Below, piece by piece: positions 1-37,326 of a stretch of 37,326 nt of DNA; positions within the stretch are counted from its first letter, which is position 1, and every line of letters begins with the position of its first letter. A program made the translations under genes and the position numbers. Below the pieces are notes generated by a model. The model searched no databases, was not told where the DNA came from, and was given only the letters and a program-made list of their open reading frames with translations. Source of the DNA: Flavobacteriales bacterium (GTDB lineage Bacteria > Bacteroidota > Bacteroidia > Flavobacteriales_D > Sanyastnellaceae). The stretch spans positions 1 through 37,326 of the forward strand of contig CANEVR010000022.1 of assembly GCA_947442505.1 (NCBI GenBank). The letters are read 5' to 3'.

Positions 1-2028
1 TGCACCATCAATGACGTGTTTCAAACCGACTGCACCTGCGCTGGTACTTTTTCGGATGCGGACAATGACGGCACTTGCGATGCGAACGACTTGTGCGCAG
101 GCCCTGAGGCAGGAACAGCTTGCGATGATGGTGATGTTTGTACATTGAACGATGTCATTCAACCCGACTGCACCTGCGCGGGCATCTTCGCGGATGCGGA
201 CAATGATGGCACCTGTGATGCGAACGACCTCTGTGTGGGACCTGAGGCTGGAACAGCTTGTGACGATGGGGATGCTTGTACAGTGAACGATGTCATACAA
301 GACAACTGCACCTGCGCTGGTATTTTTTCGGATGCGGACAATGACGGCACTTGCGATGCGAACGATGTGTGCCAAGGTGAAGAGCCTGGCGCCACCTGTG
401 ACGATGGAGATGCTTGCACGGAAAATGATGTCATTCATGACAATTGCACTTGCAGTGGATTATTGATTGATGCCAACAACGATGGCATTTGTGATTTGAA
501 CAACATATTAGGTTGTACTGATGAGAACGCTTGCAATTACAATCCAGAAGCCAACACCAACGACGGTAGTTGTATTTTACCACAACCCGAAATCTGCGAT
601 GGTTTGGACAACAACTGCGATGGTGTCGTTGATGAAGGTTTGGTTCCGTCAGGATTGAACATCACCAATGTTGCCACCATGCAGTATCCCGTTTGTGTAG
701 GAACAGCAATTGCCTCAGCCAACTTGAACAACGGCGCCAACTCAACAGTGATTGATGGAGATGGAAACGACTTATGGTTTGGTATTACCGCGCAATACAA
801 TACATTGAGAGCGGGACTATCCGCAGCAACTGGCAATAATATCTTGTATTTGTTTGAGTTGAATCCAGCCGGTTGCTTGGAACTTTTAGAGACCGAACAT
901 GAGAACACAACAGGCAACCAGACCTTACTCACGGATCAATTGACCGTTGGCCAAACCTACTACGTCGCGGTGCACAACATCAGCGGCCCAATAAATGCCA
1001 GCGCAAAGATTTGCTTCAATCACTTGAACGCCTCTTCATGCGACCATTACTACAGCAACAATACAGGAATTTATACCAGCGTTTGCAACAGTTTCAAAGC
1101 GCAGTATAGAGCCAATGCGGTGGCTTACACTTTTGATGTTTTGTCTGCTACACAGAACAACGTAGACCAAGCCATTGCTCCATGGACTTACACAACTCCC
1201 AACTCTGTTTCGGTAGTCTCTCGTTTGGGAATGATTTTACCTGCGAACCAAGGAACATCGCCGTTGATTTACACTTTAAAAGTTCCGGTCTTGTATTCGC
1301 TCTTTGATGCAGCAGGAAATTTTGAGAATCTCTATGCGCAATCCACATCAACATGCACCGTCACCCTCAATGCAGAATCGACTGTTGCATTGAGAAGCTC
1401 TGACCGTTGCCCAATGAATAAAGCTATTACAAGCAACATCGCTCCTGACAGAACCGTTTGCGGCGCAATGCGCTATGATTGGGAATTCACCGAAGTATTG
1501 CCCAATCCAGGCACAGCGCAAGTCGTTCAAGGAGGTGCTTATGCGTCGGTCTTCTTCTTGAGCAATGTTCCCGGTGTTGCTACGGGCAAGACCTACAATG
1601 TGCGCGTCCGTCCTGTTCACACGAGCGGTATTACAGGCAATTGGGGAGCAGTGAATTGTTTGAGAATAGGAAATGCGGGAATGGTCCTTGACAACCACCC
1701 CGGTTCTGCTGGCGCAGAACCACCCCTCCTATCGCTTCGCGCAGGAGGGGAGATGAATGCGAGTTATGCGATTTATCCCAATCCTACCGCAACAGGAAGT
1801 TTTGTATTGCAATACAACGGCACCCGTAGGGGCGAATCGATATTCGCCCAGGAAACCACAATGGAATCGACCCAGGAATTGGTGATGATGGACATTACGG
1901 GTAAGGTGGTTTATCAACAGCAGGTTGTCTTGAATGGCAACCCTATGGAAATCAACTTTGGTAATTTGGCAAGTGGAGTTTATGTGGTGATGGTGGGAGA
2001 GGAGCGGATGAGGTTGATCATCGAGTAG
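1..2028 (+). CDS. T9SS type A sorting domain protein with thrombospondin-3-like repeats (5' truncated by window edge)
   Basis: The frame is open from base 1, so the start lies upstream; about 675 residues are visible. Order of parts: at least three 46-residue Cys/Asp-rich repeats (window residues 10-147) with DADNDGTCDAND cores that resemble calcium-binding thrombospondin type 3 repeats; a GCTDENACNY-type module (about 171); a CDGLDNNCDG motif (about 199) like the putative metal-binding motif of MopE-like proteins; a long beta-rich region with no recognised domain; and a C-terminal sorting domain from YPNPT (about 591) through DITGK and GVYVVMV to the end. The protein should cross the outer membrane by type IX secretion and stay on the surface or be released. 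The ligand is unknown. Palindromic repeats sit inside the linker before the sorting domain and inside the domain itself, and the stop codon lies within another copy; these are listed separately. Confidence 0.85.
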   Translation, partial: CTINDVFQTDCTCAGTFSDADNDGTCDANDLCAGPEAGTACDDGDVCTLNDVIQPDCTCAGIFADADNDGTCDANDLCVGPEAGTACDDGDACTVNDVIQDNCTCAGIFSDADNDGTCDANDVCQGEEPGATCDDGDACTENDVIHDNCTCSGLLIDANNDGICDLNNILGCTDENACNYNPEANTNDGSCILPQPEICDGLDNNCDGVVDEGLVPSGLNITNVATMQYPVCVGTAIASANLNNGANSTVIDGDGNDLWFGITAQYNTLRAGLSAATGNNILYLFELNPAGCLELLETEHENTTGNQTLLTDQLTVGQTYYVAVHNISGPINASAKICFNHLNASSCDHYYSNNTGIYTSVCNSFKAQYRANAVAYTFDVLSATQNNVDQAIAPWTYTTPNSVSVVSRLGMILPANQGTSPLIYTLKVPVLYSLFDAAGNFENLYAQSTSTCTVTLNAESTVALRSSDRCPMNKAITSNIAPDRTVCGAMRYDWEFTEVLPNPGTAQVVQGGAYASVFFLSNVPGVATGKTYNVRVRPVHTSGITGNWGAVNCLRIGNAGMVLDNHPGSAGAEPPLLSLRAGGEMNASYAIYPNPTATGSFVLQYNGTRRGESIFAQETTMESTQELVMMDITGKVVYQQQVVLNGNPMEINFGNLASGVYVVMVGEERMRLIIE
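28..441 (+). repeat. Tandem 138-bp coding repeat (three full units plus a partial fourth)
   Basis: Units start at 28, 166 and 304, exactly 138 bp (46 codons) apart; a fourth begins at 442 and diverges after about 50 bp. Each encodes CTCAG, DADNDGTCDAND, GPEAGTACDDGD and NDVI blocks. The protein repeats are nearly identical while the DNA differs mostly at third positions, so the array is not a very recent duplication. The bases before 28 encode the end of a further unit (CTINDVFQT), so the array continues past the left edge. Confidence 0.9.
1702..1750. repeat. Two back-to-back perfect hairpins inside coding sequence
   Basis: Bases 1702-1709 (GGTTCTGC) pair with 1714-1721 (GCAGAACC) across a 4-nt loop. 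Bases 1723-1730 (CCCCTCCT) pair with 1743-1750 (AGGAGGGG) across a 12-nt loop. Both stems are perfect 8-mers. They encode the linker (SAGAEPPLLSLRAGGE) just before the T9SS sorting domain. The form is that of an inserted REP-like palindrome that stayed in frame. Confidence 0.7.
1826..1850. repeat. REP-like palindrome GTAGGGGCGAAT inside the T9SS sorting domain
   Basis: GGGCGAAT (1830-1837) pairs with ATTCGCCC (1842-1849) around a CGAT loop and is preceded by GTAG. The 13-mer at 1823-1835 is identical to 26271-26283 in the repeat array of this window. It is translated in frame as part of an extra loop of about 15 residues (TRRGESIFAQ...) between two strands of the sorting domain. Confidence 0.75.
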
Positions 2029-2051
2029 GGGCGTATTGCAATACGCCCATA
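2025..2051. repeat. REP-like palindrome that supplies the stop codon
   Basis: Bases 2029-2048 form a perfect 20-nt palindrome (GGGCGTATTG and its complement) preceded by GTAG, the same GTAGGGGCG head as the copy at 1826. The TAG of this head (2026-2028) is the stop codon of the preceding gene. There is no T-run, so this is not a typical intrinsic terminator, although a stem here could slow polymerase or protect the 3' end. Confidence 0.75.
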
Positions 2052-2153
2052 CATTGAGATTCCGATGTTAGAAGGGATATGAGGAGATGAAGGAATAGGT
2101 CCATACAATTGAAAATGTTTAGAATAGCATTCATTGCGATGAACTATATATTT

Positions 2154-2318
2154 AACGCAGAGCACGTCAAGGACACGCAAAGTTCGCAGATCGAAATGAT
2201 TTTGTCGGCAATAGCCCCGACAGCACTAGCTAATTTGCAGGATGCAAACTAACGGACGAGCGTATGAATTTTTAGTTAGTCTCTGTGCACTCTGCGCGTC
2301 CTTGGCGTCCTCTGCGTT
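2154..2318. repeat. 165-bp imperfect inverted repeat (37-nt arms) in the intergenic gap
   Basis: The left arm (2154-2190) and the reverse complement of the right arm (2282-2318) align without gaps at 31 of 37 positions; both begin AACGCAGAG. Each arm is itself a degenerate run of roughly 9-10-nt units with a CGCARAG-like core. The 91-bp centre holds no ORF of note and one small hairpin (TGTCGG 2212-2217 with CCGACA). The gap 2029-2461 otherwise contains only the palindrome at its left end, a C8 run at 2414-2421 and the upstream region of the next gene. Confidence 0.7.
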
Positions 2319-2444
2319 TATAAAACAGAGACCAACGCTCGCAGAGTGATTAGGATAGTTGACGGCATCAACCCTCCTTCACAACCTGCTATTAATGGAC
2401 TAAATTTTCAACACCCCCCCCTTCTCAAATCCATTACAATCTCC

Positions 2445-2457
2445 TACCTTTACTTTG
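2445..2457 (+). promoter_or_regulatory. Candidate Bacteroidota -7 promoter element for the SRAP-dnaE2 operon
   Basis: TACCTTTA (2445-2452) is one base off TAnnTTTG, and TACTTTG follows at 2451-2457. Either would start transcription almost at the ATG at 2462, giving a leaderless mRNA. No convincing TTTG -33 box or LexA-type palindrome was seen. Confidence 0.4.
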
Positions 2458-2461
2458 CATT

Positions 2462-3277
2462 ATGTGTGGACGTTATATTGTAGTAACCAAGGTCAAGGAG
2501 ATTGAAAAGAAGTTTGGCGTAACCATGCCCAAGGGTTTTGACTTTTCGCCGACCACCAATTTGGCTCCAGGCAGCCCCGGTCTGGTCATTACCAATGATC
2601 ACCCCCAATCCCTCCAATTGTTTCGTTTTGGCTTTACCCCTTCATGGTCCAAAGATGGTAAGCTTTTTATCAATGCCCGTTCCGAGGGTGATCACAACCA
2701 GGAGAATCGGCGCGAGTACACGGGAGCCAAGGGTATTATAGATAAACCCATGTTTCGCCGCGCCATCCGCAGTCAACGCTGCTTGGTGGTTGCGGATGGA
2801 TTCATCGAAGGTCCAAAAGGTGTTGGATTGCAAGAACCTTATTGCGTTTATCCCAGGGCAGGCAATGGTCCCATGGCCCTGGCTGGTATTTGGGATACTT
2901 GGCAAAAGGGCGCAGAAACCATTTCGTCTTTCGCCATTCTCACCACCGCACCCAATGCGGTGCTTCAAAAAATTGGTCACCACCGTTGTCCTTTAATACT
3001 ACCTCCTGAGTACCATTCGACCTGGCTCAATGCAGATGCTCCGCTATCGGACATCACCTCCATGATGCAGCCTTGTCCAGATGGTTGGCTCAATGCCTAT
3101 CCCATTTCATCGGCTATTAAAAATCCAATGGCCAATGGAAAGGAGTTGCTGAAACCCACAGGCGAAAGGGTATTGCAGGAATTTGATTACGAGGTGTATC
3201 AGGACATTGAGATGTTTGGGATGGGAGAAACCCGAGCCCGCAAGCGACGGGATGATCAAATGTCATTGTTTGATTGA
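2462..3277 (+). CDS. SOS response-associated peptidase (SRAP / HMCES-YedK family) with a C-terminal clamp-binding motif
   Basis: A 271-residue SRAP protein. The family covalently traps abasic sites in single-stranded DNA through Cys2, here in MCGRY after removal of Met1. Other family positions are present: TNLAPG (N34), NARSE (71-75), ADGFIE (E116) and the HxRxP block HHRCPLIL (H173), in which the usual Met is Cys. The last six residues, QMSLFD (266-271), match the bacterial sliding-clamp pentapeptide QL[SD]LF, so the protein may be recruited to the replisome. It is followed after 2 bp by a DnaE2-type polymerase, which argues for joint use at damaged forks. ATG at 2462 is the only start that places Cys at position 2. 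Confidence 0.92.
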   Translation: MCGRYIVVTKVKEIEKKFGVTMPKGFDFSPTTNLAPGSPGLVITNDHPQSLQLFRFGFTPSWSKDGKLFINARSEGDHNQENRREYTGAKGIIDKPMFRRAIRSQRCLVVADGFIEGPKGVGLQEPYCVYPRAGNGPMALAGIWDTWQKGAETISSFAILTTAPNAVLQKIGHHRCPLILPPEYHSTWLNADAPLSDITSMMQPCPDGWLNAYPISSAIKNPMANGKELLKPTGERVLQEFDYEVYQDIEMFGMGETRARKRRDDQMSLFD

Positions 3278-3279
3278 TC

Positions 3280-6200
3280 ATGGTCCACGTCCATTCCTAT
3301 TTCTCTTTGCGTTACGGAACAACGGCTCCTCTGGAAGCGGCGGAGGCCTTGCGCGACGAGGGATGGGAGACCTTCCTTTTTGCAGATGTGAACAACACTT
3401 CGGCAACTTGGGATATCAAGCGTTGGTGCAAGAAAGAGAAGTTTTTGGGATTGACCGGCGTTGATTTTAAAAACAACGTCACCACTGTTTATGTAGCAGT
3501 CCCCACCAGTGAAGAAGGATTTAGAGAGGTGAACGAGTGGTTGTCTTTTCATCTGCATGATAAGAAAGATTTTCCCGAACGCGCGCCAGAATGGCAACAC
3601 GTAAAAGTTATTTATCCGCTGGATCAAGTGCGCGATTGGCCCATGGACATCATGCGTGAAAATGAATGGGTGAGCGTTGCCCCGCATGAAATCAACCGGT
3701 GGAGAATTTCGCGATGGAAAGACTTTGAGCGCTGTTTGGCATTGCCCGTTTTTAGTTTTCGAAACAAACGTGCATTCAATGCCCACCGATTGCTGCGTGC
3801 GGTGGAGAACAATGTATTGTTGAGCAAGCTCAGCACCTTGGATCACGCGACAGAGCGTGAAATTTGGAAAACCAAATCGGATATAGAGGAAGGTTATGCG
3901 GAGTATCCGTTGTTACAAAGAACAACAAATGTATTTAAGGAATGGGCAACAGCTTGGGTGATGGAAGAGTCGGTGACCATGAAGAATCAGTTGATCTATG
4001 GTCTCAATGCGGCGCAGGATGAGGATTTATTGGAGCAATTGTCTTGGGAGGGGTTACCTTATCGTTATCCTGAAGTCAATCGCGGGGATGAGGAGAGTCC
4101 AATTGTTGTTCGGATTCGAAAGGAGTTGGACATGATCAAGGAGAAATCCTTTGTGGCGTATTTTCTCATCAACTGGGACATCACGAGCTATGCGCGCAGC
4201 AATGGGTATTTTTATGTGGGTCGGGGCAGTGGAGCCAATAGCATCGTTGCGTATTTGTTGCGCATCACGGATGTTGATCCCATAGAGTTGGATTTGTATT
4301 TTGAAAGATTCATTAATCTCTATCGCCAGAATCCTCCTGATTTTGACATTGATTTTTCTTGGACGGACAGAGAGGACATGACGAAGTACATATTCTCTCG
4401 CTTTCCCAATGTGTCGTTGTTGGGTGCTTACAATACTTTTCAGTACCGCGCAGCAGTGAGGGAATTGGGAAAGGTTTTCGGATTGCCCAAAGAGGAGATC
4501 GATATTTTGGGAGATGGGAAATTTCAATTGGATCAATTGGATGAAATGCAGCGGCTCACCTTGCGCTATGCACAGGTGATTCAAGATTTCCCCAACGCAT
4601 TGGCTATTCATGCTGCAGGGATTTTGATTACCCAAAAACCCGTGTGGTGTTATACAGCAACATTTTTACCACCCAAAGGATTTGCCACTACCCATTTTGA
4701 TATGCTGGTGGCTGAGGATATTGGGATTTACAAGTTCGATATTCTCTCGCAACGCGGATTGGGAAAAATCAAAGAGTGCATGGAAATCATTGCCTACAAT
4801 CAACCGGAAAGGGCAGACTTTGACATTCATGATTTGGCGCGATTTAAAAAGGACGAGGCCGTAAAAAGTCTGATCCGTTCTGCCGATGCCATCGGATGTT
4901 TTTATGTGGAGTCGCCTGCGATGCGGATGTTATTGGGTAAGTTGCAAGTGGATGATTATTTGGGATTGGTGGCCGCAAGTTCTGTGATACGCCCCGGCGT
5001 CTCCAAAAGTGGCATGATGCGCGAGTTTATCATGCGGCAGCGCATTCCAGAGCGCAGGAAGCAAGCCAATCCGGTGTTGCTTGAATTGATGCCAGAGACT
5101 TACGGGGTGATGGTGTACCAAGAAGATGTGATCAAAGTAGCGCACTACTATGGCGGCTTGACCTTGGGAGAGGCCGATAGTTTGCGACGCGGCATGAGCG
5201 GAAAGTTTAGAGGAAGAGAAGAGTTTGATCGAGCGCGTGATGCCTTTATTGAAAAGGCTATGGCAAAGGGAAGACCATTGGAAGAAGTGGTGGAAATCTG
5301 GCGACAGATTGAAAGTTTTGCAGGATACGCTTTTGCCAAAGGGCATTCGGCTTCTTATGCGGTGGAGAGTTTTCAAAGTTTGTTTCTCAAAGCCTATTTC
5401 CCATTGGAATACATGGTGGCTACATTGAACAACGGCGGTGGTTTTTATTCGGTAGAGTTTTATGTGCATGAGGCGAGAAGGAAAGGAGCAATCATTCATC
5501 CGCCTAGCATTCAAAAGAGCAGCGCGGTGACCATCATCCAAGGTCGAGATGTATTCTTAGGATTGGGGATGATCAAGGACTTGGAGCATCCTTTGATTGA
5601 ACGTTTGCTATTGGCGAGAAAGAACAATGGTCCGTTCAAAGACTTTGAGGATTTTCTAGACCGCGTTCGCATTGGCGTTGAGCAATGTACATTGCTCATT
5701 CGCGTAGGTGCTTTTCGATTTTTAGGACAGAGCAAAAAGCAATTGTTGTGGAAGGCGCAGTTGTATTTTACGCAGCGATGGGATGTCCAAGAGCAATCGC
5801 TGTTTGGGGTGGAAAGAAAGCAATTTGATATTCCGAATTTGGTCGATCTCCCATTGGAGGATGCCTTTGATCAATTGGAATTGTTGGGTTTTCCGTTGTG
5901 CAGTCCATTTGATTTGTTGCCAACGGAGTGGAAAGGTGTTGGTGTTCCCGCCCGACGGTTACCCGAATTCTTGGGAAAGCAGGTAGTGGTGTTGGGATAT
6001 TTCATTACATGCAAGCCCACCAGAACCAGCAAAGGTGACCGCATGTACTTTGGTAATTTTATCGATGCGGAAGGAGAGTTCATCGATACCGCGCATTTTC
6101 CTGTTGTAGGAAAAGATAACATGTCTTGGCGTGGTTCGGGCATTTACCACATTCAAGGTCGCGTCATTGAGGAGATGGGTGTGTACAATATCGAAGTGGA

Positions 6201-6288
6201 TACTATGACCAAGCTAGCGTTTGAAGAAGATCCGCGTTATGCTGATCTTCGACAAGGGGAAAAGTCGAGAAAAGGAAAAAAGCACTAA
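3280..6288 (+). CDS. dnaE2: DnaE2-type DNA polymerase III alpha subunit (translesion/error-prone)
   Basis: A 1002-residue C-family polymerase, shorter than replicative DnaE (about 1160). Order: degenerate PHP domain (MVHVHSYFSLRYG, then FADVNNTSA), palm with GRGSGANS (about 314) and PDFDIDF (about 353-359) carrying the two catalytic Asp, third Asp in YKFDILSQRGL (D487), fingers and HhH region, and an OB fold near the C-terminus (VVVLGYF to IEVDTM). The PHP motif that normally reads TDH lacks its His, so proofreading metals are probably not bound; this is typical of DnaE2. EQSLFGV (838-844) sits where E. coli alpha has QADMFGV, the clamp motif, with Q changed to E. ATG 3280 is preferred over TTG 3274 because homologues begin near the HxH. 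No ImuA or ImuB partner is in the window. Confidence 0.9.
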   Translation: MVHVHSYFSLRYGTTAPLEAAEALRDEGWETFLFADVNNTSATWDIKRWCKKEKFLGLTGVDFKNNVTTVYVAVPTSEEGFREVNEWLSFHLHDKKDFPERAPEWQHVKVIYPLDQVRDWPMDIMRENEWVSVAPHEINRWRISRWKDFERCLALPVFSFRNKRAFNAHRLLRAVENNVLLSKLSTLDHATEREIWKTKSDIEEGYAEYPLLQRTTNVFKEWATAWVMEESVTMKNQLIYGLNAAQDEDLLEQLSWEGLPYRYPEVNRGDEESPIVVRIRKELDMIKEKSFVAYFLINWDITSYARSNGYFYVGRGSGANSIVAYLLRITDVDPIELDLYFERFINLYRQNPPDFDIDFSWTDREDMTKYIFSRFPNVSLLGAYNTFQYRAAVRELGKVFGLPKEEIDILGDGKFQLDQLDEMQRLTLRYAQVIQDFPNALAIHAAGILITQKPVWCYTATFLPPKGFATTHFDMLVAEDIGIYKFDILSQRGLGKIKECMEIIAYNQPERADFDIHDLARFKKDEAVKSLIRSADAIGCFYVESPAMRMLLGKLQVDDYLGLVAASSVIRPGVSKSGMMREFIMRQRIPERRKQANPVLLELMPETYGVMVYQEDVIKVAHYYGGLTLGEADSLRRGMSGKFRGREEFDRARDAFIEKAMAKGRPLEEVVEIWRQIESFAGYAFAKGHSASYAVESFQSLFLKAYFPLEYMVATLNNGGGFYSVEFYVHEARRKGAIIHPPSIQKSSAVTIIQGRDVFLGLGMIKDLEHPLIERLLLARKNNGPFKDFEDFLDRVRIGVEQCTLLIRVGAFRFLGQSKKQLLWKAQLYFTQRWDVQEQSLFGVERKQFDIPNLVDLPLEDAFDQLELLGFPLCSPFDLLPTEWKGVGVPARRLPEFLGKQVVVLGYFITCKPTRTSKGDRMYFGNFIDAEGEFIDTAHFPVVGKDNMSWRGSGIYHIQGRVIEEMGVYNIEVDTMTKLAFEEDPRYADLRQGEKSRKGKKH

Positions 6289-8590
6289 ATTGCCTTTCAA
6301 ATTTTTTCGTTTGAGAGCACTACTGATTTTATTTCTAGGATTTTTTAGCTTCGTTTCCAACGCACAGCATGATTTTTATTTGCAGGTGATGGATGATGAA
6401 ACGGAGCAACCCATTCCTGGGGCCCTTATTTTTGTGGATCAACAGAGTGTGGGTGTAACCCATTGGAATGGCACATTGACCGTGCGAGCTGCATGCAGTG
6501 TTCGCATTACCGTGAAGATGATGGGATATTCAGATCAGTCTATGCTCTTGAGTTGTCAAGAACCATCACCGCATGTTGTTCGATTGGTATCCGTGGCCAA
6601 GGAGTCGGCTACCTTGGTGGTGAGTGAATCCCTGTATGGTCAATCAAAAGGGGAGAGCACGCAGAGTTTGGTATCGGTTGACAAAGGCGATGTGTTGCGC
6701 AAGCGCACGCCTGATATTGCTGCAGCATTGGAACGTGTTCCTGGTATTACAGTATTGGATGGTCAAGCCAATATCCGGGGTGGGAGTGGATACGCATATG
6801 GCGCTGGAACAAGGGTATTGATGGTATTGGATGATGTTCCGTTGATTACAGCGGATCGAAATGATGTGAAGTGGAATTATGTGCCCATTGAGTTATTGGA
6901 TCGAATGGAAATTGTGAAGGGAGCATCTGCTGTTCAGTATGGCTCGGCGGCGTTGAATGGTGTGGTGCACGTCAGAACGATCATGCCCAAAGAGAAGTCG
7001 CAGGGCATGGTGCAAACCTATTACACAGGGTACAGTTCGCCAAGTGTTGCGGGGTCTAAATGGTGGGGGAAAGCTTCATCTCCCAATGAGCAGGCCCCTT
7101 ATCAAATTGGATATTTGTTTCGTGTTGGAGAAGGGAATAAAAAGTTCAAGTGGTTGCTGGGTGGAGCAGTTCACAGTGCTACAGGATTTATTCAACGAGA
7201 GCGCGAGCAAAGACAGCGGTTGTCTTTTAAGACATTATGGGATTTGGGAAAGAATCATCGAACCAAGTTCGGGATCAATGGTGTTGCCATGAATCAAAGA
7301 CAAGAGCAAACTTTGTTTTGGCTGAATGACACAACAGGTGCTTATACCGCATCAACGGCCATGGCCAGTTACAATGACGTTTGGCTGAACATTGATCCAT
7401 GGATAGAACACTTTGACCGCAAGGGTGGCATGCATCAATTGAAGACACGGTACTATGGATCCTACATTCCTCGCACTGGCGGATACAACAAAGGATTACA
7501 ACTGCGTCAAATGCAGTACAGATATTCAGTCAATGGCTCTTTTGGGATATCCATTTTGGCGGGTGTTAACGCCAGTCGCTTTACATTCACAGATGGTGCT
7601 TTGGGAGGCACGCGTGTTGGAGCTTTTGGTGGTGCATTTACGCAGTTGGGATGGCGCCATGGTAAATGGCACTTAACAGGAGGAGCAAGAGCAGAGATGT
7701 ATGGTTTGGATTCACTTCGGGTTGGTCCCATTCCAGTTGGAAGATTGGGGGCTTCATTTGTTATAAATGACAAAAATATTTTGAGAGCGTCTTATGCTCA
7801 AGGGCATCGTTTTCCATCCCCGGCTGAACGATTGGTCCGTTATTCTATCGACATCATCAATATTTATCCCAACCCTGACATTGCACCAGAAGAGGGTTGG
7901 GGAAGTGAATTGGGTTATCAGCACATTTGGCAGGGAGAGTCGGTACAAGCCTCCATGGATGTTGCTTTGTTTCTGACCCGATACCGCAACTTGATTGAGT
8001 TTACTTTTGGTCGATGGGGAACAGCAGAGGATACTTTATTTGGTTTGGGTTATAAGAGCACCAATGTGGCGGATGCCCAAATTGGCGGATGGGAATGGAC
8101 AGGCGAATTGAATGGAGATTGGAAGGGATTGGAGTGGCATGGTTTAGCGGGGTATACTTATATTCTTCCTGTGGATTTATCTCTTTATAACCCGGAGACC
8201 AATGTTTTTAGATATTTCCAGGATGCCGCTCAATCCTGGACTTCCTCAGATACCGCGAGCTATATTCTTCGCTACCGATTCAAACACATGGCCAAATTTA
8301 ATTTGGATGTACAACGCCAGCAATGGGGCTTTGGAGTGGGATGGCGGTATTATAGTTTCATGGAACGCATTGATCCCGTTTTGGAATTTTTTATTCCAGG
8401 ATTAAATCATTATCGGGAGGTGAATCGAAAAGGTACGCACATCTGGGATTTCAGATTGAATTATCAACCAACGGATCAATGGTCTTGTAGTCTTCAAATA
8501 CAAAATTCGTTCAATGCCTTTTATGCTACCAGACCAGCCAAGCCAGATGCTCCGCGAAACATTTCGCTGCAATTGACTTGGAAATGGTAA
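6239..8590 (+). CDS. TonB-dependent outer-membrane receptor (CarboxypepD_reg-like N-terminus)
   Basis: About 783 residues from ATG 6239. A signal peptide ends at VSNAQ. A carboxypeptidase-regulatory-like domain follows (roughly 45-120), then a plug domain with RGGSGYAYGAGTRV and MEIVKGASAVQYGSAALNGVV, then a 22-strand-type barrel ending in LQLTWKW. It imports an unknown ligand using TonB energy. The reading frame overlaps the end of dnaE2. A more canonical signal peptide (MPFKFFRLRALL...) would start at TTG 6290, 1 bp after the dnaE2 stop, so the true start is uncertain. It is a paralogue of the receptor at 17367-19796: both share GSGY(A/S)(Y/F)GAG(T/S)RV and a late barrel strand with IEFTFG.W. 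Confidence 0.85.
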   Translation: MLIFDKGKSREKEKSTKLPFKFFRLRALLILFLGFFSFVSNAQHDFYLQVMDDETEQPIPGALIFVDQQSVGVTHWNGTLTVRAACSVRITVKMMGYSDQSMLLSCQEPSPHVVRLVSVAKESATLVVSESLYGQSKGESTQSLVSVDKGDVLRKRTPDIAAALERVPGITVLDGQANIRGGSGYAYGAGTRVLMVLDDVPLITADRNDVKWNYVPIELLDRMEIVKGASAVQYGSAALNGVVHVRTIMPKEKSQGMVQTYYTGYSSPSVAGSKWWGKASSPNEQAPYQIGYLFRVGEGNKKFKWLLGGAVHSATGFIQREREQRQRLSFKTLWDLGKNHRTKFGINGVAMNQRQEQTLFWLNDTTGAYTASTAMASYNDVWLNIDPWIEHFDRKGGMHQLKTRYYGSYIPRTGGYNKGLQLRQMQYRYSVNGSFGISILAGVNASRFTFTDGALGGTRVGAFGGAFTQLGWRHGKWHLTGGARAEMYGLDSLRVGPIPVGRLGASFVINDKNILRASYAQGHRFPSPAERLVRYSIDIINIYPNPDIAPEEGWGSELGYQHIWQGESVQASMDVALFLTRYRNLIEFTFGRWGTAEDTLFGLGYKSTNVADAQIGGWEWTGELNGDWKGLEWHGLAGYTYILPVDLSLYNPETNVFRYFQDAAQSWTSSDTASYILRYRFKHMAKFNLDVQRQQWGFGVGWRYYSFMERIDPVLEFFIPGLNHYREVNRKGTHIWDFRLNYQPTDQWSCSLQIQNSFNAFYATRPAKPDAPRNISLQLTWKW

Positions 8591-9154
8591 CTAAGAAGCG
8601 TTAACGATGTTCATCGCGCGTTCCAATCCCATTTGAACAAATTGAACGCAACCTTCTGCCGCTTTTTCGATGCGGGCCTCTAGGGTTTTTAGTTCTTCTT
8701 CATTCCAGACACCTAAAACATAGTCTACTTGTTTGCCTTTGGAAAATTCAGAACCAACACCAAATCTGAGGCGTGGATATTGATCGGTGTTTAGAATGGC
8801 TTGAATATGCTTGAGTCCATTGTGCCCACCGTCGCTGCCTTTGGGTCGCATTCTCAATTTCCCAAAAGGCAAAGCCAAATCGTCGGTGATGACCAAACAC
8901 TGCGCAGGTGTTAGTTTCTCTTCTTGTAGCCAGTAACGCACTGCATTGCCGGACAGATTCATATAAGTGGATGGTTTGATGAGCACCAATGTTTTTCCCT
9001 TGACCCTGATTTCAGCAACATCCGCATAGCGAGAAGTTTTCCAAATTCCTCCGTGTTTCTCCGCTAGAAAGTTGACCACATCAAAACCGATGTTGTGGCG
9101 GGTGTTGTTGTATTCAAAACCAATATTGCCCAGTCCGGCGATGAGAAACTTCAT
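8591..9154 (-). CDS. pth: Peptidyl-tRNA hydrolase
   Basis: 187 residues, the normal length. It cleaves peptidyl-tRNA released from stalled ribosomes in the cytoplasm. Key residues all align with E. coli Pth: N10 in GLGNIG, catalytic H20 in TRHNIGF, N66 in YMNLSG, D91/D92 in ITDDLALP and N112 in GGHNGLKH. It is convergent with the TonB receptor: the two stop codons abut with no base between them. A terminator lies just upstream of its start, so it has its own transcript or depends on read-through. Confidence 0.96.
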   Translation of the reverse strand: MKFLIAGLGNIGFEYNNTRHNIGFDVVNFLAEKHGGIWKTSRYADVAEIRVKGKTLVLIKPSTYMNLSGNAVRYWLQEEKLTPAQCLVITDDLALPFGKLRMRPKGSDGGHNGLKHIQAILNTDQYPRLRFGVGSEFSKGKQVDYVLGVWNEEELKTLEARIEKAAEGCVQFVQMGLERAMNIVNAS

Positions 9155-9159
9155 GCGGT

Positions 9160-9196
9160 AAAAATAAAAAAGGGTAGCGCAATTGGCTACCCTTTT
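9160..9196 (-). terminator. Rho-independent terminator of the T9SS protein gene
   Basis: On the minus strand an 11-bp perfect stem (9186-9196 with 9168-9178; AAAAGGGTAGC paired with GCTACCCTTTT) with a 7-nt loop is followed by a T-rich tail (TTATTTTT). It lies 18 bp after the stop of the gene at 9214 and ends just before the pth start. There is no T tail on the plus strand, so it works in one direction. Confidence 0.9.
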
Positions 9197-9213
9197 GTGA
9201 TCTTATTATTCTT

Positions 9214-12018
9214 TTAGGGCAATACCACTTTTTGAACCAATACCTGACCGTTTTCATTGGTGGCTTGGATCAAGTAAACACCTTTGGCTAAACCATCCGT
9301 ATCCATCTCCCATTGTGGGTTTGATCCACTCCAGGTTTGGATGGTCTTTCCAAGTGCATCCATCACCATTACTTGTGTCAAGGATTGACCTGAATTGCGC
9401 ACCACCATTTGTTGACGACTCAAAAGTACTTCTAGCTTAGATACGTCACCAGCCAATGCAGCAGCGTTGATGCAGCCACCTTCTGGGCAATAAGTCAAAG
9501 AGCCAATCTGTCCGTGCATTTCGCCTTGAACTGGAATATTGAATCTGGTATTTTCAAAGCATTGAACTACTTCACCAGCGTGAACTATGTTCCAAGCATT
9601 TCCGTCATGGCTGTATTGCATGGTGGGCAATCCAACAGTGAGATACCATTCTCCTTCTGCAAAACGTTTTACCAATAGAGAAGCCCATTCTTGGCCTTCT
9701 GCCATCACATCCAATTGAACCTGCATGGTCACATTTTGATTGGGATGAATGGAGTTGGCCACAAGTACTTGTTGGTCTTGTGTGACAAAAGAAACATTGG
9801 CGTGTGAGCGATCTGTATCGAACATGTCAGCAATGTCAAGTCCTTCGTCGTATCCTTCTTGCGCATCTGGATTGAGGATAACGTTAGATTGATCCTTGAA
9901 TCTTTCGTCTTGCGTGCTTAACTCTAGCGCAAACACAGGGAAGCCGCCCTCACTTCTTTCAAAAGCTTTGGGAGAACATCTGCTCACCTTGGCTGACTCT
10001 GGGAAGTTTACGATCTGCCCGCCAGAAGTGGCAATGACAAAAAAGCTTTGGCTGTGCGGGATGTACTTGCCAATACCATCGGGATAACCAGAAGATGTAT
10101 TGAAAGAACCATCATTGTTGTTGTAATATAAGTAGTTGGAACTTTGGTAATCGTAAACAAAGTAAGCACCGATGTTGGAGCTGTTGTTCTCCACTACGCT
10201 CCAATCTATTTCAGATGGGAAAGGATTGGAAATTAAATTTCTTCCATAAGACTCAACAGTACCACTCGCTGTGTAGGTCAAAGAAGCTGTTCTTGTTCCT
10301 TTGCCAAAGTAACCAGTCGGGTTGATGGTTCTGGCAGATGAATTGGAGAACACATTGTAACCGAGCATGGGATTTAATTGACCAGTGGTTGGGTTGACAA
10401 CCGTAAAGCCAAAATTGGAAACCCCAGAAAGCGTTTCATTGTACCACTTGATGCTATTGGAAGTCATGGAAAGTGCGGGGTAACTGATATTATTGACAGT
10501 TTTTGCTCCCCAAGCCACTGCGGGAGTTAATCTTGTACTTAGCGCGCTATTGGCGTACAAAGGGCATGACAAAAACATCCAATTACTGGCTGAATTGGAA
10601 GGGATGTAGCGCTGCAGTGTAACAGGTCCAGATACATCCGCACCACTTGCTATGGTATGGATGGAACCAGAGCAAGTTGCATTAGAAAGCAACGACAAAC
10701 TTCCGCCTGTACCATCAGTGGTGAGCGTTCCAGCATTTGGATAAACTGCATTGGAAACATAAACCGGAGCATTTAAGGTAACACCAGCACTGTTATCGAT
10801 GGTCAAGTCCATGAATTGGGTTCCTGCTGTTCCACCAATGGTTTGGGCTGATGCCCCAGACATGATGACTTCACATCCTTCAGAACAACAACTGCTACCG
10901 TATTTGGGGACAAAGGAGGTTGTTGCGTTGTTGTTGACCCAATTCCCACTCAAAGTTAGGCTCTGTGCTGCACCGTTGGAAGTCAAACTTCCACCAGATG
11001 AAAGGGTGACATCGGATAAGTTGTAAGAACCATCGATGGTGATAGCATGCTTCACAATAATGTCCGTATTGATGTTGAATGAAGGAGTAACTGCGGCACC
11101 ACCATCTGTCAATGACCAGACTGAACCACTGCTCATGTTACCTGATGCAATACTGTAATAAGTTGCAGCGCTTGAAGTCTGCGAAATACTCAAATCATCA
11201 AAAGAAAAATTGTTGTAAACAGAATTGGCTACTGGTGTTCCTGATGATGTGGTGTACAAAGAAGTTAATCCAACATAGCTCATGTTGGAATACGTGTTGT
11301 CCGTTAAGGCCGTACTGGTGGCATCGGTTGCACCGTTGCCATCAAAGTCAACTTCAACTGTCCATGATCCAGTGGCATTGCGAACAACAGTAATGCCAAC
11401 AGCGTTAGCTATGCTTTGTGCTCCGTAGCCCCATGCTGAAGTAGATGTCCAAGATATGGTATTGGGACCAGTAGTAGAATTGATACCACCCGTGATTTCA
11501 GTCAAACGTGTTGCAACACCTGCGTCAACTCTCATCAATTGCAATTTGCGTGTATTGTTGGGTGTTGTACCATAAGGATTGATACCAATGGCGTATCCAG
11601 AAAATTTCTCAGAGGGTGCACCATAGGCCACATTTCCCGTTGAGCTGATAAATGGTGTAGCAACATCTGATGCCAATACAACCCAAAATTTCGAACCTGC
11701 TCCAACACTTTTTGCAAACGTTTTCACTTTAAAACTCCATGTGGTGTTTACTCCGGAAATATTGCTCATACTGCCACTAACAGCAGCTGAAGCACAAGTG
11801 TACACGGAACTTCCTGAAGTATATCCATTGTTATTGTGTCTAATGGATCCAGCACCGTTGATGGGGTTGGATGTGTCATGTGCCCACTGGCTGTTGGTGG
11901 TCCACCCTGAAGGAATTCCACTGTTGAAATCCGCGGTCATCTGAGAGGCCGAATCCAAAGTGGAAGTGATCATAAAGGTGGCAATGATCAATTGCAACAG
12001 GGGTAAATTTCTAGTCAT
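9214..12018 (-). CDS. T9SS type A sorting domain-containing secreted protein
   Basis: 934 residues from ATG at 12018, chosen because MTRNLPLLQLIIATFMITSTLDSASQ is a clean signal peptide; an upstream in-frame ATG would add 16 residues ahead of it. The N-terminal region (TADFNSGIPSGWTTNSQWAHD to FSFDDLSI, about 25-280) looks like a jelly-roll or cleaved-adhesin-like domain. The middle is a Ser/Thr/Asn-rich beta region. The C-terminus (VMDALGKTIQTW, GLAKGVYLIQ, KVVLP) is a type A sorting domain, so the protein should be exported by type IX secretion. No catalytic motif was recognised; adhesion is a guess from composition. It stands alone between a divergent ispD and its own terminator. Confidence 0.85.
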   Translation of the reverse strand: MTRNLPLLQLIIATFMITSTLDSASQMTADFNSGIPSGWTTNSQWAHDTSNPINGAGSIRHNNNGYTSGSSVYTCASAAVSGSMSNISGVNTTWSFKVKTFAKSVGAGSKFWVVLASDVATPFISSTGNVAYGAPSEKFSGYAIGINPYGTTPNNTRKLQLMRVDAGVATRLTEITGGINSTTGPNTISWTSTSAWGYGAQSIANAVGITVVRNATGSWTVEVDFDGNGATDATSTALTDNTYSNMSYVGLTSLYTTSSGTPVANSVYNNFSFDDLSISQTSSAATYYSIASGNMSSGSVWSLTDGGAAVTPSFNINTDIIVKHAITIDGSYNLSDVTLSSGGSLTSNGAAQSLTLSGNWVNNNATTSFVPKYGSSCCSEGCEVIMSGASAQTIGGTAGTQFMDLTIDNSAGVTLNAPVYVSNAVYPNAGTLTTDGTGGSLSLLSNATCSGSIHTIASGADVSGPVTLQRYIPSNSASNWMFLSCPLYANSALSTRLTPAVAWGAKTVNNISYPALSMTSNSIKWYNETLSGVSNFGFTVVNPTTGQLNPMLGYNVFSNSSARTINPTGYFGKGTRTASLTYTASGTVESYGRNLISNPFPSEIDWSVVENNSSNIGAYFVYDYQSSNYLYYNNNDGSFNTSSGYPDGIGKYIPHSQSFFVIATSGGQIVNFPESAKVSRCSPKAFERSEGGFPVFALELSTQDERFKDQSNVILNPDAQEGYDEGLDIADMFDTDRSHANVSFVTQDQQVLVANSIHPNQNVTMQVQLDVMAEGQEWASLLVKRFAEGEWYLTVGLPTMQYSHDGNAWNIVHAGEVVQCFENTRFNIPVQGEMHGQIGSLTYCPEGGCINAAALAGDVSKLEVLLSRQQMVVRNSGQSLTQVMVMDALGKTIQTWSGSNPQWEMDTDGLAKGVYLIQATNENGQVLVQKVVLP

Positions 12019-12117
12019 GCTAAAATCTTTTGCCGAATTTACGAAGAAATGAACAAAAGGTTGCATTTTTTGCGGTTACTGATTTATGAATAAGTCTTTT
12101 ATGCTTTCATTTGCACA

Positions 12118-12792
12118 GTGATTACAGCAAAAAAATGGGCCGTTATTGTGGCCGCAGGGAGGGGAAGCCGTTTTGGCAGTGATGTCCCCAAACAATTCGT
12201 AATGCTCAACAACAAGCCTGTTCTTTTTTACAGCCTGGATGTCTTTTCCAAGTTGAATTATCAATTGATAGTGGTGATTCATCCAGATGATCAGTTGTAT
12301 TATACAGCACTATCGGAAACGCATCTATTCCCTGATCACCAAATCGCGTTGGGTGGAGCGGAGCGTTTTCACTCCGTTCAGAATGCACTTGCGCTTATTC
12401 CGGAAACAGCAGAGTTGGTGCTTGTCCATGATGCGGCACGTCCCAACATTGACACGACATTCATCCAAAGATTGGAGGGAGAGGTTGCGACCTATGGTAA
12501 TGCAATTCCTGCTTTGCCCGTCAGCGATAGTTTAAGAATGAAGATGGGAGATCATTGGCGCGCTGTTCACCGAGATGACTACCGCATCATCCAAACACCT
12601 CAGTTTTTTAATGCTTTTGCACTCAAGAAGGCATACCAGCAGGATTATTCAACTTCATTTACGGACGATGCTTCTGTTCTGGAAGCCGATGGAAATGAGA
12701 TTCACTTGGTAGTTGGGAAAAATGGAAACATCAAAATCACCCATGCGGAGGATTTGAAATGGATGTCTTTTTTAATGTCAAATAAAGGATAA
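12118..12792 (+). CDS. ispD: 2-C-methyl-D-erythritol 4-phosphate cytidylyltransferase
   Basis: 224 residues. It joins CTP and MEP to give CDP-methylerythritol, the third step of the MEP isoprenoid pathway. The nucleotide-binding loop VAAGRGSRFGSDVPKQF (11-27), VHDAARP and the IIQTPQFF block are all present. The start is GTG at 12118, because no in-frame ATG lies near the N-terminus. The start is preceded by TTCATTTGCACA, close to TAnnTTTG, so the message may be leaderless with a GTG start. It overlaps the next gene by 1 bp (TAATG). The gene dxs of the same pathway lies 11 kb downstream. Confidence 0.95.
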   Translation: MITAKKWAVIVAAGRGSRFGSDVPKQFVMLNNKPVLFYSLDVFSKLNYQLIVVIHPDDQLYYTALSETHLFPDHQIALGGAERFHSVQNALALIPETAELVLVHDAARPNIDTTFIQRLEGEVATYGNAIPALPVSDSLRMKMGDHWRAVHRDDYRIIQTPQFFNAFALKKAYQQDYSTSFTDDASVLEADGNEIHLVVGKNGNIKITHAEDLKWMSFLMSNKG

Positions 12793-14978
12793 TGGTAAAA
12801 ATTAAAATGTACGGATGCATCGCGGTTCTCTCAATTTGCGCGATTTTAGCACCGGAAAAATTATTGAGTCAAAAAAAAATAAAAATGAGCGTACCAAAAC
12901 CAGCAAAGAAAGACGTTGTATTGGAATACAAAGTGGGTAATGAAGTGAGAGATACACGAATTGATTCCTACTATTGGATGCGCTTGACGGATGAGCAAAA
13001 GGAAGCTGCTCAGCCCGATGCCCAAACCCAAGAAGTGTTGGAATATTTGCATGCTGAAAATGCGTATACAAAATCCATCATGTCTCCCACAGAGACGCTG
13101 CAAGAGAAGCTATTTGCAGAAATGAAAGGGAGAATCAAAGAGACAGATCAAAGCGTCCCCACCAAGGACAATGGCTATTGGTATTACACGCGATATGAGC
13201 AAGGAAAAGACTATGCTTTTTATTGCAGAAAGTTGGGCAGTATGGAAACTGGCAGCGAAGAGGTTTTGATTGACGGTCCAGCTTTGGCGGAGGGAAAAAG
13301 TTATTGGGCATTGGGAGGCATGACCATCAGTGAAGACAATCAATGGATGGCATACGGCGTGGATGAGATCAGCAGAAGGGTATACCAAGTATATTTTAAA
13401 AACTTGGCCACAGGTGAAGTTATTGCAGATAAGTTGGAGGGAACCACAGGACGCGCAACATGGGCGTCGGACAATAAAACAGTTTTTTATTCCAAAAGAG
13501 ATCCCCAGACTTTAAGAGAGTTTCAAATCTGGAGACACATTGTAGGAACCAATCAATCAGAGGATGTTTTGGTCTTTGAAGAGGTGGATGAAACCTATTC
13601 TTGTTTTGTATTTAAAACCAAAAGTGAGCAGTTCATTATCATCGGCAGTAGCCAGACATTGTCTGCCGAGTACAGGGTGTTAGAGGCCAAGAATCCAAAC
13701 GGGACTTTCAGGATTATTCATCCACGTGAGAAGGAGTTGGAATATGCCGTAGATCATTTTGAAGATTCATTTTACATCACCACCAACTGGGATGCAAAGA
13801 ATTTTAGATTGATGAAATGTCCGCTGGACAAGACTTCCAAGGAGAATTGGACAGAGGTCATCGCACACCGGTCAGACGTGCTGTTGGAGGGCGTGGAAAT
13901 GTTCAAAGAGTACATGGTCATTGACGAACGCCAGAATGGTTTGACCCAATTGCGTATCAAGCGTTGGGACGGATCATTGGAGTATTATATGCCCTTTCAA
14001 GATGCTGCTTATTCAGCAGGTGTTGGTGCCAATCCCGATTTCAATACAGAAATCCTGCGATATGGTTATTCATCGATGGTAACCCCGTCCAGTACTTTTG
14101 ATTTCAATATGCGAACCAAAGAGCAGGTGCTGCTGAAGCAACAAGAAGTTGTAGGAGGATACAACGCAGCAGATTACCATTGTGAGCGATTGATGGTGCC
14201 AGTGACGGATGGAACTTTGGTTCCGGTTTCATTGGTTTACAAAAAAGGTTTCGAAAGAAATGGCCAAGCGCCTTTGTTGCTTTATGCATACGGCAGCTAT
14301 GGATACAGCATGGATGCCGCATTCAGCTCTGGAAGATTGTCTTTGTTGGATAGAGGATTTGTTTATGCCATGGCCCACATCCGTGGTGGACAAGAGATGG
14401 GTCGTGAGTGGTATGAGAATGGTAAATTGTTGAAGAAGAAAAATACGTTCACTGATTTCATTGATTGCGGACAGCATTTGGTTAATCAGAAATATACCAG
14501 TGCAGATAAATTGTTTGCCATGGGCGGAAGTGCAGGTGGACTGCTGATGGGCGCTGTAGCCAACATGGCTCCTTCATTATTCAAAGGAATCATTTCCGCT
14601 GTTCCTTTTGTGGATGTGGTGACCACCATGTTGGATGAAACGATCCCATTGACCACTTTTGAATACGACGAATGGGGGAATCCAAACGATCCCATTTACT
14701 ACGATTACATGAAGTCCTATTCCCCAATTGACAATATCGAGCGCAAAGATTATCCCAATGTTTTGGTCACTACTGGTTATTGGGACAGTCAGGTTCAGTA
14801 TTGGGAGCCTGCCAAGTATGTAGCCAAATTGAGAGAGTACAAAACCAATGATAACCAGTTGTTGTTTCACATCAACATGGATGCGGGACATGGGGGTAAA
14901 TCAGGTCGTTTCGAAGCTTTGAAAGAGGTGGCATTGGAATATGCCTTTATGATGCAATTGTTAGGAATTAAAGATTGA
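12792..14978 (+). CDS. S9 family serine oligopeptidase, oligopeptidase B-like, probably exported
   Basis: 728 residues. An N-terminal hydrophobic segment (about 6-24) looks like a signal peptide. A seven-bladed propeller of the prolyl-oligopeptidase type follows (about 75-450), then an alpha/beta hydrolase domain. The catalytic triad is visible: S580 in GGSAGG, D665 in YWDSQVQYWEPAKY and H700 in DAGHGGKSGR. The family cleaves short peptides after basic residues. In many bacteria oligopeptidase B is cytosolic; the leader here suggests a periplasmic or envelope form, as often seen in Bacteroidota. It is translationally coupled to ispD (TAATG), with no obvious functional link. Confidence 0.9.
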   Translation: MVKIKMYGCIAVLSICAILAPEKLLSQKKIKMSVPKPAKKDVVLEYKVGNEVRDTRIDSYYWMRLTDEQKEAAQPDAQTQEVLEYLHAENAYTKSIMSPTETLQEKLFAEMKGRIKETDQSVPTKDNGYWYYTRYEQGKDYAFYCRKLGSMETGSEEVLIDGPALAEGKSYWALGGMTISEDNQWMAYGVDEISRRVYQVYFKNLATGEVIADKLEGTTGRATWASDNKTVFYSKRDPQTLREFQIWRHIVGTNQSEDVLVFEEVDETYSCFVFKTKSEQFIIIGSSQTLSAEYRVLEAKNPNGTFRIIHPREKELEYAVDHFEDSFYITTNWDAKNFRLMKCPLDKTSKENWTEVIAHRSDVLLEGVEMFKEYMVIDERQNGLTQLRIKRWDGSLEYYMPFQDAAYSAGVGANPDFNTEILRYGYSSMVTPSSTFDFNMRTKEQVLLKQQEVVGGYNAADYHCERLMVPVTDGTLVPVSLVYKKGFERNGQAPLLLYAYGSYGYSMDAAFSSGRLSLLDRGFVYAMAHIRGGQEMGREWYENGKLLKKKNTFTDFIDCGQHLVNQKYTSADKLFAMGGSAGGLLMGAVANMAPSLFKGIISAVPFVDVVTTMLDETIPLTTFEYDEWGNPNDPIYYDYMKSYSPIDNIERKDYPNVLVTTGYWDSQVQYWEPAKYVAKLREYKTNDNQLLFHINMDAGHGGKSGRFEALKEVALEYAFMMQLLGIKD

Positions 14979-14999
14979 TTTAAAAGTCAATCTTTAATT
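14966..14999. terminator. Shared bidirectional terminator hairpin embedded in two convergent gene ends
   Basis: AATTAAAGATTGA (14966-14978) pairs perfectly with 14987-14999 around an 8-nt loop, with A/T-rich flanks on both sides. The stem contains the last codons and stop of the S9 protease and the last codons of the HAD protein. The two ORFs end 1 bp apart, so the structure can serve both transcripts. The stem is AT-rich, so its strength is uncertain. Confidence 0.65.
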
Positions 15000-15609
15000 T
15001 TCTGAGTTCATGGAGTAAATCCATTTCTCCAGTCAGGTGCAAAGTTTGTAATCCTGCATCCTGAGCGCCTTGTACATGTTGTATTGAATCATCAATAAAG
15101 AGGGTTTCTTCCGCTCTCAATTGATGCAATTCCAACAAGTGGGTGAATGTAGCAGGGTGTGGTTTTCTTTTGCCCAAAACTTGACTGTAATGAATGACTT
15201 CAAATCCAGATATGAAATTATCATAATCACCATTTTCTTTCATCATCTTTTCAAAGGCAGGAACATGAATGGCGTTGGTATTGCTCAACAAGAAAGTTCG
15301 ATAGCCTGCATTTTTAATGGAAGGAATGGCCTTGATTCTATCCGAAATGGGATGGAGTAGAATACTGTTCCATGCTTCCATGATGGATGTATGAGATGCA
15401 TTGGGCATTTGCTCATAGAGGTGATGCATGAATTGCGCTGGATCGATAGCGCCAATTTCCAACTCATCGTAAATGGGGTTTTGATTGGCTTGTGAATACT
15501 CAGCAGTAAACCCATTCCATCCCAATTGCGAAAAGCCAACAGCGGGCGCGTTGTAATCTATGGCAAAGAGGACTCCACCGAAATCAAAAATAATATTCTT
15601 AATGTCCAT
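14980..15609 (-). CDS. HAD-IA family hydrolase, YihX-like sugar-phosphate phosphatase
   Basis: 209 residues from ATG 15609. HAD motif I is IIFDFGGVL with the nucleophile Asp; the second acidic position is Gly, as in the YihX (alpha-glucose-1-phosphatase) group. Motif II LLSNTN, motif III Lys in GKRKPHPATF and motif IV LFIDDSIQHVQGA are present. The substrate is not certain. The start overlaps the stop of the upstream gene as TAATG, so ATG 15609 is preferred over TTG 15624. It is last in the minus-strand operon after TonB receptor, kdsB and HU-SPOR. Confidence 0.85.
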   Translation of the reverse strand: MDIKNIIFDFGGVLFAIDYNAPAVGFSQLGWNGFTAEYSQANQNPIYDELEIGAIDPAQFMHHLYEQMPNASHTSIMEAWNSILLHPISDRIKAIPSIKNAGYRTFLLSNTNAIHVPAFEKMMKENGDYDNFISGFEVIHYSQVLGKRKPHPATFTHLLELHQLRAEETLFIDDSIQHVQGAQDAGLQTLHLTGEMDLLHELRKLKIDF

Positions 15610-16625
15610 TATCTTTTGGTCCAAGCGCGAGGATCAACAGTTAAGACTTTGGCACGAAGTTGCGCCTCTTCTTTATCGTTTTTGGCAGTGCCATAAACAG
15701 CATAGAAATAATCTTGGAAAGGAATAACTTTCGCATTGACAAATCCTTGCGTTCTCATTACAGAGACCTGCTCTTGCGCATTCTCACGGGATTTGAAAAC
15801 GCCACCAACCACCCATGATTTTCCCCATTCAGTGTTGGTCTTGTTTGAAGTTGAACGCTCTGTAATCTCAGGTTGAACTGCCTTGACTTGTTCAACGCGC
15901 GTTTCTGTGTTTTCAACGGTGTTGGATACAAGTTGAGCCATCGCAATGGGTTCTGCATTCCAAAGATCAAGAAACTCCTTTTGGAATTTTTGTTCTCCTG
16001 GTTCAGTTGAAATCGTCGGAACGGCAGGGCGTTCAGATTTTTGAACGGATGGTGCAGTTAATTCAGGATTCCAACCTGCAGTATCTGTATTTTTGGTGTT
16101 GTGCTGAAAGACAAACAATCCTGTAGCAAGTAGCACGGCGACAGAAGCAGCCGCGGCCAACTTTTTCCATGCAGTTTTAGACGCTTGGATACCATTGGGC
16201 AATTGATTTTTTGCAGGAAGTACAATGTTGCCCAGTCCAAATGAAGTGAAGTCAGTGATGAATTTTTCACTGGGTACAAATTGCATTTGGCCTTGTGCAT
16301 CAGTCCAAAGTGTACCAATACCATCCAAGTGGGCTTTTTGACCATTGGCCAAGTGATTCAAAATTTGTTGTGTCCATTGCTCCAAATGGGCTTGCGCTTT
16401 TGGAAGCGCTTCGCCTGAACTTTTCACGTAATTATTCAACAGCAAACCATCACCTGTTGTTAAGTGACGATTGAAACCCAACTGCTTGCTGGGTGGCTGA
16501 ATAGAATTGTTAATGGGATGGATAACGGCACTTTTGTAAAAAGTGACAAATCCACCCAATTGCGGAACAATCACACAATCGTGTTTCAGTAATAACTGGG
16601 CTATGATAACTTCGAACTTCACCAT
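15609..16625 (-). CDS. HU (CCDC81-like) and SPOR domain membrane protein
   Basis: 338 residues. Residues 1-130 resemble the two HU-CCDC81 bacterial domains seen in Bacteroidota (LLLKHDCVIVPQLGGFVTFY; AHLDGIGTLW). One membrane helix follows (about 156-174, AAAASVAVLLATGLFVF). After a linker rich in Glu and Thr comes a C-terminal SPOR domain (about 268-335, SWVVGGVFKSRENAQEQ). SPOR domains bind peptidoglycan stripped of stem peptides, usually at the division site, so the topology is an HU-like part in the cytoplasm and SPOR in the periplasm. The role may be to link the envelope with an internal partner; this is inference. It lies 19 bp after kdsB. Confidence 0.85.
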   Translation of the reverse strand: MVKFEVIIAQLLLKHDCVIVPQLGGFVTFYKSAVIHPINNSIQPPSKQLGFNRHLTTGDGLLLNNYVKSSGEALPKAQAHLEQWTQQILNHLANGQKAHLDGIGTLWTDAQGQMQFVPSEKFITDFTSFGLGNIVLPAKNQLPNGIQASKTAWKKLAAAASVAVLLATGLFVFQHNTKNTDTAGWNPELTAPSVQKSERPAVPTISTEPGEQKFQKEFLDLWNAEPIAMAQLVSNTVENTETRVEQVKAVQPEITERSTSNKTNTEWGKSWVVGGVFKSRENAQEQVSVMRTQGFVNAKVIPFQDYFYAVYGTAKNDKEEAQLRAKVLTVDPRAWTKR

Positions 16626-16644
16626 TCAAAAATACAAAAAATGA

Positions 16645-17370
16645 TCAGATGAATTGACTTAAAATGTTCTGAAGATCTTCAGGAGTGTCCACCGATGGGG
16701 TTTCTATCTGAGTTTCAACGGTTAAGATTTGGTAACCATTGTCGAGCCAACGGAGTTGTTCCAAGGATTCTGCTTTTTCCAAAGTGGAAGGTTGCAAATG
16801 ATGGAGATTTTTTAGGAACGATGCGGTGTAGGCATACATGCCAAGGTGTTTGAAGAAACCCTTAAAGTCTTCCAATTTTTGGTAGTGAGGTATGGGGCTT
16901 CGTGAAAAATAAAGGGCCTTTCCCTCAATGTTTCGGACACATTTGACGCGGTTGTGGTTTTCATAATCCGCTCGAGATGGGTTCCATTTGACCAAGGTGG
17001 CAATGTCGCAAGATGGAATGAGCATGGCTTGGGCCAATGCATCTATTTGTGAAACATCCACCAGGGGTTCATCTCCTTGAACATTAATGACAGCATCAAA
17101 TGCAATGGGAAAAGCTTGAAGCACTTCGGCACATCGATCGGTGCCACTTTGCACTTCTTGGCTGGTCATCATGGCCTTGCCTCCAAAAGATTTTACGGCA
17201 TCAAAAATGCGTTGATCGTCTGTGGCTACAATCCATTCACTCACATGTTGTGACAAAATACAACGTTCCCAAACATGATGAATCATGCTTTTTTGTCCAA
17301 TCATCACCAATGGTTTTCCTGGAAACCGAGTACTGGCAAAGCGGGCAGGAATAACACCTAAAAGTTTCAT
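16645..17370 (-). CDS. kdsB: 3-deoxy-manno-octulosonate cytidylyltransferase (CMP-Kdo synthetase)
   Basis: 241 residues, typical length. It activates Kdo with CTP for transfer to lipid A. The nucleotide-binding motif VIPARFASTRFPGKPL is at 7-21, and ATDDQRI, SGTDRCAE and INVQGDEPLV follow. The start overlaps the stop of the TonB receptor by 4 bp (ATGA), so it is translated from the receptor mRNA. It supplies the substrate on which the core glycosyltransferases at 32336-34056 depend indirectly. Confidence 0.96.
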   Translation of the reverse strand: MKLLGVIPARFASTRFPGKPLVMIGQKSMIHHVWERCILSQHVSEWIVATDDQRIFDAVKSFGGKAMMTSQEVQSGTDRCAEVLQAFPIAFDAVINVQGDEPLVDVSQIDALAQAMLIPSCDIATLVKWNPSRADYENHNRVKCVRNIEGKALYFSRSPIPHYQKLEDFKGFFKHLGMYAYTASFLKNLHHLQPSTLEKAESLEQLRWLDNGYQILTVETQIETPSVDTPEDLQNILSQFI

Positions 17371-19796
17371 AATTCAATGCTGTATTGGATGTTGATCAAA
17401 CGGGTGGATTCAATCGCCAATGGTCGGATGGAATACAAGCGGTTGGTTAGGTTGTTGACGCTAATGGTCAGCTGTTGATTGTTCCAATTCACGCCTGCAC
17501 GTGCGTCAAAGATCCAATCTCCTTTTTGGTGAGATTCACGCCATTGAATAATACCCGGATTGAATTCTTTTGGAAAATATGCTTCGAGCAATTCAAACGC
17601 GTTATCGATGTTCTGCATGTGGCTGTTGTAACGGCTGCTCAACCCGATGTGCCAATGCGATTGGCGAAGAGACACATCCCCACGGATAAGGTGCTGCATG
17701 CGGTATTTTAAAATATTATTGGAAGGATCTGAAGAGGTACTGGTGTAGTTGGTTTGCGCAAAAATGGGGAGAATGAATGGATTGTCCATGGCCCGAGTTG
17801 CATAGTTGAAATTGGGAGTGGTAGAAGTGGGTTTGGTGTAGGTATAACCGGCCAAAAGATCAATGTTTGTGCCTGGTCTAATCTCTCCGGTTCCCATGAT
17901 GCTCAGCTCAGCACCTTGAACTTTGGCTGATCCTGTGTTCAAACTTTTGAATCCTAATCCGAGCATATTATTGAGACCTGGATTTTCCGCCCATTGACCA
18001 AAAGTAAATTCAATGAACTGATCAAAAGTTTGCTGGAAGGCAGCTGCATCGATGTATCCCTTGAATTGTCCCAATTGAAATCCTTGTTTGATACCGAACT
18101 CTATATTCTCGGAAGATTCAGGTTTAAGGTCAGGATTGGCATATACTTTCACCGCACCCAAAGCAGTGATGATGAATTTCTCGGCAATGCTAGGGAAGCG
18201 GAACCCTTGGCCATAGGAGGCTCTGATATTGGTGTGCTCAAACCATTTGAAATTGATCCCCGCGCGGAAAACAGGTCTTTGTGATTTTTCTTGGTTGATG
18301 GTGAATTGTTCTAAACGACAACCGGCAGAAAGGAACAATCTTTTTCGCCACTGGCCATCGGCTTGAAAAAAGGCAGCTCGATTGCTGGCCGTGTTGATGC
18401 CATCTGGATTTCCGCCGATGTACAATTCTCCTTCTGCAGCGGTGATGCTATTGACCGCTCCCAAAGTGGTTCTAAGACCAGGAATGCCCCAACTTTCCCA
18501 ATCTTGTTGGTACTGGTATTCCGTGTAATAGACATCACTATAATTCCCTTGGGCATTGTTGTTGTAATTGTCCAGTGATTGCCATCGGGATTTGATGGAA
18601 TGTTTGCTTCCTTTTTTGTTGTAATATTCTACAAAAGGATCCAGTGCAGAGACCAATTGATAGGTGTAGGTGTTGGATCCACTGTAAGCACCAAAAAGTC
18701 CGTTCGTGCTGTTTTCCCAAATCAAGGTTGAAAGGCTTTGGCTTTGCGCTACAATACCATTGATTCCATATGAAAGCCCTTGGATTTTTGGATTTCTGTG
18801 ACGCAATTGGAAGTTGATGCGGCTCCTGTTTTCACTGCTGTAGCGATCAACCGTGAATGGGTTTTGATCATAGGGCTGTACATTCCCAAGGCTGTCTTTG
18901 TTGGGGCCCATGTGTCCGTCGTCCGCTTGAAGCGTAGTTGCCAATAGCCATTCCCAGTTCCCGTTCTTTTGACTGTGATTGAAGAAATACCCGGCTTTTT
19001 TATTCAATCCATTCCAATAGTGATGTGGACTTTCTGGTGCGCTATATACTCCTGACCAAACCTGGAATCTGGTTTTAGGTGTCGAAGTGGGATAAGCCGT
19101 CCTAAAGTGAATCACACCAGAGAGGGCGGAGCTTCCATACAATACGCTGCTGGCTCCTTTGATGATTTCCAATTGCGCAATATTCTCCATTGGCAGAAAT
19201 GCCCATGAAGCCTTTCCTGCATCGCCACTCAAGATGGGGATATCATCAATCAATACCTGCACGCGGGAACCCGCACCAAAACTATAACCGCTGCCACTTC
19301 TGATTTGTGGTTCGTCGTCCACAATGATAACCCCCGGAACTTGCTGCAATCCATCTTCCAATGAGGTGACGTTTTTGTCTTGAAATAGCCTGGGCTGAAT
19401 TACCTCCATGCTCATGGTGACGTTAGCGACATCTTGTTGGAACTTGCCTGCTGATACAACCAATTGCTTGAAATCAATGGGTTTTTCTTGGAGGAAAATG
19501 ACACCAATGTTTCTGTTTTCTTTGAGATTGTTCAAGGATAGCGTCCTGTCATAATAGCCAATACATCGGATGGTCAATTGATGATTTCCTGCAGGCAAGG
19601 AGAACATAAAATGCCCGTCCACATCGGAGCGTGCGCCCTCATGTCCATTGGAAATGGCCACCCCAGGGATGGATTCATTATAACGACTGCTGTCTCTGAA
19701 TGTACCTTCAATGGTGAATTGTGCATTAATGCTGGTCAGTAAGCCCAATAAAAACAGGTGGGTCTGGCAAAATTTAAAAAGTAAAGTTCTCGTCAT
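17367..19796 (-). CDS. TonB-dependent outer-membrane receptor (second paralogue)
   Basis: 809 residues from ATG 19796, chosen for its signal peptide (MTRTLLFKFC... to INAQF); the open frame runs 60 codons further upstream without a plausible leader. A carboxypeptidase-regulatory-like domain (FTIEGTFRDSSRYNESIPGVAISNG; DVDGHFMFSLPAGNHQLTI) is followed by a plug (RSGSGYSFGAGSRVQVLIDDIPILSGD; LEIIKGASSVLYGSSALSGVI) and a barrel ending in INIQYSIEL. The plug and barrel motifs match the receptor at 6239-8590. The ligand is unknown. It is the first gene of a minus-strand operon with kdsB, HU-SPOR and HAD genes. Confidence 0.9.
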   Translation of the reverse strand: MTRTLLFKFCQTHLFLLGLLTSINAQFTIEGTFRDSSRYNESIPGVAISNGHEGARSDVDGHFMFSLPAGNHQLTIRCIGYYDRTLSLNNLKENRNIGVIFLQEKPIDFKQLVVSAGKFQQDVANVTMSMEVIQPRLFQDKNVTSLEDGLQQVPGVIIVDDEPQIRSGSGYSFGAGSRVQVLIDDIPILSGDAGKASWAFLPMENIAQLEIIKGASSVLYGSSALSGVIHFRTAYPTSTPKTRFQVWSGVYSAPESPHHYWNGLNKKAGYFFNHSQKNGNWEWLLATTLQADDGHMGPNKDSLGNVQPYDQNPFTVDRYSSENRSRINFQLRHRNPKIQGLSYGINGIVAQSQSLSTLIWENSTNGLFGAYSGSNTYTYQLVSALDPFVEYYNKKGSKHSIKSRWQSLDNYNNNAQGNYSDVYYTEYQYQQDWESWGIPGLRTTLGAVNSITAAEGELYIGGNPDGINTASNRAAFFQADGQWRKRLFLSAGCRLEQFTINQEKSQRPVFRAGINFKWFEHTNIRASYGQGFRFPSIAEKFIITALGAVKVYANPDLKPESSENIEFGIKQGFQLGQFKGYIDAAAFQQTFDQFIEFTFGQWAENPGLNNMLGLGFKSLNTGSAKVQGAELSIMGTGEIRPGTNIDLLAGYTYTKPTSTTPNFNYATRAMDNPFILPIFAQTNYTSTSSDPSNNILKYRMQHLIRGDVSLRQSHWHIGLSSRYNSHMQNIDNAFELLEAYFPKEFNPGIIQWRESHQKGDWIFDARAGVNWNNQQLTISVNNLTNRLYSIRPLAIESTRLINIQYSIEL

Positions 19797-19896
19797 GGTC
19801 TTGGTTTGTTCTGTTGGAGAATTCAACATCGGAAAGATAATAATTAGTGATAAGAAAAGCGGAAAGATGGCTTTTTTTTCTTTAATTATGCAACTA

Positions 19897-19916
19897 CTAC
19901 GTCCCTCAATACGTAG
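19897..19916. promoter_or_regulatory. Small inverted repeat in the divergent intergenic region
   Basis: CTACGT (19897-19902) and ACGTAG (19911-19916) flank an 8-nt spacer, about 20 bp upstream of the SBBP protein ATG at 19936. The 139-bp region 19797-19935 separates two divergent envelope genes. The repeat could be an operator or a 5' leader hairpin; only the symmetry supports it. Confidence 0.3.
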
Positions 19917-19935
19917 GAAATTAAAAACCACAACC

Positions 19936-22900
19936 ATGAAAAGAAGTTTATTCTTATTCTCCACCTTTTTACTCACTGCTTTGACTGCCTTGTCTTATGA
20001 CATGAAGCAAGGATTTATTTTGAATCAAGGGCAGTGGAAAGGGGGACATCGAACGGTATATTTTGAGAATAAAGATATGCAGCAAGCCATTCGATTGACC
20101 AATGAGGGAATGGAGTATGAGTGGTTGCAAATGCAGGGCAATGAGATGAAACTGCAGCGAGCTGTGCTGAAGCCAGTCAATGGCGAATTGAGTCGCTTTG
20201 AAGCCAAGGAATCATTGGGTGCTGTTTATTTTTATAACGTTCAAGGTCAAATCAGCACTGCGGGTTATCAGAGCGTTGTGTTCAAGGATGTTTATCCCAA
20301 TGTGGATTGGAAAATTTATCAGACAGAAAAAGGCTTGAAGTATGACTGGTTGGTGCATCCAGGGGGGAATGTAAGTGACATCAAAATGGAATGGACTGGA
20401 TTGAGTGAACTGGGCATCAAAGGAGATGGCGGTTTGTTTTTTAAGTCAACATTGGGCGAGTTAATGGAAGAGCGTCCCGTAAGTTTCCAAGACGGAAGAG
20501 AATTGAAAACACGATTTGTTGTAAAAGACAACGTGGTAGCTTTTCAGGTTTCCAACTATGATGAGAACAGTGAGTTGGTCATTGATCCTGAAGTTATTTG
20601 GTCTTCTTATTACGGAGGAGAGTCTTACGATGAAGTAAACGGCATTGCGGCGGATGTTTCTGGAAATGTTTACATCACAGGAACCACAACGAGTACTACC
20701 AACATATCAGGAAATGCCTCTGGAGCTTTGATTCATCAAACCAATATGAATGGAACGCGAGACGCTTTTTTGGCCAAGTTCAACATGAATGGTCAACGTT
20801 TATGGGCTACCTATTATGGTGGTGAAGGACAAGATGAAGGAAATGCCATCGCCATTGACGAATATGGTTTTGTGTACTTGGCAGGAACGACAACTAGCAC
20901 CTTCGCGGTGGCTTCTTTTGGTTTTCAAACCTCTTTAATGGGTATCCGTGATGGTTATATGGTCAAGTTTAGCAGCAATGGACAACGTGTTTGGGGCAGT
21001 TACTTGGGTGGTTCTGGAACGGAGAACGTTTTGGGTATGACGGTGGATAATGATGGTAGATTGATTTTGTTGGGTGAAACGACGTCCAATGATTTTTTAA
21101 TCTCTGGAACTGGGGATCAAGTGTACAGTGGGCAAGGTGATGTTTTTGTTACCTGTATAGCAGGAATGGGTGCTGTGTATTGGAGTGTTTACTTTGGAGG
21201 CGAAAATTTGGAAAATGCAGGTGGAATCGGATATGACGCAGTGAGTGATCGCGTGTTTATTACAGGAACCACAGCCTCAGTAACAGGCGTTTCATCAGGC
21301 AATGGACAACAGATGAATTTTGGTGGGGGACTGAAGGATGGATTTTTGGGAGCCTTGGATGAACAAGGGAATTTGGTATGGTCCACTTACGTTGGAGGTT
21401 CAGGCATTGACGAGGTGCGCAACAGTAGTTCTGATATATACGGAAACATCTACATTGTTGGAACCACTTCCTCAACGGGAATGGCCACAGCCGGCGCGCA
21501 TCAAACCAATTTTGGCGGTGGAGCAACGGATGCTTTCATGTCACAATACAATGTGAATGGTGGTATGTTGTGGAGAAGCTATTTCGGGGGACCAGGAACG
21601 GATGAAGGATCAGCAATGGTAGCGGATAAGCTCGGCAATATTTATTTTGGAGGACAAACCAATTCTCAAGGCTTGTCTCTCAACAACCCTTTCCAAAATA
21701 CGGTTGCGGGAGGAACAGATGCATTTTTCAGCAAGTTTACTGTCGAGGGATTCCCGCAATGGACCAGCTATTACGGAGGCACAGGAAATGAAGAATTGAA
21801 TTTTTTAAATATTGACTTTAGCCAGAAATTATTGTTTGCAGGTTCCGCGGCATCAGCCAATTTATCAGACAACGGTTGGCAATCGGCATTGAATGGCGGA
21901 CAAGATGGTTGGTTTGGAAAATTAGAAGATTGCCCCAATCCATATATCACCATTGCTTTTGATGGAGATGTAGAGTTTTGTGAAGGTGAGTCTGTCATGT
22001 TGGGTGCTGGAGGTGCAGACTGGTATGTTTGGAGCACGGGTGACACCATTCCTTTTATCAATGTGGAAGAAACTTCAGACATCACCTTGCGCGGCATATT
22101 GAATGGATGCCAGGGTATTTCATTGCCTTTGCACATAGAAGTCAAACCAGTCCCTGAATTAGAAATCATTGCTTCTGGTTCAACTACTTTTTGTCCAGGT
22201 GATGTGATCAGCATGGAATTGTATCCTTCCATATCGCCAGATTCATTGATTGCCTATTGGGAGTGGAATGATGGTACGCAAAATGATATTCAATATATCG
22301 AAGCTGAAGGAGAATGGTCGATACAAGTCACCGCCATCAATGGGTGTGATCGCGATGCCTCTGTGACCATTGCTTTTGCTGAAATGGAGGAAATAGTAAT
22401 GGCCGTGCCCAATGAAGCGTTGTGCATTTCTGATGCACCCATGCAAATGATAGGCTATCCTTTTGGAGGAACGTTTATCAGTAGCACTGGAATGGGAATC
22501 GATGGTACTTATTTTGATCCAGCCCAAGCTGGTGGTGGAATACATATCGTGCATTACGAATTGGATGATGGCTCAGGTTGCCCCAATATGACGGATCCTA
22601 TAAGCATTGAAGTATTGTATGCCCCTACTGAGTTGTTTATCCCAAGTGATACGATCTGTGTGGATGCTGATCCAATGTTGATGATGGGTTTGCCCATAGG
22701 TGGTTTCTACACAGGATTGGGTGTTTCTGGATCTAATTTCTATCCCAACTTGGCCGGTCCAGGTTGGCATGAAGTATCCTATAATTACATAGATCCACAA
22801 GGCTGCGACAACCGTGCATTCCAGAGTATTTATGTTGACCCATGTGGTTTTGTATTACAACAAGACGAAGTTCAAATACGCGTTTTCCCTAACCCAGCTA

Positions 22901-23097
22901 CTGATGTCCTAAACATCAAAGCTGAAGGACTTTTATCTGCACCCTATTATTTGGTGAACATGCAAGGAAAAGTGGTGCTGGAAGGAGTGTTGCAAAATTC
23001 GGAATTGTTGGATATTTCGAAACTTGAATCGGGCTTGTACCGTATCATCCTATATTCGCAAGAAGAAATGTCAACTCTGCCTTTTGTTAAAGAATAG
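19936..23097 (+). CDS. SBBP beta-propeller repeat protein with T9SS sorting domain
   Basis: 1053 residues from ATG 19936 (signal peptide MKRSLFLFSTFLLTALTALS). Residues about 22-215 match the N-terminal module usual before SBBP propellers (ILNQGQWKGG; VFKDVYPNVDWKIYQTEKGLKYDWLVHPGG). About 217-665 hold seven or so propeller repeats of the form YYGGxGxDExxxIAxDxxGNxYxxGTTxS. Next come two or three Ig/PKD-like modules (CPNPYITIAFDGDVEFCEGE; FCPGDVISMEL; LCISDAPMQMIGYPFGGTF). The end (VFPNPATDVLNIK, NMQGKVVLEG, LESGLYRIILYS) is a sorting domain. This is a large surface or secreted protein; such proteins are common in Bacteroidota, with ligands unknown. Longer upstream starts would ruin the signal peptide. 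Confidence 0.88.
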   Translation: MKRSLFLFSTFLLTALTALSYDMKQGFILNQGQWKGGHRTVYFENKDMQQAIRLTNEGMEYEWLQMQGNEMKLQRAVLKPVNGELSRFEAKESLGAVYFYNVQGQISTAGYQSVVFKDVYPNVDWKIYQTEKGLKYDWLVHPGGNVSDIKMEWTGLSELGIKGDGGLFFKSTLGELMEERPVSFQDGRELKTRFVVKDNVVAFQVSNYDENSELVIDPEVIWSSYYGGESYDEVNGIAADVSGNVYITGTTTSTTNISGNASGALIHQTNMNGTRDAFLAKFNMNGQRLWATYYGGEGQDEGNAIAIDEYGFVYLAGTTTSTFAVASFGFQTSLMGIRDGYMVKFSSNGQRVWGSYLGGSGTENVLGMTVDNDGRLILLGETTSNDFLISGTGDQVYSGQGDVFVTCIAGMGAVYWSVYFGGENLENAGGIGYDAVSDRVFITGTTASVTGVSSGNGQQMNFGGGLKDGFLGALDEQGNLVWSTYVGGSGIDEVRNSSSDIYGNIYIVGTTSSTGMATAGAHQTNFGGGATDAFMSQYNVNGGMLWRSYFGGPGTDEGSAMVADKLGNIYFGGQTNSQGLSLNNPFQNTVAGGTDAFFSKFTVEGFPQWTSYYGGTGNEELNFLNIDFSQKLLFAGSAASANLSDNGWQSALNGGQDGWFGKLEDCPNPYITIAFDGDVEFCEGESVMLGAGGADWYVWSTGDTIPFINVEETSDITLRGILNGCQGISLPLHIEVKPVPELEIIASGSTTFCPGDVISMELYPSISPDSLIAYWEWNDGTQNDIQYIEAEGEWSIQVTAINGCDRDASVTIAFAEMEEIVMAVPNEALCISDAPMQMIGYPFGGTFISSTGMGIDGTYFDPAQAGGGIHIVHYELDDGSGCPNMTDPISIEVLYAPTELFIPSDTICVDADPMLMMGLPIGGFYTGLGVSGSNFYPNLAGPGWHEVSYNYIDPQGCDNRAFQSIYVDPCGFVLQQDEVQIRVFPNPATDVLNIKAEGLLSAPYYLVNMQGKVVLEGVLQNSELLDISKLESGLYRIILYSQEEMSTLPFVKE

Positions 23098-23560
23098 ATT
23101 CCATATCGTTTGTTTTGCTTCCTTGATGGCTGTGTTTATGGCATCATGGTCGGGTTGTAAACCCAACACCGGTGGTCCAGACGATGGTGATCCAGGTACA
23201 GACAATCCAACAGATCCGGAACCAACTTCGAATCAAGCACAGGTCAATTTTATTTGGATGTCTACCACGGACTCAACCTTGAATGCCATGGTGGGAGCCA
23301 TTTTGGAAATTTATGATCAGGAAGGCAACCTAATGTTCATGGGAGTAGATGTGCGTTCAGGAACGGATGTGGTTTTTGATTGGAATCCAGGAGTTGTATT
23401 CAACGTTGGAAAGACGTATCAATTCAAATTAAAAAATCCAGTAGGAAACGTGGTGGATACTGGGACATTTGACCCAGCTGCAGCCATTGATCAAGACGAG
23501 TTTGCGCTAGTTACCAGCAAGTGCATTTTCTTTCTTCAACTTTCTTGGCAAATTGCCTAA
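23084..23560 (+). CDS. Small lipoprotein of unknown function
   Basis: About 158 residues if TTG 23084 is used, giving MLKNRFHIVCFASLMAVFMASWSGC, a lipoprotein signal with Cys25. A 26-residue linker rich in Gly, Asp, Pro and Thr follows, then a small beta-rich domain (NFIWMSTTDSTLNAMVGAILEIYDQEGN to TFDP). That domain resembles a carboxypeptidase-regulatory or transthyretin-like fold only in general pattern; I do not recognise the family. The start overlaps the end of the SBBP gene by 14 bp. The only nearby ATG (23126) would cut the signal peptide too short, so a non-ATG start is likely. Confidence 0.65.
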   Translation: MLKNRFHIVCFASLMAVFMASWSGCKPNTGGPDDGDPGTDNPTDPEPTSNQAQVNFIWMSTTDSTLNAMVGAILEIYDQEGNLMFMGVDVRSGTDVVFDWNPGVVFNVGKTYQFKLKNPVGNVVDTGTFDPAAAIDQDEFALVTSKCIFFLQLSWQIA

Positions 23561-23581
23561 TATTTCAGCGAACATTCCGTT

Positions 23582-23589
23582 TACCTTTG
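23582..23589 (+). promoter_or_regulatory. Candidate -7 promoter element of dxs
   Basis: TACCTTTG is an exact TAnnTTTG match, 27 bp before the dxs ATG, giving a leader of about 20 nt. No TTTG at the usual spacing was found. Confidence 0.5.
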
Positions 23590-23616
23590 TGTTATTGGTA
23601 AATAGAACTTTTCGTA

Positions 23617-25551
23617 ATGACCGAATATAAAGCTGGCCCCCTGTTATCACAAATCTTGGAACCCAAAGACCTGAAAGAGAAGGTCAAGGAAAAAGATTTA
23701 CCCCAATTGTGTCAAGAGTTACGTCAATACATTGTTGACATCGTTTCTGAAAAAGGCGGTCATTTTGGCGCCAGCTTGGGCGTAGTGGAAATGACTGTGG
23801 CCCTTCATTATGTCTACAACACCCCTTATGATCAATTGGTTTGGGATGTAGGGCATCAGGCATACGGGCACAAGATTTTAACGGGTAGAAGGGACCTATT
23901 TCACACCAATAGGAAATACAAGGGAATCTCAGGTTTTCCCAAACGTTCAGAGAGTCCTTTTGACACCTTTGGCGTAGGACATAGCTCAACGTCCATTTCT
24001 GCAGCAGTGGGAATGGCGGTAGCATCAAAAATCAAAGAAGAGAAAGACAGGAATGTAGTAGCTGTCATTGGTGATGGCGCGATGACCGCAGGGTTGGCCT
24101 TTGAAGGTTTGAACCACGGAGGCATCACAGATTCAAATATTTTGGTTGTGTTAAACGACAACTGCATGAGTATCGACCCCAATGTCGGCGCGCTCAAAGA
24201 GTATTTGACAGACATTACCACCAGTCACACTTACAACAAAGTGAAAGACGATGTGTGGCAATTGTTGGGCAAGGTGAGCAAGTTTGGTCCAAATGCCCAA
24301 GCCGTAGCACATAAAATTTCAGAGGCGCTCAAAGGGTCATTGATCAAAGAGAGCAATTTGTTCGAGTCTTTGAAATGGAGGTATTTCGGGCCAATCGATG
24401 GACATGATGTGAATCACATGGTGAAGGTGATGGAAGATTTGAAAGATATTCCAGGTCCAAAAATATTGCATTGTATTACAAAAAAGGGAAAGGGATATGC
24501 ACCAGCTGAAGCGGGTTCTCCAACCACTTGGCATGCCCCAGGAATCTTCAATAAAGAGACGGGTGAGATAGTCAAGGTGGTTCCAAAAAATCCTCAACCG
24601 CCCTTGTATCAAGATGTGTTTGGACACAGCATTATCGAATTGGCTGAGAAGAACGAAAAAATCGTTGGAGTTACACCAGCGATGCCATCAGGAAGCTCAT
24701 TGAAGTTCATGATGGAAGCCATGCCCAAGCGAGCATTTGACGTGGGTATTGCAGAGCAACACGCAGTGACATTTAGTGCAGGGATGGCCACCCAAGGGTT
24801 GGTTCCATTTTGCAACATATACAGTTCTTTTATGCAGCGCGCTTTTGATCAAGTGCTGCACGATGTAGCGATTCAAAATTTGAACGTTGTTTTTTGTTTG
24901 GATAGAGGCGGTTTGGTAGGTGCTGATGGACCAACGCATCATGGCGCATATGATTTGGCTTACATGCGATGTATTCCCAACATGGTGGTTTCCTCCCCTA
25001 TGAATGAACAAGAACTTCGCAATTTGATGTACACTGCACAAATGGAGAATATGGGTCCCTTTACCATTCGTTACCCCAGAGGAAATGGAGTCATGACAGA
25101 CTGGAAGACACCATTTGAGGAGGTGAAAGTGGGTCAAGGCAGACGATTGAAAAATGGTTCTGACATTGCATTCTTGTCTTTGGGACCTATCGGTAATTAT
25201 GTGACCAAGGCCATTGCAGCATTGGAACAAAATGGGGTGAGTGTCGCGCATTATGACATGCGTTTTGTGAAACCCATTGATGAGGTAATGCTGCATGAAG
25301 TTTTTGGAAAATTCAAGCATGTCATAACCATTGAAGATGGTTGTATACAAGGTGGCATGGGATCCGCAGTTTTGGAATTCATGGGCGATAATGGATATGC
25401 CAGCCGCGTCAAGCGAATGGGTATTCCAGACAAGTATATTGAACATGGCACGCAGGATGAGTTGTATGCAGAGTGTGGTTTTGATGTCAATGGAATGATT
25501 GCTGCAGTGAATGAGATGTTGGACCTTTCGGTTGCTGTTCAAACGGCTTAG
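23617..25551 (+). CDS. dxs: 1-deoxy-D-xylulose-5-phosphate synthase
   Basis: 644 residues. It condenses pyruvate and glyceraldehyde 3-phosphate with thiamine diphosphate, the first step of the MEP pathway. Motifs: GGHFGASLGVVEMTVALHYV (catalytic-His region), WDVGHQAYGHKIL, the ThDP motif GDGAMTAG to NDN (about 150-186), IAEQHAVTFSAGMA in the pyrimidine domain, and the C-terminal transketolase domain with TIEDGCIQGGMGSA. It has its own promoter candidate and is followed 3 bp later by a DUF2480 gene. Confidence 0.97.
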   Translation: MTEYKAGPLLSQILEPKDLKEKVKEKDLPQLCQELRQYIVDIVSEKGGHFGASLGVVEMTVALHYVYNTPYDQLVWDVGHQAYGHKILTGRRDLFHTNRKYKGISGFPKRSESPFDTFGVGHSSTSISAAVGMAVASKIKEEKDRNVVAVIGDGAMTAGLAFEGLNHGGITDSNILVVLNDNCMSIDPNVGALKEYLTDITTSHTYNKVKDDVWQLLGKVSKFGPNAQAVAHKISEALKGSLIKESNLFESLKWRYFGPIDGHDVNHMVKVMEDLKDIPGPKILHCITKKGKGYAPAEAGSPTTWHAPGIFNKETGEIVKVVPKNPQPPLYQDVFGHSIIELAEKNEKIVGVTPAMPSGSSLKFMMEAMPKRAFDVGIAEQHAVTFSAGMATQGLVPFCNIYSSFMQRAFDQVLHDVAIQNLNVVFCLDRGGLVGADGPTHHGAYDLAYMRCIPNMVVSSPMNEQELRNLMYTAQMENMGPFTIRYPRGNGVMTDWKTPFEEVKVGQGRRLKNGSDIAFLSLGPIGNYVTKAIAALEQNGVSVAHYDMRFVKPIDEVMLHEVFGKFKHVITIEDGCIQGGMGSAVLEFMGDNGYASRVKRMGIPDKYIEHGTQDELYAECGFDVNGMIAAVNEMLDLSVAVQTA

Positions 25552-25554
25552 AAA

Positions 25555-26052
25555 ATGGAAATTGTCAATCGCGTTGCGGGAAGTGGCTTGATTACCATTG
25601 ATCTCCAAGATTTGGTGGATCAGGCATTATTTGAATGCATCGACATAAGACCCGCATTGTGGCAAGGATTGGCGCTGAGAGAGGCCGATTTAAAATCGTT
25701 CACAGAAGATTTACTTCTCCAAGATTTTAGTCATAAAGTGCTTTGGTTAGATATCCCCAGCGATATTGTTGTCCCCCAATGGGCATTCATTTGGATGCAA
25801 TCCAAGTTGTATGGAAAGACAAAGGGTTTTTTTCTAGGCCCATTGTTAGATGCCCAAAGGTCTTTTCTCAAAAGCCATATTTTGAACATGCAAGAATCGG
25901 ATTGGGAGGGTAAAAGAGTTGTCATCAAAGGTTGCACTGACCAACGCATAAGCCCAGAGATTCAGATGCTGCTGGTTGATCGTTTGTTACCTTGGGTCAA
26001 GAGTTTGATGTATGGAGAGCCGTGTTCTACGGTTCCATTGTTTAAGCGGTGA
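25555..26052 (+). CDS. DUF2480 family protein
   Basis: 165 residues. The sequence (MEIVNRVAGSGLITIDLQDL; FLGPLLDAQRSFLKSHI; VVIKGCTDQRISPEIQMLL; LPWVKSLMYGEPCSTVPLFKR) matches the DUF2480 pattern known in Bacteroidota. The function is unknown. It is 3 bp downstream of dxs and so very likely co-transcribed. No signal peptide or membrane segment is seen. Confidence 0.85.
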   Translation: MEIVNRVAGSGLITIDLQDLVDQALFECIDIRPALWQGLALREADLKSFTEDLLLQDFSHKVLWLDIPSDIVVPQWAFIWMQSKLYGKTKGFFLGPLLDAQRSFLKSHILNMQESDWEGKRVVIKGCTDQRISPEIQMLLVDRLLPWVKSLMYGEPCSTVPLFKR

Positions 26053-26060
26053 TTGTATAA

Positions 26061-26341
26061 TTATGATTTCGCTCCTACGGAGCTTTTTGAAATGTGCACT
26101 TTTGTGGCTATTATGATTTCGCTCCTACGGAGCTATTCGGAGTATTTATCTAACAAGCTACTATGATTTAGCTCCTGCGGAGCCGATATCAATTTGATTT
26201 TAGAAAGTAATTGTTTTCAAGTCCCGTAGGGACGATATCCCAATAGAAATAGTGTAATTTTGTACCAAGCCCCGTAGGGGCGACATCTTAATCGCAAATT
26301 CCTAAATTTGTCTCAAGCCCCTGAATGGCAGAATCACAATA
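26061..26341. repeat. REP-like array: six 13-nt hairpins at 48-50-bp spacing in two orientations
   Basis: Cores start at 26071, 26121, 26171, 26221, 26269 and 26317. The first three (GCTCCTACGGAGC twice, then GCTCCTGCGGAGC) follow a TATGATTT flank. The next two (GTCCCGTAGGGAC, GCCCCGTAGGGGC) are followed by GATATC or GACATC, which reads as the reverse complement of the first flank, so they are inverted copies. The sixth (GCCCCTGAATGGC) is decayed. The stems differ by paired changes (GCTCC/GGAGC, GTCCC/GGGAC, GCCCC/GGGGC). This fills the gap 26053-26371 upstream of the transposase. Confidence 0.88.
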
Positions 26342-26371
26342 GTCCAACAACAAAAGAGCTAATAACTTAAT

Positions 26372-26833
26372 ATGGCAAATACCTACACCCAAATTTATGT
26401 GCACATTGTTTTTTCCGTAAAGGGTAGGCAAAATCTTCTCGATAAGGATTGGCGAGATGATTTGTTCAGTTATATGGGAGGAATTGTTAACGCAAAAGGA
26501 CAAAAGATTTTTGCCGTTGGCGGAGTTGCAGATCATGTTCATTTATTGATTAGTCTTAAGCCTAATATCACTATTTCCGAATTGTTTAGAGACATAAAAT
26601 CGAATTCTGCAAAATGGATAAATGAGAGTAAATTGGTGATGGGTAAGTTTCAGTGGCAGGAAGGGTACGGCGGTTTTTCCTGCTCCAAATCTCACATTGA
26701 TAATACAATTGGATACATTCGGAATCAAGATTTGCACCACAAAACAATTTCATTCAAAGAAGAATACATGAATCTGCTGAATGAATTTAATATTGATTTC
26801 GATGATAAGTATCTTTTTGAATGGATTGATTAA
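26372..26833 (+). CDS. IS200/IS605-like (REP-associated) HUH transposase, apparently intact
   Basis: 153 residues, normal length for an IS200-type TnpA. The HUH motif is DHVHLLI (H55, H57), and the catalytic Tyr is Y115 in IGYIRNQDLHH. The N-terminus MANTYTQIYVHIVFSVKGRQ and the end DDKYLFEWID are typical of the Bacteroidota branch. The family nicks single-stranded DNA at hairpins and joins to a 5' phosphotyrosine. It sits 31 bp after the last hairpin of the REP-like array, which suggests the array is its substrate or footprint. No second transposon gene (tnpB) is present. The 156 bp after it (26834-26989) are AT-rich with no clear repeat. Confidence 0.9.
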   Translation: MANTYTQIYVHIVFSVKGRQNLLDKDWRDDLFSYMGGIVNAKGQKIFAVGGVADHVHLLISLKPNITISELFRDIKSNSAKWINESKLVMGKFQWQEGYGGFSCSKSHIDNTIGYIRNQDLHHKTISFKEEYMNLLNEFNIDFDDKYLFEWID

Positions 26834-26989
26834 AAACTTTCTGTATTGTCTGCTCAAAACATGCGAATTGTATTCAATTACAGATACTCTTGTTTAGCTT
26901 GTATTTCAATAGATATTCCCTTTTTTATATGCTTATGTGTACCTTATATGTTTCTTTTTTGTGAGATGAATTTGAAATAATGTTGTCTC

Positions 26990-27532
26990 ATGAAACAACA
27001 GATATTTTTAGAATCCGACCAAATTTACCGGGTAACTTGGGTCGCGCCAATGGATGGTATGTTTTACAACCATTTGGAAAGTCAATCATTGAATGCTGAT
27101 TATCTTCAGGAGCAATTGGAAGGTGCTGGACAGCTCTTGGGATGGGTGATGGTTCCAGGGCAATGTCATATTTTAATACAACTGAGGACAATGAAAAAGG
27201 GTGAGGGAGTATTGGTTTTTTCGGAGAAGATGAAATTGATTTTTGGGTTGGCTTTCTTTTTCGAAACGGATCGTCGATACAGCGCAAGGTGGGTGACACC
27301 CAAGTTCATATCTTGTCCCGCTTTTGGAGTGGCACGCAGTTTTATGTTGAGAGATCAAATTCGTTTTATACATGATGTTCCTGTGGCGCTGGGGTATGCA
27401 GTGGATCAGTTTGATTGGCCATTGAGTTCCGCGCAATATGTGCACAATGTCAAATGGAATCATCCGTTGTTTGATTGGTGGAAGAATGAAAACACAAATT
27501 TGACCATCAATGACCCATCTGTTGCGCAATAA
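26990..27532 (+). CDS. Degenerate or domesticated RAYT-like (Y1 HUH-fold) protein lacking catalytic residues
   Basis: 180 residues, full-length and uninterrupted. The N-terminus (FLESDQIYRVTWVAPMDGMF) matches the opening strand of REP-associated tyrosine transposases. LGWVMVPGQCHILIQL aligns with the usual W(V/C)xMPNHVHLLI, so HUH has become Q58-C59-H60. IRFIHDVPVALGYAVDQFDWPLSSAQYV aligns with the NYIHxNPVKAGxVxxPEDYxxSSARDY block, so the catalytic Tyr is F126. The frame is open and the fold signature kept while both active-site motifs are lost, which suggests a non-catalytic DNA-binding role or slow decay. It is 16 bp upstream of the sensor kinase and probably co-transcribed. Confidence 0.7.
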   Translation: MKQQIFLESDQIYRVTWVAPMDGMFYNHLESQSLNADYLQEQLEGAGQLLGWVMVPGQCHILIQLRTMKKGEGVLVFSEKMKLIFGLAFFFETDRRYSARWVTPKFISCPAFGVARSFMLRDQIRFIHDVPVALGYAVDQFDWPLSSAQYVHNVKWNHPLFDWWKNENTNLTINDPSVAQ

Positions 27533-27548
27533 TGATTAAATTGGTTCG

Positions 27549-29033
27549 ATGAATTTATACAGCAGTAAACAGCGTTGGAAATGGTTTTTGGTCTTGTTGG
27601 CTTTGTTGCTGGTACTTTTTACATTGGGGTATACGCAAATCATCGTAGATAGAATCAAGGAAGATGAAAAACAGAAAGTTGAATTGTGGGCCCAAAGCAT
27701 CAGTAGAAATGCAGAGTCTACTGAGTATATTGATTCATTGCTACACTTGCTCAGAGCTGAGGAGGAAACCAAGGGCAGATTGATTGGTAGAGCTTTGAGT
27801 ATCATTTCAAATGGTGATCCCAATCTTGATTACTCTTTTCCTTCTGAGTTTTTAAAGGAGAACAATTCCATCCCCATTTTGCTATACGATAAAGGCAATC
27901 GATTTCAGCAAGGGAAAAATCTGCCCAAGGGCAAAGAAATGAATGCACAGTTTGCAGATTCATTGCGGGATAAGATTACGGAGAAATATGCTCCCATTTT
28001 GATTCCGGAGTTGGGAATGAAGTTGTATTTTGATGATAGTGAATTGTACAAGAGCATCGAGCAAAAGTTGAATGAGCTGAACAATAGCTTTTTGAACAAT
28101 GAGGTAGTAGGGTCAACAGCTGTTCCCATTGTTGTCATTGATCAGAAGTCAGGCAGGGTAATCAAATATGCCCGACTTAAAGAGGAGGATGTGACCAATC
28201 CTGCGCGATTGGAAGAGATAAAATCTTTTAATGCACCCATAAAAGTTGTTCAGCCGGATGGCTTGGCAGTGAATATTTATTACGAGGATTCTTTGGTGCT
28301 TCAGCAGATAAAGTATTTTCCCATTGGGCAGTTGGTGTTGGTTGCAGTATTTCTCATGGTGAGTTACCTTATTTTCTCGACATACCGCAAAGCAGAACAG
28401 AATCAAGTATGGGTGGGTATGGCCAAGGAAACTGCACATCAATTGGGAACACCACTCAGCTCTCTAATGGGATGGGGCGCTTTATTGGAATCACAAGGTG
28501 TGGAAAAATCCTACATCGAGGAATTGAATAAGGATGTGAATCGATTGCAAATCATCACTGAACGTTTCTCTAAGATTGGTTCTCAAGCTGAGTTGAAAGA
28601 GGTGGATTTGCGAACCACCATTCAAGAGGCAGTGGATTATGTACAGAAGCGGGTGTCGAAGCACATTCAATTTGAAAAGCATTTGCCAACCCAACCGGTT
28701 GTGTTAAAAGTCAATGAGCCATTGTTTGGATGGGTGATCGAGAATTTGGTAAGAAATGCTGCGGACGCCATGGGTGAGTCGGGTGTCATTGAGATTCGCA
28801 TATTTACTGATGAGCAGTGGGTTCATGTGGAATTGCGGGATACTGGAAAGGGGATTCCTAAAAACAAATGGAAAACAGTGTTTAAGCCTGGCTATACAAC
28901 CAAACCGCGTGGTTGGGGATTGGGACTGTCATTGGTGAAGCGCATTGTCGAAGAATACCACAAAGGCCACATCTATGTAATCCGCTCAGAAGAAGATGCA
29001 GGAACCACTTTTAGGATAGACTTAAAGCGTTAG
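27549..29033 (+). CDS. Sensor histidine kinase (orphan)
   Basis: 494 residues. Membrane helices lie at about 11-32 and 256-277, with a roughly 220-residue extracytoplasmic sensor part between them and no recognised sensor domain. The cytoplasmic part has the H-box MAKETAHQLGTPLSSLMGW (H297), N-box ENLVRNAADAM (N403), G1 DTGKGIP (431) and G2 GWGLGL (455). The HQLGTPL form is the version common in Bacteroidota kinases. No response regulator or receiver domain is nearby, so the partner is elsewhere. It follows the RAYT-like gene by 16 bp and overlaps the convergent GNAT gene by 12 bp. Confidence 0.92.
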   Translation: MNLYSSKQRWKWFLVLLALLLVLFTLGYTQIIVDRIKEDEKQKVELWAQSISRNAESTEYIDSLLHLLRAEEETKGRLIGRALSIISNGDPNLDYSFPSEFLKENNSIPILLYDKGNRFQQGKNLPKGKEMNAQFADSLRDKITEKYAPILIPELGMKLYFDDSELYKSIEQKLNELNNSFLNNEVVGSTAVPIVVIDQKSGRVIKYARLKEEDVTNPARLEEIKSFNAPIKVVQPDGLAVNIYYEDSLVLQQIKYFPIGQLVLVAVFLMVSYLIFSTYRKAEQNQVWVGMAKETAHQLGTPLSSLMGWGALLESQGVEKSYIEELNKDVNRLQIITERFSKIGSQAELKEVDLRTTIQEAVDYVQKRVSKHIQFEKHLPTQPVVLKVNEPLFGWVIENLVRNAADAMGESGVIEIRIFTDEQWVHVELRDTGKGIPKNKWKTVFKPGYTTKPRGWGLGLSLVKRIVEEYHKGHIYVIRSEEDAGTTFRIDLKR

Positions 29034-29519
29034 ATCCTTGACCATGACGTAGTCATTCATGTGATAGCCCATACCGATATCAATGTCTTCTGATTTTTCT
29101 ATTACAAAACCGATGTGCTCATAGAAACCAATTGATTTGTTCTTTCTGTTGACATTGAGTTCAATGGCTTTTTTTCCTTGCCGGCGTCCCTCTTCAAAAA
29201 TATGGGTTAACATTTGAAGTCCCCATCCATTCTTTTGCGCAGCAGGATGAACATATAACTTGTGCAATCTTACACGTTGATCATTGTGATGAATGCGGTA
29301 AGATGCAAATCCATGCGGAATTCCGTCCTCTTGCAGCAGAATGAATACATCGCCTTCATCCATTTGTTTTTCCAATGATTCTATGCTGTACATGTTGCTC
29401 AACATGTAGTCGATTTGATCTTTGGAGATCATGTAGTCATATACCAAAGGCCAAATAATATGTGCCAAATCATGAATGGTTTTTAAATCCTTCTTCTCTA
29501 CAATCTCAATATTAGCCAT
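29022..29519 (-). CDS. GNAT family N-acetyltransferase
   Basis: 165 residues. The acetyl-CoA loop is visible as VRLHKLYVHPAAQKNGWGLQML (Q-x-x-G-x-G-type), followed by KAIELNVNRKNKSIGFYEHIGF, the usual strand-helix end of GNAT proteins. The substrate is unknown. Its start overlaps the end of miaE by 8 bp, so the two are translated together. Its 3' end overlaps the sensor kinase by 12 bp on the opposite strand. Confidence 0.88.
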   Translation of the reverse strand: MANIEIVEKKDLKTIHDLAHIIWPLVYDYMISKDQIDYMLSNMYSIESLEKQMDEGDVFILLQEDGIPHGFASYRIHHNDQRVRLHKLYVHPAAQKNGWGLQMLTHIFEEGRRQGKKAIELNVNRKNKSIGFYEHIGFVIEKSEDIDIGMGYHMNDYVMVKDLTL

Positions 29520-30108
29520 GCATCGTTTCTTTTTTTCCGTATTTCATCATCAGAGAGGCTTCGTATTCTAAAAATTCTTGCCATCTTTTGTCCACGTCAA
29601 TACCTCTGCTGTATTTGCGGGCAAAACCAATGAAGGTGGTATAATGTTCGGCTTCACTGGCCATTAGGCTGAAGTAAAACTGTCTCAATTCTTCGTCCTC
29701 TATTTCTTGCGAAAGTATTTTAAACCGCTCACAACTGCGGGCTTCTATCATGGCTGCAAAAAGCATTCTGTCTACAAAGTTTTGTTCTTTGCTACCACCT
29801 TGCTTGATAAATGAGGCCAAATCATGCACATACTCATCTTTCCTTTCTCTACCTAGCTTTAGACCTCTCTTCAGCAATTGTTGGTGAACTTGCCCAAAAT
29901 GCTCCATTTCTTCTTGTGCAATTCTCACCATTTCCGTGACCAAATCAGGATATTCTGGATACCTAACAATACTTGAAATGGCATTGCTGGCTGCTTTTTG
30001 CTCGCAATAGGCATGATCAGTGAGAACTTCCTCAATGTTCTTTTCGGCAATATTTACCCAGCGGGGATCAGTGGGCAATTTGAGTCCCAGCATTACTTTT
30101 TCTGACAT
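29512..30108 (-). CDS. miaE: tRNA-(ms2io6A)-hydroxylase
   Basis: 198 residues, a ferritin-like four-helix diiron protein. The family hydroxylates the isopentenyl group on 2-methylthio-N6-isopentenyladenosine at tRNA position 37, using O2. The diiron ligand pattern is visible as E36 in CEQKAASN, EEMEHF (about 67-71), EARSCERF and SEAEHYTTF. The isopentenyl substrate derives from the MEP pathway, of which ispD and dxs are in this window. It is divergent from rnr and leads a two-gene operon with the GNAT gene. Confidence 0.92.
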   Translation of the reverse strand: MSEKVMLGLKLPTDPRWVNIAEKNIEEVLTDHAYCEQKAASNAISSIVRYPEYPDLVTEMVRIAQEEMEHFGQVHQQLLKRGLKLGRERKDEYVHDLASFIKQGGSKEQNFVDRMLFAAMIEARSCERFKILSQEIEDEELRQFYFSLMASEAEHYTTFIGFARKYSRGIDVDKRWQEFLEYEASLMMKYGKKETMHG

Positions 30109-30112
30109 GATG

Positions 30113-30143
30113 CAAAGTTGATACGAAAAGAGAAAAAATCAAA
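30113..30143 (-). promoter_or_regulatory. Promoter of miaE (Bacteroidota -33/-7 type), leaderless
   Basis: On the minus strand TTTG (30140-30143) and CAACTTTG (30113-30120) are separated by exactly 19 bp, against a consensus of TTTG, about 19-21 bp, TAnnTTTG. The ATG begins 4 bp after the -7 element, so the transcript should start at or next to the start codon. Confidence 0.65.
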
Positions 30144-30157
30144 ACCAATGGAGAATG

Positions 30158-30191
30158 TTGTCTTCATAGTGAAAATTAGTTTCTACCTTCG
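30158..30191 (+). promoter_or_regulatory. Candidate promoter of rnr
   Basis: TTG at 30158-30160 and TACCTTCG at 30184-30191 (one mismatch to TAnnTTTG) are 23 bp apart, and the ATG follows 6 bp later. The spacing is at the long end, so this is a weaker match than the miaE promoter facing it. Confidence 0.4.
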
Positions 30192-30197
30192 TTACTG

Positions 30198-32321
30198 ATG
30201 AAAAAAACGAAAAGAAAAGAAGGCTCAGGCAATAAGAGAGTGGTAACAGAACAAGTGATGCAAGCATTGAATGCGAGTCCGACTCGTCCAGTGAATTATA
30301 AACAGTTATCAGCGATATTGGGTATTCAGGATTCAGGAAGTCGTGTTTTACTCATGGAGGTATTGGAAGAATTGAAGTTGGCGGGTTTAATCAAAGAACG
30401 AGAGCGTGGTAAGTATTTGCCAGCGGTATTAGCATCCAACTTGGTTCAAGGTGTCTTGGACATCAATCGATTTGGAAGAGGTTTTGTGCGTATAGATGGC
30501 GTTGAAGAGGATATCATGCTAGAGAAAGGTAGGTATGGAACAGCATTGCCCGGAGATGTGATTGAACTTTCGCTCTCAGGCACTGCCAGAAGGCCACGTG
30601 TTGAGTTCAAGCGAATTGTGAAGCGCGGAAGAGAGGAGTATGTGGGTGTATTTCATGACAAAGGAGTTTATGCCGAAGTGAAGCCAGTGAGCAAGCAGAT
30701 GCCCATCTATTTTGTGATTAAAGAAGATGGAAAATCAACGGCTATCAATGGTGATAAAGTTTTGGTTAAAATAAAGCAATGGACGGATCCTAAGCGGATG
30801 CCGATTGCAGAAGTAACCAAGGTATTTGGACAGCAGGGTGTTCATGATGTTGAGATGCATGCCATTCTAGCTGAGTTTGATTTGCCCTATGAGTTTCCGG
30901 ATCACGTGATTGCGGCTGCCAATGAAATAGAGCCAGGTTTTACGCCTGAGGAAATCGCGAAGCGAAAAGACTTCAGGGGCGTTACTACTTTTACCATTGA
31001 CCCCTTTGATGCTAAGGATTTTGACGATGCGTTGTCTTTGAGAAAATTGGAGAACGGCAATTGGGAGGTTGGAGTGCACATCGCCGATGTTACCTATTAT
31101 GTGAAGGAAGGCTCAATTGTTGATCAAGAAGCTCAGCTCAGAGCAACCAGTGTGTACTTGGTGGACAGAACCATTCCAATGCTGCCAGAGCGATTATCCA
31201 ACGAACTTTGTTCTTTAAGACCACAAGAGGAGAAGATGACTTTTTCAGTTGTTTTTGAGATATTGCCCAAGGGAGAAATCGTCAATCATTGGATTGGAAG
31301 AACAATCATCAAGAGTGACCGCCGATTTACCTATGAGGAAGTACAGGCCATGATTGAAGGAGCTGATGGAGAATACAAAGAAGAGTGCATAACCATCAAT
31401 GAATTGGCCAAGCTGTTTAGAAAGAAACGATTTGATGAAGGAAGTATTGATTTTAGCAGTGAGGAGGTAAAGTTTAAACTGGACGAAAAGGGAGTGCCTA
31501 CGGGCGTTTACGTGAAAGTGATGAAAGAGGCCAATCAGCTGATTGAAGAGTTTATGTTGTTAGCCAATCAATATGTGGCTATGTATGCTGGAAAGCCAGC
31601 CAATGGAAGTCCCAAGCCTTTTGTCTACCGTGTGCATGATTTACCAAGTCCAGAGAAGATACAGCAGTTGAAAACATTCTTGAAACACTTGGGATATAAG
31701 TTGCCCAAGAGTTCAGATAGTGTGAGCGGAAGTGTTATCAAAGCTTTGTTGGCAAGTGTGGAGGGTCAACAGGAAGAAAGTATGGTGCAAATCATGGCCA
31801 TCAGATCCATGGCCAAAGCGGAGTACAGCACAAAGAATATTGGCCATTATGGTTTGGCATTTTCTTATTATTCACATTTCACATCGCCCATCAGACGTTA
31901 TCCGGATGTTATTGTGCATCGTTTGTTAGACAAGTACATCCATGATCAAGGTTTGCCCAATGTATCGCAATTGGATTTGCATTGTAAGCATGACTCTATG
32001 ATGGAGAAGCGCGCGGCGGAGGCGGAGAGAGCCAGCACCAAATACAAGCAAGTAGAGTTTCTATTGATGCACAAGGATCAAGTCTTTGAAGGTCGTGTAA
32101 GTGGAATTACTTCAGGGGGATTATACATTGAATTAAAAGACAACAAGTGTGAAGGTTTTCTTCCGATGGAAGAATTGGGCTATGATTTTGCATTTGAAAA
32201 GGCAGCTTATATCTTGGTGAATGACAGAGGAGAGGAGATACATTTAGGTGATGAGTTGGAAGTGAAAGTGAAAAGTGGCGATTTGATTGAGCGTCAGATC
32301 TTATTTTCATTGGTTGATTAG
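30198..32321 (+). CDS. rnr: Ribonuclease R (VacB/RNase II family 3'-5' exoribonuclease)
   Basis: 707 residues. It degrades structured RNA 3' to 5' and acts in RNA turnover and tRNA/rRNA quality control. Order: basic N-terminus with a winged-helix part (RVVTEQVMQALNASPTRPVNYKQ), two cold-shock OB domains (about 85-240), RNB catalytic domain with TIDPFDAKDFDDALSL (about 266-281, four active-site Asp), RNB end SYYSHFTSPIRRYPDVIVHRLL, and C-terminal S1 (VFEGRVSGITSGGLYIEL). The Lys-rich tail of E. coli RNase R is absent, which accounts for part of the shorter length. Confidence 0.96.
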   Translation: MKKTKRKEGSGNKRVVTEQVMQALNASPTRPVNYKQLSAILGIQDSGSRVLLMEVLEELKLAGLIKERERGKYLPAVLASNLVQGVLDINRFGRGFVRIDGVEEDIMLEKGRYGTALPGDVIELSLSGTARRPRVEFKRIVKRGREEYVGVFHDKGVYAEVKPVSKQMPIYFVIKEDGKSTAINGDKVLVKIKQWTDPKRMPIAEVTKVFGQQGVHDVEMHAILAEFDLPYEFPDHVIAAANEIEPGFTPEEIAKRKDFRGVTTFTIDPFDAKDFDDALSLRKLENGNWEVGVHIADVTYYVKEGSIVDQEAQLRATSVYLVDRTIPMLPERLSNELCSLRPQEEKMTFSVVFEILPKGEIVNHWIGRTIIKSDRRFTYEEVQAMIEGADGEYKEECITINELAKLFRKKRFDEGSIDFSSEEVKFKLDEKGVPTGVYVKVMKEANQLIEEFMLLANQYVAMYAGKPANGSPKPFVYRVHDLPSPEKIQQLKTFLKHLGYKLPKSSDSVSGSVIKALLASVEGQQEESMVQIMAIRSMAKAEYSTKNIGHYGLAFSYYSHFTSPIRRYPDVIVHRLLDKYIHDQGLPNVSQLDLHCKHDSMMEKRAAEAERASTKYKQVEFLLMHKDQVFEGRVSGITSGGLYIELKDNKCEGFLPMEELGYDFAFEKAAYILVNDRGEEIHLGDELEVKVKSGDLIERQILFSLVD

Positions 32322-32323
32322 AT

Positions 32324-32331
32324 TAATTTTG
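32324..32331 (+). promoter_or_regulatory. -7 promoter element for the LPS glycosyltransferase pair, leaderless
   Basis: TAATTTTG is an exact TAnnTTTG match, and the ATG at 32336 follows 4 bp later. The same geometry is seen at miaE. It would let this pair be expressed separately from rnr, whose stop is only 3 bp upstream. No clear -33 box was seen. Confidence 0.5.
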
Positions 32332-32335
32332 CTTC

Positions 32336-33091
32336 ATGGCTGATTTCAGTGTTGTCATCATCACTTTTAATGAAGAACGCAATATTCAACGTTGTTTGAC
32401 AGCTGCGTTTCAGGTGTCAGATGATGTTGTTGTTTGGGATTCACATTCAAAGGACAATACTGTTCAAATAGCACAGGCAATGGGTGCTCGTGTTTTTAGT
32501 CGTGATTGGCAAGGCTATTCCACCTCGAAAAACTTGGCCAATAATCAAGCGAAGTATGATTGGGTGTTGTCATTGGATGCAGATGAGTGTTTTGACGAAG
32601 TTTTGGTGCATTCGCTTTTAAAATGGAAATTGAATGATCCCGTACCCGCATCCTTTCACCGACTCACCAATTACTGCGGATCATGGATTAGACATTGTGG
32701 TTGGTATCCGGATACAAAATTTAGATTGTTCAATCGGCACGAGGTCAATTGGGAAGGGTTGATTCATGAACATTTACAATCAAAAAGGGACATTACTCCT
32801 GTTGTTTTAAAAGGCAACTGTTTGCATTATAGTTATTATGATCGTGAAGGTCATTATGCCCAGGCTTTGAAATTTGTCACGTTGATGGCCCGTGAGAAAG
32901 TATCAGCAGGAAAGAGAACGACTTGGTGGATGAGATGGTTATCGCCTCTGGCCAAGTTTTTTAATATGTACTTCATTAAGTTGGGAGTTCTGGACGGAAT
33001 AGCAGGATGGCATGTGTGCCTCATTTCTGCTTGGGCGGCTTATCAGAAGTATGCTTTGTGGTATCAGTTTCAATCAGAAAGAGTATCATGA
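32336..33091 (+). CDS. Family 2 glycosyltransferase, WaaE/KdtX-like (LPS core)
   Basis: 251 residues. The GT-A start MADFSVVIITFNEERNIQRC and the DxD motif LSLDADECFDE (D81, D83) are present. The C-terminal half (TNYCGSWIRHCGWYPDTKFRLFNR; WEGLIHEHL) matches the WaaE/KdtX group of LPS inner-core beta-glucosyltransferases. It ends in an amphipathic membrane-associated region. It overlaps the GT9 gene by 4 bp (ATGA), so the two are coupled. The sugar is inferred from the family only. Confidence 0.9.
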   Translation: MADFSVVIITFNEERNIQRCLTAAFQVSDDVVVWDSHSKDNTVQIAQAMGARVFSRDWQGYSTSKNLANNQAKYDWVLSLDADECFDEVLVHSLLKWKLNDPVPASFHRLTNYCGSWIRHCGWYPDTKFRLFNRHEVNWEGLIHEHLQSKRDITPVVLKGNCLHYSYYDREGHYAQALKFVTLMAREKVSAGKRTTWWMRWLSPLAKFFNMYFIKLGVLDGIAGWHVCLISAWAAYQKYALWYQFQSERVS

Positions 33092-34056
33092 GCAATTTCC
33101 AACGAATCATGATTGTGCGCACGGATAGTATCGGCGATGTCATGCTGACCTTGCCCATGGCTTTTTATATCAAACAAATTTTCCCCAACGCTGAGCTTTT
33201 CTTTTTGGGGAAGTCTTATACCGAGGACATTATCGCTCGATGCCTTTGGGTAGATCGGTTTATCAATGCAGATGATTTCCAAACCTTGTCGGAGGCCAAA
33301 GAGATGATGGCAACCTTGCATTTGAATGTTGTGGTTTTTGCATTGCCAGATAAATTTTGGATGAAGGTTTCGCATTTAGCGAGTATTCCAATGCGAATAG
33401 CTACGGGTCACCGTTTGGCCAGTTGGCGCTGGGCAACACACAGACCTATGTTTGGTCGAAAGAATTCAGATTTGCATGAAGCACAATTGAATTTGAAGTT
33501 GCTTGTTCCATTGGGTTTTAAGGACACTCCGAGTATTGAAGAACTGGGTGAATTGAATTTGTTATCCTTTAAAACAACTGAAAAAAGGAGGAGATTGATC
33601 ATTCATCCTTTTTCTCAGGGCAGCGCATTGAATTGGAGTTTGCATCAGTATGACGAGTTGGTAGGGATTTTAAAGGAAGAGGATTGGGAGATGGTGGTAT
33701 CAGGCACTGCCAAGGATGCCCAAAGATTGTCCGATTTTAACGGAGTGCATTTAAATACTATTCCATCCGTTTGCGGTCAGTTCGATTTGGGTGCGTTCAT
33801 GGATTACATAGCAGACAGCGAAATGCTATTGGCTTGCAGTACAGGTCCGCTTCATATTGCTGCAGCAGCAGGAATCAAATCAGTAGGTTTGTATGTGGAC
33901 AGACGACCCATTCATCCTGGACGATGGTCGCCCATTGGTCGGCAGGTTTTTATTGTAAAAGAAGAGGATCAGGGGCAGACGGAGATACTGACTAAGCCAA
34001 GCGAGGTCGCCACTTTTCTGAAGACCACAATGGCGCTCCCAACCACCAAGCAGTAA
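33088..34056 (+). CDS. Family 9 glycosyltransferase (ADP-heptose:LPS heptosyltransferase-like)
   Basis: 322 residues from ATG 33088; the longer open frame from 33007 lies inside the GT2 gene and was not used. The GT-B start IMIVRTDSIGDVMLTLPMAFYIKQIFP and the family block LACSTGPLHIAAAAG (about 248-262) are clear. The family adds heptose or a related sugar to the LPS core at the inner membrane. The last 65 bp overlap, head to head, the 3' end of the O-antigen-ligase-like gene on the other strand, an unusually long overlap between two apparently intact genes. Confidence 0.9.
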   Translation: MSNFQRIMIVRTDSIGDVMLTLPMAFYIKQIFPNAELFFLGKSYTEDIIARCLWVDRFINADDFQTLSEAKEMMATLHLNVVVFALPDKFWMKVSHLASIPMRIATGHRLASWRWATHRPMFGRKNSDLHEAQLNLKLLVPLGFKDTPSIEELGELNLLSFKTTEKRRRLIIHPFSQGSALNWSLHQYDELVGILKEEDWEMVVSGTAKDAQRLSDFNGVHLNTIPSVCGQFDLGAFMDYIADSEMLLACSTGPLHIAAAAGIKSVGLYVDRRPIHPGRWSPIGRQVFIVKEEDQGQTEILTKPSEVATFLKTTMALPTTKQ

Positions 34057-35593
34057 AGAAAGCAATAAAGGTTATTCCAGCCTGCGTTTCAAGCGTGTCT
34101 TCCGTTACCATAGAAAATAATATGATCATGACAAAAATACTCGCAATGAGTGAGCATCTTTTGGCTGCTTTGATGATGTTGTATAAAAAGACAAAGCAAA
34201 AGACCATTCCAAGTACACCCAAGGTTAGTATGATGGTCAAATATTGATTGTGCGTTCGCAGTTGGTATTTGACGAGGAGACCATGGTTATCTTTGGCATA
34301 GGCTTCCTTGATCACATCATTGAGATCTCCGGTGCCTGTTCCCAAAACCCAATTTTCTCTGATCAAGTTCAAGGCATTCTGCCAATAAATAAATCGTTGA
34401 AATAAAGAATAGCCATTGGGTGCATCACCCAAGCGTATCATTTGATATTCAAAAAATATTTTGTCCAATCGGCGTTCTAGACCGTTCATTTCAGAATATT
34501 CACAATTGGGAATGCCCATCTCAATTTCCTTTAATTGTTGATTCGTAAGTGATTGCACTGCGCTCGCATCCTTGGGTTCACCCATCGAACTGATATAACG
34601 AATGAGGGTCTGATGAACGTCTCCTCCGGACAGGTCCTTTTGATTGAAATCAATTTCACTGCGCTCATTCCAAGCGTCAATGAGTTCTTTTTCACAAATA
34701 TTCAAGTGGACCAAATATCCATTCTCAATTTGTCCATGGTCCGGTCGACTTACATACTCATTGCCCAGAATAGTTTTGTCAAGTGCAATTTGATTCGGCT
34801 TGATGGTATTGTAGGCGTTGAAAAGATGAATGATATAGGCCAATCCCAAGAGGGTGAGTAATCCCAATATTCCGATGGTCCAGATCTTATAACGGTAGGA
34901 GAACCTCAGCTTTAAATACCGAACAATAAAAAACAATCCTGCAACGGCTACCAATAAAAGTCCAGTGGCGGATTCTATTAGGACCAAATAGTAAATGAGA
35001 AAAAACGAAAGACCAAAACGGGTAACCGTTTTCCACCATTGGTGAAAGGGGTAAGACCAAAGCAAAGCGATACCTAATGCACTGAAGAGACCCATGCGCA
35101 CATGTGAGGTGAATACGCTGTACTCGCGAATTTGTGATGGGCTAAGTTTTTTAGATACCACCCAATGCGCCAAGGGCATGGCATTGTGAACCAATAATAT
35201 CGATACCAATGCGGAAATGATAATGCCCAGAATAAAGGACCATTCAACGACTCTTCTTTTTTCTTTTTTGAGATCGGTTAAGTAAGCAGGTAATGTAAGC
35301 GATAGCAGCAACAATGGTAATTTTATTCGCAAATCATTCAAACCAAAGTTCCAATTGGAGGACCACAACATTCCGATCATCATCAGCAAATACAAGATTA
35401 CCCAATTTCTTGTGGCTGAGAAGGTGATAAACGCCCAAGGTTTGATTTGCTTGCGTGCGATATCCACCAACCATTGCAGCGTTAAGCCTATGGTGCCAAT
35501 GGACATTAAAACCGGAGACAACGATAGACCAACGACAATGGAAATCAACCATGTCATGAGCAACCAGTGGTGTATGTTGTTTTTGGGCGTCAT
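33992..35593 (-). CDS. O-antigen ligase-like (Wzy/WaaL) membrane protein
   Basis: 533 residues. About 10-12 hydrophobic helices are split by one large loop of about 190 residues (258-450) that carries THNQYL at its end (H448), the position of the conserved periplasmic His of WaaL ligases. The loop is unusually long for the family and hydrophilic. The protein would join a polysaccharide to lipid A-core or polymerise it in the periplasm. Its start overlaps the stop of the S41 protease by 4 bp (ATGA). It ends against the GT9 gene, so LPS genes meet here from both strands. Confidence 0.85.
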   Translation of the reverse strand: MTPKNNIHHWLLMTWLISIVVGLSLSPVLMSIGTIGLTLQWLVDIARKQIKPWAFITFSATRNWVILYLLMMIGMLWSSNWNFGLNDLRIKLPLLLLSLTLPAYLTDLKKEKRRVVEWSFILGIIISALVSILLVHNAMPLAHWVVSKKLSPSQIREYSVFTSHVRMGLFSALGIALLWSYPFHQWWKTVTRFGLSFFLIYYLVLIESATGLLLVAVAGLFFIVRYLKLRFSYRYKIWTIGILGLLTLLGLAYIIHLFNAYNTIKPNQIALDKTILGNEYVSRPDHGQIENGYLVHLNICEKELIDAWNERSEIDFNQKDLSGGDVHQTLIRYISSMGEPKDASAVQSLTNQQLKEIEMGIPNCEYSEMNGLERRLDKIFFEYQMIRLGDAPNGYSLFQRFIYWQNALNLIRENWVLGTGTGDLNDVIKEAYAKDNHGLLVKYQLRTHNQYLTIILTLGVLGMVFCFVFLYNIIKAAKRCSLIASIFVMIILFSMVTEDTLETQAGITFIAFFTAWWLGAPLWSSEKWRPRLA

Positions 35594-37239
35594 GGAAGCA
35601 TTAAAATCTTCTTGTAATCTTGTGACAATACTTCAAGTGATTTTTTTACTACTGGATCGTAATGAATGATTTGTCTGGAGTAGGCTCTTGGATTGCCGGA
35701 CCTTCTGACCATTTCACGTTCCAATAAATACTTCAAATTGGCTTTGTTTTTCTCAAACTCCTTGTTGTTTTCAAAGTAAACTTTTTTCTGCAAGGCCTGG
35801 ATTTCATTGACCAACTCCGGTTTGGATTTTTTCAAAAGCTCTGTTTGCTCATCCCACATTTTGAAATCTTCGCCGATGGCAAAGAAATTGGTTTTCTCTA
35901 GAAATGCTTTAAAAGACTCCAAATCACTTTGTGAAATATTGAAATTGCCGAGCGTATCAATGGCATTGAAATTAGTGGTGCTTTGTGTTACAAAATCAAA
36001 CAAGGCAAATTTCTTGTGAAGATTGTCAAGCCAAGCATTGCCAGATTCTGTATCCACTGTGACATCAGGCAATACACCCCGGCCATCTGTAACAGGTCTA
36101 CCTTTTTTGGTTTTGAACTGCTGAATTTTTTGATCGTCAAGGGCATCTACTTTCCCCGTCTTTTGATCACGGTTGCTGTAGTCCAATCTTTGAACACAAC
36201 GACCACTGGGTGTATAGTATTTGGCCACCGTTAATTTCATTTTTGTATTATATGCCAAATCAACAGTTTGCTGTACCAATCCTTTTCCAAAAGATTCCTT
36301 TCCAATAATAACAGCGCGATCCAAATCTTGAAGGCTGCCTGAGACAATCTCGCTGGCGGATGCACTGTGGTCATCAATTAAAACTACCAGGGGTATATTC
36401 ACATCCAATGGTTCTGCACTGGCCATGTAGGTGTTTTTCCATTCTGCAATTCTTCCTTTTGTCTCCACAATTGGAGAACCCTTAGGAACAAAAAAATTGA
36501 CAATCGAAACGGCCTCTCGCAAAAGTCCACCTCCGTTGCCCCTTAGGTCAAGAATTAAACTATTGATGTCTTGCTTTTTGAGATTTAAAAATGCCTCTCG
36601 TACCTCTGAGGCTGCGGTTTGTGTGAATCCTTCTAACAAGATGTAACCTGTTTTGCTTTCTGGGACAACACCGTAAAAAGGAACATCTTTATTTTTGACC
36701 GACTCTCTTTTGACTTCGATGGTTTCTTCCAATGCTGTCTTCCCTCTTTTCAAAGTCAAAGTCACGGTGCTTCCTGGCTGTCCTTTGATGAGCATCGCCG
36801 ATTCATCGTCTGAGAGGTCTTTTATCCATTTATCTCCAATTTTCACTATAGCATCGCCGATACGTATTCCTGCTTTGTCAGCGCCAAAACCATCATAAAC
36901 ATCTGTGATTAAAACCAAGTCATTTCTTCTTTTGGTATTTATGCCAATGCCACCGTATGCGCCAGTTTGCATGAATGTAGCTTCTTCGATTCGGCTTTCA
37001 GGGTAGTAAACGGTATATGGATCGAGTGATGCCAACATGGCATCTATCGCTTTTTTCATGAGGAATCCAGGCTCGGGCTCATCCACGTAGGCCTCTTGTA
37101 GATTCCGGTAAACATCGGTGAAAATCTCAATGTTCTTGGTAACTTCAAACAGCGTGTCTTTGTAATAAGCTGCTGTGGTCAAGATGAAGACACCAAGAGC
37201 CAATGTTATTTTACTTGCATTGTTCCAATATTTTTTCAT
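35590..37239 (-). CDS. S41 family C-terminal processing peptidase (CtpA/Prc-like)
   Basis: 549 residues. An N-terminal anchor (about 10-26) precedes a helical region, a PDZ domain (about 90-180, GGIGINTKRR to TVTLTLKRG) and the protease core. The catalytic Ser/Lys dyad is visible: S294 in HSASASEIVSG and K319 in GKESFGKG, with the usual 25-residue spacing. The C-terminal extension of about 150 residues after DGRGVLPDV is Lys-rich and typical of the Bacteroidota form. It cleaves C-termini of periplasmic proteins. It is coupled by ATGA to both neighbours: the upstream partial gene and the downstream ligase gene. Confidence 0.93.
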   Translation of the reverse strand: MKKYWNNASKITLALGVFILTTAAYYKDTLFEVTKNIEIFTDVYRNLQEAYVDEPEPGFLMKKAIDAMLASLDPYTVYYPESRIEEATFMQTGAYGGIGINTKRRNDLVLITDVYDGFGADKAGIRIGDAIVKIGDKWIKDLSDDESAMLIKGQPGSTVTLTLKRGKTALEETIEVKRESVKNKDVPFYGVVPESKTGYILLEGFTQTAASEVREAFLNLKKQDINSLILDLRGNGGGLLREAVSIVNFFVPKGSPIVETKGRIAEWKNTYMASAEPLDVNIPLVVLIDDHSASASEIVSGSLQDLDRAVIIGKESFGKGLVQQTVDLAYNTKMKLTVAKYYTPSGRCVQRLDYSNRDQKTGKVDALDDQKIQQFKTKKGRPVTDGRGVLPDVTVDTESGNAWLDNLHKKFALFDFVTQSTTNFNAIDTLGNFNISQSDLESFKAFLEKTNFFAIGEDFKMWDEQTELLKKSKPELVNEIQALQKKVYFENNKEFEKNKANLKYLLEREMVRRSGNPRAYSRQIIHYDPVVKKSLEVLSQDYKKILMLP

Positions 37240-37326
37240 GGCAATTCTTTTAATTGGGCATTGAGGTTGTTCAGTAATAATCCCATCTTCTCATAAACGT
37301 AGGCGTACTCGGGTAATTGCTTTCCA
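37236..37326 (-). CDS. C-terminal end of an unidentified upstream gene (truncated by window edge)
   Basis: The last 29 codons are visible in one open frame (ending YVYEKMGLLLNNLNAQ, then LKELP and TGA). The TGA overlaps the ATG of the S41 protease gene as ATGA, the same coupling seen on the protease's other side, so this is very likely the end of a real gene in the same operon. Too little is visible to name a product. Confidence 0.6.
   Translation of the reverse strand, partial: GKQLPEYAYVYEKMGLLLNNLNAQLKELP

Follow-up and report, generated by a model that had tools for sequence, protein, structure and literature searches.

A predicted sliding-clamp-binding tail on an SRAP protein encoded beside SOS polymerases in Bacteroidota

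The SRAP protein encoded near the start of a genomic fragment from a Flavobacteriales bacterium ends in a close match to the bacterial beta-clamp-binding pentapeptide, and we think it probable that this tail tethers the protein to the sliding clamp, beside SOS polymerases whose genes adjoin that of SRAP in relatives. The finding reaches beyond the window (the whole analyzed stretch of DNA, 37,326 nucleotides from a genome of 2.6 Mb in 106 contigs): the tail is a trait of many relatives, other members of the same gene cassette carry clamp motifs of their own, and SRAP proteins of haloarchaea offer a parallel.

The SRAP gene (2462..3277, plus strand) encodes a predicted abasic-site crosslinking protein of the HMCES/YedK type with 271 amino acids that matches Pfam PF02586 with 160.3 bits (cut-off 27.1; E 6.3e-47). 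An AlphaFold model based on an alignment of 60 sequences reached a mean pLDDT of 88.5 and matched structures of HMCES and YedK with Foldseek E-values of 2.3e-15 to 6.7e-13. With these proteins, it has in common the fold and the catalytic cysteine, asparagine, glutamate, and histidine. Cys2, the crosslinking residue (YedK C2; 2465..2467), is invariant in 60 SRAPs, and so are, in the alignment of 60 sequences, Asn71 (YedK N75; 2672..2674), Glu116 (YedK E105; 2807..2809), and His173 (YedK H160; 2978..2980), all assigned by alignment to YedK and all on the plus strand. The conserved residues and the fold suggest a catalytically intact enzyme in which Cys2 would form a thiazolidine crosslink with abasic sites in single-stranded DNA. 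Identity to 14 aligned SRAPs from a wider sample of the phylum ranges from 29% to 36%. In one related genome (G003), two contigs (C110 and C150) carry SRAP copies that are 100% and 88% identical to that of the window, and this genome may be a mixed assembly.

Between the enzyme domain and the tail lies the conserved motif FGMGE (residues 252-256; 3215..3229, plus strand; invariant in 13 aligned sequences), and the C-terminus then reads ...ARKRRDDQMSLFD with QMSLFD as its last residues. The pentapeptide QMSLF (residues 266-270; 3257..3271, plus strand), followed by one Asp and a TGA stop, closely matches the beta-clamp consensus QL[S/D]LF, of which positions 1, 4, and 5 weigh most according to the available text of PMC3919608. 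The terminal motif described in the original prediction is exact in the sequence and confirmed by the comparison with relatives detailed below; of the coordinates given for it, only the start at 3247 is off, since it does not fall on a codon boundary. That the tail is exposed, as had also been proposed, agrees with the model, in which block means of pLDDT amount to 38-56 after residue 240, so that residues 241-271 (3182..3274, plus strand) form a predicted flexible and accessible segment, with a low-confidence helix at residues 258-265; the linker in relatives varies in length. By contrast, E. coli YedK does not extend beyond the domain, and its alignment revealed no QxxLF tail. The clamp-binding peptides of Pol IV, PolC, DnaE, and ImuB resemble the SRAP tail in having Gln at position 1, Leu-Phe at positions 4 and 5, and a flexible segment around them, but they sit on polymerases or an adaptor, whereas the peptide predicted here would sit on a DNA-protein crosslinking enzyme. 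Clamp binding, as predicted from the tail, is a well-supported interpretation.

Relatives were collected by their score against the window protein, with the top 30 of 49 matches from one collection and the top 80 of 512 from another, and therefore represent close relatives, not a random sample. From 200 SRAP ORFs, two that were cut and one that was short were removed, which left 108 relatives (the window's copy included) and 89 proteins of the phylum sample; the 108 contain some genomes twice, once from each collection, and 87 of them are distinct. Among these 87, 63 end in QxxLF plus zero to five further residues, with QGSLF as a frequent form and QLDLF, QLSLF, QQSLF, QGALFS, QLPLFS, and QRRLFED as others. 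The original prediction hinged on close orthologues sharing the motif, and they do: all six same-genus SRAPs with a complete C-terminus (L002, L004, L005, L006, L007, and L040) end in Q[ML]SLF(D), a seventh copy (L008) stopping before its C-terminus. The linker from GMG to the Gln spans 5 to 36 residues in the 60 of 63 motif-bearing SRAPs where it could be measured. At less than 70% identity, terminal QxxLF occurs in 22 of 35 relatives; when the last 25 residues were shuffled 2000 times, the count averaged 0.11 and never exceeded 2.

Single cases of such an ending do occur by chance. Among neighboring ORFs used as controls, 9 of 583 end in QxxLF, but 8 of these 9 are PA0069-type radical SAM proteins from the same neighborhoods, so that the background is 1 in 575 ordinary ORFs. 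Similarly, the DNA pattern for terminal QxxLF codons is common in the window's own genome (159 + 147 sites versus 120 + 113 for the reversed control), which makes any single site weak evidence; among 60 of these 306 sites that were examined, with the window as a positive control from which the SRAP gene was recovered, 49 loci had a match at a true stop, and the longest frame closed in this way had 58 codons for amino acids. It is the recurrence of the motif across divergent relatives with changing linkers, together with the shuffle and control tests, that leaves almost no room for a fortuitous resemblance to the motif in an inherited tail of six residues. A different partner, e.g., if the tail mimicked that of SSB or served as a C-terminal degradation tag, would be in line with the 33 of 63 tails that end exactly at the Phe. 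However, one to five residues follow in the other 30, so a free carboxylate on the Phe is unnecessary, and 30 of 32 LF tails of relatives at less than 80% identity retain Gln at position 1, a pattern that the clamp motif accounts for and an SSB-tail mimic or degradation tag does not. We therefore regard such a partner as very improbable.

The clamp tail of SRAP is not universal. The motif is absent from 24 of the 87 distinct relatives, which include tail-less SRAPs (e.g., L046, L048, L075, L084, L106, L109, and L115), and degenerate NEGPTLFD-like tails are found in L104, L105, L107, and L111; some of these tail-less or degenerate SRAPs adjoin dnaE2. In the phylum sample, composed of the 30 best-scoring loci and 60 regions selected manually along the list of matches and hence not random, only 6 of 89 SRAPs show the full motif (with tails such as AEQVSLFG, NEQQSLF, SGQGSLF, and NKQSTLF) and 39 a terminal LF. 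At less than 70% identity, 30 of 74 proteins of the sample still have this LF, whereas shuffling gave 2.06 on average and 8 at most. The plasmid and phage collections yielded 11 bacterial or phage SRAPs for inspection, two of Hymenobacter and one of Prosthecochloris among them, and not one has a QxxLF tail; they belong to 12 examined records (the twelfth haloarchaeal) from collections in which 1507, 34, and 343 records had matches. On a tree of the SRAP domain without its tail, built by a quick method with long branches flagged and limited to 84 proteins after exclusion of identical domains and most entries of one collection, the motif changed at least 10 times, suggesting that the tail was repeatedly lost or gained. 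We note that SRAPs with no dnaE2 in the examined locus (L049, L054, L059, L083, L089, and L092) carry QRRLF(E/D)D directly after a basic stretch, which is either a variant or a degenerate form of the tail.

Two bases downstream of the SRAP stop codon begins the gene of a DnaE2-like C-family DNA polymerase (3280..6288, plus strand; 1002 amino acids; Pfam DNA_pol3_alpha, finger, and HHH_6). This second and shorter DnaE of the genome is likely a translesion polymerase, as the original prediction had it for the next gene, and appears to be of the kind named DnaE2B in PMC12926913. Of 61 loci in which the SRAP gene is flanked by 1.5 kb or more on each side, 36 have dinB as the gene immediately before it and 45 have dnaE2 as the one immediately after it; 33 have both. 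A gene for a LexA-like HTH-S24 protein is present somewhere in 42 of 80 genome-contig loci, as judged by tblastn matches of at least 120 amino acids at E 1e-8 to the protein of L058, several of them weak, on the opposite strand, or at a distance of a few kb; a radical SAM gene is present in 8 of the 80. At locus L058 of the cultured Phaeocystidibacter luteus LMG 25704, where the SRAP tail is QQSLF, all of these genes follow each other on one strand in the order LexA-like, dinB, SRAP, dnaE2, and radical SAM. In the genome of the window, SRAP and dnaE2 are paired and dinB is found on another contig, and a radical SAM partner was not found in a search that lacked a positive control genome and is accordingly weak. 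Upstream of the SRAP gene, the palindrome GTAGGGGCGWATNNNNATWCGCCC occurs at 1826-1849 within an ORF of 670 amino acids and at 2025-2048 at the stop of this ORF; with 14 matches in the genome (two of them overlapping at one site) and none for the reversed control, it looks like a REP-type element.

The tail does not strictly follow the presence of dnaE2. With dnaE2 present, 38 SRAPs of the 61 loci carry the motif and 12 do not; with dnaE2 absent, 7 carry it and 4 do not. We therefore rejected a one-to-one link between loss of the tail and absence of dnaE2, given that 12 of 50 dnaE2 loci are tail-less and 7 of 11 loci without dnaE2 are tailed, and the 12 motif-less SRAPs beside dnaE2 imply that the tail is not essential to the cassette.

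Other proteins of these loci carry clamp motifs as well. DinB shows QxxLF in 40 of 41 cases and QMNMF in the remaining one, and the DinB of the window's own genome has QMNLFD, which is near-identical to QMSLFD of its SRAP. The available part of PMC12926913 describes QxxLF-like clamp motifs in every one of its groups of Y-family polymerases except one. The PA0069-like radical SAM proteins end in QxxLF in all eight cases (L058 at 11835-12911 as well as L046, L047, L052, L090, L094, L115, and L118), even where the neighboring SRAP is tail-less (L046, L094, and L115); the name derives from NCBIfam for the copy of L058 and from similarity to this copy for the other seven. In DnaE2, a weak internal clamp-motif site (EQSLF in the window, residues 838-842; 5791..5805, plus strand) has retained LF or MF in all 41 aligned proteins but Gln at position 1 in only 9, and the notion that DnaE2 lacks a clamp site was therefore dropped. 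The longer DnaE of the genome (1431 amino acids; L036, 1507-5802) has a weak clamp site, MATLF, and by eye an N-terminal extension resembling a fused proofreading exonuclease, as known for some Bacteroidetes from the accessible text of PMC3919608.

The clamp of the same organism, a DnaN of 373 amino acids per chain, appears compatible with peptide binding when its sequence is compared to that of E. coli DnaN. At eight positions that we take to be the core of the peptide pocket, T172, L177, P242, V247, and M362 are identical and the remaining three are replaced by similar residues (L155 by Met, G174 by Ala, and V360 by Leu); over 25 positions of the pocket region, 12 are identical and 13 differ.

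The poor conservation of Gln at the DnaE2 site bears on a different role of SRAP. ImuB is thought to supply the clamp contact for DnaE2A, and SRAP might likewise be a subunit of a DnaE2-DinB mutasome whose tail mainly provides the clamp contact that DnaE2 lacks, with crosslinking as a secondary function. Indeed, 33 of 61 loci have the SRAP gene flanked by dinB and dnaE2, and the window's genome has a single Y-family gene and hence no separate ImuB. In the available text of PMC12926913, moreover, DnaE2B genomes are described as lacking ImuA and ImuB, and SRAP-like proteins are named as putative subunits that bind PolY in other, UmuC-like systems. Yet all 41 DinB proteins from these loci already bring a clamp motif of their own, the module is given as DnaE2B-PolY-RecA without SRAP in the same portion of that paper, and the six SRAPs with no dnaE2 in the examined locus still end in QRRLF; on balance, we consider a primary role as mutasome subunit unlikely.

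The resemblance between SRAP and DinB peptides may also point to competition, in which SRAP on the clamp would block the access of DinB and DnaE2 to abasic sites, with less mutagenesis as a result. HMCES inhibits mutagenic translesion synthesis, as reported in the accessible part of PMC9436759, and the near-identity of QMSLFD and QMNLFD in the window's genome would fit such an arrangement. An inhibitor that is co-expressed with its own targets would need explaining, however, and we find this role of the tail doubtful compared to the tethering of an abasic-site crosslinking enzyme.

Comparable gene sets have been described before. Neighborhoods of SRAP with DinB, DnaE2, and LexA, with a SplB-like radical SAM protein among the repair systems named, were reported by Aravind et al. 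in 2013 (PMC3765255). They comprise the same partners as here, but neither a clamp nor PCNA comes up in the available text: the latter term has no occurrence and the lone "clamp" is the name of an author. The Bacteroidetes module DnaE2B-PolY-RecA (PMC12926913) and the PolY2-DnaE2 pair (PMC6511836) unite dinB and dnaE2 in one cassette, as seen in the relatives studied here. SRAP is absent from both descriptions as far as their available texts go, whereas in these relatives a clamp-tailed SRAP lies between dinB and dnaE2. At the level of titles and the beginnings of abstracts, we found no report of a clamp motif in bacterial or archaeal SRAP proteins among the matches listed by a search that leaves most subscription journals outside its coverage.

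Outside bacteria, the same principle seems to be realized with other clamps. The original prediction drew a parallel to human HMCES and its PCNA-binding motif near the C-terminus; the tail of the window SRAP instead fits the bacterial clamp. The SRAPs of haloarchaeal plasmids (10 of 59 records, L215 and L222-L230, viewed over about the last 20 residues) show QxxLxxF near their end in nine cases (QSGLGEF, QSGLDEFF, and similar) and QTDFEEF, i.e., QxxFxxF, in the tenth. The PCNA-binding motif of haloarchaea is QxxLxxFx according to PMC7776575, the available text of which does not mention SRAP. The ten are relatives of each other, with 61-76% identity to the query for those listed, and thus count as one lineage rather than ten events, but as judged from their sequences, their tails are an independent version of the same clamp logic.

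How the tethering that we favor might work follows from these features. The QMSLF peptide of the flexible tail would dock in the hydrophobic pocket of DnaN and the tether would hold SRAP at clamps that stay behind on gaps and stalled forks. Single-stranded abasic sites arise there, and the enzyme would be nearby when they do. In relatives, the neighboring genes encode the translesion polymerases DinB and DnaE2, which would share the clamp with SRAP; because these would use the same pocket, one clamp could hold shielding and bypass enzymes in exchange, with abasic sites being either covalently shielded or bypassed. More tentatively, clamp tethering of SRAP may recur in three domains of life with a peptide that suits the clamp of each (QxxLF in Bacteroidota, QxxLxxF in haloarchaea, and the PCNA contact of HMCES), and the SOS cassette of Bacteroidota may be a clamp tool-belt, with strong peptides on DinB, SRAP, and the radical SAM protein and a weak one on DnaE2, in which the clamp decides between shielding and error-prone bypass; we see this wider picture as a serious possibility that falls a little short of probable.

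If true, SRAP would join the DnaE2B mutasome of Bacteroidetes, which is described without it in the available part of PMC12926913. SRAP genes have long been known beside those of SOS polymerases with no physical reason at hand, and the clamp peptide offers one. The haloarchaeal parallel, which uses the clamp-partner motif of its own domain, suggests that clamp-tethered shields of abasic sites may have been selected repeatedly.
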